Part shown: one piece after another, positions 1 through 64,000 of the stretch | Numbering within the stretch: the first letter of the stretch is position 1 | How the letters are laid out: the number at the start of each line of letters is the position of its first letter | Source of the DNA: Sulfurimonas sediminis | Lineage (GTDB): Bacteria; Campylobacterota; Campylobacteria; Campylobacterales; Sulfurimonadaceae | DNA length: 64,000 nt | Assembly (NCBI RefSeq): GCF_014905115.1 | Contig: NZ_CP041235.1 | Coordinates: 1,426,001 to 1,490,000 of the forward strand | Direction of reading: 5' to 3' | Program-made: the position numbers and the translations under genes | The notes under the pieces: model-generated | The model's database searches: none | Seen by the model: only the letters and a program-made list of their open reading frames with translations | Told to the model about the DNA's origin: nothing

Positions 1-1281
1 AAAAGCGACAGGCTTTCCTACCAACTCTTTTGTTATAAGCCCCACAAGCTCCTGAGGATAGACTATTTTATTGATACCTACAAACTCCAGTTTGTTACGG
101 TTTGCATCATTGTTTAACAAAGACAAAATCATAACATCTTTGTTTAAAGACCGTATAGTCAAAGCGGCATAGACATTGTCTACATCATTTTCACGCAGAC
201 ACAGCACGCCTTTGAGTTGTTTTTGCATATCTATGTTGAGTTTTTCATAGCTTTCTTTGTTGCCGGGATTATAATTTAATGTAGTATACCCGTCCATTTT
301 TGCATTTTCCACTCTTTGTGTATCTTCATCAAGAACGATAATATTATGCCCGCTTTTTGAAAGTTTTCTGGCAACTTCCCTGGCGACATTTTCATATCCG
401 CATATCAGATAAAATTTTTTCAGTTTGGCAATATTTTCAATTGTTTTTATCTCTTTAATCTCTTCAAGTTTCTCGGTAAAAGCAGAAACAAACAAAGATG
501 TGGTAAATGCCAAAACCGCAATACCTGCGATGATAACGATGACGGCTACAAAACGCCCTTCGCTCGTTACCGGAACTATGTCGCCGTATCCCACAGTCGA
601 AATGGTCACTATAGCCCAGTACAGTGCTTCAAAAAGAGTATCAACAGGAGAGTCTGCCCTGTTGCCTTCCATAACATAAATCAAAACAGAAGAGATAAAA
701 ATGACAACAAAGGCAAAAATACCAAGCGTAAAAAACTCAAACTTTTTTGTTGCAAGAACAGAACTTAAAATCTGCAGACTTTTGGCATATCGAAAAAGTT
801 TAAAAACCCGAAAAAGAATAAATATACGCAACAGTCTCAATTCATGGAAAAACGGTAAAATTGCAAGAAGATCTATAATAGCTTTTGGTGATGCCATATA
901 GCTGAGTTTTACTTTGAGTATCTTTTTAAAAGCTTTGTAAAGATTGACCTCGCGAAGCAGAAATGTATCATGTTCCGCGCGTTTGACAATGATTTCACTG
1001 ACACTGCTGTTTACCCACAAACGCAGCATATACTCTATAAAAAAGATGATAGAAATGACATAATTGCTAAAAAACATCAGGTAGTCATTTACATGATGTT
1101 TGACTTCCCGAATTAAAACACCTACACTTATAAAAATAAGTATAATCATAAAAATATCTATGTATTTCTTATATTTACACTTGTCATTCTCTAAAATATT
1201 GTAGAAAAAGTTTTTAAAAGACTGATACTTTTTTGAGGTATTTAAAAAATAGGCCGCATCAAGTATCAAACTTTTTATCAT
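1..1281 (-). CDS. Voltage-gated K+ channel with RCK/TrkA-N domain (3' end outside window)
   Basis: Inner-membrane potassium channel, read by translating the complement from the ATG at 1281; 427 codons are open to the left edge and no stop is seen. The N-terminal half has several hydrophobic segments with an Arg-rich stretch (RLLRIFILFRVFKLFR) resembling an S4 voltage sensor. Then follow a pore helix and the selectivity filter TVGYGD. After the last membrane helix comes a Rossmann-type RCK/TrkA-N domain beginning KKFYLICGYENVAREVA. It lies 5 bp after the gatB stop on the same strand, so the two are probably co-transcribed. The family is clear; the C-terminus is missing. Confidence 0.9.
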   Translation of the reverse strand, partial: MIKSLILDAAYFLNTSKKYQSFKNFFYNILENDKCKYKKYIDIFMIILIFISVGVLIREVKHHVNDYLMFFSNYVISIIFFIEYMLRLWVNSSVSEIIVKRAEHDTFLLREVNLYKAFKKILKVKLSYMASPKAIIDLLAILPFFHELRLLRIFILFRVFKLFRYAKSLQILSSVLATKKFEFFTLGIFAFVVIFISSVLIYVMEGNRADSPVDTLFEALYWAIVTISTVGYGDIVPVTSEGRFVAVIVIIAGIAVLAFTTSLFVSAFTEKLEEIKEIKTIENIAKLKKFYLICGYENVAREVARKLSKSGHNIIVLDEDTQRVENAKMDGYTTLNYNPGNKESYEKLNIDMQKQLKGVLCLRENDVDNVYAALTIRSLNKDVMILSLLNNDANRNKLEFVGINKIVYPQELVGLITKELVGKPVAF

Positions 1282-1286
1282 AGAAA

Positions 1287-2717
1287 TTAGCCCAGTTTAG
1301 CTTTAAGAATTTCATTGACAACCTGCGGATTTGCACTTCCTTTGCTTGCTTTCATCACCTGACCGACAAAGAAACCGAAAAGTTTCTCTTTTCCGCCTTT
1401 GTACTGTGCAACTTTATCCTCATTTGCATTGATAATTTCATCACACATCGCCTCGATTGCTCCGGTATCTGTAACCTGTTTGAGTCCGAGTTTGTCAATT
1501 GCACTGTCAACATCTGTCGTTTCATTCTCCATTAAAAAATCCAAAACTTCTTTCGCCGCTTTGCCGCTGATGGTTTTATCATCTATTCTTTTGACCAAAA
1601 ACCCAAGCTTTTTTGCATCTACCGGAGAGTTCGTGATATTTATCTCCCCTTTGAAACGGGCAGGCAACTCTACAGTCAGCCATGTAGTAGCCGTTTTTGC
1701 ACTCACTCCTTCTTCTTGCAGCATTGTTTCAAAAAAGTTTGCTGTCTCCACAGCAGAAGTGATTACCATTGCGTTGTATTTATTCATACCGTATTCATTC
1801 ACAAAACGCTCTTTTTTTGCATCAGGCAGTTCAGGAATTTGTGTATATTTTTGCATCATTTCATCTGTGACCACACATTTGAGCAGATCAGGTTCCGGAA
1901 AATATCTGTAATCAGCCGCTTCTTCTTTTCCTCTCATAGAGCGTGTTTCCTGTTTTACAGGATCAAAAAGACGTGTCTCCTGACAAATTTCCTCTTCATA
2001 TGTGCCATCTTCCCATGCATCAACCTGACGAGCCACTTCAAGCTCTATGGCACGCTGAATAAATTTAAACGAGTTGATGTTTTTAATCTCGACACGGGTA
2101 TACAACTTTTCATCTCCCTTTGGACGGATAGAGACATTTACATCCACTCGAAAAGAGCCCTCTTGCATATTTGCATCCCCTATATCCAAATAACGAATAA
2201 TCGAGTGGAGCTTTTTCAGGTAAAGAATCGCATCTTCGGCACTGCGCATATCCGGCTCGCTTACAATTTCGAGCAAAGGCGTTCCGGCACGGTTCAAATC
2301 AACTTTTGAAATATTGCCGTCATGGATGTTTTTACCGGCATCAGCCTCTATGTGTGCCCGATTGACACGAATCGTTTTGTTCGAACCGTCTTCAAAATCA
2401 ATTTGCAGTTTCCCATGCTCCACTATAGGTGTATAGAGTTGTGTAATTTGATAAGAAGAGGGAGAATCCGGATAAAAATAGGATTTTCTGTCAAAATAAG
2501 AAACTCTGTTAATCGTAGCATCAAGGGCCGTACCGAGCATTATGGATTTATGTATAACTTCTTTGTTAAGCACAGGAAGTGCACCGGGAAGTGCCAGACA
2601 GGTCGGACAGGTATTTGTATTTTGCTTATGGTTAAAACTCGTAGGACACGAGCAAAAAAGTTTCGTTTTTGTATTTAATTGTACGTGGACTTCAAGACCG
2701 ATAACTACTTCAAACAT
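1287..2717 (-). CDS. gatB: Aspartyl/glutamyl-tRNA(Asn/Gln) amidotransferase subunit B
   Basis: 476 aa, full length for GatB. With GatA and GatC it converts mischarged Glu-tRNA(Gln) or Asp-tRNA(Asn) to the cognate amide form in the cytosol. The N-terminus [13 protein letters not shown] and the motif [10 protein letters not shown] are typical of GatB, and the C-terminal YqeY-like tRNA-binding domain ends in [15 protein letters not shown]. The K+ channel gene follows 5 bp downstream. gatA and gatC are not in the window, which is common where gat genes are dispersed. Confidence 0.97.
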
Positions 2718-2779
2718 AAATTTCCTTGTGAAAATAAATTAATTGTTCTTATTTTAACCAAAGTATGCTTTAAAGGACG

Positions 2780-3043
2780 TTATGAAGTGACTTGAGTATA
2801 GATTTTTTCTAACAGTTTCGTTTGTTTTTTCGCTTCTTGAAGTCGCTGTTTATTGACTAAAAAAGCATCTATTGCGAGAATAAGAAAGAGTGCGATAAAG
2901 ATATAGACCATCGTGGTAAAAATCGCTATTACGATTCCGAAATTGATAAATATCTTGAAAGTAAACAGAGCACCGAACAATACTATTGCCCATGATGCTC
3001 CAAGCAAAAAGCTTATAATTTTTTCATAAATGTCTTTTTGCAT
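2780..3043 (-). CDS. Small hypothetical membrane protein downstream of atpB
   Basis: 87 aa, no family recognised. Two hydrophobic segments (about residues 10-33 and 35-62) are followed by a short charged tail (NKQRLQEAKKQTKLLEKIYTQ) that could form a helix or coiled coil. The start lies 9 bp after the atpB stop on the same strand, so it is probably co-transcribed with the F0 a-subunit. The link to ATP synthase rests on position only. Confidence 0.65.
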   Translation of the reverse strand: MQKDIYEKIISFLLGASWAIVLFGALFTFKIFINFGIVIAIFTTMVYIFIALFLILAIDAFLVNKQRLQEAKKQTKLLEKIYTQVTS

Positions 3044-3052
3044 TAAAAAAAT

Positions 3053-3730
3053 CTAGTGAGATTCGTCAACAATTACTGCACCACCAAGGTAAACATATGT
3101 AAGCATCATAAAGATAAACGCCTGTAAAAATGCCATAAATGTCAATAGTGCAAAAGGAATCATCGGCAAAACCCATGGAGCAAGCATCAAAATTACCATC
3201 AAGAACATATCGTCTCCTTTAACATTTCCAAAAAGACGGAATGATAAAGAGATAATACGGGAGATATGAGAAACAATTTCAATCGGGAACATTAACCAGT
3301 ACAGCCACCAGACAGGACCTAAAAAGTGTTTTAGGTATAAAAGTAATCCATGCTCTTTGATACCTACATAATTATAGTACACAAATACAGTCAAAGCAAG
3401 TGCTAAAGGCATTTCCAACATTGCAGTTGGTGCCTCAAAACCAGGAATAATACCAATAATATTTGCAATTCCAACAAACAAACCAATAGTTGCTACCAGT
3501 GCAAGATATTTACGGGCATGCAATCTACCCATTACATCCGTACCCATAGACCATACACCCTGCACATATGCTTCCATCAGGTTTTGTGTTCCTTTGGGTA
3601 CAAGTTGTAAATTTGACATAGCCACTCTCGCTAAGATTAAAGCTATACCGGCTGATAGCAACATGTGACTCATAAAAATAAATGTCTTATCTTCTGAGAT
3701 AAGTCCGAAAAAAGTAAACAGTTCACCCAT
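3053..3730 (-). CDS. atpB: F0F1 ATP synthase subunit a
   Basis: 225 aa integral membrane protein forming the half-channels that pass protons to the c-ring. The essential arginine is visible in SLSFRLFGNV at R165. Several hydrophobic helices surround it, and the C-terminus TYVYLGGAVIVDESH is typical of short epsilonproteobacterial AtpB. A good ribosome-binding site (AAGGGAG, complement of 3739-3745) supports the ATG at 3730. As in many Campylobacterota, atpB stands apart from the rest of the ATP synthase operon; no other atp gene is in the window. Confidence 0.96.
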   Translation of the reverse strand: MGELFTFFGLISEDKTFIFMSHMLLSAGIALILARVAMSNLQLVPKGTQNLMEAYVQGVWSMGTDVMGRLHARKYLALVATIGLFVGIANIIGIIPGFEAPTAMLEMPLALALTVFVYYNYVGIKEHGLLLYLKHFLGPVWWLYWLMFPIEIVSHISRIISLSFRLFGNVKGDDMFLMVILMLAPWVLPMIPFALLTFMAFLQAFIFMMLTYVYLGGAVIVDESH

Positions 3731-3763
3731 AGGTGTGCTCCCTTGTCTTTAAATATTGGCGCA

Positions 3764-3769
3764 ATTATA
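3764..3769 (-). promoter_or_regulatory. Putative sigma70 -10 box for atpB
   Basis: The complement reads TATAAT about 34 nt upstream of the atpB ATG, with a short leader that contains the AAGGGAG ribosome-binding site. No -35 box is evident, as usual for this group. Confidence 0.5.
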
Positions 3770-3802
3770 CTCAAAGTTGCATTAAATTATTCTAAGTTTT
3801 GC

Positions 3803-3808
3803 TATAAT
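3803..3808 (+). promoter_or_regulatory. Putative sigma70 -10 box for the Tll0287-like gene
   Basis: TATAAT within GCTATAAT, preceded by a T-rich stretch, 33 nt before the ATG at 3842. It is divergent from the atpB promoter about 35 bp away. Confidence 0.5.
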
Positions 3809-3841
3809 CATCCCAAGAAAATCTTAATCGAGGAGGATTTC

Positions 3842-4417
3842 ATGAATATTTTAAAATCCGTTACATATATTACACTGAGTGTTTCATTGCTTTTTGGGGC
3901 CTCTCAACAAGAGAACAAACAACTGCAGAACATAGTAAAAACAGGACAGAAAAGTTCTATGCTGCTGCTAAAAACCCTGGGTTCCAATATGAAAAGAAAT
4001 ATGAAAACAGGCGGTCCTATGCAAGCCCTTGATTTCTGTACACAAAAAGCCTATACCCTTACAGAGGAAGTGAATAAAAAGCTTCCAAAAGGAGTAACAG
4101 TCAAAAGAATCAGTACAAAATACAGAAACCCTGCCAACCAGCCACAAGGCAGTGAACAAGAAGTTTTGGTATCACTTGAAAAACTCCAAAGCTTACATGT
4201 AAAGCTACCAAAACAATTAGTACAAAAAGTCGATGAGCATACTTACAAATACTATAAACCTTTAGTAATCAACAAGCAGGTTTGTCTGAAATGTCATGGT
4301 AATATAACAAACAAAAAGTTAAAAGATGCCATTGCCAAAAGATACCCACAAGATAAAGCACAGCACTACAAAATGGGCGACTTAAGAGGAGCCGTTGTTG
4401 TAACGATTAAAAAGTAA
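3842..4417 (+). CDS. Periplasmic Tll0287-like (DUF3365) haem-binding protein
   Basis: 191 aa. The start is placed at the ATG at 3842 because AGGAGG lies just upstream (around 3830) and this start gives a clean signal peptide (MNILKSVTYITLSVSLLFGA). The mature part matches the Tll0287-like/DUF3365 sensor fold, with a single c-type haem motif C148-L-K-C151-H152 and the ending DLRGAVVVTIKK. Proteins of this fold act as periplasmic haem-containing sensors or small electron carriers; here it is a stand-alone domain without kinase or cyclase. An earlier in-frame ATG at 3743 would spoil the signal peptide. The role is unknown. Confidence 0.82.
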   Translation: MNILKSVTYITLSVSLLFGASQQENKQLQNIVKTGQKSSMLLLKTLGSNMKRNMKTGGPMQALDFCTQKAYTLTEEVNKKLPKGVTVKRISTKYRNPANQPQGSEQEVLVSLEKLQSLHVKLPKQLVQKVDEHTYKYYKPLVINKQVCLKCHGNITNKKLKDAIAKRYPQDKAQHYKMGDLRGAVVVTIKK

Positions 4418-4439
4418 AGTAGAAAATTCTACTTTACTT
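4412..4439. terminator. Bidirectional hairpin between convergent genes
   Basis: Perfect 12-bp inverted repeat, AAGTAAAGTAGA (4412-4423) and TCTACTTTACTT (4428-4439), with a 4-nt loop. It covers the stop codons of both convergent genes (stops ending at 4417 on + and 4434 on -), so it can serve both transcripts. The arms are AT-rich and there is no long U tract. Confidence 0.6.
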
Positions 4440-6002
4440 GGCAAATTCCACAGCCCGGCTTTCCCGAATAACATTTACTTTAATTTCACCCGGATACTGC
4501 ACACGCTCTTCTATCTCTTTTGCAATTTCTCTTGCCATCAGAATTGACTCATCATCATTTACCAATGTAGCATTCACAATGACTCTGACTTCTCGTCCGG
4601 CATTAATCGCATATGCCTGTTTGACACCGCTGTGACGTGATGCGATATCTTCTATCTCGGTAACACGTTTTAAAAAGCTCTCCAAAACTTCTCGTCTCGC
4701 ACCCGGACGTGCTGCTGAGAGTGCATCTGCCGCACAAACCGCACCACACTCTATGGAGTTGATTTCCTGTTGTCCGTGATGTGCATAGATTGCATTGATG
4801 ACAACTTCATCTTCATTGTATCTGCGACAAATCTGGGCTCCCAAATCAACATGATTTCCATCCATATCATGCGTCAATGCCTTACCTATATCATGTAAAA
4901 GTCCTGCCCGTTTTGCCAAGATCGGGTCTCCCCCCATTTCTGCAGCCATAATTCCCGCAAGATGGGCAACCTCAAGTGTATGGGCTAAAGCATTCTGTCC
5001 GTAACTCGCACGGTAACGCAATCTTCCGATTAATTTCATAAGTTCGGGATGCATAACACCGATATTCATTTCGGCTATGAGTTCTTCACCTTCTGTTAAA
5101 ATTTTGGATTCAAACTCTTCAGAAACTTTTTTAAATATCTCTTCTATTCGCGCAGGCTGAATTCTTCCGTCTTCTATGAGCAACTGCAGTGTTTTTGTTG
5201 CAATAGCACGACGATACAAATTAAAACTGCTCACAAGAATTGCGTTTGGTGTATCATCTATGATGATATCGACACCGAGCAATGTCTCCAAAGCCTTGAT
5301 ATTTCGCCCTTCTTTACCGATAATACGGCCTTTGAGTTCATCACTTTCCAAATGAACCAGATTTGTCAATCTCTCAGAAGCAAAGTCTCCGGCAAAACGA
5401 CTCGTTGCCTGTGCCAAAATAAAGTTGGCTTTGCGCTCCCCTTCCTGTCTGGCTTCATTTTCATATTTTCTTACAATATGTGCTATCTCGCCACGCGCTT
5501 TTTCTTCAATTTTGTCAAGAAGAATCTTTTTAGCCTCTTCCTGCGTCATACCGGCACTGTGTTCTATGGTATGGACTGCTTCATCTATTTTCTCTTCATA
5601 CTTTTTTTTCAGTGAAGCCAGTGATTTTTCATTTCTTTCCAGATTAACTTTTTGTGCTTTTATTCTGTTCAACTCATTTTGAATGTTTTTTTCTTCATCC
5701 TGTATCAAACGCTTCAGACTTTGTTCTTTGCGTAAAAGTTCATCTTCTCTTTGCGCAAAATCTGCACGTGCACGCTCTTTGGCACTCTCAAAGGCTTTTT
5801 GTGCTTCATGTTCTATTTCACGTGCTTTGAGTTTTGCACGCTCAAGAAGTGTCTGTGCCTCATTTTCAATCGCCTTTGCTTTGGCAACCGCCTGTTCAAC
5901 ATATACATCAAAGTTAGCACCGGTTATCTTTTTAGAAATTAAAAAACCAACTACTCCACTTACTGTTGCAATTGCACCACCAAGTAGTATTTCGTTTAAC
6001 AT
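4434..6002 (-). CDS. rny: Ribonuclease Y
   Basis: 522 aa membrane-anchored endoribonuclease that initiates mRNA decay. Order of parts: an N-terminal membrane helix (about 1-22), a long charged coiled coil (about 30-190), a KH RNA-binding domain containing GRIIGKEGRNIKALE, and an HD domain with the metal-binding motif GLLHDIGKAL and a later YAHHGQQ. The C-terminus VQYPGEIKVNVIRESRAVEFAK is typical of the family. The folate enzyme gene lies 25 bp upstream on the same strand. Confidence 0.97.
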   Translation of the reverse strand: MLNEILLGGAIATVSGVVGFLISKKITGANFDVYVEQAVAKAKAIENEAQTLLERAKLKAREIEHEAQKAFESAKERARADFAQREDELLRKEQSLKRLIQDEEKNIQNELNRIKAQKVNLERNEKSLASLKKKYEEKIDEAVHTIEHSAGMTQEEAKKILLDKIEEKARGEIAHIVRKYENEARQEGERKANFILAQATSRFAGDFASERLTNLVHLESDELKGRIIGKEGRNIKALETLLGVDIIIDDTPNAILVSSFNLYRRAIATKTLQLLIEDGRIQPARIEEIFKKVSEEFESKILTEGEELIAEMNIGVMHPELMKLIGRLRYRASYGQNALAHTLEVAHLAGIMAAEMGGDPILAKRAGLLHDIGKALTHDMDGNHVDLGAQICRRYNEDEVVINAIYAHHGQQEINSIECGAVCAADALSAARPGARREVLESFLKRVTEIEDIASRHSGVKQAYAINAGREVRVIVNATLVNDDESILMAREIAKEIEERVQYPGEIKVNVIRESRAVEFAK

Positions 6003-6027
6003 CTAATAAACCTTTTTTATAAAGATC

Positions 6028-6594
6028 TTAGCTGCTCCGTTTACGCAGTGTTCTTGTCGGGGTTATAAGTACATCACATGCCACATCATATGCATCACAT
6101 ATCAAACTCTCTGTGTGGCAAAATACCGGTTGTACAAAAATAGTATATGGTTTTTCTTTTAATTTTGCAAAGAAACGATCATACATCCCTTTTCCAAAAC
6201 CAATTCTCTGTAAATTACCGTCAACTCCCACTGCTGGAACTATAGCTATATCAATTTTATTATTTTTTTTTATTGTATTTCCCGCTTCAAAAATATCAAA
6301 TTTTTTTTTCTTTAGCGGCAATCTAAATGGTACCATTTTAAAACTTTCGCCTTGCATAAACGGCACAAAAATATCATGTTTTTTTCTCATTTTTTTAAGC
6401 ACTTTAAGGATGTCTGCCTCATACGGCAGCGGATAAAAAAACAATATTTTCAGTCTTTTGCCGGTTTTAAAATGTTCCAACTCTTTTAAGAGTACATTAT
6501 TTATTAAAAAATCTTTATAAAACTTATTGTGTTGTGATGCTTTTTTAATCTTTTGTAGACATATTCGCCTGAAACTGTTTTTTGTAAGAGTCAT
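6028..6594 (-). CDS. ygfA: 5-formyltetrahydrofolate cyclo-ligase
   Basis: 188 aa. Converts 5-formyl-THF to 5,10-methenyl-THF with ATP, recycling folate. The diagnostic C-terminal motif is GFGKGMYDRFF, preceded by AIVPAVGVDGNLQRI; the N-terminal basic region (KNSFRRICLQKIKKASQ) aligns with the usual start. Codons are very A-rich, with lysine runs such as LKKKKFD, more than in neighbouring genes. Located upstream of rny on the same strand. Confidence 0.9.
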   Translation of the reverse strand: MTLTKNSFRRICLQKIKKASQHNKFYKDFLINNVLLKELEHFKTGKRLKILFFYPLPYEADILKVLKKMRKKHDIFVPFMQGESFKMVPFRLPLKKKKFDIFEAGNTIKKNNKIDIAIVPAVGVDGNLQRIGFGKGMYDRFFAKLKEKPYTIFVQPVFCHTESLICDAYDVACDVLITPTRTLRKRSS

Positions 6595-6610
6595 ATTAAA
6601 TCTTTATCGC

Positions 6611-6616
6611 TATAAT
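6611..6616 (+). promoter_or_regulatory. Putative sigma70 -10 box for tlpA-like gene
   Basis: TATAAT in the context CGCTATAAT, 53 nt before the ATG at 6670, in the divergent gap with the folate gene. Confidence 0.45.
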
Positions 6617-6669
6617 TTTAAGTGTCAAACTATATTTTACACAAACAAATAAACAAAGGCAAAAAATAT

Positions 6670-7233
6670 ATGAGAAATACTCCACTTTTAACTACTTTAC
6701 TCACAATCAGTTTACTTTTTGGAGCCTGTTCAAAAGAGAAAGAAAACACCCAACAAGAAGCAAATTCACTCCTTGCAACAAATGAAATCGTTTTAACATC
6801 ACTCGACAATAAACAGCTTGTTGTCAAAAAAGCAGACAATGGACTGCAACTTGAGGGGGCAAAAGGCAAAATAGTCATTTATGATATATTTGCGACCTGG
6901 TGTCCACCTTGTCAGGCGGAAGCTTCCCACCTTGCCTCACTCCAAAAAAAATATAAAAACAGACTGATTGTTATTGGCGTCAGTGTTGAGGATGGTATTG
7001 CAAATGAAAAGCTTGAAACATTCAAAAAACAATACAATGCAAACTATACTCTTGTCAAGTCAAGTGAAAATTCACGTATCATCAGTGAAATAGCAAAAGA
7101 GTTAAAACTGGGCAGAGACTTTGGCATTCCGCTTATGGTTTTATATAAAGACGGTAAAATCATCAATTATTATCAGGGTGCGACGGAAGAAGAGTTTATC
7201 GAAAGTGACATCAAAAAAGCGTTAGGAATATAA
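6670..7233 (+). CDS. TlpA-like thioredoxin-fold lipoprotein
   Basis: 187 aa from the ATG at 6670; this start gives a lipoprotein signal with lipobox LFGAC (C20), whereas the earlier ATG at 6622 adds an unlikely N-terminus. The thioredoxin fold carries the active site W77-C-P-P-C81 and the cis-Pro region [14 protein letters not shown]. Such periplasmic, membrane-tethered proteins reduce disulfides, for example on apocytochromes c; the partner here is not known. ftsY starts 1 nt after its stop, so the two are probably an operon. Confidence 0.88.
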
Positions 7234-7234
7234 A

Positions 7235-8113
7235 ATGTTTGGTTTTATAAAAAAATCTCTCAGCAAGACTGTCGCCGCTATAAAAACAGTCGCTCCAAAG
7301 AAAAAAATCACTTTTACAAAAGACGAACTTGAAGATATTTTACTTGAAGCTGATGTAGAATATGCTTTGGTCGAAATCATTCTCAATGAAATATACCAAG
7401 ACAAAATCACACGCGAAATTCTTCGCTCCAAACTCCTGGCGACACTGGCATACACCTCATACAAAGAACCGAAATTCACTCCGCCTTTTGTAGAACTTAT
7501 AGTCGGTGTCAACGGTGCCGGTAAAACAACCACTATTGCAAAACTGGCATACAAATACAAGCAAGAAGGCAAAAAAGTTTTACTCGGTGCAGGAGACACC
7601 TTTCGCGCCGCAGCTATCGAACAGCTGACACTCTGGGCAAACAGACTTGACATTCCTGTAGTTTCTTCAAAACAGGGACATGACAGCTCCGCCGTTGCCT
7701 ATGATGCCATAGATTCGGCAAAGGCAAAAGGTTTTGACAATGTCATCATAGACACCGCAGGACGTCTGCACACCCAGACAAACCTGGCAAATGAACTCAA
7801 AAAAGTAAAGCGTATCTGCGACAAAGCCCACAAAGGCGCTCCGCACAGAACCGTACTCATTATAGACGGCACACAAGGAAACTCTGCAATTTCTCAGGCA
7901 AAAGCCTTCAATGAAATGATAGGAATAGACGGTATCATCATCACAAAACTAGACGGCACAGCAAAAGGCGGCAGTATCTTCTCCATCGCCTATGCCCTGG
8001 AACTTCCTATACTTTACGTAGGCACAGGAGAACAACCGGAAAATCTCACACCGTTCGATAAATACGAATTTGTAGACGGTCTGCTTGATGCCATTTTTGT
8101 AGAAGAAGAGTAA
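7235..8113 (+). CDS. ftsY: Signal recognition particle receptor FtsY
   Basis: 292 aa NG-domain GTPase that docks SRP-ribosome complexes at the membrane. G1 is [15 protein letters not shown], followed by [11 protein letters not shown], the G3 motif DTAGRLHTQ and the G4 motif [10 protein letters not shown]. The acidic A domain of the E. coli protein is absent; the short N-terminus [13 protein letters not shown] is probably the lipid-binding amphipathic helix. The length is normal for this phylum. A toxin-antitoxin island follows. Confidence 0.97.
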
Positions 8114-8200
8114 TTACCCTCATTCAAATACTTCAAAGAGATGTATTATGAAAAATGGATTTTCAAGCACAGGAATAAACTACTTAAGTCTAAATTTATA

Positions 8201-8228
8201 AATTGTATGTATAATTATTCATACAATT
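8201..8228 (+). promoter_or_regulatory. Palindromic operator over the -10 box of the first TA module
   Basis: Perfect 9-bp inverted repeat AATTGTATG (8201-8209) and CATACAATT (8220-8228) enclosing TATAAT (8210-8215), 20 nt before the antitoxin ATG. Type II antitoxins with ribbon-helix-helix folds normally repress their own promoter through such sites, so this is a likely autoregulatory operator (inference). Confidence 0.65.
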
Positions 8229-8247
8229 ATATTACAAGAGGTTCCCT

Positions 8248-8475
8248 ATGCATAAGATAAGAAGTACTTTTACAGTATCTGATTTTATTATTGACGAGTT
8301 AAACAGTATATCACAAGAACTTAATGAAAAGAAGTCTCATATTGTGGAAAAAGCACTAAGTATGTATTTTGATACTCTTGACGAAAAACTATCGGATCAA
8401 AGACTTAAAAATTTAGAAAATGATCAAGAAAAAATTATACCTGCTGATAAAGTTTTTAAAGAATTAGGCTTATAG
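8248..8475 (+). CDS. Ribbon-helix-helix antitoxin
   Basis: 75 aa. The N-terminus IRSTFTVSDFIIDELNSISQELNEKKSHIVEKALSMY fits a beta strand followed by two helices of a ribbon-helix-helix DNA-binding dimer; the charged tail ending KVFKELGL would wrap and neutralise the toxin. A ribosome-binding site (AGAGG) is at about 8237. The toxin starts 3 nt after its stop, the normal layout of a co-translated type II module. It probably represses its own promoter through the palindrome at 8201-8228. Confidence 0.85.
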   Translation: MHKIRSTFTVSDFIIDELNSISQELNEKKSHIVEKALSMYFDTLDEKLSDQRLKNLENDQEKIIPADKVFKELGL

Positions 8476-8478
8476 TAC

Positions 8479-8739
8479 ATGTATGAACTTCACTTTTTAA
8501 CAAGTGCAAAAAAAGAGTTTAAAAAGCTAGATACTTCCGTCCAAAAAATCATAAAAGAAAAATTATTATTACTTATAACAAACCCAGACATTTTAAAAAA
8601 CAATATAAAACCTCTAAAAGGTGAATATAGAGGAAAATTCCGACTTCGTGTGCATCAATACAGAGTTGTATTTCAAGTTAAAGATGCAGAATTAATTATA
8701 ATTGTTGTCCGTATTGGGCATAGGAAAGAAGTTTATTAG
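8479..8739 (+). CDS. RelE/ParE-family toxin
   Basis: 86 aa. The compact RelE/ParE fold is recognised from YELHFLTSAKKEFKKLD at the start and KLRGKFRLRVHQYRVVFQV-type strands ending IVVRIGHRKEVY. RelE members cleave mRNA on the ribosome while ParE members poison gyrase; the C-terminal R-x-GHRKEVY favours the RelE side, but this is inference. Appears intact and paired with the antitoxin just upstream. Confidence 0.88.
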   Translation: MYELHFLTSAKKEFKKLDTSVQKIIKEKLLLLITNPDILKNNIKPLKGEYRGKFRLRVHQYRVVFQVKDAELIIIVVRIGHRKEVY

Positions 8740-8835
8740 AACAAAGGCATTTTGCAAAAATAACTTTCAAATTAAAAATTACACCCCTGTTATTGAAAAT
8801 CCACTTATAAAATAATATTTCAATTAACAACCAAC

Positions 8836-8857
8836 CTATATGATATAATACATATAG
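8836..8857 (+). promoter_or_regulatory. Palindromic operator and -10 box of the MazEF-like module
   Basis: Inverted repeat CTATATG (8836-8842) and CATATAG (8851-8857) flank a TATAAT box (8844-8849), 21 nt before the ATG at 8879. The design matches the first TA module (palindrome over the -10), suggesting autoregulation by the antitoxin-toxin complex. Confidence 0.55.
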
Positions 8858-8878
8858 ATTAAAACATAAGGATATAAA

Positions 8879-9124
8879 ATGTTAAGCTATGGAATTACAG
8901 AGATTTAATCAAAGCCTTCACTTATTAAAAGTATAGATATTGGGAAGATTGTAGATAAACGGGCACATACTACTTTAGGTTATTTTATATCCGATAAATA
9001 TGAGAGTTATATCAGACCACTTATCGATAAAATAGACAGAGAAGAGAAACTGAAAAAACTAAAACGTTTATCACAACATCAAGATTTGGAATTTGCAGAA
9101 CTGGGCGTTGATGATGGACTCTAA
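8879..9124 (+). pseudogene. MazE/PemI-like antitoxin interrupted by in-frame TAA
   Basis: The frame reads MLSYGITEI, then TAA at 8906-8908, then SKPSLIKSIDIGKIVDKRAH through FAELGVDDGL and a stop at 9122-9124; without the TAA it would be 81 codons. The sequence after the stop remains perfectly open and antitoxin-like, and its 3' end overlaps the toxin start by 11 bp, the normal arrangement. No in-frame ATG, GTG or TTG follows the stop until the middle of the frame. It is therefore a recent nonsense mutation, a 3-bp insertion, a readthrough site, or use of a rare start. Expression of functional antitoxin is doubtful. Confidence 0.72.
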
Positions 9125-9464
9125 TAGCAATTATAAAAGAGGGGATATTGTTGTTGTAAACCTTAATCCTAAAAAAGGACATGAAGTAGGGAAAATCAAG
9201 CCTGCTGTTATTATCTCGGGAGAGGATGAAAACAGCATTCTTATACTGTTTATACTCATGCCCCTCTCAACTGATCTTATTGAAGATATGTCGCCATATA
9301 GAATTCGCATAACTCAGCGCGATAAATTACAACAGGATTCAGATATACTTATTAATCAAGTGAGAAGCCTCTCCAAACAAAGAATTGGCAAAAAGATTGC
9401 AACACTTACAAAAAATGAATATGAGCTGGTCATTCAATCTCTTTGTAAAAACTTCACTTCTTAA
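9114..9464 (+). CDS. MazF/PemK-family endoribonuclease toxin
   Basis: 116 aa from the ATG at 9114 (another ATG at 9111). Begins NYKRGDIVVVNLNPKKGHEVGKIKPAVII, the characteristic PemK/MazF N-terminus with the conserved RGD and the GHE-x-G-K-x-(K/R)-P-A loop, and continues with the LINQVRSLSKQRIGK strand. These toxins cleave mRNA at short sequence motifs. Intact and full length although its antitoxin frame carries a stop. Confidence 0.9.
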   Translation: MDSNSNYKRGDIVVVNLNPKKGHEVGKIKPAVIISGEDENSILILFILMPLSTDLIEDMSPYRIRITQRDKLQQDSDILINQVRSLSKQRIGKKIATLTKNEYELVIQSLCKNFTS

Positions 9465-9543
9465 AATTACACTGATATGATGAAAAATCTGGCAAAATGC
9501 CATATTTTATACAATTGAAGCAGATATTTTATATGATGTCAGT

Positions 9544-9598
9544 GTCAGTTGACAATTATCTGGGACGAAGTTCGCGTTCCTCATCTGTCCCAACTGAC
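9544..9598. repeat. Imperfect intergenic palindrome downstream of mazF-like gene
   Basis: GTCAGTTG (9544-9551) pairs with CAACTGAC (9591-9598), and an inner GGGAC (9562-9566) pairs with GTCCC; the left arm carries a 10-nt interruption between its two blocks. The stretch is more GC-rich than its surroundings. It could be a terminator, a REP-like unit, or the edge of the island. No U tract follows directly. Confidence 0.5.
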
Positions 9599-9642
9599 TC
9601 AAGTTATAACATATTTTAAAAAATAAACAAAAAGAAAAAATT

Positions 9643-10989
9643 ATGGCTAAGAAAAAAGTACTCTTTGAATGTCAACACTGTGGACTCACAACACCTAAAT
9701 GGATGGGAAAATGTACCAACTGCGGTGCCTGGGACAGTTTTGTTGAATTAAACGAGCATCAGCAAGAAGTTGTCAAACAGACAAAATCAACGACATCATC
9801 ATCGGCTAAGGCTGTCAGTATAAATGACATTGTGGAAGAAGAAGTTTATAGATTTTCTTCACTCGATGATGAACTTGACAATGTTTTAGGCGGCGGTATT
9901 GTTCCCGGTTCGCTTACGCTCATTGGAGGAAGTCCGGGTGTTGGCAAATCAACCCTGCTACTTAAAGTAGGTTCAAACATTGCATCAACAGGCAAAGACG
10001 TCCTTTATGTTACAGGTGAAGAATCAGCCGGACAGATAAAACTGCGTGCAAACCGTCTCAAATCCAACCATGATTCACTCTACCTTTTAAGTGAGATACG
10101 ACTTGAACAGATTTTGGTTGAGCTTGAACACAGAAAGTATGATTTTTTGATTATTGATTCTATTCAGACTATTTATTCTGAAAACATTAGCTCTGCTCCG
10201 GGAAGTGTTACACAGGTGCGCCAAATAACCTTTGAATTGATGCGTATTGCCAAAGAAAAAGATATAGCCATTTTCATTATCGGGCATATTACAAAAGAAG
10301 GCTCTATTGCCGGTCCCCGTGTTTTGGAACATATGGTTGACACCGTTTTGTATTTTGAAGGGGATTCTTCTCAGGAGCTGAGAATTTTACGAGGTTTTAA
10401 AAACCGTTTTGGGGCAACAAGCGAAATAGGCGTTTTCGAGATGAAAGCCGAAGGACTTGTGAGTGCCACAGACATTGCTTCGCGCTTTTTTAACCGTAAC
10501 TCTTCTCAAAGCGGTTCTGCACTTACTGTCATTATGGAAGGTTCGCGTCCAATTATTTTAGAAGTACAGGCACTTGTTTCAGAGTCACACACACCAAATG
10601 CCAAGAGACAGGCAACCGGATTTGACAACAACCGTCTTAACATGCTTTTGGCTTTGCTTGAGCGAAAACTGGAGATTCCTCTTTCAGGGTATGATGTTTT
10701 CATAAATATAACAGGCGGGATAAAAATCACCGAAACAGCGGCAGATTTAGCCATACTTGCCGCAATTATCAGCAGTTTTCGTGACCGTGCTATCTCCAAA
10801 GAGACAATTTTTATCGGCGAAGTCTCTCTCGTTGGTGATGTACGAGAAGTATACGCCCTTGATGCAAGGCTCAAAGAGGCAAGAATGCAAAATATCACCA
10901 AGGCACTTGTCTCTAAAAAACCGCTTGAAAAGACAAGTATCAAAACATTTATAGTCGATGAAGTAACAAAACTTTTGGAGTGGTATTAA
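9643..10989 (+). CDS. radA: DNA repair protein RadA
   Basis: 448 aa, RecA-related branch-migration helicase acting in recombinational repair. The N-terminal zinc finger is C-x2-C...C-x2-C (CQHCGLTTPKWMGKCTNCG), Walker A is GGSPGVGKSTLL, the RadA-specific KNRFG motif appears in GFKNRFGATSEIG, and a Lon-protease-like C-terminal domain contains GGIKITETAADLAI. Full length, on its own after the TA island. Confidence 0.97.
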   Translation: MAKKKVLFECQHCGLTTPKWMGKCTNCGAWDSFVELNEHQQEVVKQTKSTTSSSAKAVSINDIVEEEVYRFSSLDDELDNVLGGGIVPGSLTLIGGSPGVGKSTLLLKVGSNIASTGKDVLYVTGEESAGQIKLRANRLKSNHDSLYLLSEIRLEQILVELEHRKYDFLIIDSIQTIYSENISSAPGSVTQVRQITFELMRIAKEKDIAIFIIGHITKEGSIAGPRVLEHMVDTVLYFEGDSSQELRILRGFKNRFGATSEIGVFEMKAEGLVSATDIASRFFNRNSSQSGSALTVIMEGSRPIILEVQALVSESHTPNAKRQATGFDNNRLNMLLALLERKLEIPLSGYDVFINITGGIKITETAADLAILAAIISSFRDRAISKETIFIGEVSLVGDVREVYALDARLKEARMQNITKALVSKKPLEKTSIKTFIVDEVTKLLEWY

Positions 10990-11027
10990 ATTATACATTT
11001 TAAAGTTATATTTGCATAATTTCGTTG

Positions 11028-11033
11028 TATAAT
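11028..11033 (+). promoter_or_regulatory. Putative sigma70 -10 box
   Basis: TATAAT 27 nt before the ATG at 11060, in an AT-rich 70-bp gap after radA. Confidence 0.4.
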
Positions 11034-11059
11034 AACGCTATATTTTTAAAAGGCAAAAA

Positions 11060-11320
11060 ATGATAGATGCAGAGTTTAGAAGCGAAGAACGATTTTCAAG
11101 ATTGTCACTGGCTTACGAATGTGCGAAAGAAAAAGATGATGTATGTGCAAAAATAGAATCAATAATCAATAAGTATGCTTTCAAGCCTGACACATATACA
11201 ACAAAAGTCGCTAACGGAAAAGAAGTTTTGGTGATTGAGTTTCATGATGACTGTAATCGTGAAGCCGGACCGATTTTTGAAGAAATAATCAAGTCTCTTG
11301 ATGTTAAAGTTATTAACTGA
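11060..11320 (+). CDS. Small conserved hypothetical protein
   Basis: 86 aa, soluble, no recognised domain. Acidic, with two cysteines close to the N-terminus (ECAKEKDDVCAK) and one near the C-terminus in FHDDCNREAGP. No signal peptide or membrane segment. It sits between radA and fliL with its own putative -10 box and a ribosome-binding region (AAAAGGCAAAAA). Function not inferred. Confidence 0.6.
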   Translation: MIDAEFRSEERFSRLSLAYECAKEKDDVCAKIESIINKYAFKPDTYTTKVANGKEVLVIEFHDDCNREAGPIFEEIIKSLDVKVIN

Positions 11321-11384
11321 AAATAAAAATAATTATTTTTCTGATATACTAACAAAAATAAAACTGTAATTTCAAGGAAGAAAT

Positions 11385-11942
11385 ATGGCTGAAGAAAAAG
11401 AAACCGAAGAATCCGCACCCGTAGAAAAAAAATCCAGCAATATGCTGATGATTATTATCATCGTTGTTTTGATTCTTATCATAATCATAGGTGCCGTAGT
11501 TGCCTTTTTGTTAATGGGTTCAGATGAAGAAGCAGCAGTCAACAACGCTCCTCAGGCACAGGAAAGAGTGGCAGATACACGCACAAGCAGAAAGAGTGTA
11601 TCCAGCGCTTCATTTGACAACAACAGAAAACTGAGTGATATCGGTGTCTTGTATCCGCTAGACACTTTTACAGTGAATTTAAAAAGTGATTCCGGAAGAA
11701 GATATCTCAAAGCAACAATGTCTTTAGAACTTGATTCTCCCGAACTCAGTCATGAACTTGACTCAAAAGCACCGGTACTTCGAGACAGAATTATTCGAAT
11801 ACTCAGTTCTAAAACTTTAGAAGAAATCTCTTCCAAAAAAGGCAAACAAAAAGTTTCACAACAAATTATGGATACTCTGAACTCTATGATTACTGACGGA
11901 AAAATACAAGGTATCTATTTTACTGAATTTGTCATTCAATAA
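11385..11942 (+). CDS. fliL: Flagellar basal body-associated protein FliL
   Basis: 185 aa. A charged cytoplasmic start (EEKETEESAPVEKKSS) is followed by one membrane helix (about 20-46), a low-complexity linker, and the periplasmic FliL domain from about residue 85 (IGVLYPLDTFTVNLKSDSGRRYLKATMSLEL) to VSQQIMDTLNSMITDGKIQGIYFTEFVIQ. FliL associates with stators and supports torque. AAGGAAG precedes the ATG. acpS starts 3 bp downstream, so the two may be co-transcribed although functionally unrelated. Confidence 0.92.
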   Translation: MAEEKETEESAPVEKKSSNMLMIIIIVVLILIIIIGAVVAFLLMGSDEEAAVNNAPQAQERVADTRTSRKSVSSASFDNNRKLSDIGVLYPLDTFTVNLKSDSGRRYLKATMSLELDSPELSHELDSKAPVLRDRIIRILSSKTLEEISSKKGKQKVSQQIMDTLNSMITDGKIQGIYFTEFVIQ

Positions 11943-11945
11943 TTA

Positions 11946-12329
11946 ATGATTGGTATAGACATCATAAAAGCATCGCGTATGCAGCATCTCATGGAGCGTT
12001 TTGGCGACAAAGGGCTTCGCAGATTTCTGTTAGAAGATGAGATCAGACTTATAAAGTCCTATAAAACAGCAGCCGGATTCTGGGCTGCAAAAGAGGCATT
12101 TTCCAAAGCACTGGGAACAGGTATAGGCGCAGAGTGTTCCTTTTTTGATATAAAGATTTACAAATCAGAAAAAGGCGCTCCGCTTTTTGCACTTTCAAAA
12201 AAGATCATTGAAAAATTTAAGATTATTGATGCTGCTTTATCCATTACACACGATGGAGACTATGCAATCAGTGTTGTCAGCATAGAGTCTTTAGACTCAT
12301 CCTCCTCCGACAAAATCAAGCAGTTCTAG
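11946..12329 (+). CDS. acpS: Holo-[acyl-carrier-protein] synthase
   Basis: 127 aa. Transfers the phosphopantetheine arm of CoA to ACP. Conserved motifs: N-terminal MIGIDIIKASRM with the metal-binding Asp, and FWAAKEAFSKALGTGI. The 3' end overlaps the convergent thiS by 33 bp. Confidence 0.95.
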   Translation: MIGIDIIKASRMQHLMERFGDKGLRRFLLEDEIRLIKSYKTAAGFWAAKEAFSKALGTGIGAECSFFDIKIYKSEKGAPLFALSKKIIEKFKIIDAALSITHDGDYAISVVSIESLDSSSSDKIKQF

Positions 12330-12497
12330 TTTATCATTATCTTTTAAAACTTTTCTGTCCCATTCATCCTGCTTGACTATTTCCATATTTACTGCCGCAG
12401 CCATCACTTTATCAACCAAAGCAAGCTCTTTTAGAATTTCCAAAAGCGTTACTCCGTCTTGAAAGACTTTACTGTTTCCATTTACTATTATTGTCAT
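12297..12497 (-). CDS. thiS: Sulfur carrier protein ThiS
   Basis: 66 aa beta-grasp protein that carries thiocarboxylate sulfur for thiamine thiazole synthesis. It starts MTIIVNGNSKVFQDGVTLLEIL and ends in the essential diglycine (LLDFVGGG). It stands alone; thiG and thiF are not in the window. Overlaps acpS tail to tail. A palindromic repeat element begins 24 bp upstream of its start. Confidence 0.9.
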   Translation of the reverse strand: MTIIVNGNSKVFQDGVTLLEILKELALVDKVMAAAVNMEIVKQDEWDRKVLKDNDKLELLDFVGGG

Positions 12498-12520
12498 TCA
12501 TATTTCCCGTTTCTATTTTT

Positions 12521-12676
12521 AGAGGTGCCCTTCATTGCCATTAAGTTAAGCATTTATTTGGAACCGGTACTTTAGTGCCGGCTGAGAGTGGCAAGACTAT
12601 TGCAACAGCCGGCACTAAAGTACCGGTTCCGAGAAAGCATTAATTTTCTTAACTTAATGGCATTAGAGGTGCCCTT
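12521..12676. repeat. Palindromic repeat element flanked by AGAGGTGCCCTT direct repeats
   Basis: About 156 bp. From outside in: direct repeats TAGAGGTGCCCTT at 12520-12532 and 12664-12676; an outer 15-bp inverted repeat (TGCCATTAAGTTAAG at 12536-12550 against its complement at 12648-12662); and an inner perfect 25-bp inverted repeat (12560-12584 against 12606-12630) built on GGAACCGGTACTTTAGTGCC, with a 21-nt loop. The inner arm recurs at 21385 and 47865, and the flanking 13-mer occurs alone at 61690. No coding capacity. Probably a REP/MITE-like element; the strong hairpin could also terminate transcripts. Confidence 0.8.
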
Positions 12677-12723
12677 TATATAATTGTAGCAATTTTACTT
12701 GAATATCAGTGTAATATTGCACA

Positions 12724-13221
12724 TTATAATTGAGAAATATACTCTGCCAAAGCTTTTATGTCAGCATCGGAAAGTTTTGCAGCCTGTCCTTTCATCACAG
12801 CTTTCATAGCTCCGCCGTATGTCCCGTCTTTATATCCTTTGAGTGCTGTTATAATTTTTGTTTCACTCCATCCTTTGATAATTTGAGATTTACCCAAAGC
12901 TTTTTTCTCAGCATTCGCACCGTGACAGCTTGAACAAGCAGTAAAAAGTTTTGCACCGTCAACTTTCACGGCCTCTTTTACTTGGGCAACCGTTGTTTTT
13001 TTTGCCTTTGCAACCGTTGTTTCCGTCTTTTTAGTTATATCTGCTGCTGTAGTATTTACTTCTACCGCTACAGGTTTACTCGGTGTTGTCTCTTTCACAC
13101 TTGATACTGTCTCTTTCACACTTTGCGGTGCCTGAACTTCCTGTGCACTTTTTTGTGAGCCTTTTTCATTGCTGCACCCGACAATCAACACTGCCAGTAC
13201 AACTGATAATACTATCTTCAT
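12724..13221 (-). CDS. Class I c-type cytochrome lipoprotein
   Basis: 165 aa. Lipobox at VLIVGC16, then a long Ser/Thr/Lys/Val-rich linker (about 20-88) that probably spans periplasmic distance, then a compact cytochrome c domain with C96-S-S-C99-H100 and a likely axial Met143 in GGAMKAVMKGQ, ending DADIKALAEYISQL. A membrane-tethered small electron carrier of the c553 type is the best description; the partner oxidase or reductase is not in the window. Single gene. Confidence 0.88.
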   Translation of the reverse strand: MKIVLSVVLAVLIVGCSNEKGSQKSAQEVQAPQSVKETVSSVKETTPSKPVAVEVNTTAADITKKTETTVAKAKKTTVAQVKEAVKVDGAKLFTACSSCHGANAEKKALGKSQIIKGWSETKIITALKGYKDGTYGGAMKAVMKGQAAKLSDADIKALAEYISQL

Positions 13222-13284
13222 TTTCTTCTTCCTTAATTGTTTATTAGTTATTGTACAGTATAATAACTTTAATTTAATAAAGCG

Positions 13285-14439
13285 ATGACAAATATGAATT
13301 TTGAACCCTATCCATTTGAAAAACTAACAAATTTACTTGAAAATATACAACCCGACAAAAACCACACTCCGGCTGTCCTGACAATAGGCGAACCCCAGTT
13401 TGAAACCCCTGATTTTATACAAAAAGCGCTCTGTGACAATGCTTCTCTACTCAAAAAGTATCCAAAAACAACCGGCGAGACTGTTTTGCGTGAAGCACAA
13501 AGAAATTTTATAAGCAGACGCTTCGGTGTCAGTTTGAAAGATGAGGAGATTATTCCTACATTCGGAACAAGAGAAGTACTGTTTAACTTCCCGCAGTTTT
13601 TGCTTTTTGATATTGAAAAGTCTGTTATAGCCTACACAAATCCTTTTTATCAGATATACGAAGGGGCGGCAACGGCAACACGTTCAAAAGTCATCCATCT
13701 GAATTTGGATGAAAAAAACAACTTCAAACCTGACATAAATGAGAGTGAATTGGGCAGTTGCGATTTGGTTATACTGAACTTTCCAAACAATCCTACAACT
13801 GCTACACTTGGACTTGAAGAACTGGGAGAGTGGGTAAAACTGGCACTCAAATATGATTTTGTCCTCCTAAATGATGAATGCTACAGCGAGATATATACAG
13901 ACAAGCCGATTCCTTCTCTGCTTGAAGCTTCTTTACATGTAAACAATGACAGTTTTAAAAATGTTTTAGTCATTAATTCCATTTCAAAACGCTCTTGCGC
14001 ACCGGGTCTGCGTTCAGGCTTTATCGCCGGCGATGCGACAATCCTGGGAGAATATATGAAGTACAGAACCTATATAGGCTGCGCCATACCTCTGCCACTG
14101 CAACACGCAGCAGCCGAAGCATGGAATGATGAAGAACATGTAGCAAAATCAAGAGCTGTTTATAAAGAAAATTTTGAAATTGCACAGAAAATATTGGGAA
14201 CACAAATTCCTGATGCGACATTTTACTTATGGATAAAAGTCGGTGATGCACTTGCATTTACACAAAAGCTTTACAAAAACTATAATGTCAAAGTACTCCC
14301 GGGTGAGTTTCTCGCAAGAGAAGATGCAGAAGGTGAAAATCCCGGTAAAGGTTTTATTCGTATCGCTCTGGTTGAGAGTCCGAAAAAAACAAAAGATGCA
14401 CTACTAAAAATCAAGGAATGTTTACATGAGCAAAGATAA
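13285..14439 (+). CDS. PLP-dependent class I/II aminotransferase, DapC/DapL-like
   Basis: 384 aa. Fold-type I aminotransferase: substrate loop NFPNNPTTATLG, YSEIY, and the Schiff-base lysine in NSISKRSCAPGLRSGFIAG. The overall pattern resembles succinyldiaminopimelate or related aminotransferases that supply lysine and peptidoglycan precursors; being upstream of murC in an overlapping run agrees, but the substrate is inferred. A TATAAT box at 13259-13264 is close upstream. ATG at 13294 is an alternative start. Contains one TTACATGTAA (13933). Confidence 0.82.
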   Translation: MTNMNFEPYPFEKLTNLLENIQPDKNHTPAVLTIGEPQFETPDFIQKALCDNASLLKKYPKTTGETVLREAQRNFISRRFGVSLKDEEIIPTFGTREVLFNFPQFLLFDIEKSVIAYTNPFYQIYEGAATATRSKVIHLNLDEKNNFKPDINESELGSCDLVILNFPNNPTTATLGLEELGEWVKLALKYDFVLLNDECYSEIYTDKPIPSLLEASLHVNNDSFKNVLVINSISKRSCAPGLRSGFIAGDATILGEYMKYRTYIGCAIPLPLQHAAAEAWNDEEHVAKSRAVYKENFEIAQKILGTQIPDATFYLWIKVGDALAFTQKLYKNYNVKVLPGEFLAREDAEGENPGKGFIRIALVESPKKTKDALLKIKECLHEQR

Positions 14440-14935
14440 AGAGTTAAAAGAAAAAGTTTTAAAAGCCCAACAAGAGGGTGATATAGCCTCATTATATGTG
14501 CTGGAACAACAGGCACATGATACATTTGATGAAGATGCACTTCAAGGTTTTTATGCAAATATTCTTGATCTGGCATTTGAACGTCTCACACAAACACTAG
14601 AAGAACACACAAAGATGGATATGAATGAAGTGCAGGATTTTGCGACGCTCCGTGCCTTGTATGAGTATGCAATAGAACACTACTCAGCAGGAAAGACACA
14701 GGATGCGGCTGCACTTTTTGAGGTACTGAGCGGGCTGAGTAATGATGAGAAATTTTCTGCTGCTTTAAAACTGCACTGGATGGCGGCTCAGGAAAAAATT
14801 TCTTTTGACGATTTTTTAGACAAAATTGCAGACATTGAAGCAACACAAAGAGCAGGTACTTTTTACATCAGTGAGTTTCAATCTGAGGCACAGAAGTTGC
14901 TTGACAACTTGAAATACAAAGGCAAAAAAGCATGA
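14426..14935 (+). CDS. Conserved hypothetical protein upstream of murC
   Basis: 169 aa, soluble, acidic, predicted all-helical; no domain recognised. Alternating helices such as FYANILDLAFERLTQTLEEH and LYEYAIEHYSAGKTQDAAALFEVLSGL resemble TPR-like repeats (YSAGKTQDAAALFEVL is TPR-like). The start overlaps the aminotransferase by 14 bp and the end overlaps murC by 4 bp, so it is translationally coupled on both sides. A role near cell-wall precursor synthesis is suggested only by position. Confidence 0.65.
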   Translation: MSKDKELKEKVLKAQQEGDIASLYVLEQQAHDTFDEDALQGFYANILDLAFERLTQTLEEHTKMDMNEVQDFATLRALYEYAIEHYSAGKTQDAAALFEVLSGLSNDEKFSAALKLHWMAAQEKISFDDFLDKIADIEATQRAGTFYISEFQSEAQKLLDNLKYKGKKA

Positions 14936-16245
14936 AAATTCATTTTATCGGAATCGGTGGTATAGGCATCTCAGGACTTGCACAATACATGCATTTCAAG
15001 GGTCATGAAGTAAGCGGCTCAGATATCAAAGAGACTGTCATTACCAAAAAACTGCGCGACCTCGGTTTACATGTAACCATACCCCACTCCAGGGATGCCA
15101 TTACAAACCATGACCTGGTTGTACACTCTGCGATTATCCGTCCTGACAATCCTGAAATTATTGCAGCAAAGGAAAAAGGCATAGAAGTGCTTGCCCGCCG
15201 TGAAGCATTGCCAAAAATTCTGCAGGACAAAAAGGTATATTCTGTTGCGGGAGCACACGGAAAAAGTACCACAACAGCTATTCTTGCCGCTATTATGAGC
15301 GGTTCTGCAATCATCGGTGCGGAATCCAAAGAGTTTGGCTCAAATGTCCGTTATGATGCAACAAATGATGTCATGATTTTTGAAGCTGATGAAAGTGACG
15401 GAAGCTTTATAAATTCAAACCCGCATTGTGCCATCGTCATCAATGCAGAACCTGAGCATATGGAGTATTATGACTATAATTATGAAAGATTTTACGACTC
15501 TTACAAAACCTTCATAAACCTTGCACCACTCAAAGTTTTAAATGCCGAAGACCCGTTTTTGGCAACACTCATCAATGAAATTGAAGCCGAGTGGCTTTAT
15601 CCCAGCAAAGATATTCAAAACATAGAATTTGTTCTCATAAACAATCAGCCCCATACCCGTTTTACTTTTCGTGATTTTGGCAGTTTTGATGTCTGGGGAT
15701 TTGGCAAGCATATCGCCATTGATGCCTCCCTTGCCATACTTGCAGCACATAAATCTATGTCCATAGAAGATATTCGCAAAAACATCTTACATTTCAAAGG
15801 CATTAAAAAACGTTTTGATATTGTCGGGTTTGAGCATGACAGTGTCATTATAGACGATTACGGACACCATCCGACAGAGATAAAAGCCACTTTTGAATCA
15901 GTCAAAGAGTATGCTATGCTCAAAGGGTTTGACAAGATTACAGCCATCTGGCAGCCACACAAATACTCAAGAACCATTGACAACCTCGAAGAATTCATCA
16001 AATGCTTTGACGGAGCAGCCGAGCTTATCATCCTCCCCGTATGGGCAGCAGGAGAAGCACCGCGAGATATTGATTTTCAAGAAAATTTCAAACACTACAA
16101 CCTGACGATGGCGGACAAAATATCCCGCAGTAACAATACTATAAAAGTGATAAAAGACAATAAAGACCTGGAAACACTCGACAAAGGTCTCATTATAGGC
16201 TTTGGTGCCGGTGATATTACCTATCAGATCAGAGGAATCGCCTAA
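14932..16245 (+). CDS. murC: UDP-N-acetylmuramate--L-alanine ligase
   Basis: 437 aa. Adds L-Ala to UDP-MurNAc in peptidoglycan synthesis. The N-terminal Rossmann motif is IHFIGIGGIGISGLAQYM, the ATP loop is GAHGKSTTT, and EADESDGSF and the HHPTEI motif of Mur ligases are present (YGHHPTEIKAT). Overlaps both neighbours by 1-4 bp. Confidence 0.96.
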   Translation: MKIHFIGIGGIGISGLAQYMHFKGHEVSGSDIKETVITKKLRDLGLHVTIPHSRDAITNHDLVVHSAIIRPDNPEIIAAKEKGIEVLARREALPKILQDKKVYSVAGAHGKSTTTAILAAIMSGSAIIGAESKEFGSNVRYDATNDVMIFEADESDGSFINSNPHCAIVINAEPEHMEYYDYNYERFYDSYKTFINLAPLKVLNAEDPFLATLINEIEAEWLYPSKDIQNIEFVLINNQPHTRFTFRDFGSFDVWGFGKHIAIDASLAILAAHKSMSIEDIRKNILHFKGIKKRFDIVGFEHDSVIIDDYGHHPTEIKATFESVKEYAMLKGFDKITAIWQPHKYSRTIDNLEEFIKCFDGAAELIILPVWAAGEAPRDIDFQENFKHYNLTMADKISRSNNTIKVIKDNKDLETLDKGLIIGFGAGDITYQIRGIA

Positions 16246-16574
16246 TGGCATATATTTACGGCCTAATAATAGTAGCTCTTTTATTTGCGGCACTGCACTA
16301 TTTTACAGAACTGAGCAACTCTCAAAAACTTCTTATCGGAGCTGTATTGCTCTTTATCATACTCGGTGCCGTTGCCTACAACAAATACAATCAGGCACAA
16401 AGAGACAAAATGCTCAATGCAATTGTAAAATACAAACAGGGCAAAACCATTATATGTAACGGTGTCGATGTCAATGCAGACATATACTCCCTCAGTACAG
16501 GAACCTACACCTTCATAGGCAAAAAGAACACACCCCACTATGCAGAGATGATAAGTGCAGACAGTTGTGAATAA
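16245..16574 (+). CDS. Hypothetical protein with two N-terminal membrane segments
   Basis: 109 aa. Hydrophobic stretches at about 2-20 (YIYGLIIVALLFAALHYF) and 28-46 (LLIGAVLLFIILGAVAYNKY), then a polar domain with cysteines in KTIICNGVDVN and ADSCE. No family recognised. The start codon overlaps the murC stop (1 nt) and its end overlaps mutS2 by about 20 bp, so it is part of the coupled operon. Confidence 0.65.
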   Translation: MAYIYGLIIVALLFAALHYFTELSNSQKLLIGAVLLFIILGAVAYNKYNQAQRDKMLNAIVKYKQGKTIICNGVDVNADIYSLSTGTYTFIGKKNTPHYAEMISADSCE

Positions 16575-18789
16575 AACTGCTAAAAGTTCCCGAGTCGATA
16601 CCCTCATCCAGCAGCTTGACTTAGTTGAGCATATAGAACAGTTTAAAAGTTTTTTTTCCCGTGAACACTCTTTGTATATAGAAGGTGATCAGGAACTGCA
16701 TTTTCGCTATATCAAAGAGCTTGACAAGCTGGAGTTTAAAGCCCCACCTAAAGTGAGTGATTTTTTTGAAATCAAAGGGCACCTCAAAAAACACGGAGTT
16801 TTAAATTTTGAACAGATTTTTGAGATTGTCAAAATTGTGCGCTATTTTCGCTACTTTAAAAACCGTGAACTTGAGGGTCTTATCGGGGAGTGGATGGACA
16901 AATTCATCATCCCAGAGCAATTTTTGGAGATAGAAAAGTATTTTACGCATGAGGGAAAATTTGAAGAAAATCTCGATGAAAACCTTTTTCAGCTCTCCCA
17001 AAGAATAGCAGAGTATAAAAACAACATTTCAGGTGCCCTCAAGAGAATGATGTCAAGTTCCAAACTTGCAGGCTACCTTGTCGATACCCAGATTCACTTC
17101 ATAAACAATGAAGAGTGTCTGCTTGTGCGCGGTGGATTTAACCATGTCCTAAAAGGTGCCATACTTGGTAGAAGTACAGGTGGATTTTTTTATGTTGCAC
17201 CAGACAGCGTCCTTAAATCAAAAGAGCAGATTCGGTTTATAGAACAAGAGCGTAAAGCTATATTTTACGAATATGCAAAAGAGTTTTCAAAAAAACTCTA
17301 TGAACTTCAACCTTTTATTAACTTTATAGACAAAGAGTTTACAAAATTTGATAACTATCAAGCAAGGGTACTCTTTGCAAAAAGCAAAAACCTACAACTC
17401 ATTAAAAGTAAAAAAGATACAAAAATAGTACTCAACAGTTTTGTTCATCCGGCTTTGCATAATGCAAAGCCTATCAATGTTGATTTTTCTAAAAATATTT
17501 TGATGATTACTGGAGTCAATGCCGGTGGGAAAACCATGCTCTTAAAGTCCATTTTAGCGGCTGCTTTTATGGCAAAATATATTATTCCTATGAAACTTAA
17601 TGAAACAAAGTCACACATAGGAAGCTTTAAAGCGATACAGGCCATTATAGATGACCCGCAAAATGTAAAAAATGACATTTCAACTTTTGCAGGCAGAATG
17701 CAGCAGTTTTCCCGTATATTTGATTATAAATCAGCACTTATCGGAGTAGATGAAATAGAACTTGGAACTGATTCTGATGAAGCAGCAGCACTTTTTAAGG
17801 TCATTCTTGATGATTTAATCAAGCGTGGGCAAAAAGTCGTTGTAACAACCCACCACAAACGACTTGCGGCATTGATGGCAGACCGTGATGATGTGGAACT
17901 TATGGCGGCAATTTATGATGAAGAGCAGCGAAAACCAACTTATGAATTTATGCAAGGTATCATAGGCAAAAGTTATGCATTTGAAACAGCCAGCAGATAT
18001 GGTATTTCCAATAGCATTGTCAATGAAGCGAAAAAAGTCTATGGAGATAACTCTGAAAAACTTTCACTCTTGATTGAACGCGGTTCACAGCTTGAACGAG
18101 AACTTAAACAAAAGCATAAAAAAGTTGATGAAAAACTAGATGAAATTTATAAAAAAGAGCATGCTCTCAAAGAGCAAAAAGAGCAGCTTTTGCGTGAACT
18201 TGAAAAAGAAAAAGCAGCACTCAAACACTCTTATGATATTGCCATAAACGAAGCCAAAAATGCGGCACGTGCAGGCGATGTCAAAGAGATTCACCGTGCG
18301 ATGAACAAAGCAAACAAAAAACTGCCAAAACAGACACAAAAAGAGGACAAAAGAGATATAGAGTTTAAAGTCGGGGACAAAGTAAAATACCACTCCCAAA
18401 AAGGAACTATAGTTTCTATGAAAGGCAAAAATGAAGCTACCATAGAAGTGGACGGTATGCGAGTTCGCGTCAAAACAAAACATCTCAAACGCACCCAAAT
18501 CATTCAGCCAAAACCGACGACAAACCTGAGCTTACATGTAGAGAAAAAAGCAGGACTCAAATGTGACCTGCACGGTTTAAGAGCCGAAGAAGCCTGTGAA
18601 GTCTTAGACAAATTTCTCAGTGATGCCCTTATCAACGGCTGGGATGAAGTCATTGTCTATCACGGCATAGGCACAGGAAAACTTTCCTATGCTGTCAAAG
18701 AGTTTTTAAAACGCCACCCACGAGTGAAAAAATTTGAAGATGCACCCCAGCATATGGGTGGATTTGGAGCAAAGGTAGTACATCTATAA
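16555..18789 (+). CDS. mutS2: Endonuclease MutS2 with Smr domain
   Basis: 744 aa. MutS2 suppresses homologous recombination and/or rescues collided ribosomes; it does not do classical mismatch repair. The ATPase core has Walker A GVNAGGKTMLLKS and the ABC-like DEIELGTDSDEAAALF; a long coiled coil follows (about 510-600), and a C-terminal Smr nuclease domain contains DLHGLRAEEA and HGIGTGKLS. ATG 16555 overlaps the previous gene; GTG 16567 is an alternative start. Distinct from the MutS7 protein at 33-36 kb. Confidence 0.93.
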   Translation: MQTVVNKTAKSSRVDTLIQQLDLVEHIEQFKSFFSREHSLYIEGDQELHFRYIKELDKLEFKAPPKVSDFFEIKGHLKKHGVLNFEQIFEIVKIVRYFRYFKNRELEGLIGEWMDKFIIPEQFLEIEKYFTHEGKFEENLDENLFQLSQRIAEYKNNISGALKRMMSSSKLAGYLVDTQIHFINNEECLLVRGGFNHVLKGAILGRSTGGFFYVAPDSVLKSKEQIRFIEQERKAIFYEYAKEFSKKLYELQPFINFIDKEFTKFDNYQARVLFAKSKNLQLIKSKKDTKIVLNSFVHPALHNAKPINVDFSKNILMITGVNAGGKTMLLKSILAAAFMAKYIIPMKLNETKSHIGSFKAIQAIIDDPQNVKNDISTFAGRMQQFSRIFDYKSALIGVDEIELGTDSDEAAALFKVILDDLIKRGQKVVVTTHHKRLAALMADRDDVELMAAIYDEEQRKPTYEFMQGIIGKSYAFETASRYGISNSIVNEAKKVYGDNSEKLSLLIERGSQLERELKQKHKKVDEKLDEIYKKEHALKEQKEQLLRELEKEKAALKHSYDIAINEAKNAARAGDVKEIHRAMNKANKKLPKQTQKEDKRDIEFKVGDKVKYHSQKGTIVSMKGKNEATIEVDGMRVRVKTKHLKRTQIIQPKPTTNLSLHVEKKAGLKCDLHGLRAEEACEVLDKFLSDALINGWDEVIVYHGIGTGKLSYAVKEFLKRHPRVKKFEDAPQHMGGFGAKVVHL

Positions 18790-20003
18790 TGGCAAAATCA
18801 GTTGCAATCATCGGAGGCGGTGCAAGCGGGCTTCTATGTGCCATCTTTTGTGCCAAAGCAGGTTTACATGTAACACTGTTTGAACAAAACACAAAACCGG
18901 CAAAAAAAATTCTCGTCTCAGGAAACGGACGTTGCAATATTACAAACAAGCATTTACATGTAAACGATTTTTTTTCACAAAATCCCACCTTTGTAGAATA
19001 TGCTTTAAAAAATTTCGGTTTTAAGGCGTTTGAAAAATTCACAAACTCCATTGGGCTGCTCTTACATGTAACGGATGACGGTAGAGCCTATCCTCTAAGC
19101 AATGAAGCAAAAAGTGTTGCAAAGATTTTTGTAGAATATGCGCAGAGTCTCGGTGTAACTTTTCATACAGAGCATAAAATCACAGATATAAAAAAACTGA
19201 CAGACAGTTATGACAGTGTTGTTGTGGCAAGCGGTTCGCGTGCTGCTTCTCATCTGGGAGGCAATGCCGATGCCGAGGAGTTTGCAAAGGCATTTGGGCA
19301 CACTGTAATTCAAGCCTATCCCTCTTTGGTACAACTGCACTTAAATTCAAAAACAGCCCATAAAATGAGCGGGGCAAAACTCAATGCCGAAGTCACTTTG
19401 CTTGTCAATCACCAAAAAGAGCTTACATGTAACGGCGATGTGCTTTTTACAAACTACGGTGTTTCCGGTTTTGCCATTTTAGATATTTCCCAGCGTGCGT
19501 CTGAAGCACTTTTAGAATATGCAGCGGTAGACATTTCCATAAATCTGCTCCCTGAATTTAACACACAAAAACTCTCGACACATCTCTTACATGTAAAGAA
19601 AAACATGCCTGCATTTACACTCTTGGATATACTTGTCGGCTTAATTCCATTCAAAATAGCAAACGGCGTATTAGAAGCCTTACATGTAAAGCCTGAGAGT
19701 AAAATTTTGGACACAAAACTTTCAAAAAAAATAGCAAACCTTATGCTCAACTGGCGGTTTGAAGTGACCGATACTCATGGATTTCGTCATGCAGAAGTCA
19801 GCGGTGGCGGCATAAACACTCTTGAAATCAATGAAAAAACATTTGAATCAAAGAAACAAAAAAATCTCTACTTTATCGGGGAATGTCTCGATGTCGTCGG
19901 GAGACGCGGAGGCTATAACTTTGCTTTTGCCTGGGCAAGCGGATATTTGGCAGCACAGGATATAATTAAAAAACAAATCCCACACAAAGAGAGTAAAAGA
20001 TGA
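18789..20003 (+). CDS. HI0933-family NAD(P)/FAD-dependent oxidoreductase
   Basis: 404 aa flavoprotein. The N-terminal dinucleotide-binding motif is IGGGASGLLCAIFCAKAG, the family motif is KKILVSGNGRCNITN, and the C-terminus has VSGGGINTLEINEKT and GECLDVVGRRGGYNFAFAWASG. The substrate of this widespread family is not settled. Shares its first base with the mutS2 stop and overlaps the next gene by 4 bp. Odd feature: six exact TTACATGTAA palindromes inside the gene, five in the Leu-His-Val frame and one read as Leu-Thr-Cys. Confidence 0.93.
   Translation: MAKSVAIIGGGASGLLCAIFCAKAGLHVTLFEQNTKPAKKILVSGNGRCNITNKHLHVNDFFSQNPTFVEYALKNFGFKAFEKFTNSIGLLLHVTDDGRAYPLSNEAKSVAKIFVEYAQSLGVTFHTEHKITDIKKLTDSYDSVVVASGSRAASHLGGNADAEEFAKAFGHTVIQAYPSLVQLHLNSKTAHKMSGAKLNAEVTLLVNHQKELTCNGDVLFTNYGVSGFAILDISQRASEALLEYAAVDISINLLPEFNTQKLSTHLLHVKKNMPAFTLLDILVGLIPFKIANGVLEALHVKPESKILDTKLSKKIANLMLNWRFEVTDTHGFRHAEVSGGGINTLEINEKTFESKKQKNLYFIGECLDVVGRRGGYNFAFAWASGYLAAQDIIKKQIPHKESKR
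18864..19689. repeat. Cluster of six TTACATGTAA palindromes
   Basis: Exact copies begin at 18864, 18954, 19062, 19423, 19587 and 19680, all within the HI0933-like gene; a 9/10 match is at 18532 in the preceding gene. Eight further exact copies are dispersed: 4193, 13933, 15067, 33409, 36830, 38609, 46229 and 47839 (the last intergenic). Confidence 0.9.
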
Positions 20004-20521
20004 AACGAACACTAGGATTTTTAGCACTGATGACTGCACTGAATTTATTTGCAATTACAGTAGGAGAAAAGCCCAAAGAAGCAACTCTTGAAAAAGAAAA
20101 CGGCGGCTACGCCAAAGACGGTTCCGCCTGGAATTCCAACAGCATAAAAGAGAAAGTCTATGTTATGTTTTATGTCGATCCGGATGAAAAAGATGCCAAT
20201 GAAGCCTTCTCTGAGGCACTCAAGAAAAAAGAGTACAGAAAGAGAGGAGCGTATGGCAGCATTGCCATTGTCAATCTTGCCGCAACATGGAAACCGAATT
20301 TCATTATAGAATCTCTTTTAAAAAGCAAACAAAAAGAGTTCCCTGATACGATTTATGTAAAAGACAAAAACAAAGTTCTTGTCAAAGAGTGGAATCTGGC
20401 CGATGACAGTTCTGACATTATCATATTTGACAAAAACGGCAAAGTGCTCTTTTACAAAGCAGGAAAAATGAGCAAAGAGGATATGCAAAAAGCATTTACA
20501 GTGATTGAGGAAAATTTATAA
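20000..20521 (+). CDS. YtfJ-like periplasmic protein
   Basis: 173 aa. Signal peptide MKRTLGFLALMTALNLFA, then a thioredoxin-like fold of the YtfJ type with KEKVYVMFYVDPDEKDANEAFSEAL, NLAATWKPNFIIESLLKSKQKEFPDTIYVKDKN and FDKNGKVLFYKAGK. The CxxC motif is absent, so it is not a redox thioredoxin. Function unknown. ATG overlaps the stop of the flavoprotein gene, and the next gene begins 1 nt after its stop. Confidence 0.75.
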   Translation: MKRTLGFLALMTALNLFAITVGEKPKEATLEKENGGYAKDGSAWNSNSIKEKVYVMFYVDPDEKDANEAFSEALKKKEYRKRGAYGSIAIVNLAATWKPNFIIESLLKSKQKEFPDTIYVKDKNKVLVKEWNLADDSSDIIIFDKNGKVLFYKAGKMSKEDMQKAFTVIEENL

Positions 20522-20522
20522 A

Positions 20523-21308
20523 ATGAATAACGAAATCGGTATTCTCAGCCTGAGTCTCAAAGATTTATTTACAAAAAAGATGCTGATATACTCCCTGATG
20601 CCTTTTATAGTCAGTATGCTTATACTCTACATTCTTTTTTTTATTGTTGCAGGCTTGGGTGTTGACCAACTTACGACTATGGAAGTGCAAACTACACAGA
20701 CTACGATAGAAAACGGCATACCTCATACGGAGAGTTTTCAAGCCACACTCGCAGGCACAGGTATCATGAAGTTTTTGATGAGCAGCGCACTGACTTCGTG
20801 GATAGCCACTTTTCTCATCTATACCATAGGCGGATTGATGACGCTCTATGCTTCCATATTTGTCGCTTTGCTTATCATTGGCTTTTTAACTCATGCAATT
20901 TTAAAAGAACTGCAGCAAAGGCACTACCAGGATGTGCAAATGATAGGCTATTCAAATGCAATCGAAGGGATATTTTTAACACTCAAGTGGATATTTATCA
21001 TGATACTGCTCTTTTTTGTTTTTATTCCTCTGTATTTCATCCCCGTTATCAATATTGTGGCCTTTAACTTTCCACTCTATTACTTTTTTCATAAAATGCT
21101 GACTTATGATGTCTCTTCGGCCATCTGTACCAAAGAAGAAGCAATGAAAATCAAGTTTTTTCATGCAAATACCCTGCGGCTCAAAACACTCGGACTCTAT
21201 CTGCTCTCACTCATCCCTTTTGTCATCTTTTTCGCATCGGTATTTTATGTCATCTATCTCGGACACAGTTATTTTATAGAAACCAGAAAATTACGTAATG
21301 AAAGCTAA
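20523..21308 (+). CDS. EI24-domain (CysZ-like) membrane protein
   Basis: 261 aa from the ATG at 20523, directly after the upstream stop. At least four hydrophobic segments: LMPFIVSMLILYILFFIVAG, SWIATFLIYTIGGLMTLYASIFVALLIIGFL, WIFIMILLFFVFIPLYFIPVI and YLLSLIPFVIFFASVFYVIYLGH. The layout and the motif PVINIVAFNFPLYYFFH match EI24/CysZ proteins; CysZ imports sulfate, but transport here is unproven. Last gene of the run that starts with the aminotransferase. Confidence 0.78.
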   Translation: MNNEIGILSLSLKDLFTKKMLIYSLMPFIVSMLILYILFFIVAGLGVDQLTTMEVQTTQTTIENGIPHTESFQATLAGTGIMKFLMSSALTSWIATFLIYTIGGLMTLYASIFVALLIIGFLTHAILKELQQRHYQDVQMIGYSNAIEGIFLTLKWIFIMILLFFVFIPLYFIPVINIVAFNFPLYYFFHKMLTYDVSSAICTKEEAMKIKFFHANTLRLKTLGLYLLSLIPFVIFFASVFYVIYLGHSYFIETRKLRNES

Positions 21309-21328
21309 TATGAGAATAGGTTTGCTTT

Positions 21329-21461
21329 CCTGCCACTCCCAGCCCACCCTAAAGGATGGGTTCCGAAAAAACTGTACACTCCCCGGAATCGGTACTTCAG
21401 TGCCGACTGTTGCTGTTCTCCTGCCATTCTCAATCCGCAATAAAACATGGGTTCCGAAAAA
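21329..21461. repeat. Repeat cluster of the GGTTCCGAAAAA family
   Basis: Two degenerate direct copies of a 42-bp unit, 21329-21370 and 21420-21461, both starting CCTGCCA and ending ATGGGTTCCGAAAAA, with an inverted relative between them (GGAATCGGTACTTCAGTGCC from 21385). 21385-21461 together has the same left-arm/loop/right-arm design as the element at 47859. It fills the gap between the convergent EI24 and helicase genes and touches the helicase stop codon. No coding potential. Confidence 0.75.
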
Positions 21462-23543
21462 CTACTCTTGCTCTTTTTCCTCCGCCTGCATCACCATTTT
21501 TCTGTAGGCCTCATCTTTTGCAACCATGCCGGCTTCATATAAAAACTGGCTTGGTACAAAGTTCTGTTTTTTGATTTTGTCATATTTTGCATAACTCAAA
21601 TAGAGTATGTCTTTTGCACGTGTGACTGCCACATAAAAAAGTCGGCGCTCTTCGTCAAGACTGCCGCCCCGCTGCATCAGTTTTCTGTTTGGAAAGCGTC
21701 CGTCCATCAAATCTATCACATAAACTTCTTTGTATTCAAGCCCTTTACTTGCATGCACACTCAGCAGATTTACCCCTTCGCCCTGTGTCAAATCGGATGA
21801 GCCTAAAATCATCGCATTTAAAAAGCGTTCATGCTCCGAATAAGGTTTTGAAAGTTCTTCCAAAAGCAGTGTTTTTCTCTGGATTCGGCTCAAAGCTTCT
21901 GTTTTTTGTTTCTCATCAACAGAGCCGTCTTTGAGCGTGGCTCTTTTTGTTGCCAAAACATCGGCTATATACATGTAAAGTGCGGAATTTGCAATTTTTT
22001 TTACCACGGTTTTTGGCTGTTTAATCCCTTTCAAATCACGAAAAAGCAGATAAAAATTATGCAAAAAAGTCGCACTCTCTTTTGTCAGTTTAGGATGTTT
22101 GAGCACCGGATTTTTCATAAATTTCGCTTCAAAGCCGAGTTTTGCATATTTCCCAACAGCACCGAGTTCCAAAAAGTCATCAAAAAGCCCAAGTTGATGG
22201 TTGAGCTTTCGTTTTTCAAAAGGGTTTTTCACCGATTCATCAGGTGCATAAAGTCCGTAAAAAATACTCCCCTGCCCCAAATATTTAAGAGCAGTATACA
22301 ACTCTTTTGCCATGGCAGAACCTATGCCCCGTGCAAATTCAAACAGATGAATAAATGCCATCATATCCGACTCATTCACAAGCAGAGTGTATAAATCTAA
22401 AATTGCTTTAATCTCACGCGAATCAAAAAAGCTTGTGCCGCCTTTACGCTTGCAGGGAATGTCAAGCTCACGCAGTCCTACCTCTATGCCGTCAGCCGAA
22501 GAGTTGTTACGAAAGATGACTGCTATCTCTTCTCTTGGTGTGGATGTGTCACGAATCATCGCAGCCATGGCATGATACTGGTCAAACAGCTCATCAAATG
22601 CCAAAAGTTTTGGCGCCTGTGCATCATAAATACGGGTCACTTCCAGCTTTTTAGGGTAAATCCGTTCATTATGCTCTATCACCTTGTTTGCAAGTGAGAG
22701 AATAGGCACGGAAGATCGGTAGTTTTTTGTCAGCGTATGCACAACGGCATCGGGATATTTTGTCGTAAAAGAGCCTATAATGCCTATATCTGCGCCGTTA
22801 AAAGCATAAATACTCTGGTCGTAATCTCCCACACAAAAGAGCGAAGGCGGATTCATGGCATCTATGAGCGTTCCCTGCAGAGCATTGGTGTCTTGATACT
22901 CATCCACCAAAACCTCTTTATATCCCAGCTCGTCATTTTTGCACATTTCTCTAAAATTCAAAAGCAGATCATTAAAATTTAAAAAACCGTATTCTTTTTT
23001 CAAGGCTTCAAATTCATCCACTATATCTGCATATATCATGGCAAAAAGTTCATGCTCCGGATAGTTCTCGATAAGCCAGTCTTCAAAATTGTTTTTCAGC
23101 TCTGTATTTTGATAAAAAGAGTACAAATCATACAGATAATTTCCGCCGTAAGGCTGTACTTCTGCTTCTATATGCATAAAGGAACGCTTCTCAAAAACAG
23201 AACGAAAAAGTGTTTTGAGCTCTCGCTGCTGCTTGAGCACCACTCTTTTGTCTCTTTTTTTCAGCCATCTGTAGCTTACCGCATGAAAAGTTCCCGCATC
23301 TATTTTTTTGGCAACACCCGCACCGAAATACTCCGCAACCCGAGCCACCATCTCTGCAGCTGCTTTGTTTGTAAAAGTCAGCAGAAGAATTTCATTTGGG
23401 GCAACGCCATTGTTGAGCAAATGTCCTATTCTTCCTACAATAGTCGAAGTTTTTCCTGTTCCGGCAGAAGCAATGATGAGATTTTTGCTGTGAGGAGATG
23501 TTGCAGCGGCATATTGTTCTTCATTTAATCTCGACAACGGCAT
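21462..23543 (-). CDS. UvrD/Rep-type superfamily 1A DNA helicase
   Basis: 693 aa from the ATG at 23543, supported by AAGGAG 7 nt upstream; a TTG at 23549 is too close to that site. Motif I is IIASAGTGKTSTIVGRI, Ia LTFTNKAAAEMVARV, II DEYQDTN, III GDYDQSIYAFNGAD, IV LTKNYRSS, V LLSVHASKGLEY and VI AVTRAKDILYLSYA. A 3'-5' translocase for repair or replication restart; UvrD, PcrA and Rep cannot be separated on sequence alone. Single minus-strand gene. Confidence 0.95.
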   Translation of the reverse strand: MPLSRLNEEQYAAATSPHSKNLIIASAGTGKTSTIVGRIGHLLNNGVAPNEILLLTFTNKAAAEMVARVAEYFGAGVAKKIDAGTFHAVSYRWLKKRDKRVVLKQQRELKTLFRSVFEKRSFMHIEAEVQPYGGNYLYDLYSFYQNTELKNNFEDWLIENYPEHELFAMIYADIVDEFEALKKEYGFLNFNDLLLNFREMCKNDELGYKEVLVDEYQDTNALQGTLIDAMNPPSLFCVGDYDQSIYAFNGADIGIIGSFTTKYPDAVVHTLTKNYRSSVPILSLANKVIEHNERIYPKKLEVTRIYDAQAPKLLAFDELFDQYHAMAAMIRDTSTPREEIAVIFRNNSSADGIEVGLRELDIPCKRKGGTSFFDSREIKAILDLYTLLVNESDMMAFIHLFEFARGIGSAMAKELYTALKYLGQGSIFYGLYAPDESVKNPFEKRKLNHQLGLFDDFLELGAVGKYAKLGFEAKFMKNPVLKHPKLTKESATFLHNFYLLFRDLKGIKQPKTVVKKIANSALYMYIADVLATKRATLKDGSVDEKQKTEALSRIQRKTLLLEELSKPYSEHERFLNAMILGSSDLTQGEGVNLLSVHASKGLEYKEVYVIDLMDGRFPNRKLMQRGGSLDEERRLFYVAVTRAKDILYLSYAKYDKIKKQNFVPSQFLYEAGMVAKDEAYRKMVMQAEEKEQE

Positions 23544-23578
23544 AAACAAACTCCTTGGGCAAAAATTTTAAGAGTGTG

Positions 23579-23584
23579 ATTATA
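23579..23584 (-). promoter_or_regulatory. Putative sigma70 -10 box for the helicase gene
   Basis: The complement reads TATAAT, 36 nt before the helicase ATG. Confidence 0.45.
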
Positions 23585-23651
23585 CTTATTTATTGTTAAA
23601 TTTATTTGTGATATGCTAAAATCATTTAAATTAAATATTCTAAGGCAAGCA

Positions 23652-24473
23652 ATGGAAGAAAATAAAAAAATATTAGAGATTGTTTCGAATGAGGCAAAAA
23701 ACTCTATCGCACAGATTCCTGTTGTTACACCTACTATTTATGCTTCAGTTTTTTCAGACTTTGCCAAGAAAAACAATCTTGAAATAGAAGATGAGGAGAG
23801 TCTTTCAAGAAAGATTCTAGAAACTGAATGTTCACGATTTACAACTTTACAAAATGAAACATCCAAAAATGTACAGACATTAAGTGAAAATACGAACAGG
23901 GCCATTCATGCTATTGAACAAAAAGATGAAAAAATTCTCAATCAGGTACTGCAAGAGACGCAATATCTGCGTCAGGAAATTGAAAAACTCAAAGAGTCTG
24001 TTTACAAAGACGAACTGACCCACGCATATAACAGAAAATGGCTTCACGATACTCATCTGGACCCACTTGGCAATGCTTTTGTGCATAACGGAACACTTGC
24101 GATTATAGATCTGAACTATTTTAAACAGGTGAACGATACATATGGCCACATTATTGGTGATAAAGTTTTAATATATCTGACAAATGAACTGAAAAAATTA
24201 AAAATCCCTGTCGTACGCTACGGTGGTGATGAGTTTATCATACTCTTTGGCGACAGTGTCTCCGAGGAAAAAGCAAGCTCTCTTTTACATAAAATCAGAG
24301 AAAATGTTCTTGGCAAAAAATTAAAAGCACACAACGATACTTTTCGTGTCAGTTTTTCATTTGGTGTAACAAAATTTAAAAAAAATGATCTCCTGCCACA
24401 GGTTATAGAAGTGGCTGATAAAAATATGTACAATGACAAGATAGAGATAAAAAAGAGAGTCACCGGCATCTAA
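23652..24473 (+). CDS. GGDEF-domain diguanylate cyclase
   Basis: 273 aa from the ATG at 23652, chosen because AAGG sits about 8 nt before it; an upstream in-frame ATG at 23613 has no such site. The N-terminal half is soluble and helical (SENTNRAIHAIEQKDEKILNQVLQETQYLRQEIEKLKES, a likely coiled coil). The C-terminal GGDEF domain begins DELTHAYNRKWL, with DLNYFKQVNDTYGHIIGD and the intact signature RYGGDEFIILFG, so c-di-GMP synthesis is expected. No membrane segment or known sensor domain. Confidence 0.9.
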   Translation: MEENKKILEIVSNEAKNSIAQIPVVTPTIYASVFSDFAKKNNLEIEDEESLSRKILETECSRFTTLQNETSKNVQTLSENTNRAIHAIEQKDEKILNQVLQETQYLRQEIEKLKESVYKDELTHAYNRKWLHDTHLDPLGNAFVHNGTLAIIDLNYFKQVNDTYGHIIGDKVLIYLTNELKKLKIPVVRYGGDEFIILFGDSVSEEKASSLLHKIRENVLGKKLKAHNDTFRVSFSFGVTKFKKNDLLPQVIEVADKNMYNDKIEIKKRVTGI

Positions 24474-24496
24474 GCAAATACTCACCTCTTTTTGGA

Positions 24497-24502
24497 TATA
24501 AT
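24497..24502 (+). promoter_or_regulatory. Putative sigma70 -10 box for valS
   Basis: TATAAT in GATATAATCGCGC, 38 nt before the valS ATG. Confidence 0.45.
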
Positions 24503-24539
24503 CGCGCAATTTTAATTTAGATAATTTAAGGCGCGCACT

Positions 24540-27167
24540 ATGTCAGACAACAAATACAATCCACAAGAAACCGAAAACAAATATTATAAAATTTGGGAAG
24601 AAAGAAAATACTTCGAAACAGACGGAAACAAAGCCATCCAAGAAGAAGGAAAAAACTTCTCTATTATGATGCCACCGCCAAATGTAACAGGACGACTGCA
24701 TATCGGGCATGCTCTTACCTTTACACTCCAAGACATCATTACCCGCTACAAACGCATGGATGGCTATAAAACGCTTTGGCAGCCGGGAACGGACCATGCA
24801 GGAATTGCCACACAAAATGTTGTTGAAAAACAGCTTTTGGAACAGGGGCTCACCAAAGAAGAGATAGGACGCGAAGCATTTTTGGAGCGTGTCTGGGCAT
24901 GGAAAGAAGAATCTGCCGGCATAATGACAGAACAACTCCGCAAAATGGGTGTAAGTCCTGCCTGGGAGAGAGAGCGCTTTACCATGGATGAAGGTCTGCA
25001 AAAGTCAGTCAAAGAGGCTTTTGTCCATCTCTACAATGAAGGTTTGATTGTTCGCGGAAACTACATGGTAAACTGGTGTACACATGACGGAGCCCTCTCA
25101 GACATCGAAGTAGAACACGAAGAAGAAGATGGCAAGTTTTACCACATGCTCTATCATTTTGCAGATGGCAGCGGCAGTGTTGAAGTGGCGACTACACGAC
25201 CTGAAACCTATTTTGGAGATACTGCCGTCATGGTACATCCTGATGATGAGCGCTACAAAGACATTATAGGAAAAGAGGTTGTTTTACCACTTCTTGAGAG
25301 AAAAATAAAAATCATCGCTGATTCGTATGTTGATATGGAATTTGGAACAGGTGTCGTAAAAGTAACGCCTGCACATGACCAAAATGACTACGAAGTCGGG
25401 AAGCGTCATGATTTGGAATTTATTACGGTTTTTGATGAAAAAGGTATTTTAAATGACTATGCCGGAGAGTTTAAGGGTATGGAACGCCTTGAAGCAAGAG
25501 AGCCTATTGTAAAAAGACTGCAAGAAGAGGGTTATATCGTTAAGATAGAAGACCATAAACACCAGGTCGGACACTGTTACCGATGTAAAAACGTTGTAGA
25601 GCCTTACATTTCAAAACAGTGGTTTGTCCGCAAAGAAGTGGCAGACAAATCCATAGAAAAAACAAATGCAGGCGAAGCACAGTTTTTTCCACCGCACTGG
25701 ATAAACTCCTATAACTCCTGGATGGGTGAACTGCGTGACTGGTGTATAAGCCGTCAACTCTGGTGGGGACATCAGATTCCTGTTTTTTACTGCGGAGATT
25801 GTGACCATGAATGGGCAACAGAGAATGAGCATCCGACAGAGTGTCCAAAATGTGCTTCAAAAAACATTTCGCAAGATCCTGATGTGCTTGACACCTGGTT
25901 TAGTTCTGCTTTATGGCCTTTTTCAACTCTAGGCTGGGGAAATGGCGACACCGAGATGGACAGACTTTTTCAATCACAGGATATGAAAGATTTTTATCCG
26001 AATTCTCTGCTTATTACCGGTTTTGACATTCTTTTCTTCTGGGTTGCAAGAATGATGATGATGGGTGAGCATTTCATAGGAGAACTGCCGTTTAAGCACA
26101 TCTATCTGCATGCACTTGTGCGTGACGAACACGGTCAGAAAATGAGTAAATCAAAAGGCAATGTCATTGATCCGCTTGATATGGTCAACAAATACTCTGC
26201 AGATATTTTACGTTTTACCCTGGCTGTTTCTGCGGCACAGGGACGTGATATACGCATGAGTGTTGACAAACTCGAACAAAACCGTAACTTTACAAACAAA
26301 CTCTACAATGCAAGCAAATACCTGCAGATGAATGGTGATACTTTTCCTGATATGGAGAGTTTTTGTGTTGAGACCGACCTTGGGCGTTACATGATGAGCC
26401 GTCTGAATTTTGCCACAAAAGAGGTTCGTACCTATCTTGATGAGTACAAGTTTAACGATGCCGCTCTTACAATGTACCGTTTTTTATGGAATGAATTTTG
26501 TGACTGGGGAATTGAGCTGAGTAAAGCGGACAAAGCATCTATCATAGAACTTGGTGCAATTTTCAAAGAAGCCATGAAACTGTTGCATCCGTTTATGCCG
26601 TTTATCACAGAACATTTATACCATGAACTCAGCGGCACTTCTTTGGAAAATGCTGATTCTATTATGATTAAGAAATTTCCGCACAAAACAAAACAGCGTA
26701 AAGAAGAAAAAACATTTGAAATCATTATGGATGCCATTGTCTCTATTCGCCGTGCAAAAGTTTTGGTTGATTTGGCAAACCAGAAAATCCAAAAAGCCTA
26801 TGTCAAAATTGACGGTCTGAGCGATAAAGAAAAAGAGATGATGCTGCCTTACATCGCTAAACTTGCAAAGGTTGAAGATGTCGAATTTACCGATACAAAA
26901 ATAGAAAATGCGGTCAGTGACATCGCAGACAGCTGTGAGACATTTATTCCGACAGACTCTATTGATTTGACGCCGATTATCAACAAACTGACAAAACAGG
27001 ATGAAAAACTCCAAAAAGAGATAGGCAAACTGAGCGGTATGCTGAATAACGAACGCTTTGTTGCGAATGCTCCTGCGGATGTTTTGGAAAAAAACCGTGA
27101 AGCCCTCAAAGAAGCAGAAGCCAAACGTGAAAAAGTTTTAGCACAATTAGATTCATTAAAGGCATAG
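24540..27167 (+). CDS. valS: Valyl-tRNA synthetase
   Basis: 875 aa class I synthetase. HIGH motif in GRLHIGHALTFTL, the CP1 editing domain with TTRPETYFGDTAVMVHP, a zinc-type insert (CGDCDHEWATENEHPTECPKC), the KMSKS motif in QKMSKSKGNVIDPLD, and the C-terminal coiled coil typical of ValRS (LTKQDEKLQKEIGKLSGML). Complete. A TAAGG site precedes the ATG. The SulP gene begins 1 nt after the stop. Confidence 0.97.
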   Translation: MSDNKYNPQETENKYYKIWEERKYFETDGNKAIQEEGKNFSIMMPPPNVTGRLHIGHALTFTLQDIITRYKRMDGYKTLWQPGTDHAGIATQNVVEKQLLEQGLTKEEIGREAFLERVWAWKEESAGIMTEQLRKMGVSPAWERERFTMDEGLQKSVKEAFVHLYNEGLIVRGNYMVNWCTHDGALSDIEVEHEEEDGKFYHMLYHFADGSGSVEVATTRPETYFGDTAVMVHPDDERYKDIIGKEVVLPLLERKIKIIADSYVDMEFGTGVVKVTPAHDQNDYEVGKRHDLEFITVFDEKGILNDYAGEFKGMERLEAREPIVKRLQEEGYIVKIEDHKHQVGHCYRCKNVVEPYISKQWFVRKEVADKSIEKTNAGEAQFFPPHWINSYNSWMGELRDWCISRQLWWGHQIPVFYCGDCDHEWATENEHPTECPKCASKNISQDPDVLDTWFSSALWPFSTLGWGNGDTEMDRLFQSQDMKDFYPNSLLITGFDILFFWVARMMMMGEHFIGELPFKHIYLHALVRDEHGQKMSKSKGNVIDPLDMVNKYSADILRFTLAVSAAQGRDIRMSVDKLEQNRNFTNKLYNASKYLQMNGDTFPDMESFCVETDLGRYMMSRLNFATKEVRTYLDEYKFNDAALTMYRFLWNEFCDWGIELSKADKASIIELGAIFKEAMKLLHPFMPFITEHLYHELSGTSLENADSIMIKKFPHKTKQRKEEKTFEIIMDAIVSIRRAKVLVDLANQKIQKAYVKIDGLSDKEKEMMLPYIAKLAKVEDVEFTDTKIENAVSDIADSCETFIPTDSIDLTPIINKLTKQDEKLQKEIGKLSGMLNNERFVANAPADVLEKNREALKEAEAKREKVLAQLDSLKA

Positions 27168-27168
27168 T

Positions 27169-28707
27169 TTGTTTGACATAAGAAAATACACCTCTCCAAA
27201 TATAAAAAATGACATTTTATCAGGACTTGTGGTGGCTGTTGCACTTGTTCCTGAAGCCATTGCTTTTAGCTTTATAGCAGGTGTCAGTCCTATTGTAGGA
27301 CTTTATACGGCTTTTATCCTAGGTGTTATTACTGCGCTTATCGGTGGCAAACCGGGAATGATTAGTGGAGCTACCGGCAGTGTCGCTGTTGTTATCGTCG
27401 GGCTTGTTATAGAAGCAAACCTGAAATTAACGGCACAGGGGTATAGCGGAGATGAGCTCTACTTCCATATGCTCCACTATGTTTTGCTGGCAACCATCAT
27501 AGCAGGACTCATTCAGGTTGCAGTAGGCGTGCTCAAATTTGGAAAGTTCATTCGTCTTGTTCCCCAACCTGCTCTGTATGGTTTTGTAAATGGTCTGGCA
27601 ATCGTTATTGCCATGGCACAGTTTAAATTCTTTGACGGACAGGGTTTAAGTATGTATGTTATCGTAGCCATTACCATGTTTATCATGTACTTCTTGCCAA
27701 AATATACAAAGGCGGTTCCCTCAGGACTTGTTGCCATTGTCCTTTTAACACTTGTCGTCTATTTTACGCATTTAGACACACTCACCGTCGGAGCCCTGGC
27801 CGATTTGTCAGAATTTAAAGGCAAACTGCCGCATCTCATTATTCCTGATACGCTTTTTAGTCTGGATGCCATTATAATGGTCCTTCCTTATGCCGTCATC
27901 ATGGCACTTGTCGGTCTTATAGAATCACTCTTGACGCTTGCAGTTTTAGATGAAATGAGTGGAACAAGAGGCAGTGGAAATCAGGAGTGTATCGCACTTG
28001 GAACTGGAAACATCGCCTGTGGATTTTTTGGCGGTATGGCGGGATGTGCAATGATTGGGCAGAGTATCATCAACTATACATCAGGCGGTCTTGGACGGCT
28101 CTCCTCATTTACTGCAGCTGTCGGACTTTTAATCTTGGTCATCTCTTTAACAGATGTTTTAAATGCCATTCCGGTCGGTGTTCTTGTGGGCATTATGTTT
28201 ATGGTGAGTATCGGTACCTTTGAATGGTCAAGTTTTTCGCATCTCAAACACATGCCAAGAGCCGATGTTTTTGTTATGGTCGTTGTGACAATTATAACAG
28301 TTGTAGAAGATTTGGCTGTTGCAGTCATAGCCGGTGTTATCATCTCTGCACTTGTATTTGCATGGAAGCATGCACGCATCTGGGCAAAAACACATACCGA
28401 AGCAGATGGCACAAAAGTATACGAGCTTGAAGGTCCGCTCTTTTTTGCAAGTGCCACAACTTTTTCAGATAATTTTGACATTCAAAATGATCCGCCAAAA
28501 GTTGTCATTGATTTTAAAAATGCAAGAGTATTGGATTTTTCCGGTGTCGAAGCCATTGATTCTCTCGTAAAAAAATACGAAGATGCCGGAAAAAATCTTC
28601 TTTTGCGCCATCTAAGTGATGACTGTAAAAAAATCATGAAAAAAGCCGGACCGCATTGCAGTTATGAAGAAGATGATCCGACATACAAGGTTGCTATTAA
28701 TTATTAA
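27169..28707 (+). CDS. SulP-family anion permease with STAS domain
   Basis: 512 aa with a TTG start directly after valS; no ATG upstream is possible and the next methionine is inside the first helix pair. About ten or more membrane helices include the SulP signature region (AIAFSFIAGVSPIVGLYTAFI, LPYAVIMALVGLIESLLT, NQECIALGTGNIACGFFGGMAGCAMIGQS). The C-terminal STAS domain runs from about 415 (VYELEGPLFFASATTF) to VVIDFKNARVLDFSGVEAIDSL. Transports sulfate, bicarbonate or another anion; the substrate is not decidable here. Confidence 0.92.
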   Translation: MFDIRKYTSPNIKNDILSGLVVAVALVPEAIAFSFIAGVSPIVGLYTAFILGVITALIGGKPGMISGATGSVAVVIVGLVIEANLKLTAQGYSGDELYFHMLHYVLLATIIAGLIQVAVGVLKFGKFIRLVPQPALYGFVNGLAIVIAMAQFKFFDGQGLSMYVIVAITMFIMYFLPKYTKAVPSGLVAIVLLTLVVYFTHLDTLTVGALADLSEFKGKLPHLIIPDTLFSLDAIIMVLPYAVIMALVGLIESLLTLAVLDEMSGTRGSGNQECIALGTGNIACGFFGGMAGCAMIGQSIINYTSGGLGRLSSFTAAVGLLILVISLTDVLNAIPVGVLVGIMFMVSIGTFEWSSFSHLKHMPRADVFVMVVVTIITVVEDLAVAVIAGVIISALVFAWKHARIWAKTHTEADGTKVYELEGPLFFASATTFSDNFDIQNDPPKVVIDFKNARVLDFSGVEAIDSLVKKYEDAGKNLLLRHLSDDCKKIMKKAGPHCSYEEDDPTYKVAINY

Positions 28708-28736
28708 ATCATGTTTCAATGTGAAACATGATTTAA
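28704..28736 (+). terminator. Strong hairpin at the end of the SulP gene
   Basis: Perfect 15-bp inverted repeat, TTAAATCATGTTTCA (28704-28718) and TGAAACATGATTTAA (28722-28736), with a 3-nt loop, starting inside the SulP stop codon and followed by a moderately T-rich stretch (CTTTTAACATTTT). Most likely a Rho-independent terminator for valS-sulP. Confidence 0.65.
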
Positions 28737-28799
28737 ACTTTTAACATTTTCCGTACATGTAATGATATCTTTTAATCTATATCAGCATATCATTGAAGC

Positions 28800-30611
28800 A
28801 TGAATTTAAAATCTTTGCAGATAAAAATTATCCTTATTTTTTCTCTTCCTGCCCTTGCATTACTTTACTTTTCCTATTCTTTGGTAAATGAAAACTATAT
28901 CAAGTATAAGAACAGTACTTCCTATGCATTCTCTGCAAAACAAACAAAAATTCTCAGTAAACTCATTCATAATTTACAGCTTGAAAGAGGACTGAGTGCA
29001 GGGTATCTTGTTTCAAAAGACGAAATAATCCGAAAAAATTTGGAAAAACAGTATATCCATACAGACAGTGCCTATCAGGATCTGATTCACTTTTCTAATG
29101 CATATCAGTATTTTAAAAAACAGTTTCATTCTATTACGGCAGTAAGAAGAAAAGTTCTTACAACACAAATCAGCTTTTGGGATGAAATGCAATACTATAA
29201 CTCCCTCAATAAAGAGCTGCTTCAGGCCATTACTGCACTGATGCATGATTTAGAATCAAAATCATATAACGGCAAAGCCCTTATTGAACTTCAAAAACTT
29301 AAAGAGTATTTGGGACAGGAAAGAGCGTATGTTTATAACCAGATACTCGCTCCAAAAAAAAATGAAAAGTATATACACTATATTCATCTTCTGCAGGAAA
29401 AAGAGAAAAAACTTCAGACTGTTTTTTACATATGTGCTTCCAAAAACACGCAAAATATTTTTAAACAACTCATACAAAAAGAGACTGTACAAAAAACAGC
29501 TGCCTTAAGAACAATGTTTTTTCAGGATAAACTCTCATCCAAAGAAGATGCAAAGATATGGTTTCAGACTGCTTCACAATACATTACACAACTTTACAAT
29601 GTGTCAAGCCACATTCTCAATACCATTGTAACCGAGGCCCTGCAGACACAAAAAGATATAAAACAGGTTTTCACATATACAATTATCTTATGGATTCTCT
29701 CTTTTATCTCTTTTTTTTTCTTCCTCTATTATATCAATGCCCTGATCAAAAAAGAGGACAAACTTCTTGCAAAAATACGTATTGCTTCGCATACATTCGA
29801 CTCACACGAGGCTATAGTCATTACTGACAAAAACGGTGTTGTTCTTGAAGTCAATAAATCTTTTACCAGAATTACAGGATATAAAGCAGATGAGATTATA
29901 GGACAGACGACTAAAATACTCAAATCAGGCAAACACACTAAAGAATTCTATGCTGACATGTGGCATCAGCTCCTTACATCCGGACAATGGAAAGGTGATA
30001 TTTACAACAAACGTAAAAACGGTGAAATAATAAACTTTATAGCACAGTTTTATGATATTTCAGATCTAAGAAATGCACAGGAAGAGGCTCAATATCAGGC
30101 AAACCATGATTTTCTTACAGGACTGATGAACAGAAAAGCCTTATTGCAAAGACTGCATGAAGAGAATGCAAAAGCCATCAGACATAACTTCATTCATGCC
30201 TTTTTATTTATTGATCTGGACAATTTCAAGCAGGTGAATGATACCTATGGTCATCATGTCGGAGATGAATTACTCATTCAGGTCTCACACAGACTGCGAA
30301 GTGTTTTAAGAGAAGAAGATATCCTTGCCAGAATAAGCGGCGATGAATTCACCATCATCTTAGTCAATATAGCAGACAGCAAAGAAGCAGCCAAAGAGTA
30401 TGCACAAAAAAAATGTCAAGCTATCATCAAAGCTCTTTCTGCGACATTTGTCATTGAAGGCAATGAAATTCATATTGGAGCAAGTATCGGTATCAAGATA
30501 TTTCCGGATGAAAAGCATAATATAGAAGACATAATGAATGATGCGGACAAAGCTATGTATGTTGCAAAGAAAAACGGAAAAAACAGTTGTGCTCTTTATG
30601 ATGAGGCATAA
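28800..30611 (+). CDS. Membrane NIT-PAS-GGDEF signalling protein
   Basis: 603 aa. Membrane helix about 7-26, a periplasmic region of roughly 260 residues with the NIT-domain hallmark LIHNLQLERGLSAGYLVSKD, second helix about 288-312 (YTIILWILSFISFFFFLYY). Then a PAS domain (about 335-435; AIVITDKNGVVLEVNKSFTRITGYKADEIIGQ) and a GGDEF domain (DFLTGLMNRKALL, DLDNFKQVNDTYGHHVGDELL). The signature is SGDEF in RISGDEFTIILV; SGDEF cyclases can be active. NIT domains are linked to nitrate/nitrite sensing, so a nitrate-responsive cyclase is plausible. Confidence 0.88.
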   Translation: MNLKSLQIKIILIFSLPALALLYFSYSLVNENYIKYKNSTSYAFSAKQTKILSKLIHNLQLERGLSAGYLVSKDEIIRKNLEKQYIHTDSAYQDLIHFSNAYQYFKKQFHSITAVRRKVLTTQISFWDEMQYYNSLNKELLQAITALMHDLESKSYNGKALIELQKLKEYLGQERAYVYNQILAPKKNEKYIHYIHLLQEKEKKLQTVFYICASKNTQNIFKQLIQKETVQKTAALRTMFFQDKLSSKEDAKIWFQTASQYITQLYNVSSHILNTIVTEALQTQKDIKQVFTYTIILWILSFISFFFFLYYINALIKKEDKLLAKIRIASHTFDSHEAIVITDKNGVVLEVNKSFTRITGYKADEIIGQTTKILKSGKHTKEFYADMWHQLLTSGQWKGDIYNKRKNGEIINFIAQFYDISDLRNAQEEAQYQANHDFLTGLMNRKALLQRLHEENAKAIRHNFIHAFLFIDLDNFKQVNDTYGHHVGDELLIQVSHRLRSVLREEDILARISGDEFTIILVNIADSKEAAKEYAQKKCQAIIKALSATFVIEGNEIHIGASIGIKIFPDEKHNIEDIMNDADKAMYVAKKNGKNSCALYDEA

Positions 30612-30614
30612 AAC

Positions 30615-32030
30615 CTACTTTACATACACAAAACTCTCAGGCATGACAGATCTGTATTTTGGTATGGTTTCTCCCAAAGAAGCATTTATGTATGTCGGGT
30701 CTGCCACAACATATCTTTGACCTGATACCTCTACACTCTCCCCTGCCATAGGTACATGTAAAGCAGTACTCATATGGTCTTTATACTTAACACCCACAAT
30801 ACCAATACCAAATAAGTCTTTAACCAAACGGGTATACAATACAGCTCTGTCCTCGCAATCTGATTTTTCATAATAAAGCGTTTCCTCTGCAAACATAACT
30901 TTTTCTCTACCAAACTGTTCCTGGTCACGCTCATATATAAAAGCTTTTTGTACAAAATGCAGTACAAAATCCAAAGCTTCACTTGCTTTTTTGTTCTCAG
31001 TATATTTCTTGATATCACTTGCTATGTCTTTATATGTCTCATATTCCAAAGGTGCATTGAAAAAAACTTTATATTCCACCTGAGGATATGTTTTCATAAA
31101 ATCAATAAGATTTTGGTTATACCGATAAGAAAAAGTGTAAACTTTTCCATGTTCTTTGAAAGAAACAGTTTTTGTTTGGATTTTTTTTGCAAGGAGAGGA
31201 AGTGTTTTTAACGTAAAATCAAGCGCTTTTGTTGCATTCGGATAATCATTTTTGTAAGTATATACTTTTGCAATATTTTCTTTGTTATATTTAGAAATGA
31301 CATAAAATTTTCTATTATCCAGGGTATAGTTTGGTGTAGAGTAGATCTTGCCTTTGACACTGTGAAGCAGAACTATATGTTTGTCTGCACCCAAAGCTAC
31401 GCGAACCCTGTAGCCAAGCTTATTCAACAAGAACCAGCTCAATAGTTTTTCATTATCCTGTGCAGGAAAAAGAGTATAGGAGAGTCTGTTTATTAAAAGA
31501 TAGACTCCCCAGTCATTAAGATGCATCTCTTTACATGTATTCTCAATCTCATACAAAAGGCCATCATAATCGCTTGTCGCTACAACACTGAAAAAATTCT
31601 CAATCCCCTTTTGTGTTCTGGGGTAAAAGTTGGCGTTTTTTATTTTTTTATCAACATCAAACCCCAAACTTGTTCCAAAAAATTCAAAAACTGTATTGTC
31701 AGCTTTTATTTTTTTTTCCTGAGGAGCGGATTTTTTCTCAGCAAAAGGTTTTATCTTTATCACTAAATTCGGACCGACACCTCGAACTTTTTTTTGATGC
31801 AACGCCGGCAAACTCTTTGGTTTTTTCTTTTTGTATAAGGGTGTTGAGATATACGCACTGTATTCTTCCCACTGCTGCTGAAGATATTTGTTGAATTCAC
31901 TGTCTTTTTTATCTTTGAAGCTGTTAAAAGATCCCGTCTGCACCTTTTTAAACTCTGCAAAACTCCCTGCATATACAGAACTTAAAAAAAGCGCTGTAAC
32001 AAGACTAAAACGGCCAAATTGATTGAACAA
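30615..32030 (-). CDS. Periplasmic transglutaminase-like protein coupled to flgH
   Basis: About 471 aa if it starts at the TTG at 32030, with GGGGGACG a few nt upstream and giving a signal peptide (FNQFGRFSLVTALFLSSVYAGSFAEF); longer ORF starts lie deep in flgH and would lose it. The C-terminal part resembles transglutaminase-like cysteine proteins: Cys in YEKSDCEDRAVLYTRL (about 390), His in HMSTALHV (about 420), Asp in YVVADPTYINAS (about 440). The middle is unrecognised. It overlaps flgH by 26 bp, suggesting coupled translation under the flgH promoter. Confidence 0.75.
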   Translation of the reverse strand: MFNQFGRFSLVTALFLSSVYAGSFAEFKKVQTGSFNSFKDKKDSEFNKYLQQQWEEYSAYISTPLYKKKKPKSLPALHQKKVRGVGPNLVIKIKPFAEKKSAPQEKKIKADNTVFEFFGTSLGFDVDKKIKNANFYPRTQKGIENFFSVVATSDYDGLLYEIENTCKEMHLNDWGVYLLINRLSYTLFPAQDNEKLLSWFLLNKLGYRVRVALGADKHIVLLHSVKGKIYSTPNYTLDNRKFYVISKYNKENIAKVYTYKNDYPNATKALDFTLKTLPLLAKKIQTKTVSFKEHGKVYTFSYRYNQNLIDFMKTYPQVEYKVFFNAPLEYETYKDIASDIKKYTENKKASEALDFVLHFVQKAFIYERDQEQFGREKVMFAEETLYYEKSDCEDRAVLYTRLVKDLFGIGIVGVKYKDHMSTALHVPMAGESVEVSGQRYVVADPTYINASLGETIPKYRSVMPESFVYVK

Positions 32031-32733
32031 TTTTCGTCCCCCATCCCTGTTTTGTAGCACGATCCATATCTCCCTCGGTTTTATACAATATTTTTGCATC
32101 ACTGATTTGTGTAGAGTTGATTCGGTTATATTGATCGATATCATATGGACGGATCACACCACTTAACTGAATTATCTGCTTCTGGTCATCTATCAAAATC
32201 TCTCTTTTTCCGGAAATATAATAATTTCCGTTTTTTAAAATTTTTACAATTCTTGCCGAAATGGTTGTTGTAAAACTTGCATCCTTTGTTGCACTTCCCG
32301 ATCCCTTATAGTTACTGTTTGATGTAGAGTTAAAACCTACATTCGTAAATCCGTTCAAGTCTGCTACTTTGGAGTTTACAGCAGCATTGAGACCTGTGCT
32401 TGAAAACAATCCCCCTCCAAGTGTACTTGTATCAGCCTCTTGCAACTGCTTTGTACCGGTATTTGAACTTTGTGCAGTTTCTGAAATAACTACAGTTACA
32501 ATATCACTGACATGCATAGCTTTGTGATCTGAAAAAAGAGGATTTTCTCCCTGTCCAAATATACTGCCGGTAGATGCAAAGTCTTGTTGATCTTCTTTTG
32601 CAGGCATCTGCTCAACATATGCAGGCGGTTCAAAGTTTATTTCGGGGTCGGTAAGGTTGGCCGTACATCCATTAAAAAACATCATTATCGAAGGTACTAG
32701 TACAAAAGTAGCTAATTTCATTTTTTTCATCAA
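32005..32733 (-). CDS. flgH: Flagellar L-ring protein FlgH
   Basis: 242 aa lipoprotein (lipobox MFFNGC, C23) forming the outer-membrane L ring around the rod. Family motifs include GSIFGQGENPLFSDHKAMHVSDIVTVVISE, FTTTISARIVKILKNGNYYISGKREI and the C-terminal GVIRPYDIDQYNRINSTQISDAKILY. No other ring or rod gene is adjacent, consistent with scattered flagellar genes. AAGGG precedes the ATG and a sigma54-type promoter lies about 30 nt upstream. Confidence 0.95.
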   Translation of the reverse strand: MMKKMKLATFVLVPSIMMFFNGCTANLTDPEINFEPPAYVEQMPAKEDQQDFASTGSIFGQGENPLFSDHKAMHVSDIVTVVISETAQSSNTGTKQLQEADTSTLGGGLFSSTGLNAAVNSKVADLNGFTNVGFNSTSNSNYKGSGSATKDASFTTTISARIVKILKNGNYYISGKREILIDDQKQIIQLSGVIRPYDIDQYNRINSTQISDAKILYKTEGDMDRATKQGWGTKIVQSIWPF

Positions 32734-32752
32734 GAAAATCCCTTAATTTTGC

Positions 32753-32758
32753 TATAAT
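32753..32758 (+). promoter_or_regulatory. Putative sigma70 -10 box for yqeY-like gene
   Basis: TATAAT in TTTTGCTATAAT, 43 nt before the ATG at 32801. It lies between the flgH start and the divergent sigma54-type site, so the two promoters nearly overlap. Confidence 0.5.
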
Positions 32759-32760
32759 AC

Positions 32761-32777
32761 TAGCAATTTTAGTTCCA
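32761..32777 (-). promoter_or_regulatory. Sigma54 (RpoN) promoter of flgH
   Basis: The complement reads TGGAACTAAAATTGCTA: a -24 TGGAAC and a -12 TTGCTA with the required spacing, matching the epsilonproteobacterial RpoN consensus (TTGGAAC-N5-TTGCTT). Transcription would start about 15-20 nt before the ATG. Rod, ring and hook genes in Campylobacter and Helicobacter are RpoN class II genes, in agreement. Confidence 0.75.
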
Positions 32778-32800
32778 TAATATAAACAAGGAAAAAAACA

Positions 32801-33244
32801 ATGTCATTAAAAGAAACAATAAACCAAGACGTCAAAAATGCAATGAAAGCAAAAGATACAAAAAAAAGAGATGCGCTTCGTCTGCTGACAAGTGCTTTTA
32901 AACAGATAGAAGTCGATGAGCGAAAAGAGCTTAGTGATGAAGATGTCATAAAAATTATTCAGACACAGGTAAAACGCAGAAATGATGCTGCAAGCCAATA
33001 CAAAGAAGCAGGTCGGGAAGATTTAATGCAGATAGAACTTGATGAAATAGCCTACTATGAAGTCTATCTGCCAAAACAGCTCAGTGATGAAGAACTGCAA
33101 AATGAAGTAAAAACCATCATAGAAAAGACAGGTGCTTCGAGCATGAAAGATATGGGAAAAGTTATGGGTATGGCGAGTAAAGAACTAGCCGGTCGTGCTG
33201 ATGGTAAACGCATCAGTGATGCAGTCAAAAAAGCCTTGTCTTAA
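32801..33244 (+). CDS. yqeY: GatB/YqeY-domain protein
   Basis: 147 aa. Stand-alone homologue of the GatB C-terminal tRNA-binding domain: begins SLKETINQDVKNAMKAKDTKKRDALRLLTSAFKQIE and includes YLPKQLSDEEL and GKVMGMASKELAGRADGKRISDAVKKAL. The cellular role is undefined; tRNA binding is inferred from GatB. Convergent with mutS7, 3 bp between stops. Confidence 0.9.
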   Translation: MSLKETINQDVKNAMKAKDTKKRDALRLLTSAFKQIEVDERKELSDEDVIKIIQTQVKRRNDAASQYKEAGREDLMQIELDEIAYYEVYLPKQLSDEELQNEVKTIIEKTGASSMKDMGKVMGMASKELAGRADGKRISDAVKKALS

Positions 33245-33249
33245 GGCTT
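33231..33249 (-). terminator. Hairpin with U tract ending mutS7
   Basis: AAGCCTT (33231-33237) pairs with AAGGCTT (33243-33249), loop 5 nt. Read on the minus strand it is followed by TTTTTT, as in an intrinsic terminator for the 1-kb-protein gene; it overlaps the ends of both convergent CDSs. Confidence 0.55.
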
Positions 33250-36200
33250 ACCAATCATCCAGGACGAAGCCTTTTGGTTCGTCTTCTTCTTTCTTTTTCA
33301 CTTCTGTATTTTTATTTATTTCAGGTTCTTGCACTTTTTTGACTTCAGCTTTACGCATCTGCTCTTCAAACTGCAATTCAAGCCCTTTACTCGTCATGAT
33401 AAAACCGTTTACATGTAACTTGCCGTCGTGAATCTGTTGGTGATGATCTTTACACAAAGGCACGAGATTATGCTTGTTGTCTTTGTGAAAATGCCCTATA
33501 AATCCGGCACCGTCAGCCAATGACTTTTGCGAGATATGATGCACATCTTCTGCCACCGCACCACAGATAACACATTTGGTCACATAAAGCTCTTTGTTAT
33601 ACTTGGATTTTTTCTTCTTCACAAGCAGTTCAAGCTCATCATAATCATTGGCAAGACGTTTTCTGATGGCATTGGCATTTTCCAAAAATTCATTGTCCAT
33701 ATGGAGTGATTTTGCAAACTCCAGTCCATAGATACTGCTGCCACTTCCAGCTTGAAGCACACGGTTAAATATCAGCTTGTCATTTTCTTCATCATACTCC
33801 ACACTCAGGTGCAAGTCTACAACATTGTCAAGCGAGGTAATTTCATCCATCGTTGAGAGTTGATGCAGGTGCGTTGCAAACAAAAACAGACATCGGGTAT
33901 GTGAGAGCTTTTGTATGGCTGCGGCGACAATGGCAACGCCTGAGAGCGTTTCTGTACCATGGCTTATCTCATCACCCAGAACAAGTGACTTTACGGTTGA
34001 ACGGTTGAAAATATTTTTGAGTTCGAGCATCTCCACTGCAAAAGTAGAGAGCCCTTTTGCCAAATTGTCACGTGATACGATACGTGTAAAAAGAGAGTCA
34101 AAAATGCTGAATTTCATCACCGCAGCACTCACAAAAAAACCTGACTGCGCCATCAATACCGCAATACCTATACTCTTCATCAAAGAAGATTTTCCGCTTG
34201 AATTTATACCGTATAAAAGGACTCCGTTGATGTCATGTCCGTCATGCACAGCCACATCAAGCATCACCGTTTTTGGATGCGGCAGATCCATATAGTCACG
34301 TTCTCCCATCACAATATCATTGGGAACATACAGCCCGCCCCGTTCCTGTACTTCTATCAGAGGGTGACGCAGCTGCATAATTTGCATAAAGTTTTCATCC
34401 TCTTTAGTATCGACTATCATCGGTCTTGAATGTTTGTACTCCTGTGCCACTTTTGAAGAACTTACACCTACATCCAAATCTGCCACATAGCTGATAACTC
34501 TGTCAAAAAGAAGAGAATAGCGTCGCTCAAACAGTGCCTGGAGCTGTATATAACGCTCTTTTACCAGCACAACAATTTTACGGCGGTTTTTCATAATATT
34601 GTCAGAGAGTTTATCGGTAAAAGCCGAAGTGATTTTGACATTGTTAGTCAGTTTTTTTACATTGAAATCTGCAAACTCTTCGCGTTTTTTAAATTCACTC
34701 TCAATGAGAGAAAACCTGTTTTTGCTCAAAGAGATGTAGTAGCCCTCTTTTTCTAAAAGTCCCAGGCTTACAAGTTTTGTCGAACTGTTGGCATTGACGC
34801 TGCTCAGCAGTGCCTCAATTTTGTGTATTATATCTTCAAAAGCAACCATCATAACGGCATTTTCTTTTACCAGCGTATCTATGGCTTCATCGACACCGCT
34901 CATCAAAAAGTTTTCATCTACCGTTGCATTGGTAAAACGCCGTGATATGTCCAAATCTATCGTTTTTGTTATATCACGAAGAAACTCTTCCACTTCGCTT
35001 TCATGAAAAGGTGTTTTTTGGATTTTATGTTTTTTGACATAGAGCATCAACTCTTTGACACTTACCATAGAGTCATACATGTGATTCATCTCAAACGGAT
35101 GCAGTCTGCCGAGGCTTAAACGGCGTGCAAGCCTCTGTATATCATATACTCCCCGCATCATCTCATCCAAATATCTTACATGGGAAGAGACCCGTTCTAT
35201 CAAATTGTACCGACGTTCGAGTTCATTCTCTTCCATTATAGGGTTGAGCAATCTCTCTTTTAAGAGTCTTTTTCCGATAGCCGTCGCACTTTTGTCAAGC
35301 ATTTTTAAAAGTGTGAACTCTTTTCTGTCTTTTGAAATAATGCCCATCTGCTCCAGTGCATTGTTACCCAGATACATAAAACGACGATTGTCTATAATCC
35401 GCGGCATCGCCATCTTTTGTACGATGTGATAATCATGTTCTATCACAAAATCAATAAGAATCGCCAAAGCTTCCGTAATCATTGGCGAGCGTTCCAAATC
35501 CAAATGCTCTATGGGTGAAAGCAAAGATTGAATCTGATACACCTCTTTAAAAAGCTCGTTTTGATACTCTATTTTTGCCCGTTTGTTGTTTACAGAATAA
35601 TGATAATGTTCAGGAATTTCCAAATACTGCATCACATGACGCTGATCATCAATTCCATCTAAAAAAGTCACAACTATTTCACTGGTTCGATAAACATTCA
35701 AAAGGTTAAAAATTTCATCAAGTGCATACGACGGGTCTTCACTCGTTCCATGTGTCTCATACAACCAGGTTTTTCCCGTGGTTACATCTATGGCAGCGTA
35801 ACCAACCGTATAAATATCACGAAATTTGTCAATCAAAATAGAAACAATGTAGTTATCGTCATTATCAACAATGTGTTCAAAGTTGGTACCAGGGGAAACT
35901 ATCTGGGAGATATACCGGCTGATTTTAGGAGGATTGCCTTTTTGTTTAACGACTATAACCGTATACTTTTGTTCTTGAATCAAACGGTTTAAATAGCGTT
36001 CAAAAGAGACCGCAGGCACACCCGCAAGCAGAGGATTTTTTTCAGAATTTTCTATTATTTTTTTATTTTTTTTTGTAAGTTGTATGTTTAGAAGCTCGGC
36101 AATCTCTTTTGCTTTTCCAATCTGTTCTTCATCATTATTGACTTCATACACTTCAAAAAAAGTGCCGATTTCCATAAAAACAACAGTATCTTTACCATAT

Positions 36201-36292
36201 TTTTGTTCAAAAAACCGTTGCAAATCAAAATATACCTGCGTTAAAAGTTTCTCTTTATTGTTTAATATTTTATCAACTTCTGATGATTGCAT
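33248..36292 (-). CDS. MutS7-family mismatch protein with C-terminal HNH nuclease
   Basis: 1014 aa. The N-terminal mismatch-binding domain has GTFFEVYE (G43-T-F45-F-E47), corresponding to the G-x-F-x-E motif of MutS1. Connector, lever and clamp follow, then the ATPase with Walker [15 protein letters not shown] (about 690) and [12 protein letters not shown]. An HNH domain begins around 905: CVICG...VHHISQ...[17 protein letters not shown]. MutS fused to HNH defines MutS7, known from epsilonproteobacteria, giant viruses and octocoral mitochondria (mtMutS). One polypeptide may recognise mismatches and nick DNA, replacing MutL/MutH. Single gene; no MutL in the window. Confidence 0.93.
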
Positions 36293-36324
36293 GGAACTCT
36301 TTTTTAATGTTTTAGTATAGTGTG

Positions 36325-36330
36325 ATTATA
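36325..36330 (-). promoter_or_regulatory. Putative sigma70 -10 box for mutS7
   Basis: Complement GCTATAATCACAC contains TATAAT about 33 nt before the mutS7 ATG. Confidence 0.5.
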
Positions 36331-36515
36331 GCGTAAGTATAGAAAAAAATAAATGTCATATTTTGATATGGTCAGATACTTATATCTCCAACATACACTT
36401 GATTGGAGTTGCTATTGATAATTAGTTACACTGTTATCAAACGAACTGCTAGAATTTATACTAAGGAAAGTTAAATAAAATTTATAAATAATGGGTGGCC
36501 TAAAATAGGGGCTTC

Positions 36516-36605
36516 TGGTGGACGAGGAGAGATTCGAACTCTCGGTACCGTTGCCAGTACGCATCCTTAGCAGGGATGTGGTTTCAGCCACTCACCCACT
36601 CGTCC
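36516..36605 (-). tRNA. tRNA-Ser (anticodon GCU), CCA encoded
   Basis: On the complement the acceptor stem GGACGAG pairs with CTCGTCC, followed by discriminator A and an encoded CCA (36516-36518). The anticodon stem CATCC/GGATG encloses the loop CTGCTAA, giving anticodon GCU for AGC/AGU codons. A long variable arm (GTACTGGCAACGGTAC region) is diagnostic for a class II tRNA, and the T-loop GTTCGAATC is present. Confidence 0.95.
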
Positions 36606-36648
36606 TTTTGAAGAGTGAGATTATAGTCATTATTTCATAATATTTAGC

Positions 36649-37332
36649 TTAAATCTGTGCCAATATTTTTTCTACGACGGCAGCAGGCTCTTTTGCCTGA
36701 TAAATCGGACGACCAACTACTATAAAATCAACAAGTGCTTCTTTGGCATAGACAACATCGGCAACTCTTTTTTGATCTCCCGCATCTTCACCAAAAGGAC
36801 GAATTCCCGGAGTAAGGGTCATAAACTCTTTACATGTAAGCTCTTTGATAGCCTTACTCTCATACGCCGAACAGACAACGCCATCAAGCCCACTCTCCAT
36901 GGCATCTTTTGCAAACTGATTTGCTTTTGTTGCTATGTCCGCTTCATATACAGCAAAAAATTCATCTTCACTAAATGATGTCAAAGCCGTTACCGCCAAA
37001 ACTATGGGGCGTTCTTTATATTTTTCAAGTCTTTGCATCACAGTACTCATGGCACGCTTTCCTGCACTTGCATGAACATTAAACATATCAACACCCAGTC
37101 CCATAATAGACTCAGCAGCATCTGCCATGGTATTTGGAATATCATAAAGTTTCAAGTCTAGAAATATTTTAAAATCGGGGTTGATTTCTTTAATAGCCTG
37201 CAAAAATGCTTCACCGTCACGAATATAGGTACGCAGTCCGACTTTGAGCCAGACATCATACTCTTTTATTTTTTCAATTAAAGCGAGATTTTCTTCTTTT
37301 GTAGGTAAATCGAGGGCAACACATAATTCCAT
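36649..37332 (-). CDS. pyrF: Orotidine 5'-phosphate decarboxylase
   Basis: 227 aa from the ATG at 37332 with AAGAG about 6 nt upstream; a TTG at 37338 is the alternative. Final step of UMP synthesis. The catalytic motif is FLDLKLYDIPNTMADA, preceded by WLKVGLRTY and followed by TPGIRPFGEDAGDQKRVA and FIVVGRPIYQAKEP. Single gene. Contains one TTACATGTAA (36830) read as Leu-Thr-Cys. Confidence 0.95.
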   Translation of the reverse strand: MELCVALDLPTKEENLALIEKIKEYDVWLKVGLRTYIRDGEAFLQAIKEINPDFKIFLDLKLYDIPNTMADAAESIMGLGVDMFNVHASAGKRAMSTVMQRLEKYKERPIVLAVTALTSFSEDEFFAVYEADIATKANQFAKDAMESGLDGVVCSAYESKAIKELTCKEFMTLTPGIRPFGEDAGDQKRVADVVYAKEALVDFIVVGRPIYQAKEPAAVVEKILAQI

Positions 37333-37360
37333 AAACAACTCTTTATAGTAAATTTATGGA

Positions 37361-37366
37361 ATTATA
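37361..37366 (-). promoter_or_regulatory. Putative sigma70 -10 box for pyrF
   Basis: Complement GCTATAAT, 28 nt before the pyrF ATG, in the short gap after acs. Confidence 0.5.
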
Positions 37367-37389
37367 GCATCAAAACATAAAGCCTTGTA

Positions 37390-39354
37390 TTATTTAGACT
37401 TTACCATTGTTTCAATTTTTTCAACAATACCTGGATCTTCAAGAGTTGAAATATCCTGAGTAATTGGCTCACCTTTGGCAATAGCGCGTAAAATACGACG
37501 CATAATTTTTCCGCTCCTTGTTTTTGGAAGTCCCGGTGCAAAAACCATATCATCACAGATAGCGATATTTCCTATCTCTTTTTTAATGATATTGTTAATA
37601 ATTTTTGCCTCCTCAACCTCATCAGCCACGCCTTTGTCATCTTTTAAAACGATGTAGGCAAAAATACCCTCTCCTTTGAGTTCATGCGGTTTTCCAACAA
37701 CAGCAACCTCAGCAACATTTGAATGTTTTTTAATAGCTGCTTCTATTTCAGCTGTACCCATTCTATGTCCACTAACATTGATAACATCATCTGTGCGTCC
37801 AGTAATCGTAATATAACCGTCTTCATCATAAACAGCACCATCACCTGTAAAATAGACAGGCTTGCCATCTTTTTGCACATCACCAAAATAAGATTTGACA
37901 AATCGCTCTTCATCACCCCAGACACCACGAATCATTGACGGCCAAGGTTTTGTTATACACATATATCCTGTTTCGCCTACTTCTACTCTCTCTCCTGTCG
38001 CAGGATCAAGAATCTCACCCATAATTCCAGGCAATGGAAATGTTGCACAGCCTGGCTTGATTGGTGTTGCTCCAGGAAGAGGAGAAACTATATGTCCACC
38101 TGTTTCTGTCTGCCAATAGGTATCTACAATAGCACACTTAGATCCACCCACCTCTTCATAATACCATTTCCATGCAGGAGGGTCAATAGGTTCTCCAACA
38201 GTTCCAAGTACCTTCAAGCTACTCAAATCATACTTAGCCGGTTCATGTTCTCCCATTTTATGCAATACACGAATTGCAGTAGGAGCAGTATAGAATTGAT
38301 TAATTTTATACTCTTCTACCATTTTCCACGGACGACCAGCATCAGGATAAGTCGGTACCCCTTCAAACATTACAGTTGTAGCACCCATTGCAAGCGGACC
38401 GTAAACTATATAAGTATGTCCTGTAATCCAACCTATATCTGCAGTACACCAGAAAGTATCGTTTTCTTTAACATCAAACACCCATTCCATTGTCATCTGT
38501 GCCCACAGTATATATCCTGCAGAATTATGTTGTACACCTTTTGGTTTTCCTGTACTTCCGGAAGTGTAAAGTAGAAACAGTGGATCTTCACTATCCATAA
38601 TTTCTGCTTTACATGTAACCTCTTGCATCTTAATAAGTTCATTATAAGAGTAGTCACGCCCTTCAACCCATCGTATATCTTCATTGTTTCTCTCAACAAC
38701 GAGTACTTTTTCTACCGGCCCACCCTCAGCAAGTGCAGCATCTACTACCGGTTTTAACATATATGGCTTATCTTTTCTGTAAGCGCCATCAGCAGTGATC
38801 ACAACTTTTGCATCCGCATCTTCAATTCTGTCTTTGAGTGCTTCTGCAGAAAACCCACCAAATACTATAGAGTGAATGGCACCGATTCTGGCACAGGCAA
38901 GCATCGCATAGGCAGCTTCGGGAATCATCGGCATATAGATGACAACTCTATCCCCTTTTTTGACACCAAATTCATTTTTTAATAAATTGGCAAAACGGTT
39001 TACATTGTAATAAAGTTCCAAATAGGTAATGATTTGCTTGTCTCCACGGTCACCTTCAAAAATAATCGCAGCTTTATTCTTGCGTTTGTCTAAATGACGG
39101 TCTATACATTGTTCTGAAACATTTAACTTTCCACCTTCAAACCATTTGACAAAAGGGTAATTCGATTCATCCATCACTTTTGTAAACGGCTCTTTCCAGC
39201 TCAGTTTTTCTTTGGCAAATCTACCCCAAAATCCTTCATAATCTTCAATTGCTTCATCTTGCAACTCATGATATTCACACATATTTTTGATTCTTGCAGT
39301 TTTTGCAAACTCTTTATTTGGTTTAAAAATCGGTTTTTTTTCTATTTTTGACAT
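37390..39354 (-). CDS. acs: Acetyl-CoA synthetase (AMP-forming)
   Basis: 654 aa. Activates acetate to acetyl-CoA with ATP. Adenylation motif [14 protein letters not shown], then [49 protein letters not shown], and the C-terminal catalytic lysine in [15 protein letters not shown] (target of regulatory acetylation in the family). GGAG precedes the ATG. Last gene of the acetate cluster; its start overlaps the exonuclease gene by 32 bp. Confidence 0.97.
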
Positions 39355-39967
39355 CTATTTTCTCCTGTGTTAGTTTTAAATATATCATTGCTGTCATAAT
39401 GGCATCATTTACAGCATTATGCACACCCATTTGAGGAATATTACATTTTTTCAAGATTGTATCAAAACGCAAATCAATATTAGCTTGTGGTATCATTGCA
39501 ATTGTTTTATCAAAATATATTTCAGAAACTTCAACCATTTTATTTGGCAAAGTGATTCCAAGTACCGGCTTTATATATTTATTTATCATTGCAACATCAA
39601 ACTCAAGATAGTACCCCACCAAAGTGGCACCTTTGATATAATTCAAAAACTCTTTAATTCCTTCCAAAGGTTCTTTTGCATTCTCCAAGTCACATGGACG
39701 AATTCCATGTATTGTTATACTTTTTGCATCAATTGCTCCAAAGTTTTTCAAATAAACTTCAAAAGTATGTGATGTCAGTATTTTATTGTCTTTAATCTTA
39801 ACTGCACCTATAGAGAGTATTTCATCTTCTTTTGGGTTGAGTCCCGTGGTTTCGGTGTCGAAAACTACAATTTCATCATTTTGTTCAAAAAGAGTAGAAA
39901 AAGATTTATCTTTGAGTTTTGATAAATTTCTCTTTTTTTTCATCTGTTCAAACATAGAGAAAAGCAT
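39323..39967 (-). CDS. DnaQ-like 3'-5' exonuclease in the acetate operon
   Basis: 214 aa DEDDh exonuclease. Exo [17 protein letters not shown], Exo II region [16 protein letters not shown], Exo III with the His in [16 protein letters not shown]. It lacks polymerase III epsilon C-terminal features. The start overlaps the stop of the cNMP/CBS/DUF294 gene by one base and its end overlaps acs. Pairing of such an exonuclease with a DUF294 protein and ActP recurs in acetate loci of proteobacteria; the function in that setting is not known. Confidence 0.88.
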
Positions 39968-41781
39968 TATGAAACCATTTCCAAATGAAAATGAAAACTA
40001 ATAAACTTTTTCAGTTTATCTACCACTTGAAAACTATCTTTGAGCAAATCCCGGCTTGTTTTATCCAAATCTTTTGGATTTATATAATTGATATCTTTTT
40101 GATCCTTTGCATACAACATTGTTTTGAGCCTCATAGACAATAGAGTATCAAAACTTTCTATAAGTTCTGTCGCAAAAACTTTATCAAAAACACCTCGGTT
40201 ATTCAACTCTTTGATACGTTCGATTGTATTGTTTTTTTTGATTTTATTCTCCAGCGCCAGACATCTTATTCCGTGAACAATTGCAAATATGCCACCTTTT
40301 TTCAAATCCAGTTTGTTTTCATGCTCTTTGTCAAGCTTAAAACCACTAAAAAGAGAGATAGGTGTTTCGAAAAAAAGTGTTGCTTTGGCAAGATGGGCTA
40401 AAACATCATCTCTCTTCTCAAAATGTGCAAAAAGATGGTCTTTTGCCACATTCACTAAAGTACAATCACCCGCAACACACTTTGCATCTAAAAATATACT
40501 CAAGTTTTGCAAACTGTTACCTTTAAAACTTGCTATCCAGTTATCTATTTCATTTTTAAAATCCTCTAAATTACGACGCCAATACGCATTAGAGACCATA
40601 ACATTACCCTCACACTTGACAAACCCTATTTCTAAAAGTGCTTTGTTGAGTTTATGCATAGGCTCTACAAAAAGTTCTTTATCCATATCATCGGCAATAA
40701 TCAGAGCATTGTCTTGATCGGTTTTGAGTATCTGTTCCTCTCTGCCCTCAGAACCCATTATGATAAGAGCAGATTTCTCCTGCAGAGATTCATCAACATA
40801 CATCGTAAACACTTTTGCATATATTTTCTGGTTGAGTGTTGCAACAAGCTTGCTGATATAGCGTACTTTTACACCATTGGAATCAAGTGTTGTTACAAGA
40901 TTTTTTAATCCATTTTGAACCTCTTTTAAATCATCAATATTCTGTGCTTTGTCTATTTGCACAGCAATCAGGTAAGAATGGTTTGCAAAATAACTCAACA
41001 AATCCAACTGTTCTAATATTCCGATAACTTTATCACCCTCTTTTACAACCAAGCGTTTAATTGCATTATGCGTCATAAGCACCAAAGCATTAAATAAAAA
41101 GTCACTCTTTTCAATAGTAATAATATTTTTAGATGCTATATGCACAATGGCATCACTCACATCATATTTACCCATCAAAACCTTCTCTCTCAAGTCCGTA
41201 TCCGTAACAATAGCGTAGCTGTTTTCATCCCGTACGAGAATACATGTAGCCTTAAGCTTTTTCATCTCTTTTAAAGCATCTGCTATTATTGTATCTTGTG
41301 TAACAATACAAACAGCATGAAGATAAATATCTTTTACCTGAGATACCAAAAAAGGAGTTAATTGATTCTGCTGTGAATACTCTTTCAAATGTTGATGGCG
41401 TGTAATAAAATCTTGTAAAAAATACTCTTGGATGCGTTTGTTTTGTATCAATTCCAAAAAGTCATCTTTTTGAATCTCATAGCAAATCAAATCTTCACTG
41501 ACAACAAACCTCTTCTGTGTTGTCCCGTAAATCAAAGCATCCGCATCAAAACTGTCCCCTTCACCATAAACAGTATGTAGTGTATCATCAATATACTCGG
41601 ATACATATCCTTTTATGATGATGTAAAAAGCAACAGACGGAAGATTTTTGCTGATAAGCAGCGTCTCTTTAGGGTAGTATGCAATGTCGATTTTTTGCAT
41701 CAGCTTACTCAGTTCTTCTGAACTGAGTAAGCCAAAAGGATGAATAGACTCAATAAGTTTTTTTTGGTCTAAGATGCTCAT
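39967..41781 (-). CDS. cNMP-binding / CBS / DUF294 nucleotidyltransferase-like protein
   Basis: 604 aa, cytosolic. Residues about 10-130 form a cyclic-nucleotide-binding-like barrel (YYPKETLLISKNLPSVAFYIIIKGYVSEYI), about 150-275 a CBS pair (CILVRDENSYAIVTDTDLREKVL), then the DUF294 nucleotidyltransferase core GSEGREEQILKTDQDNALI and its helical partner domain. Relatives sit beside acetate permeases and resemble GlnD-type uridylyltransferases. It probably senses energy or nucleotide state and modulates uptake or activation of acetate (inference). actP ends 2 bp upstream. Confidence 0.88.
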   Translation of the reverse strand: MSILDQKKLIESIHPFGLLSSEELSKLMQKIDIAYYPKETLLISKNLPSVAFYIIIKGYVSEYIDDTLHTVYGEGDSFDADALIYGTTQKRFVVSEDLICYEIQKDDFLELIQNKRIQEYFLQDFITRHQHLKEYSQQNQLTPFLVSQVKDIYLHAVCIVTQDTIIADALKEMKKLKATCILVRDENSYAIVTDTDLREKVLMGKYDVSDAIVHIASKNIITIEKSDFLFNALVLMTHNAIKRLVVKEGDKVIGILEQLDLLSYFANHSYLIAVQIDKAQNIDDLKEVQNGLKNLVTTLDSNGVKVRYISKLVATLNQKIYAKVFTMYVDESLQEKSALIIMGSEGREEQILKTDQDNALIIADDMDKELFVEPMHKLNKALLEIGFVKCEGNVMVSNAYWRRNLEDFKNEIDNWIASFKGNSLQNLSIFLDAKCVAGDCTLVNVAKDHLFAHFEKRDDVLAHLAKATLFFETPISLFSGFKLDKEHENKLDLKKGGIFAIVHGIRCLALENKIKKNNTIERIKELNNRGVFDKVFATELIESFDTLLSMRLKTMLYAKDQKDINYINPKDLDKTSRDLLKDSFQVVDKLKKFISFHFHLEMVS

Positions 41782-41783
41782 AG

Positions 41784-43451
41784 TTAATGCTCAGATGCAC
41801 CCTCGGCACCAATACCGGTCTGGCTTCTAATGTATTGTGCTTCAAAAGCCTCCATCTCTTGTGCTGCAGCCTCTGATTTGTCAGTTACTGAGAAAAACCA
41901 GATACCGATAAAGGCAACAGTCACAGAAAAGAGTGCCGGGTATTTATATGGAAAAATCGCTTCGGCATTGCCAAAAATCTGTACCCAGACAATCGGACCA
42001 AGAATAACAAGTATAACAGCCGTAGCCAATCCTAATGTTCCACCAATCACAGCACCACGCGTCGTAAGCTTTTTCCAGTACATAGAGAGTAAAAGTACCG
42101 GAAAGTTGGCAGAGGCTGCTATTGCAAACGCAAGCCCGACAACAAAAGCAATATTTTGCTTTTCAAATGCTATTCCCATAATAATAGCAACAATCCCCAG
42201 TACAACAGTGGCAATTTTTGATACTTTCATCTCTTTGAGCCCATCAACTTCACCTTTTTTATACACAGAAGCATATAAATCATGTGATATTGCAGAAGCA
42301 CCGGCTAGTGTCAGACCCGAAACAACGGCCAAAATTGTTGCAAATGCCACAGCAGAGATAAATCCAAGAAAGAAATCACCACCAACTGCATGAGACAAGT
42401 GAATTGCAGCCATGTTGTTTCCACCAAGAATTGGAAATCCACCGCTTATGGCCTGTTTTGCCAGATCCAGATACTGAGGGTTTTTATACACCATCACAAT
42501 CGCACCAAAACCGATGATGAATGTCAGTATATAAAAATAGCCGATAAAACCTGTCGCATAAAAGACTGATTTACGGGCCTCTTTCGCATTGCTTACTGTA
42601 AAGAACCGCATCAAAATATGCGGCAGACCCGCTGTACCAAACATCAGAGCTATTGCCAAAGATATTGCAGAAACAGGGTCTGAAACAAGTCCGCCCGGAG
42701 ACATAATTTCTACACCTTTTAACTCTGTTGCATGAGCAAACAATGCTCCAAAGCTGAAATCATAATGTGCCATTACGGCAATAGCCATAAAAGTAGCCCC
42801 TGAAAGCAGTAAGAATGCTTTAATTATCTGTACCCAGGTTGTTGCAAGCATCCCGCCAAAAGTGACATAAAGAATCATTAAAACACCAACCAAAATAACC
42901 GCTACTTCATACTGCAGACCAAACAAAAGCTGTATCAGTTTTCCTGATCCCACCATTTGGGCAATTAGATAAAGAATCACTGTAGCAACAGAACCAAATG
43001 CAGCCAGTATTCGAATAGGTTTTTGGCGCAATCTGTACGAAGCAACATCCGCAAAAGTATATTTTCCAAGATTTCTCAAAGGCTCCGCAATAATAAAAAG
43101 AATAATCGGCCAACCGACCAAAAAGCCAATAGAATAGATAAGCCCGTCATACCCTTTGAGATAAACAAGCCCAGAAATTCCCAAAAAGGATGCCGCAGAC
43201 ATATAATCACCTGCTATGGCCATACCATTTTGTAGCCCTGTAATGCCACCACCTGCTGTGTAGAAATCTTTCGCAGATTTTGTTCTTTTGGCTGCCCAGT
43301 ATGTGATACCCAGAGTTGCACCGACAAAAATAACAAACATAACAATTGCCGGAACATTTAGCGGCTGTTTTTGAATCTCACCGTTGATAGTTCCAGAAGC
43401 AAATACCGCAATACTTCCAAAAATTAAAAATAAAAATATTCTATTAAACAT
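41784..43451 (-). CDS. actP: Cation/acetate symporter ActP (solute:sodium symporter family)
   Basis: 555 aa with a cleavable or first hydrophobic N-terminus and about 13 membrane helices. SSS hallmarks include [42 protein letters not shown] and the later [24 protein letters not shown]. Context with acs, DUF485 and DUF294 points to acetate or a similar small carboxylate. It overlaps the DUF485 gene by 8 bp. Confidence 0.93.
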
Positions 43452-43767
43452 CTAAGCGATCCTTTAATTTGTTTTTTACTTTGTTTGCCAAGTCATCAAA
43501 CTGACCGTTGGCTCTTTTTGTATATATACCTGTCAATATAAAAGCAAAAACGATTACAGCCATTCCAATGGGAATGCCTATTGTTGTTACGGTTTTACTC
43601 GAAAGAGGTACAGCCAGTGTTGCAGGGTCAAAAGCTATTGTCAGTATAAATGCAAAATAGACTACAAGCATCGCTACAGTTAATTTCAGAGCAAACCCCT
43701 GTCTTGTTTTTACAAGCTTTTGATAATCAGGATCTGCTTTTATCTGTTGTATCTGTTCTTTGGTCAT
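43444..43767 (-). CDS. DUF485 membrane protein
   Basis: 107 aa with two membrane helices ([20 protein letters not shown] and [26 protein letters not shown]), the usual DUF485/YjcH form: [20 protein letters not shown] at the N-terminus and [17 protein letters not shown] at the end. YjcH-type proteins always accompany ActP and may assist its assembly or activity. AAGGAAA precedes the ATG. Confidence 0.9.
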
Positions 43768-43781
43768 AATTTTTCCTTGTA

Positions 43782-45215
43782 TTAAAAGTTATAGTTTGCA
43801 ATGAGTCTGTACTCATTCCAGCCAGTGTCACTTCCTGGAGTTGTTTCTGCAAATTTTCTAGGAAAATTTCCACGAAAACGAAGTTGCAGTTTTTCAACTG
43901 CCTTTGGATAATATTTTATATCAAATCCAGCTTCTGTTGCTGTTCTCGCTACACCATATCCAGAGTTTGCATCTGTATCAAAAGAGCAATAATACGCAGC
44001 AGTTGAAAGATTGACTCCATGTTGTTTGAAGTTATAAACAGCAGCAACCTTTGTTGCTTTTGTTCCCGCTAAAAACATATGACGGGTCACCATCCCCTGA
44101 GTATATGCCGGCATACCGCCAAACTGTGTAAGTATCGCATTTTTGTAAGCATCATCTCCTGCATTGTTTGAAGATGCTTGAGAGTAGGCAATATATGTAG
44201 CAAAACCTTCATATTTTGCCCCGATTTTACCTGCCCAGTAAAAAGAGTCTACCTCACCGGACCCTCCCAGCGGAGAGTACTGCATATATTTTTTGCCAAC
44301 ACTGTTTTGTTTAATCATCTGTACTTTTACAAATGGTTTTACATCACTGTTAAGCAGACAGTTCCAGGAAACTCCTGCATCAGCATAAAGTGTATTATAA
44401 AGATTCCATGCATAATCATTTGACACATCTATATGAAAGTTCTTTGCTGTATATTTTAGTTGAATATTTGTAACACCTGCAGTTTTTTTCCCAGTTGTTG
44501 CAAGTCCCAGGTTCAAATACTCTCCTGTTGACACTCCTGTTGAAGCATTGACTCCTCTTGAAGTATATCCTGAAGTAGCAGCGAGTATTCCTCCTGCAGA
44601 ATAGATATTTGCGAATGTTCCATAAGCGATTCTGTCTACATGTGCTATTTGCACAGTAATATTTTTCACATCCTTGCTTACAAACTTGTATGCTCTAAAA
44701 GTATTTGGAAGCGTTCTTGCATCGTCTGATCCCATCATTAAAGAGTCATATCTCTGATAACCGAGCTTAGCATCACTTTTTAGCCCATATTCACTGAAAT
44801 TGTATCCAAGATACCCCTCACCAAGAATTGAATATGACTTGTACCCTGTTCCAAGCAGTGCCGGTGACTGGGCAGTGTGTTGCTGCACTCCAAGATCCTG
44901 CACTGTATAAAAAGCCGCAGCCAAACGAATGCCATTTAATGTAGCTGTTTCATACTTGAGATGGCCACCTAAAACAGTAGCATCTCTGTATGTATCTGCT
45001 CCTGAACCTCCTTGGTATTGTCTGTCCACATAAAACATTCTAATCTGACCGCTTGTTGTTCCTTTTAGAAACATATCTTTTATATCATCAGAAAGAACAT
45101 GCACCTCTGGTGTCTCTGTAATACCATGCTTTAATTTTATATTCACGCCGTCATAATCAGCATATACACTTGTCACCAATGCTGTAACAAACATACTTAA
45201 TGCAATTTTTTTCAT
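43782..45215 (-). CDS. Outer membrane porin of the acetate cluster
   Basis: 477 aa from the ATG at 45215, supported by GGAGG at 45221-45225. Signal peptide KKIALSMFVTALVTSVYA, then a beta-barrel rich in Gly, Tyr and alternating strands, ending in ...YRLIANYNF with the terminal Phe of outer membrane proteins. Resembles the OprD-like/major outer membrane porins of Campylobacterota. Placed upstream of DUF485-actP, it may give carboxylates passage through the outer membrane; this is inferred from position. Confidence 0.85.
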   Translation of the reverse strand: MKKIALSMFVTALVTSVYADYDGVNIKLKHGITETPEVHVLSDDIKDMFLKGTTSGQIRMFYVDRQYQGGSGADTYRDATVLGGHLKYETATLNGIRLAAAFYTVQDLGVQQHTAQSPALLGTGYKSYSILGEGYLGYNFSEYGLKSDAKLGYQRYDSLMMGSDDARTLPNTFRAYKFVSKDVKNITVQIAHVDRIAYGTFANIYSAGGILAATSGYTSRGVNASTGVSTGEYLNLGLATTGKKTAGVTNIQLKYTAKNFHIDVSNDYAWNLYNTLYADAGVSWNCLLNSDVKPFVKVQMIKQNSVGKKYMQYSPLGGSGEVDSFYWAGKIGAKYEGFATYIAYSQASSNNAGDDAYKNAILTQFGGMPAYTQGMVTRHMFLAGTKATKVAAVYNFKQHGVNLSTAAYYCSFDTDANSGYGVARTATEAGFDIKYYPKAVEKLQLRFRGNFPRKFAETTPGSDTGWNEYRLIANYNF

Positions 45216-45345
45216 ATATACCTCCACTGTTTGATAAGGTAATCATAAATCCAAAACATAGCATTAACGTAGCAATTCATATTTTTTACACAAAATCAAA
45301 ATCTAATCTCTGCTGTGTATCAATAGGTAACAATCTAAACTTCAC

Positions 45346-45999
45346 TTATTTTTCGATCATATACCCCATGCCTCTGACATTAACAATAATATCTTCATGA
45401 AGTACTTTTTTCAGCCTGTTAATCTCTGCTCTTATGGTTGCATTGTCTACAATTTGTTCATCCCATACATATATACGAAACTGTTCAAAATCGACTATTC
45501 TGCTTCTGTTCCTGGCTAAAATATCTATAATCTGTGATTGTTTTTTTGTAAGAATCTGGGGAGTATTCTGAAACAAAAGCGTATTGTTTTCCTGATCATA
45601 CATATAGTTTTTTGAAAGCCTGAGAAAAACCAGAGGAATATCTTTGTCTGTCAAAATTCTGTCAATTTTCAAAGCAAGCTCTTTTAAATGAAAAGGTTTT
45701 TTCAAGTAATCATAGCATCCCAGATCATAGGCACGGGAGATATCTTCTATATCTACCAGGGCACTGATATAAATGCTAGGCGTATGAATTTTGATTGCAT
45801 GAAGTTTTTCCAAAAGTGTCAATCCGTCTATATTTGGTACAGAGATATCCAAGATCAATAAATCATAGTCGTCTTTTTGAAGATTTTCAAATGCTTCAAG
45901 ACCGTCTGTAAAACTTACAACAATATGCCCCTGCTCCTGCAGATACTCCTGTATAGATTCGTTTAACATTATTTCATCTTCCAGTAAAAGAATTTTCAT
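45346..45999 (-). CDS. OmpR-family response regulator
   Basis: 217 aa. Receiver domain with acidic pocket LLLEDE and phospho-acceptor D51 in LLILDISVPNIDGL, conserved Lys in CYDYLKKPFHLKEL; C-terminal winged helix ending in IIVNVRGMGYMIEK. Overlaps the upstream kinase by one base. Being directly upstream of the porin-actP-acs run, it is the likely activator of that run. Confidence 0.92.
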   Translation of the reverse strand: MKILLLEDEIMLNESIQEYLQEQGHIVVSFTDGLEAFENLQKDDYDLLILDISVPNIDGLTLLEKLHAIKIHTPSIYISALVDIEDISRAYDLGCYDYLKKPFHLKELALKIDRILTDKDIPLVFLRLSKNYMYDQENNTLLFQNTPQILTKKQSQIIDILARNRSRIVDFEQFRIYVWDEQIVDNATIRAEINRLKKVLHEDIIVNVRGMGYMIEK

Positions 46000-47192
46000 T
46001 ATTCACCCATCATTTTAAATTTGTATTCAAATGTAGTCAGTTTGTCAGTGGATGCTATATCTATGCGCACATTGTCTTCTTCACAAATATTTTTCACCAA
46101 CTGCAGCCCCAATCCAAATCCTTTGACATTGTTGTTTTCTCTGTAGTATGCATCAAAAATTTTCTCCGGATTTTTTATAATTTTAGACTTGCTTGCTACA
46201 CTAAACATCACATCTGCTCCTGTTTGCTTTACATGTAAGAAGACTGTTTCCTCTGGCAAAGTGTATTTGATGGCATTTGTAATAGTATTGTCTACAATAC
46301 GCTGAAGTTTTGTTTCATTAAAATAAATATAAACCTTGTCCAAATCACTGCTGTATTCAAAATCAATTTTAGCCAGATGTGCAACATCTCTGAAAAACTC
46401 TATCCGCATGCTGAGATACGAAACCAGTTCAATTGAGACTTTGGGATACGGCACCTGATCTTTTTTTACAAGATAACTCAAATCATCATATATATTAAAT
46501 ATATTTTTTGCAGCTGCTTCTATTTTGGACAATTGTCTGTCTTTTTTATTTTTCATTTCATACAGTTCTATACTTGTCAAAATAACACTCAGAGGCGTAT
46601 TTGTTTCGTGCACAGTGTAGCGTAAAAACTCTTTTTGTGCGGCAAGTATCTCCTCTGAAAACTTTTTCTCTTCTAAAAGTTTTGCATTTGCCTCTTCCAA
46701 ATACAATGTTTTCTTTTGTACCTTTTTTTCAAGAATAAGATTGATCTCTTTTAATGATAGCTTTTGCTGATTTATTGTCTTTACCATTTCATTTGCATAC
46801 AGAACCATCTCTTTAAATTCTTTAAAAAAAATTTCATCAGGACTCAGCAATGCTTCTTTGTGTGCCGCATTTTTAAAAAAATTCAAAAACCGATGCATAT
46901 CATTTTGAATCAACGCATAAAATATCTTATACAATCCAAGCATGATTGCAAAAAGTATAAAAGAGAGTGTCACAATAGCTAAAGTATTTTTCACCAGAAG
47001 GCTTTTGAGCTGTTTTTGTGTATCTCCGTAATCAGCCACACTGTGTTCTTGCTTGTAGATCGTTTTTTCATAATCCTGATAATTTTCTTTTATCAGCAAA
47101 TAGGCAAATATAATAACAAAGACCAATATAACAACAGTTGTAACAGTATTGGCTTGCTTGATAGTCCAAGATGTAAATCTCTTCTTTTGCAT
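45999..47192 (-). CDS. Sensor histidine kinase
   Basis: 397 aa. Two membrane helices (about 14-34 and 68-88) enclose a very small periplasmic loop of about 35 residues, so ligand sensing is likely within or near the membrane. A long coiled coil (about 135-180) leads to the H box YTVHETNTPLSVILTSIE (His about 194), then N, G1 and G2 boxes (TITNAIKYTLPEE, FGLGLQLVKNI). The pair with the downstream regulator is transcribed from its own start. Contains one TTACATGTAA (46229). Confidence 0.9.
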   Translation of the reverse strand: MQKKRFTSWTIKQANTVTTVVILVFVIIFAYLLIKENYQDYEKTIYKQEHSVADYGDTQKQLKSLLVKNTLAIVTLSFILFAIMLGLYKIFYALIQNDMHRFLNFFKNAAHKEALLSPDEIFFKEFKEMVLYANEMVKTINQQKLSLKEINLILEKKVQKKTLYLEEANAKLLEEKKFSEEILAAQKEFLRYTVHETNTPLSVILTSIELYEMKNKKDRQLSKIEAAAKNIFNIYDDLSYLVKKDQVPYPKVSIELVSYLSMRIEFFRDVAHLAKIDFEYSSDLDKVYIYFNETKLQRIVDNTITNAIKYTLPEETVFLHVKQTGADVMFSVASKSKIIKNPEKIFDAYYRENNNVKGFGLGLQLVKNICEEDNVRIDIASTDKLTTFEYKFKMMGE

Positions 47193-47277
47193 TTTTTATC
47201 CCTATTTTTCTCAACAAAATTATACCGCTTTTAAGTACTTAATTTTAAAAATACAAGATATATTTATAAAGTTTAAC

Positions 47278-47283
47278 TATAAT
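47278..47283 (+). promoter_or_regulatory. Putative sigma70 -10 box for cyclophilin gene
   Basis: TATAAT in an AT-rich gap, 28 nt before the ATG at 47312; an AAAGAGG ribosome-binding site follows. Confidence 0.5.
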
Positions 47284-47311
47284 AACAAAAAAATAAAATA
47301 AAGAGGTTTAT

Positions 47312-47818
47312 ATGTTTGGAAAATCACAACTCAAAGAATACAATTTAAGCGAAGAAGAATTAAAAAAACTGCAATATGCAAAAATCGTAACAAACAAAGG
47401 CGATATCTGGATTAAACTTTATCCGGAGGAAACACCAAATACCGTTGCAAACTTTGCACATTTGGCACAAACAGGATTTTATGACAACCTTAGTTTTCAC
47501 CGTGTTATTCCTGGTTTTATGGCACAGGGCGGTTGTCCGCAGGGAACTGGAACAGGTGGTCCGGGCTGGTCTATTGCATGTGAGACTGACAAAAATACGC
47601 ACAAACATGTCAAAGGAACACTTTCTATGGCACATGCCGGGCAAAACACAGGCGGAAGCCAGTTCTTTATCTGTTTTGTGCCGTGTCCGCATTTAGATGG
47701 TGTCCATACAGTTTTTGGCGGAATTGAAGAAAATGACGCTGAGAGTTTTGCGGTTTTAGATTCAATTGAAGGGCAGGACGAAATAAAAACTATAGAGATT
47801 CACGAAAAAAGAGACTAG
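47312..47818 (+). CDS. Cyclophilin-type peptidyl-prolyl cis-trans isomerase
   Basis: 168 aa without signal peptide, so cytosolic. Active-site block FHRVIPGFMAQGGCPQGTGTGGPG (Arg, Phe, Met, Gln), then MAHAGQNTGGSQFFICFVPCPHLDGVHTVFGGI. Complete for the family. A repeat element follows 40 bp downstream. Confidence 0.95.
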   Translation: MFGKSQLKEYNLSEEELKKLQYAKIVTNKGDIWIKLYPEETPNTVANFAHLAQTGFYDNLSFHRVIPGFMAQGGCPQGTGTGGPGWSIACETDKNTHKHVKGTLSMAHAGQNTGGSQFFICFVPCPHLDGVHTVFGGIEENDAESFAVLDSIEGQDEIKTIEIHEKRD

Positions 47819-47858
47819 TTTTAAATAACTTTATTTATTTACATGTAAGCTTGTAAAC

Positions 47859-47937
47859 TTTTTCGGAACCGGTACTTTAGTGCCGGCTTTGTGTTTTTAA
47901 AGACTAAGGCCCAGGTTAAAACCCAGGTTCCGAAAAA
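47859..47937. repeat. Palindromic intergenic element, GGAACCGGTAC/GGTTCCGAAAAA family
   Basis: Terminal inverted repeats TTTTTCGGAACC (47859-47870) and GGTTCCGAAAAA (47926-47937). The left arm continues GGTACTTTAGTGCCGGC, itself a hairpin (GGTAC..GTGCC); the right half holds CCAGGTTAAAACCCAGG. It lies between the cyclophilin gene and queH, 9 bp after a TTACATGTAA copy (47839-47848). No open frame. Confidence 0.78.
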
Positions 47938-47972
47938 TACTCATTACCTAAAAAATCTTTCAAGGAAAAATC

Positions 47973-49058
47973 ATCTTAGTACACATCTGTTGCAGTGTTG
48001 ACTCACACTTCTTTCTGGAAAAACTTCAAAAAGATTTTCCGGATGAAAAACTGACCGGTTTTTTTTATGACCCGAATATTCACCCCTATTCTGAATATCA
48101 ACTGCGATTACTTGATGTAAAACGCAGTTGTGACAAACTCGGAATAGAACTTTTAGAAGGCGAATATGACTATGAAAACTGGCTTGAAGCAGTTCGTGGA
48201 CTCGAAAATGAACCTGAAAAAGGGGCTCGTTGTGAAGTCTGTTTTGACAAACGTTTTACAACAAGTGCAAAAAAAGCCCTCGAACTCGGTGAAAAGAAGA
48301 TAACAACAACACTTTTGGTAAGTCCGCTCAAGTCCCAGGAACAGCTTAAACGTGTCGGTGACGAATTTTATAAAAGTCACGGTGTTGAGTTTGTAGCCGT
48401 TGACTACAGAAGCGGCGGCGGAACACAGAATCAAAGCCGTGTCACAAAAGAAGAACAACTCTACCGTCAGGACTACTGTGGCTGTATTTTCGGTCTTACC
48501 ATGCAACGCGACCAGCAAAACAAACTGATGGATGAAATGTTTTCTCCGATTTCAGGACAAATGCTGCCTGCTTCCATCGAAGAACGCCTTTACATGTACA
48601 CAAAACGCAATAACCTCGAAGATGAGGGCAAAGTATATAAAATAATCAAACAAAAATTTTTAAACTACAGACAATTTAAGTGTAAACTCACATCGGGTAA
48701 AAAAGATATTCTTGAAGCCTATGCTCTAAGTTACTCTACTCTACCGAGAAAAAAAGCACAAGGACGTATAGAATTTTCACACAATGGAGTGCATTATTTT
48801 AATCGTGAAGAGATAAAATTTATCACTTTGCAAACCTACAATGACTTGAGCAAATCAACTTATAAATCTGTCAAAGAGCTTATTTACAATCCTTTGGATT
48901 TTGAAAAAGAGCAGAGACTCAGAGCTGTTGTATCGGGCTCAGATTATGACATAACTCCCATAATAGTTGTTCAGGATATACCGCAGGCCAAGCTTATGCT
49001 TGAACTCGATGCCAAAGTATATGAAGACACCAAAGAAAAACTTATTATCTTTTCTTAA
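47973..49058 (+). CDS. queH: Epoxyqueuosine reductase QueH, probable ATC start
   Basis: About 361 aa. QueH reduces epoxyqueuosine to queuosine in tRNA using an Fe-S cluster and a second metal. Conserved cysteines are all present: C6-C7 in LVHICCSVDSHFF, C87/C90 in ARCEVCFDKR and C169/C171 in DYCGCIF. The frame is open from the TAA at 47949-47951 but contains no ATG, GTG or TTG before 48315, which would delete the first 114 residues and four of these cysteines. AAGGA at 47962-47966 is 6 nt before the ATC at 47973, the best start. Alternatively the start codon has mutated. Confidence 0.85.
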   Translation: MLVHICCSVDSHFFLEKLQKDFPDEKLTGFFYDPNIHPYSEYQLRLLDVKRSCDKLGIELLEGEYDYENWLEAVRGLENEPEKGARCEVCFDKRFTTSAKKALELGEKKITTTLLVSPLKSQEQLKRVGDEFYKSHGVEFVAVDYRSGGGTQNQSRVTKEEQLYRQDYCGCIFGLTMQRDQQNKLMDEMFSPISGQMLPASIEERLYMYTKRNNLEDEGKVYKIIKQKFLNYRQFKCKLTSGKKDILEAYALSYSTLPRKKAQGRIEFSHNGVHYFNREEIKFITLQTYNDLSKSTYKSVKELIYNPLDFEKEQRLRAVVSGSDYDITPIIVVQDIPQAKLMLELDAKVYEDTKEKLIIFS

Positions 49059-49108
49059 CAATAAATTAGATAAAATATCAAAAAAATATTGTTATAAGGT
49101 TTATAAAT

Positions 49109-49558
49109 ATGCTTATGGATGTTACAGAAATACAAAAAATTCTTCCTCACCGTTATCCTTTTTTATTAGTTGACAGAGTTACTCAGCTCGAAAAGGGACA
49201 ATCGGTTACTGCTTACAAAAATGTCTCTATTTCAGAACCGGTCTTTCAGGGACACTTTCCCGGTCATCCGATTTATCCTGGTGTTATGATTTTAGAAGGA
49301 ATGGCACAGGCCGGCGGCATATTGTCATTTTTAAGTATGGGAGACCTTACAGAGGAAGAGATAGCAAACAAAGTAGTCTATTTCATGAGCATCGACAAAG
49401 CAAAATTCAGAATGCCTGTAAAACCGGGAGACAAACTCGAATACAGAATTTCTGTCATAAAACAAAAAGGTACTATCTGGATGCTTAAAGGTGAAGCCTA
49501 TGTTGATGACAAATTGGCAAGCGAAGCAGAACTTAAAGCTATGATAGTTGACAAGTAA
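49109..49558 (+). CDS. fabZ: 3-hydroxyacyl-ACP dehydratase FabZ
   Basis: 149 aa. Dehydratase of the fatty acid elongation cycle. Core motif [23 protein letters not shown] contains the catalytic His, with the Glu on the following helix; begins [21 protein letters not shown]. First of a compact run fabZ-lpxA-clpX-mreB-mreC, with lpxA 11 bp downstream, the classic fatty acid/lipid A pairing. Confidence 0.97.
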
Positions 49559-49569
49559 AGGATTTATTT

Positions 49570-50355
49570 TTGTCTCAAATATCTCAACTTGCCGTTATTG
49601 AAGACGGCGCGACAATCGGAGAAAATGTTACAATCGGACCATTTTGCTTTATCTCAAGTGAAGCAACGATTGGCAATGGAACAAGCATAGATGCAAACAG
49701 CTGTATTTACGGAAAAACGACTATCGGCAAAAACAACAAAATTTTTTCACATGCAGTCATCGGTTCAATTCCGCAAGACCTGAAATTCAACGGTGAAGAT
49801 GTTGAACTTATCATCGGCGACAACAATACTATCCGTGAATTTACCCTTTTTAACCCGGGTACCAAAGGCGGTGGCGGAAAAACCATCATAGGAAACGATA
49901 ACCTTTTTATGGGATATGTTCACCTTGGACATGATGTTATCATCGGCAATCACTGCATTTTGGCAAATGCTGCGACACTTGCAGGACATGTGGAACTTGG
50001 CAACTATGTTGTCATTGGCGGTATGACACCAATTCATCAGTTTGTACATGTAGGCGATTATGCCATGGTGGGAGGCGCTTCGGCTTTGGCACAGGATATT
50101 CCTCCCTTTTGTATGGCTGAGGGAAACCGTGCTTCTCTAAGAGGACTTAATTTAACAGGTCTGAGAAGACATTTGTCAAGAGATGACATCAATGCCCTTA
50201 AATCAGCCTACAGAGAACTTTTTGAATCAGGCAGACCACTCAAAGATACAGCAAGCGAACTGCTGGAAAACTCAGACAATCATTATGTAACAGATTTATG
50301 TAACTTTGTCATTACAACAAAACGCGGAATTCCGTTTGAAAGGAAAAAAGTATGA
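49570..50355 (+). CDS. lpxA: UDP-N-acetylglucosamine acyltransferase LpxA
   Basis: 261 aa with a TTG start (AAAGGATT ahead of it). First step of lipid A synthesis. Left-handed beta-helix hexapeptide repeats run from about 5 to 185 ([20 protein letters not shown] ...), with the catalytic His in [13 protein letters not shown] and the [14 protein letters not shown] stretch; the C-terminal helical cap is present. Overlaps clpX by 4 bp. Confidence 0.97.
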
Positions 50356-51596
50356 TACACAGACATTGCAGCTTTTGTGATGCAAGCGAAAGCGAAAAAA
50401 ACCCTCTAATAGCAGGCAACGGTGTTTACATTTGTAAAAACTGTGTTGTTTCAGCTTACAAAATAATGTTTGGTGATGAAAAAGAACTTGCAAAAGAGAA
50501 CAACAGCGAACTTGTTGATGCAGTACACAAACTTATGACACCAAAAGAGCTTGATGCTTTTTTGGGTGAGTATATTATAGGACAGGAAAGAGCAAGAAAA
50601 CTCCTGAGCGTTGCTGTTTATAATCACTACAAGCGTATATTTAAAATGCACAAATCAGATGAAGATGATACGGAAATTTCAAAGTCAAACATTCTGCTTA
50701 TCGGTCCTACAGGAAGCGGTAAAACACTGATGGCACAGACCATTGCACGGGTATTGAATGTCCCTATCGCCATTGCGGATGCGACAAGTCTGACAGAAGC
50801 CGGATATGTCGGAGAAGATGTTGAAAACATTTTGACAAAACTCATTCAGGCAGCCGACGGTGATGTCGAGCGTGCACAAAAAGGCATCATCTTTCTTGAT
50901 GAAGTTGACAAAGTTTCACGTATGAGCGAAAACCGCTCCATTACCCGTGATGTTTCAGGAGAAGGTGTCCAACAGGCACTTTTAAAAATCATCGAAGGTT
51001 CTTCTGTCAATATCCCGCCAAAGGGCGGAAGAAAACATCCTAATCAGGAGTTTACAGCTATTGATACTACAAATATTTTATTTATCTGTGGCGGTGCCTT
51101 TGACGGACTTGAAGATATTTTAAAGCGTAAACAGGGTGAAAATGTTCTTGGTTTCGGACAGGAAAAGAAAACAAAAGAAGAGAAAAAACCTACATTTGAC
51201 ATGGTTGAACCGGATGACCTGGTTCATTACGGACTTATTCCCGAGCTTGTCGGACGTCTCCCTATCATTGCATCACTCAATGAAATCACTGAAGATGACA
51301 TGGTACGCATTTTAACAGAGCCGAAAAACTCATTGGTAAGACAGTATAAAAAACTTTTTGCCATAGATGATGTGGAACTGAACTTTGAAGAAGATGCACT
51401 CCGTGCCATAGCAAAAAAAGCCATCAAAAGAAAAACAGGCGCACGGGGACTTCGTGCAATTTTAGAAGAGAGCATGATAGATATCATGTATGAACTCCCT
51501 GAATACAGCGGTTATGAAGTAATGATTACAAAAGAAGTCATTGAAAATGGCGAACAACCTCTTTACATTAAGAAAACAACACAAAAAACAGCATAA
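50352..51596 (+). CDS. clpX: ATP-dependent Clp protease ATP-binding subunit ClpX
   Basis: 414 aa. N-terminal zinc-binding domain with C-x2-C (CSFC) and C-x2-C (CKNC), Walker [14 protein letters not shown], pore loop GYVGEDVEN, Walker [11 protein letters not shown], sensor and C-terminal [11 protein letters not shown]. Unfolds substrates for ClpP. Between lpxA and mreB as in other Campylobacterota. Confidence 0.97.
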
Positions 51597-51606
51597 GGCA
51601 CAATAA

Positions 51607-52644
51607 ATGATATTTAATAAAATAGTCGGACTTTTTTCAAATGACCTTTCAATCGACTTGGGAACTGCCAATACAATTGTAATAGCAAAAGGTCGGGGAA
51701 TCATTATCAACGAGCCTTCTGTTGTTGCTGTCAAAACCGAAAAATATGGACAACAGCGTGTGCTGGCTGTCGGACATGAAGCAAAAGAAATGGTAGGAAA
51801 GACTCCCGGCAATATCAAAGCCATCCGTCCTATGCGTGACGGTGTTATCGCTGATTTTGACATGACTGAAAAAATGATCCGCAAATTCATCGAAAAAGCA
51901 CATGGAAGAAGCTCTTTAATATCTCCCCGTATTATTATCTGTGTCCCTTACGGATTGACACAGGTTGAAAGAAAAGCTGTTCGCGAGTCTGCTTTAAGTG
52001 CCGGAGCACGCGAAGTTTTTCTCATAGAAGAGCCTATGGCAGCAGCTATCGGAGCCGGCATAGATATTCGGGAACCACAGGGGAATCTTGTTGTAGACAT
52101 TGGTGGCGGTACAACTGAAATAGGTGTTGTCTCTCTTGGCGGTCTTGTGCTCTCAAAGTCCATCCGTACAGCCGGAGATAAAATCGATCAGGGTATTGTC
52201 AACTATGTCAGAAAAAAGTACAACCTTCTCATAGGAGAGAGAGTTGCCGAAGAGATTAAAATAAACATTGGAACAGCTGTAGAACTTGACCAGGAGCTTA
52301 CAATGGTTGTTAACGGACGCGATCAGGTTGAAGGACTGCTGAGTTCCGTGGAACTTACAAGCGAAGATGCCAGAGAAGCTATGAAAGAACCGCTCAAAGA
52401 AGTCGCCGAAGCACTACGGGATGTTTTAGAAAGAATGCCGCCTGATTTAGCCGGTGACATTGTCAACCACGGTATTATTTTAACCGGTGGCGGTGCTTTG
52501 ATCCGTCAACTTGACAAATATCTCTCAGACATTGTCAGAATTCCCGTTTTTGTAGCCGACGAACCTCTTTTGGCTGTTGCACGGGGAACAGGAAGAGCTT
52601 TGGAAGAGATAGACCTCCTTCAAGAACTTTTTGAGAATGAATAA
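51607..52644 (+). CDS. mreB: Rod shape-determining protein MreB
   Basis: 345 aa actin-like ATPase directing lateral wall synthesis. Phosphate-1 SIDLGTANTIV, phosphate-2 NLVVDIGGGTTEIGVV, adenosine motif GIILTGGGALIRQLD. Overlaps mreC by 8 bp. Confidence 0.98.
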   Translation: MIFNKIVGLFSNDLSIDLGTANTIVIAKGRGIIINEPSVVAVKTEKYGQQRVLAVGHEAKEMVGKTPGNIKAIRPMRDGVIADFDMTEKMIRKFIEKAHGRSSLISPRIIICVPYGLTQVERKAVRESALSAGAREVFLIEEPMAAAIGAGIDIREPQGNLVVDIGGGTTEIGVVSLGGLVLSKSIRTAGDKIDQGIVNYVRKKYNLLIGERVAEEIKINIGTAVELDQELTMVVNGRDQVEGLLSSVELTSEDAREAMKEPLKEVAEALRDVLERMPPDLAGDIVNHGIILTGGGALIRQLDKYLSDIVRIPVFVADEPLLAVARGTGRALEEIDLLQELFENE

Positions 52645-53398
52645 AAAAACGTTTGTCTATTTTTTTATCCTGATAGCACTCTTTATGGGTGCTTTATACT
52701 ACAACAACCCTATACAGTCTCCAATTGTTTCAGCACTCAACACTATAAAATCAAATTATCTTAACAGTATAGAATTTTTTAACAACAAAACAGACAAATA
52801 TTTATTTCAGGCACAGGAGATAGAGAATCTAAAAAACAGACTGAAAAAATATGAAAATAACCATCTTCTCCTGCAGCAACTCACTTCTGAACTCAAGGAT
52901 TTATACAAAGAAAACAACTCTTCACTCAAAACAGATCCAAAAGTAGAGCTTGTCCGTGCAATATCGTATGAAAAATTTGGAAATATCAACAGATTATGGA
53001 TGGATATTCCAGATTATAATGCCTCAAAAATTTATGGCTTAACCTACAAAGAGTTTGTTGCAGGAATAGTGATAGCAAAAAACAACAAACCTCTGGCACT
53101 GCTTAATTCTGACATAAAAAGTGCCTACTCTGTTTATGTAGGGAAAGAAAAAGCACCCGGTATTGCACATGGGAACAATGCAGAAAATATAGTTATCAAT
53201 TTCATACCGGCCTGGTTCAGTATCAAACCCGGGGATGAAGTGATCACATCAGGTCTCGACAACATTTTTTTTAAAGGTCTCAAAGTAGGAAAGGTTCTTT
53301 CTGTTACAAGATCACAAGGCTATCAAAATGCTGTCGTTAAACAATACTACAAGGCGAACGAGCCGGGTTATTTTCATATAATAAGGAGTCTAAAATGA
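52637..53398 (+). CDS. mreC: Rod shape-determining protein MreC
   Basis: 253 aa from the ATG at 52637, overlapping the mreB end. One N-terminal membrane helix (TFVYFFILIALFMGALYY), a coiled coil (about 55-100), then the periplasmic beta domain ending in IKPGDEVITSGLDNIFFKGLKVGKVLSV. Connects MreB to elongasome enzymes. MreD is not recognised downstream. Confidence 0.92.
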   Translation: MNKKTFVYFFILIALFMGALYYNNPIQSPIVSALNTIKSNYLNSIEFFNNKTDKYLFQAQEIENLKNRLKKYENNHLLLQQLTSELKDLYKENNSSLKTDPKVELVRAISYEKFGNINRLWMDIPDYNASKIYGLTYKEFVAGIVIAKNNKPLALLNSDIKSAYSVYVGKEKAPGIAHGNNAENIVINFIPAWFSIKPGDEVITSGLDNIFFKGLKVGKVLSVTRSQGYQNAVVKQYYKANEPGYFHIIRSLK

Positions 53399-54144
53399 AA
53401 TATTTCATAATCTTGGTGTTGTTGTTTTTACATCTTACAGCCCAACAAAACAAACAGGAAATTACTATCGGTGCCGGACCGTACTTTCAGAGTCAACCGT
53501 ACAAGGAGGCTTCTGCCCTTGTTTTGCCTTCACCGGTAATCTTTTTTGACAATTCTGTTGTGTATGCAAGATGGAGCAGATTCGGGCTTTACTTTTTAGG
53601 AGACAAAAAAGAGGAATATTCCTGGGGATTTTCCTTTACTGTGCAGCCGAGAACACTTGGCTACAAAGCATCAGACTCCGTCTCTTTACAGGGAATGAGT
53701 GACAAAGACTCAACAATGGAAGGTGGTATTGCTTTTAGTGCCGGCTATAAAGACTCTGCCTATATTGAAGTAATGCTTTTGGCCGACATCCTCAATAAAT
53801 ATAATTCATGGGTAGGCAGTGTAGAAATTGGTGACAAGTACACAGCAGGTCGATTTATTTTTTATCCGAGTGCTGTACTTTTATACCAGCCCAGAAAATT
53901 TCTTGACTATTATTACGGCGTCAAAAATTCCGAAGCAACACTGCAGCGTCCTGCTTACATGCCAAAGGGAGGATTTTCATTTGCCGTGCAAACATATATT
54001 AAATATCCTCTGACCAAAAAGCTCTCAGCTCTTTTGAACATAAGAGCAGACAGAATTCCAAACAGTGCCTACAACAGTCCTTTGGTAAACAACAAATTTA
54101 TTTACTCTGGACTTGCCTCGGTTATCTACACTTTTATCTATTGA
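53395..54144 (+). CDS. MipA/OmpV-family outer membrane protein
   Basis: 249 aa. Signal peptide KYFIILVLLFLHLTA, then the MipA/OmpV barrel beginning EITIGAGPYFQSQPYKEASALVLPSPVIFF and ending GLASVIYTFIY. MipA links lytic transglycosylase and PBP1B in E. coli, so location after mreC is suggestive but not proof. Overlaps mreC by 4 bp. The last base of its stop codon touches the terminal repeat of the MITE. Confidence 0.85.
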   Translation: MKYFIILVLLFLHLTAQQNKQEITIGAGPYFQSQPYKEASALVLPSPVIFFDNSVVYARWSRFGLYFLGDKKEEYSWGFSFTVQPRTLGYKASDSVSLQGMSDKDSTMEGGIAFSAGYKDSAYIEVMLLADILNKYNSWVGSVEIGDKYTAGRFIFYPSAVLLYQPRKFLDYYYGVKNSEATLQRPAYMPKGGFSFAVQTYIKYPLTKKLSALLNIRADRIPNSAYNSPLVNNKFIYSGLASVIYTFIY

Positions 54145-54394
54145 TACCAATCCCCAGTAAAGATATGAAATTTAAATTAAAAATAAGCTATTAGATACAA
54201 GGCAGAGTGTTGCAGGAGCTACTGGTAGCTTCAAAATAGTCTAACGAAGTAGATGATAACTTATTTTTAACCCTTCGGGCGATAGTATTGCACCATATTG
54301 CTTCGTTGAAAACCCTTGAGGCTACTTGTAGCCCCTACGGGATTTCGCCTTGCACTATAATGAAATACTATCGTTTAAGTTTCATATCTTTACT

Positions 54395-55701
54395 AGGTAA
54401 ATCCCACGAAAAATAAAACAAATCTTAATCAATATAGTTTGATTCAATCAATTGAACACTAAAATCATCACGATAAAGAGCATTTCTTTTAATATCTGCC
54501 ATTGTAGTTTTACCGGTTAGGAGTACCTTTTTATCTTTGTTCTCATTTAAAAACAACTGATAAAGATTAACAGTAAAACTTCTAAGAATAGCTATAGAGA
54601 AAGGCTCTTTATATGCTATATGGTCATCTTCTTCAGTAAGCATATCTAAGTGATAGTGATATGTTTCCACTCTCCAATGTTGCAGTATCTTTTGAAGAAA
54701 CTCTTTTGCAGTTGTTTTAAAGTTAGCCATTAAATATTGAGTTGAAATTGTAACTTCACCAGTCTGTGCATTTGTTAATGTTTTCGTCACTTTAATGAGT
54801 GATTGAATATTTTGAAAGTTCTCATGATACATAACTAAATCAGCACTTTTATTTTGAAAAACTTCTACTTTTCGAGAGACTCTTTTGTTGTTTTCAGTTA
54901 AATAGCTATCTTCATCATCAACTCTATCTGTAGGCTGATTAAACTCTTCTATGGTCTTTATAGCTTTCTCTTTGAGGTGTTTCTGGTTATCTTTGAGTTT
55001 TGCTATATATCTGTTACCTTGCTCATCAATAGTGTTGAGAATCTCTGATTGAGTAAGCAGTGCATCAAAGGAAAATATCTGTCCTTCATTGCTAAAAATA
55101 TTATCGTTTAAAACCTCTTTGAGTGCAGTAATTTCGCTACTCTTATTTTTATCTAAAAACTTGTGAGCAAACACTATTTTTATATCTTTATCCAAGATAT
55201 TTAGTATTGCTTTATGTCTTTCCTGTGTGTATTGACCATTCACGTCGCTACCTCTCAGCCACTTCCCGTCAATAGCAATATTTTCTTGTGCAATGAATGG
55301 AAAAAAGAACTCTCTAAATACTTTTTCCAAAGCATTATTATCTGTGTTTATCAATAAACGATGATATGTTGATTTGGAAGGAATCGTTATCTCTTCTTTA
55401 TCAAAAATCTCTTTGAGTATTGCATTGTCTTTGTTATATATCATCCATGAAAATATATCCTTAAAAGTTGTATTTCCTTTGATAAGTGCAAAAAGTGTCA
55501 TGAAAAGAACTTCGTGCAATGGATATTCTATCTTCCCTGTATCTACTCTATAGTCTGGGATACTTTTTAGCGATTCAAGTAAGGCTTTTGTGCGTGTTAA
55601 TTTGATGGTAAACTCCTTGTTTTAGGAGTCTAAGCAATATTTCTTCCAGTTCTTTTGAATCTATTGATTAAGATTTATTTTATTTTTCGTGGGATTTACC
55701 T
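54395..55701 (-). mobile_element. ISAs1-family insertion sequence, 1307 bp
   Basis: Bounded by inverted repeats starting AGGTAAATCCCACGAAAAAT (54395 onwards and complement from 55701), about 40 bp with one mismatch, and by 11-bp direct repeats ATATCTTTACT at 54384-54394 and 55702-55712, a target-site duplication. One transposase gene fills it; its stop codon lies inside the left inverted repeat. Confidence 0.9.
54425..55606 (-). CDS. ISAs1-family DDE transposase, probable ATC start
   Basis: About 393 aa when read from ATC at 55606, 6 nt after AAGGAG; the first canonical start (TTG at 55519) would drop the conserved N-terminus KSIPDYRVDTGKIEYPLHEVL. Catalytic D in IAIDGKWLRG, D in FSFDALLTQSEIL, and E in HWRVETYHYHLDMLTEEDD, all family signatures. 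No internal stop or frameshift, so it may still be functional. The rare start could keep expression low. Confidence 0.9.
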   Translation of the reverse strand: MKLTRTKALLESLKSIPDYRVDTGKIEYPLHEVLFMTLFALIKGNTTFKDIFSWMIYNKDNAILKEIFDKEEITIPSKSTYHRLLINTDNNALEKVFREFFFPFIAQENIAIDGKWLRGSDVNGQYTQERHKAILNILDKDIKIVFAHKFLDKNKSSEITALKEVLNDNIFSNEGQIFSFDALLTQSEILNTIDEQGNRYIAKLKDNQKHLKEKAIKTIEEFNQPTDRVDDEDSYLTENNKRVSRKVEVFQNKSADLVMYHENFQNIQSLIKVTKTLTNAQTGEVTISTQYLMANFKTTAKEFLQKILQHWRVETYHYHLDMLTEEDDHIAYKEPFSIAILRSFTVNLYQLFLNENKDKKVLLTGKTTMADIKRNALYRDDFSVQLIESNYID

Positions 55702-55753
55702 ATATCTTTACTGGGGATTGGTATAACTAAACTCCTATTAAGTGCCTTTTGGC

Positions 55754-55759
55754 TATAAT
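55754..55759 (+). promoter_or_regulatory. Putative sigma70 -10 box for carB
   Basis: TATAAT in TTTTGGCTATAAT, 36 nt before the carB ATG and just outside the mobile elements, so the insertion left the promoter core intact. Confidence 0.5.
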
Positions 55760-55795
55760 CTCTAAATTTATATAACCATATTTAAGAGGGAACAA

Positions 55796-58700
55796 ATGCC
55801 AAAACGCACCGACATAAAAACTATTTTACTTATAGGTTCTGGCCCGATTATTATCGGTCAGGCCTGTGAATTTGACTATTCTGGAACACAGGCTGTTAAA
55901 ACATTAAAAGAATTGGGTTACCGCGTTGTTCTCATCAACTCAAATCCTGCAACCATTATGACTGATCCTGAATTTGCAGACAGAACCTATATAGAACCTA
56001 TCAAAGAAGATGTTATCGCCAAAATCATCAAAGATGAAAAAGTAGATGCTGTTTTGCCGACTATGGGCGGACAGACTGCACTCAATGTAGCTATGAGTAT
56101 GTATGAAAAAGGGATGCTTGAAGGTGTAGAATTTTTAGGTGCAAACCCTGAAGCAATTAACAAAGGCGAAGACAGACAGCTTTTTAATGAAGCGATGACA
56201 AAAATCGGTATGGATTTGCCAAAAAGCAGAAATGCCTACAGTGTTGAAGAGGCCATAGAAGTTGTCAAAGAGATAGGTTTTCCGGTCATCTCAAGAGCTT
56301 CGTTTACTCTTGCCGGTGGCGGTTCCGGTGTTGCCTATAACATGGAAGAGTTTAAAAAACTTGCACAAGAAGGCATTTCAGCTTCACCGGTGAATGAAAT
56401 AGAGATTATGGAATCCATGCTTGGATGGAAAGAGTATGAAATGGAAGTTATCCGTGACAAAGCGGACAACTGTATCATTGTTTGTTCTATAGAAAATTTC
56501 GACCCTATGGGTGTCCACACAGGAGACTCTATAACAGTAGCCCCTGCCCTAACACTCACAGACAAAGAGTATCAAAGAATGCGTGATGCCTCTTTTGCAA
56601 TTTTACGTGAAGTCGGCGTTGACACAGGTGGCTCAAACGTTCAGTTTTCCATTGACCCAAAAACAGGACGCATGATTGTCATTGAGATGAATCCGCGTGT
56701 TTCGCGTTCTTCTGCATTGGCAAGTAAGGCAACAGGATATCCTATTGCCAAAGTAGCCACCCTTTTAGCAGTCGGATTTACCCTTGATGAGATTGAAAAT
56801 GACATCACGGGAACACCTGCTGCATTTGAGCCGGTTATAGATTATGTTGTTACAAAAATACCGCGTTTTACATTTGAAAAATTTCCTGAAGCACAAAGTA
56901 CACTCAGCACATCTATGAAATCAGTCGGTGAAGTTATGGCAATTGGTCGTACTTTTAAAGAGTCTGTTCAAAAAGCACTCTGCTCCCTTGAAACAGGACT
57001 TTGCGGTTTTGATGACATTGAGGCGGATGATGAATTTGTTAAACATGAGATCCGTCGTCCCAATGCTGACAGAATCTTGTATGTTGCCGAAGGTTTTCGT
57101 CGTGGCATGAGTATACAGGAGATGTTTGACACCTGCCAGATTGATCCATGGTTCTTGTATCAAATACAAGAGATGATGAAAACAGAAGCAACCATCAACG
57201 ATAAAATCCTTTTTGATGAGGAGTTAATGCGAAAAGTAAAAGTTGACGGTTTTTCTGACAAAAGAATTGCACAGCTTATCGCAAAAAATTCTCAAGAAAC
57301 AGTGAGTGAAGACCTGATCTATGAAGCAAGAAAAAAGCTTGGCATCAGTTTGGAATACAATGAAGTAGACACTTGTGCCGCTGAGTTTGAAGCACTCACT
57401 CCTTATCTCTACTCAACAACAAACATTACAAAACTGCCAAATGTCACAAACCGACAGAGTGATAAACAAAAAGTGCTTATTTTAGGCGGTGGACCAAATC
57501 GTATAGGACAGGGAATCGAGTTTGACTACTGTTGTGTTCATGCGGCATTCGCACTTAAAGAGATGGGCATAGAGACCATCATGTATAACTGTAATCCTGA
57601 AACAGTCTCTACCGACTATGACACATCTGATGTACTCTATTTTGAACCGATAGATTTTGAACATGTACGCGAAGTGATAGAAAATGAAAATCCTGATGGA
57701 ATTATCGTTCACTTTGGAGGGCAAACACCACTCAAACTTGCGGACTCTTTGACAAAAATCGGTGCAAAAATTTCAGGAACACCCTCATCCGTCATTGATT
57801 TGGCAGAAGACAGAGAACAGTTTAGCGACTTTGTAAAAGCACATAATCTCAAACAGCCTGCAAATGGTTTGGCACGGACAAAAGAAGAATCATTCATTAT
57901 AGCTGAGCGATTGGGTTATCCTGTGCTTGTTCGCCCTTCTTTTGTTCTTGGCGGACGCGGGATGCGTATTGTCTACTCAGAAGATGAACTTCGTCAATAC
58001 ATGGATCTTGCCATTTCTGTCTCCAATGAGGCCCCTGTTTTAGTAGACAAATTTTTGGATCAGGCCATTGAGCTTGATGTGGATTGTATTTGTGACGGCA
58101 AAGATGTCTACATCGGTTCTGTTATGCAACACATCGAAGAGGCAGGCATACACTCCGGAGATTCGGCATGTTCACTACCTCCGATGAATTTAACACAGGA
58201 TATGATAGAAAAAGTTGAGCAGCAGACAAAAGTCATCGCACTCGGTCTTGGCGTTGTCGGACTGATGAATGTACAGTATGCAATTTATCAGGACGAAATC
58301 TATCTTATTGAGGTCAATCCTCGTGCTTCACGTACAGTTCCTTTTGTCTCAAAAGCAACCGGTATGCCTCTTGCAAAAGTAGCCACACGTGTTATGATGG
58401 GCAAAGATTTAAGAAGTTCACTCGCCTACTATGACAAATATGAAATAGTTGAAGAACACAACGGTCTGCTTCGTCCTCGTCTCAAAGGGCATGTCTCTGT
58501 CAAAGAAGCGGTATTTCCTTTTCATAAACTTTACGGTGCCGATTTGGTATTAAGTCCGGAAATGAAGTCTACGGGTGAAGTCATGGGTATCAGTAAAAAC
58601 TTCGGGGTAAGTTTTGCAAAAGCACAGCTCAGTGCAGGAAACAATATTCCGACAGGCGGAACATGTTTCCTCTCTTTTGTTGATACAGATAAAAAACATG

Positions 58701-59053
58701 CTCCTGAAATAGCAAAAGGTCTGGTTGAACACGGCTTTAGACTTGTTGCAACAAAAGGGACACAAAAGGCCATAGAAGAAGCAGGCATAGCATGTGAAGT
58801 GGTTTTAAAAATTTCAGAAGGTCGTCCAAATATCGAAGACAGCATGAAAAATGATGAAATAGCAATGGCAATTAATACATCTGACAACAACACATCCAAA
58901 AAAGATGCTGTTGTCATTCGCCAAGAAGTGCTTAAAAGAAGTATTCCTTACTTTACAACACTCAGTGCAGCAAGAGCACTGATACTCGCACTCGATGAGA
59001 TGGAAGATGAAAAATGGTCAAGCTCAACAGCCCTGCAAGATTTTTTAGTATAA
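55796..59053 (+). CDS. carB: Carbamoyl-phosphate synthase large subunit
   Basis: 1085 aa, full length. Uses ammonia from CarA, bicarbonate and two ATP to make carbamoyl phosphate for pyrimidines and arginine. Two homologous ATP-grasp halves: the first begins [23 protein letters not shown], the second [22 protein letters not shown]; followed by the allosteric domain near the end. GAGGGA precedes the ATG. carA is not in the window. The next ORF overlaps its 3' end by 40 bp. Confidence 0.98.
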
Positions 59054-59487
59054 AAACAAATATCATTCTCTCACAAACCGACACTACTGTCGGTTTTTTG
59101 TCACAGGATGCACCTAAACTCTCTGCAGTAAAATCACGTCCAAATACCAAACCTTTCATTGTTGTTTATAAAAATTTTCACGCATTAAAAAAAGAGCATA
59201 AAAGAGTTCCAAACAGTCAAAAAAACAGAGTCAGACGCTCAAAAAAAACAACCTTTATAGTAAAAAACCATGCTTTTCGGGTTGCAGAAGATGTCGTTGA
59301 TTCTTCTTATTTGAGACAAAAGGAATGGACATACTCTACATCTGCCAATGAAAGCGGTAAAAACTTTTCAAGAACTTTTTGTGAACAAAAAGCTGATATA
59401 ATAATAGAAGACATAAGAGGACTGTTTGAAGGTCAGGCTTCAAAACTCTATAAAATCAACCATAAAAAAATAAAGAGGTTACGATGA
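59014..59487 (+). CDS. Sua5/YciO/YrdC-like protein
   Basis: 157 aa, short for the family. [19 protein letters not shown] matches the N-terminal TDT-x-x-G motif, [15 protein letters not shown] the K-x-R-x2-KP block, and [14 protein letters not shown] the S-x-x-N core; these bind nucleotide and threonine in TsaC/Sua5. The reduced size and lysine-rich C-terminus are typical of an epsilonproteobacterial paralogue whose role is not established. Its start lies inside carB; the likely coding start could be any of several ATG/ATT codons there. Confidence 0.75.
59077..59097 (+). terminator. Terminator-like hairpin inside the Sua5-like gene, just after carB
   Basis: ACCGACA (59077-59083) and TGTCGGT (59088-59094) form a 7-bp stem with a 4-nt loop followed by a run of T. 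It is 24 nt after the carB stop but encodes the conserved QTDTTVGF of the downstream gene, so it may be coincidental or may attenuate read-through. Confidence 0.35.
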
Positions 59488-59930
59488 GCAAACTGTTCCA
59501 GGCGCTGCTAAGCGGTATGTTTTTTACTTTCATACTTGATTTTTTCATTATATTGGGTGTGAAACTCAATTATATTGATTTTTATGGTGTACATGTATAC
59601 TACAATATTTTATTTGCTGATCATCAAAATTTATTTTTATTTTTATTTTTTTCTATAGTTCTTGGCTATCTTGTAGTCTATGCCAGCACAAAAACAGCAC
59701 TGATTGTTATAGGTTCTCTCTTTGTCCTCTCTTTTGCAACGCTTATTCCTCCTATAGGAAAAGCTGTTGGAGAAATGATGCTTATGAAAAAAAACATTAC
59801 ACTCAAAACGGACAAATTTTTCTATCATGGTGATCTCTACTATGATGGAAGAAAAAATATAACATTTTACGATTATGAACTAAAAAAAGTTATAATTCTA
59901 GATAAAAATAAAATTCGAGGTCAATATTAG
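59484..59930 (+). CDS. Hypothetical membrane protein
   Basis: 148 aa; three hydrophobic segments (about 5-28, 48-68 and 72-92), then a polar C-terminal region (KTDKFFYHGDLYYDGRKNITFYDYELKKVIILDKN) that should lie in the periplasm or cytosol as one small domain. No family recognised. Overlaps the Sua5-like gene by 4 bp; the UPF0323 gene starts 1 nt after its stop. Confidence 0.62.
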   Translation: MSKLFQALLSGMFFTFILDFFIILGVKLNYIDFYGVHVYYNILFADHQNLFLFLFFSIVLGYLVVYASTKTALIVIGSLFVLSFATLIPPIGKAVGEMMLMKKNITLKTDKFFYHGDLYYDGRKNITFYDYELKKVIILDKNKIRGQY

Positions 59931-59931
59931 T

Positions 59932-60510
59932 ATGAAACATATTTCTTCAATTGCCAGCGGTGTTGTTTTAGGAACTGCAGGTGTTTTAATGATGAGTACG
60001 CTTACAGGATGTGAGCAAAAACAACAAGAAGCACAAAATAAATTTTTGGTCATAGAACAACAGCCAAACGGAAAGTATAAAGTTGTCGAAGAGATGCCGA
60101 CACAGGGACCTTCACGTGCAATCATCAGAGAACGTGATGAATTTGGCAGAGTCACAGAGCGTTTTATGAACGAAGAAGAGATGAAAGCTTTAGCTGCACA
60201 AGAGTATCAAAAAGTACAAAACGGTACAAGCGAAACACTTCAAGACAATTCAGGCAGTGCAGGCATGGGACTTGCCGGTACTATTTTAGCCGTTGCGGCA
60301 GGAAGTTTACTCGGAAATATGATAGGCAATGCGCTGATGAACAACAAAAGTTTTTCCAGAAATGCAAGCAGTGTCAACAGAAGTGCCTACAGCCGTTCGG
60401 CAGCAGGCAAGGCAGCAAGAAAATCAACAAGCAGCAGAAAAAGCTTCTTTGGCGGCACTTCAAGAAGCTCAAGCTACAGCAGAAGCAGTGGCGGATTTTT
60501 TGGAGGCTGA
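59932..60510 (+). CDS. UPF0323 family lipoprotein
   Basis: 192 aa. Lipobox MSTLTGC (C27), a short globular part (FLVIEQQPNGKYKVVEEMPTQGPSRAIIRERDEFGRVTERFMNEEEMKAL), a Gly/Ala hydrophobic stretch GLAGTILAVAAGSLLGNMIGNALM, and a Ser/Arg/Gly-rich tail ending SSGGFFGG. The layout matches the UPF0323 proteins of Campylobacterota. Upstream of a glutathionylspermidine-synthase-like gene by 3 bp, like the lipoprotein/ATP-grasp pairs elsewhere. Confidence 0.85.
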   Translation: MKHISSIASGVVLGTAGVLMMSTLTGCEQKQQEAQNKFLVIEQQPNGKYKVVEEMPTQGPSRAIIRERDEFGRVTERFMNEEEMKALAAQEYQKVQNGTSETLQDNSGSAGMGLAGTILAVAAGSLLGNMIGNALMNNKSFSRNASSVNRSAYSRSAAGKAARKSTSSRKSFFGGTSRSSSYSRSSGGFFGG

Positions 60511-60513
60511 TAG

Positions 60514-61692
60514 ATGATAACGACACAAAAACTGAGTCCAATAGACGATGAAACCTTAGAAGAGATAGGCTTTACCTGGCACACTGATTCTGACGGCAGC
60601 AAGTATGTCAGCGATGAACTTGTAGAAGTCACCCAGGAAGAAGCAGAGGCCTATTATGAGGCAGCAAATACTCTTTATGATATGTATGTCGAAGCAGCCG
60701 AATATGTCATCAGCAATGATCTCTTTTTTGATTTGGGCATTCCTTTCAATCTTATAGAGAGCATTAAAAAAAGCTGGGAAAACGATGTCCATTGGCATAT
60801 TTACAGTCGTTTTGATTTGGCAGGCGGTATTGACGGACAGGATATAAAACTTATAGAATTCAATGCCGACACCCCTACAGCACTTTTTGAGACTGCACTT
60901 TTACAATGGGCAATTTTAAAATCCAATGATATGGACGAAGAGCGTCAGTTTAACAATGTATATGAGGCCGTCACTAACAATTTTAAAAGACTCGTTACAC
61001 TCTTTGATGACACAGACAAGTTTGAAGAATTCTATGACGGCTGGAAAATTCTTTTTTCTTCTGTTGAAGGCAATGACGAAGAAGAAGCCACCACAAAACT
61101 CCTGCAGCAAATGGCAACCGATGCCGGATTTGTTACAAAGTTTGAGTTTTTACAGAATGTCCGCTTTGATGAAGATGGCATTTATGACAGTGATGACATA
61201 AATTATGAGTACTGGTTTAAACTTTATCCGTGGGAAGACATTGCAGTTGATGAGCCGGAACTCGCCACAACACTCACAAATATCATTCAAAACCAAAAAG
61301 CCATCATTTTAAACCCTGCCTATACTTTACTCTTCCAGTCAAAAGGAATGATGGCAATTTTATGTGAACTTTTTCCGGATTCGCCTTACCTTCTTAAAAC
61401 CTCTTTTGAACCGCTTCAGGGACTCAAGCAAGTTGAAAAACCTGTTTTTGGACGCGAAGGTGCCAATACAAAGATTATTGAAGCAAACGGAAGTATCAGC
61501 ATTCAGACTGACGGTCCCTATGCGAATCATAAAAAAATCTACCAGGAATATGTGGAATTTCCAGAAGATGTCCATGGAAAAAAATATCAGGCAGGTGTTT
61601 TCTTTGCCTATGAAGCCTGTGGCCTGAGTTTTAGAAAAGGCGGAGATATTTTAGACAATATGAGTAAATTTGTAGGCCATGTTATACTTTAG
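60514..61692 (+). CDS. Glutathionylspermidine synthase-like ATP-grasp ligase
   Basis: 392 aa. Preatp-grasp plus ATP-grasp domain of the GSP_synth/YjfC/YgiC type: IKLIEFNADTPTALFE, MAILCELFPDSPYLLKTSFEP, VFGREGANTKIIEANGSI and the final FFAYEACGLSFRKGGDILDNMSKFVGHVI. No amidase domain. The family forms an amide between a peptide-like acid and an amine; the real substrate of such stand-alone bacterial members is unknown. Ends 9 bp before hemC (convergent). Confidence 0.88.
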   Translation: MITTQKLSPIDDETLEEIGFTWHTDSDGSKYVSDELVEVTQEEAEAYYEAANTLYDMYVEAAEYVISNDLFFDLGIPFNLIESIKKSWENDVHWHIYSRFDLAGGIDGQDIKLIEFNADTPTALFETALLQWAILKSNDMDEERQFNNVYEAVTNNFKRLVTLFDDTDKFEEFYDGWKILFSSVEGNDEEEATTKLLQQMATDAGFVTKFEFLQNVRFDEDGIYDSDDINYEYWFKLYPWEDIAVDEPELATTLTNIIQNQKAIILNPAYTLLFQSKGMMAILCELFPDSPYLLKTSFEPLQGLKQVEKPVFGREGANTKIIEANGSISIQTDGPYANHKKIYQEYVEFPEDVHGKKYQAGVFFAYEACGLSFRKGGDILDNMSKFVGHVIL

Positions 61693-61701
61693 AGGTGCCC
61701 T

Positions 61702-62661
61702 TTAGAGTCTTTGTGGCATTTCATCTTTAAAAGCAGTTTTTTCTGCTTCTTTGAGTAAATCCAGTGCACCTTTGTCTATCATTTTTTGGGCAAGTTCTTT
61801 GCCTAAATTTTTACTTTCTTCTATACTTCTTACGACTTTTTCCTGCATAATATGTGTTCCGTTTGGAAATCCAAGCATAACTCTGAAAACAACATTATCA
61901 TCTTCTATAACAGCATTGCAGGCAACAGGAGCCGAACATCCCGCTCCGATTTTCGATATAAAATCTCTCTCAATCTGTGTACATGTAAAGGTATCTTCGT
62001 CATTGAGACTTTGTGCGATTTCTCGTACCTTTTCATTGCCGGTTACAATTTCAATACCCAGGGCAGCCTGCCCCATTGGCGGTATCATCATATCAAGAGA
62101 GAGCTTTTGGGTATAGGGAATATCTTTGAGCAAATCGAGTCTGCTGAGTCCTATCCATGCCAAAATTATCGCATCGTACTGCCCTTCTTGTAACTTTCTC
62201 AAACGTGTGTTGACATTTCCTCTCAAATCCTTGACTTTTAAATCAGGTCTTTTTTGCAAAAGTTGCATCCTGCGTCGCAGACTTGTTGTCCCAACCACTG
62301 CGCCCTCCGGCAAATCTTCAAGTGTTTTGTAAGTATGCGATAAAAAAACATCACTTTGGTCCTGACGTTGCGTCACAGCTATCAGTTCCAGACCATCGGG
62401 AATATATGTCGGCACATCTTTTAAACTGTGTACAGCAAGCTCTGCATTGCCTGTGAGCATCTCATCTTCAAGCTCTTTGGTAAAATGCCCTTTCCCACCG
62501 ATGAGAGCCAAAGGTTTGTCTAAAACCTTATCGCCGTTACTTACTATTTTGTTAAGCACTACTTCTATTTCAGGAAAACTTACTTCAATTCTTTCCTTGA
62601 TATGATATGCCTGCCAAAGTGCCAAGTCTGAAACACGTGTTGCTATTGTTAATTTTTGCAT
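61702..62661 (-). CDS. hemC: Hydroxymethylbilane synthase (porphobilinogen deaminase)
   Basis: 319 aa. Polymerises four porphobilinogen units in haem synthesis. TIATRVSDLALWQAYHIKE, VHSLKDVPTYIPDGLELIA, GTTSLRRRMQL and the cofactor-binding cysteine in IGAGCSAPVACNAVI are all present. The ATG overlaps the stop of the Dsb gene by one base. Confidence 0.97.
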   Translation of the reverse strand: MQKLTIATRVSDLALWQAYHIKERIEVSFPEIEVVLNKIVSNGDKVLDKPLALIGGKGHFTKELEDEMLTGNAELAVHSLKDVPTYIPDGLELIAVTQRQDQSDVFLSHTYKTLEDLPEGAVVGTTSLRRRMQLLQKRPDLKVKDLRGNVNTRLRKLQEGQYDAIILAWIGLSRLDLLKDIPYTQKLSLDMMIPPMGQAALGIEIVTGNEKVREIAQSLNDEDTFTCTQIERDFISKIGAGCSAPVACNAVIEDDNVVFRVMLGFPNGTHIMQEKVVRSIEESKNLGKELAQKMIDKGALDLLKEAEKTAFKDEMPQRL

Positions 62662-63494
62662 TACTTCACTTTTAGGTATTTTTTCTTTGTGTTATCTACA
62701 GAACCGTCAAGATAAACCGTCGGTGTTCCGCCAACCATAAGGTCAGTAGCTACAAGCCTGTCGTGGTTAAACTGCTTGATTACACTGGGATTTTGAATAT
62801 CTTCAGGTGTAATATTTGTCCCTTCTGCTTTATTAAACGCTTCAAGAATTTTTTTGACATTTTTTTCTCTTGGATTGACTGAAACATTATAAAGTTTTAA
62901 TACAACATCTTTTACACCTTGATGTTCTGCGGCAATTGCTGCTTTAACCAGTGTTGCTGAAGCAGGATGAATTCTTTCGAGTGGAAAATGGTAATAATAT
63001 ACAGCAAACTTTTGGGGCTCTTTTTTCATATCTTTAATCGCCCCTGGCACAAACCCTCTGCAAAAAGGACACAGTGGATCTGAAAAAATGACTATTTTAT
63101 GTTTCGCATTGGCATTGCCGTAAATCAAATTTTCTTTTGCATAATGTCTGGCTTTTATTGTTGGTTTAACCTTGTCAACAAGAGTTTCTCCTGTATTTAT
63201 ATCTGTCAAATCTTTTGTAATCATCTGTCCGTTTGAAAACCAAATCATTTTTTGGCGAATTACCTGCTTTGGCTTGTTTTTCAAAACAGCTTTCACATTT
63301 ACAATATAGGCATTCCATTTTGGAAGCTGCTTGAGTGATGTAACATCCTCTACTTTCACATCTACTGATTTGAGTCTGGGATTTTCACTAAATTTATCTT
63401 CTAAAAAATCTTCTATTTTTTCACTTGCTGTACTTGCATAAAGAAAACTACTTAAGAGTAGCGTCGTGCTCAATAATTTCAACATCAATGACAT
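62661..63494 (-). CDS. DsbC/DsbG-like thiol:disulfide interchange protein
   Basis: 277 aa. Signal peptide MLKLLSTTLLLSSFLYA, an N-terminal dimerisation-like region, and a thioredoxin fold with C142-P-F-C145 in FSDPLCPFCRGFVPG and the cis-Pro segment VGGTPTVYLDG. A periplasmic disulfide isomerase or reductase. AAGGA is 5 nt before the ATG at 63494, inside fxsA. Lies between proS/fxsA and hemC, an arrangement found in related genomes. Confidence 0.88.
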   Translation of the reverse strand: MSLMLKLLSTTLLLSSFLYASTASEKIEDFLEDKFSENPRLKSVDVKVEDVTSLKQLPKWNAYIVNVKAVLKNKPKQVIRQKMIWFSNGQMITKDLTDINTGETLVDKVKPTIKARHYAKENLIYGNANAKHKIVIFSDPLCPFCRGFVPGAIKDMKKEPQKFAVYYYHFPLERIHPASATLVKAAIAAEHQGVKDVVLKLYNVSVNPREKNVKKILEAFNKAEGTNITPEDIQNPSVIKQFNHDRLVATDLMVGGTPTVYLDGSVDNTKKKYLKVK

Positions 63495-63879
63495 CTGAAT
63501 CCTTTGTTATATTATTTTGTTCTTCAAAAGAAGAATTACATTTTCCTGATTTTACATTATAACGGTTAACAATCATACTCGTAAAAACACTAAACTGCAT
63601 GAATATACCTAATATGTCTGTTAAAAACCCAGGAATAATCAGCAGTATGGCACCAATCAGGGTAAAAAGATTTAGTCTTTCAAACTGCTCAAGGTCAATG
63701 CAGTTATAAGAGACTGCCGTCATGTTTTCGATCAAGCTTTTTCTAAAATTCACTAAAATGGATATACCTATAAATGCGCTCAAGAGAATCTCAAAAAAAG
63801 TGGCAAGTCCTCCTATAGCAGAAGAAATCTGCACAGATACAAGTACTTCCAAAAAAAGATAGACTAAAAAATAAATCAT
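63448..63879 (-). CDS. fxsA: FxsA-family membrane protein
   Basis: 143 aa. Membrane segments about 3-25, 35-50 and 70-98 and the FxsA pattern LFTLIGAILLIIPGFLTDILGIFM. FxsA was defined by suppression of phage T7 exclusion in E. coli; the normal role is unknown. The start is 1 nt from the proS stop and the 3' end overlaps the Dsb gene by 47 bp. Confidence 0.85.
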   Translation of the reverse strand: MIYFLVYLFLEVLVSVQISSAIGGLATFFEILLSAFIGISILVNFRKSLIENMTAVSYNCIDLEQFERLNLFTLIGAILLIIPGFLTDILGIFMQFSVFTSMIVNRYNVKSGKCNSSFEEQNNITKDSDVIDVEIIEHDATLK

Positions 63880-64000
63880 TTAAATCAGTTCCGTAATTTT
63901 ATCAAATATCTCTTCACTCTTGATATCTCTTTTTTCTTTTGTTGCTCTGTCAAAAATCTGCACATGTCCATTTTGCAACTCTTTTCCGATAACAATCGTA
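63880..64000 (-). CDS. proS: Prolyl-tRNA synthetase, C-terminal end only
   Basis: Forty codons read from the right edge to the TAA at 63880-63882: TIVIGKELQNGHVQIFDRATKEKRDIKSEEIFDKITELI. This matches the C-terminal anticodon-binding domain of bacterial-type ProRS (IVIGK, then DR-x-TGEK-like). Neighbouring fxsA, dsb and hemC support the call, since proS-hemC linkage is known in Campylobacter. Most of the gene is beyond the window. Confidence 0.8.
   Translation of the reverse strand, partial: TIVIGKELQNGHVQIFDRATKEKRDIKSEEIFDKITELI

Follow-up and report, generated by a model that had tools for sequence, protein, structure and literature searches.

A gene for a predicted transglutaminase-fold protein overlaps the flagellar L-ring gene flgH in Sulfurimonas and its relatives

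We found that the L-ring gene flgH of Sulfurimonas sediminis overlaps a downstream gene for a putatively exported protein with a predicted transglutaminase-like fold, here called TGL, and that this pairing, together with a sigma54-type promoter box upstream of flgH, recurs in relatives that carry TGL. The best explanation, to which we give a probability of roughly 0.4, is a sigma54-controlled flgH-TGL unit whose periplasmic TGL would hydrolyze peptidoglycan or an envelope protein at the site of the L ring. The window, the whole 64,000-nucleotide stretch of DNA analyzed here, comes from a genome of one contig (2.32 Mb), and the named relatives nearest to its TGL were mostly Sulfurimonas MAGs, with protein identities of no more than 92%.

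Results

The flgH gene lies on the minus strand at positions 32005–32730, and its ATG start at 32730 is one codon inside the boundary of 32733 given in a preliminary description of this DNA. The identity of the product is certain from its profile matches, FlgH scoring E 9.5e-53 against the Pfam FlgH model (178.8 bits; cut-off, 27) and 340 bits against NCBIfam NF001303 (cut-off, 288). Inspection of the translation showed a lipobox cysteine at the N terminus (FNGC in FNGCTAN); this cysteine is described as not universal within the phylum.

The open frame of TGL spans 30615–32144 on the minus strand and overlaps the 3′ end of flgH. The preliminary description had started the protein at a TTG at 32030, which gives a 26-nt overlap and 471 aa. 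We compared the start codons of 78 loci, excluding L155, which has no flgH on its contig, and L183, in which TGL lies in another frame. A start codon was present 10 codons upstream of the TTG site in 73 of the 78 relatives (70 GTG and 3 ATG), the five loci lacking it being L117, L154, L164, L179, and L185. TTG stood at the earlier start site in only 15 of 78 relatives in the same register, making 32030 the less likely start, and 35 of 78 had no ATG, GTG, or TTG at all from codon −5 to about codon +28. The upstream GTG is formed by an Arg codon of flgH together with the next base; at this position 71 of 79 loci have CGT, compared with 92 of 374 for the other Arg codons of flgH. Judged by this comparison, the TGL start codon in the overlap is kept beyond the expectation from codon usage. 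In the window, a Shine-Dalgarno-like run, GGGAG, lies inside flgH about 9 nt before the GTG (spacing by inspection). Because the start is conserved in relatives, the Arg codon is biased toward CGT, and a Shine-Dalgarno-like run precedes it, the GTG at 32060 is the likelier start. TGL therefore probably occupies 30615–32060 on the minus strand and encodes 481 aa, comprising a signal peptide and a transglutaminase-like fold, and its 5′ end overlaps the 3′ end of flgH by 56 nt (32005–32060, minus strand). The overlap reported earlier is thus real, and its size of 26 bp was probably an underestimate.

The frame of TGL is offset from that of flgH by the same amount in 78 of 79 loci. An overlap arising by chance was ruled out because this register is constant and the GTG is kept. 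One member of the genus without a TGL match (G020) has the flgH codon CAC in place of CGT, so that the start is gone, and by inspection only a remnant of a signal-peptide-like frame follows its flgH. Since the genes overlap, translation of TGL is probably coupled to that of flgH.

We next give the distribution of the pair in samples of the genus, the family, and the order. Among 25 genomes of the genus, flgH was present in 24 and TGL in 23, and TGL lay behind flgH in 23 of the 24 flgH-bearing genomes, with the pair in G008 split over contigs; the exceptions were G012, with neither gene, and G020. The 61 genomes of the family sample gave 28 matches, from which G112 and G330 were set aside as matching only through an MltC-like protein. 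Of the remaining 26, 24 carried TGL beside flgH, and contig breaks left adjacency undecidable in the other two (G343 and G354). The family sample had flgH in 43 genomes, 18 of which were without TGL. Among the best 80 of at least 578 relatives, a sample that leans to the closest ones, flgH was directly upstream of TGL in 79, and the sole exception (L155) is cut by a contig edge. The pairing pointed out in the preliminary description is accordingly conserved in the genus, among the TGL-bearing genomes of the family, and in several related genera.

Across 298 genomes of the order, 31 were matched, five of them (G112, G054, G067, G213, and G242) only through the MltC-like protein, leaving TGL in 26; flgH was found in 247 and both genes in 23. 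Because 224 of 247 genomes with flgH in the order sample, and 18 of 43 in the family sample, gave no TGL match, TGL is, by this survey, not a core flagellar part, and flagella are built without it. With most of the flgH-bearing relatives sampled lacking a match, TGL must be beneficial without being required, or its place must be taken by something else elsewhere. Where it is present, it is under purifying selection as estimated from dN/dS, which was 0.08–0.18 wherever a value was obtained (11 of 12 chosen pairs).

In the window alone, the sigma54 pattern was found 6 times against 2.3 expected, and 3 of 100 shuffles had as many. This was little above chance and unconvincing by itself, and the site upstream of flgH, the −24/−12 promoter-like sequence TGGAACTAAAATTGCT at 32762–32777 on the minus strand, was accepted only after comparison of relatives. 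At a threshold of 9 matching positions out of 11, a box was present upstream of flgH in all 77 regions of TGL-bearing loci, including the window (10 of 11 positions in 76 regions and 9 of 11 in one), and about 0.2 of 77 would be expected in mononucleotide shuffles. Dropped from this comparison were L155, L177, with too little upstream DNA, and L120 and L166, in which the lipobox expression found no match. Because a box at the same threshold also precedes flgH in 16 of 18 TGL-less loci of the family (L195 has none, and L206 matches 8 positions), we assign it, on comparative grounds, to flgH.

That the exported protein shares this promoter, as previously proposed, agrees with the presence of the box in every region and with the gene overlap, and flgH and TGL are probably co-transcribed. 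The proposal may not hold in full for genus g85, in which all five genomes (L100–L104) have TGL behind flgH with a gap and no overlap. The sigma54 box before flgH is kept in 5 of 5 of these loci, and the gap in three of them (L100, L101, and L102) contains TTGCTATAAT, which we take to be sigma70-like. Because three of the five g85 loci have such a box in the gap, sole control of TGL by RpoN may not be universal.

The preliminary description had read TGL as an exported protein of 470 aa with a Cys-His-Asp triad and had singled out a cysteine near residue 390; a signal peptide, the triad, and the cysteine were borne out. A Sec-type signal peptide was recognized by eye at 31968–32060 (minus strand), with cleavage after ...SSVYA (VYA/GS), and we infer that TGL is exported via Sec to the periplasm. 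The triad, in the numbering of the 471-aa protein, consists of Cys392, presumed to be catalytic (codon at 30855–30857), His419 (30774–30776), and Asp444 in a DPT motif (30699–30701), all on the minus strand. The three residues were conserved in this order in 69, 70, and 70, respectively, of 70 aligned proteins, most of them about 50% identical to that of the window, and the single departure was L186, with Ser instead of the catalytic Cys. This alignment contained the window and 69 of the 80 fetched loci; left out were L119, L137, L142, L148, L152, L155, L163, L164, and L178, as well as L182 and L183, in which the match to the query was broken.

An AlphaFold model of TGL based on the 70 aligned sequences (pLDDT 89.3 and pTM 0.88) has two folded domains. 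Within the second (residues 306–471; 30618–31115, minus strand), residues 318–471 matched LapG in VIA-align with Z 9.6–10.9 over 130–145 residues at 13–15% identity, the value of 10.9 referring to chain E of 4u65, which was taken as LapG from the title of the entry. Lower scores were obtained for Streptococcus pyogenes TglA (9.0), transglutaminases (8.7 or less), PNGase (8.2), PeiW (8.2), and PeiP (7.8). Foldseek, run against solved structures, ranked a putative Cytophaga cysteine protease first (E 2.5e-3) and returned no hit at E ≤0.001, and a viral structure library returned two marginal matches. Searches of solved structures by sequence only, with TGL as a single sequence or a profile, gave nothing useful, and none covering the full length was found. 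On the model, residues 318–471 are predicted to adopt a transglutaminase-like cysteine-hydrolase fold, with LapG as the nearest solved relative.

The first folded domain (residues 108–302; 31125–31709, minus strand) reached pLDDT 91.2 when modelled alone, and no conserved Cys was found in it among the aligned relatives. Its structural matches were weak, with LapG at Z 4.6 followed mostly by Rad4, PNGase, N-acetyltransferases, and vasohibins, and Foldseek with this domain alone gave none at E ≤0.001. Comparison of the two domains by profile (hhalign) gave a probability of 0.2%, with no internal duplication detectable. The first domain may be a degenerate copy of the transglutaminase-like domain, a reading kept at that strength because the hint comes from structure alone, with Z ≤4.6.

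No family model of Pfam or NCBIfam scored above its cut-off with the TGL of the window. Transglut_core (PF01841) reached 12.8 bits against a cut-off of 23, and 50 of the 70 aligned proteins matched this model at E ≤1, the best at 5.8e-4. The window protein had no match to PF04473 at E 1, and one homologue from outside the flgH-linked group passes the cut-off of that model. There was likewise no match at E ≤1 to the LapG-type (Peptidase_C93) model or to the SLT catalytic domain, and the window protein is placed by Pfam in none of Transglut_core, C93, and C71. A hit to the pseudomurein-binding repeat (PMBR) was set aside as a sign of wall binding, its 15.5 bits being below the cut-off of 24.9.

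In the order sample, TGL homologues away from flgH occur in seven genomes. A tblastn search with two FlgH proteins found no flgH in the fetched stretches around them (L061–L068), several of which are on short contigs; the TGL match extends as far as the contig end in L067 and L068. An LPP20 lipoprotein scoring above the Pfam cut-off adjoins the distant TGL in three of the seven (L061, L062, and L064), with a second small lipoprotein, matching weakly or not at all, in L062 and L064, and an MltC-like lytic transglycosylase also beside the homologue in L061. No such LPP20/MltC neighborhood was seen around the flgH-linked TGLs in the loci examined. Two genomes with a TGL homologue had no match to flgH or FlhA (G035, 97% complete, and G165, 99% complete), and G190, 82% complete, had no FlhA match.

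In a tree of 36 chosen rows, not including L068, the 30 flgH-linked rows were separated from six outsiders by a branch with support of 100/98. Most simply, an envelope gene would have come to lie behind flgH in a single event, with losses afterwards, so that TGL was probably recruited once; the direction of this move depends on the position of the root. Because homologues occur in two genomes without a match to flgH or FlhA, the original role of TGL was probably not flagellar.

A further resemblance was found in the charged N-terminal segment between the signal peptide and the first domain (31842–31967, minus strand). Residues 10–63, which include part of the signal peptide, matched MltC-like lytic transglycosylases of Campylobacterota in hhalign with a probability of 95% (E 1.7e-8), the MltC-like profile consisting of 17 rows, two of them short (7 and 103 aa). 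Nine of the ten weak N-terminal TGL matches in the genome searches were MltC-like SLT proteins, seven carrying SLT by Pfam (1.6e-22 or better) and two (G318 and G330) matching the MltC-like query. The tenth (G190:C364) adjoins another TGL-like match and seems to be part of a broken TGL. The genome of the window gave no match to the MltC-like protein used as query.

Discussion

According to the explanation we favor, flgH and TGL would be the two genes of a flagellar unit that is under sigma54 control in the Sulfurimonas family. Ribosomes ending flgH would probably be handed to TGL through the 56-nt overlap, TGL would thereby be made together with the L-ring lipoprotein, and the Sec route would take it to the periplasm. 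Once there, the first, possibly degenerate domain may bind a substrate or a partner, and the likeliest action of the second domain, with its intact triad, would be the hydrolysis of an amide or isopeptide bond. Putative targets are the stem peptides of peptidoglycan or a protein linked to the wall or the outer membrane, and TGL would act where the P and L rings are assembled, the wall being cleared or released for the bushing.

We infer this hydrolysis, its substrate, and its role, and we favor the wall or envelope because LPP20 or wall-related genes neighbor three of seven distant TGLs, because the N-terminal segment resembles that of wall-cutting enzymes, and because the host FlgJ is short. 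The FlgJ rod-binding match of the host is an open frame of 118 aa, too short for a fused wall hydrolase. A narrower version holds that TGL is a dedicated L-ring hydrolase of transglutaminase fold, derived from an LPP20/MltC-type envelope module and cutting links of peptidoglycan or protein so that the ring seats. We regard this version as doubtful; if true, TGL would open the wall in a lineage in which FlgJ is without a hydrolase domain. To our knowledge, how flagella open the wall in such cases is poorly understood. For Campylobacter jejuni motors, peptidoglycan is reported as not visible inside (PMC11870540).

The preliminary description had suggested a cell-wall or protein-modifying enzyme made with the L ring. 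The transglutaminase fold and the envelope contexts of the homologues speak for this; crosslinking, which it had also considered, is only one possibility, the nearest fold being that of a hydrolase, LapG. LapG is a periplasmic cysteine protease that acts on an adhesin retained at the outer membrane, and TGL could likewise be a processing protease that does not act on the wall and instead cuts a specific outer-membrane or periplasmic protein. Its target might be FlgH, a basal-disk or LPP20 lipoprotein, or a surface adhesin, and the cut would time ring maturation or release the adhesin during the production of flagella. The modelled fold, with its Z of 9.6–10.9, and the LPP20 lipoproteins beside three of seven distant TGLs are consistent with such a protease. 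We nevertheless think it unlikely, since identity to LapG is only about 15%, the window TGL had no LapG-type Pfam match at E ≤1, and the convergent neighbor, in a search of the neighbors only, is a NIT-PAS-GGDEF protein without an EAL match.

It is more unlikely still that TGL is a general, non-flagellar envelope enzyme that became attached once to flgH transcription and has since been held there by an overlap that is costly to separate. In its favor, homologues exist in two genomes without a match to flgH or FlhA, the tree would allow the linkage to have arisen once, and overlapping genes are hard to separate. However, g85 keeps the adjacency without the overlap, and a flagellar sigma54 promoter would hardly have remained the sole promoter of a general enzyme. 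G012 and the three g22 genomes tested in which FlhA is missing also have no TGL, an absence that joint deletion explains as well. In the Sulfurimonas family, TGL co-occurs and appears to be co-regulated with flgH, and most of the flgH-bearing Campylobacterales sampled are without it.

A true transglutaminase-type crosslinker joining ring subunits to each other, or the ring to the wall, is very improbable: the triad and the fold are common to transglutaminases (Z ≤8.7), but the best structural match is a hydrolase, and among bacterial periplasmic proteins of this fold hydrolases are the more common. Least probable of all is a mainly structural motor accessory with the two domains as a scaffold, for which the lack of a conserved Cys in the first domain, the Ser of L186 (1 of 70), and the frequency of motor accessory proteins in the phylum (PMC11756786 and PMC11870540) might be cited. 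Against it stands the retention of the triad in the other 69 of the 70 proteins, most of which share about 50% identity with that of the window.

Searches of open-licence full texts turned up neither a description of the flgH-TGL pair nor an enzyme reported to be produced along with the L ring. The accessible parts of five papers contain no mention of a transglutaminase-fold protein with flgH (PMC9321776, PMC11870540, PMC11756786, PMC10318531, and PMC10655999). Lineage-specific additions to the motor or the L ring include FlgP/FapH, PflA–D, and FlgV, and YecR at the L ring of Salmonella (PMC11756786, PMC11870540, and PMC10655999, each available in part), and in these parts none is described as a transglutaminase-fold enzyme. 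The pair, kept together behind a flagellar promoter, hints at an enzyme, so far undescribed, that acts at the passage of the flagellum through the cell envelope. As a conserved overlapping pair of flgH and an enzyme gene in free-living Campylobacterota, it narrows further study to one gene, one residue, and a defined location at the L ring, and the linkage suggests a route by which the flagellar regulon can acquire an envelope enzyme.

Among known systems, LapG and the BTLCP family share with TGL the best solved fold match (about residues 318–471), the Cys-His-Asp triad, and the periplasmic location that TGL is expected to have; TGL differs by an additional folded domain, an N-terminal segment, and a gene that sits with flgH. 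The wider transglutaminase-like superfamily (PF01841 and PF04473) has the predicted fold and the triad in the same conserved order, whereas the window TGL scores under the PF01841 cut-off and has no PF04473 match at E 1. PeiW and PeiP, described in PMC10318531 as pseudomurein endoisopeptidases, show a related fold acting on an isopeptide bond of the cell wall. They match TGL in structure (Z 8.2 and 7.8), but they are archaeal wall enzymes, and the pseudomurein-binding repeat hit of TGL is far below cut-off. The MltC-like/LPP20 clusters of Campylobacterota resemble TGL in the N-terminal segment, and distant TGLs adjoin LPP20 or MltC-like genes, whereas TGL itself has no SLT match and the flgH-linked group lies outside such clusters in the loci seen. 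FlgJ-type flagellar peptidoglycan hydrolases, which use glucosaminidase chemistry, would answer the same need as that proposed for TGL, the opening of the wall for an axial structure, but they differ from it in fold and chemistry, and TGL is linked to the L ring rather than to the rod.

Altered copies of the transglutaminase-fold gene

In G020, a genus member without a match to the transglutaminase-fold protein (TGL), inspection of L074 5090–5890 revealed that flgH is retained, whereas the TGL start codon is gone and no more than a short signal-peptide-like frame remains. Judged from its sequence, this segment is a remnant of the flgH-TGL pair. Alignment of a TGL relative at L186 842–2257 showed SDSEDR at the catalytic-cysteine site, with serine replacing cysteine and the remainder conserved; this substitution represents either an inactive variant or a sequence error in the MAG.

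Clusters with LPP20 lipoproteins

In Campylobacterota, one or more LPP20 lipoprotein genes recur in a cluster with an MltC-like lytic transglycosylase, a TGL homologue, or both. Such clusters were found at three loci of distant TGL homologues away from flgH (L061 5588–8808, L062 988–3828, and L064 5133–7492) and at three further loci (L069 5636–7940, L070 5613–7883, and L072 4873–6675). The cluster is also present in G165, a genome without an FlhA match.

Other genes of the window and flhA

The convergent neighbor of TGL (28800–30611, plus strand) encodes, by family match, a NIT-PAS-GGDEF protein that carries a nitrate/nitrite-sensing domain and is a putative diguanylate cyclase. The product of 33248–36292 (minus strand) belongs to the MutS family and resembles the MutS7 type; its C-terminal region is HNH-like, with an HNH_2 score (20.9) just under the cut-off of 21. 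MutS7 proteins are treated in PMC3166940. A DDE transposase lies at 54425–55519 (minus strand). Beyond the window, the FlhA family match in the same genome (G000:C1:1631096–1633128) is broken into two pieces that overlap and lie in separate open frames of 90 and 705 amino acids; this split points to a possible frameshift or sequence error near the start of flhA, at its 5′ end.
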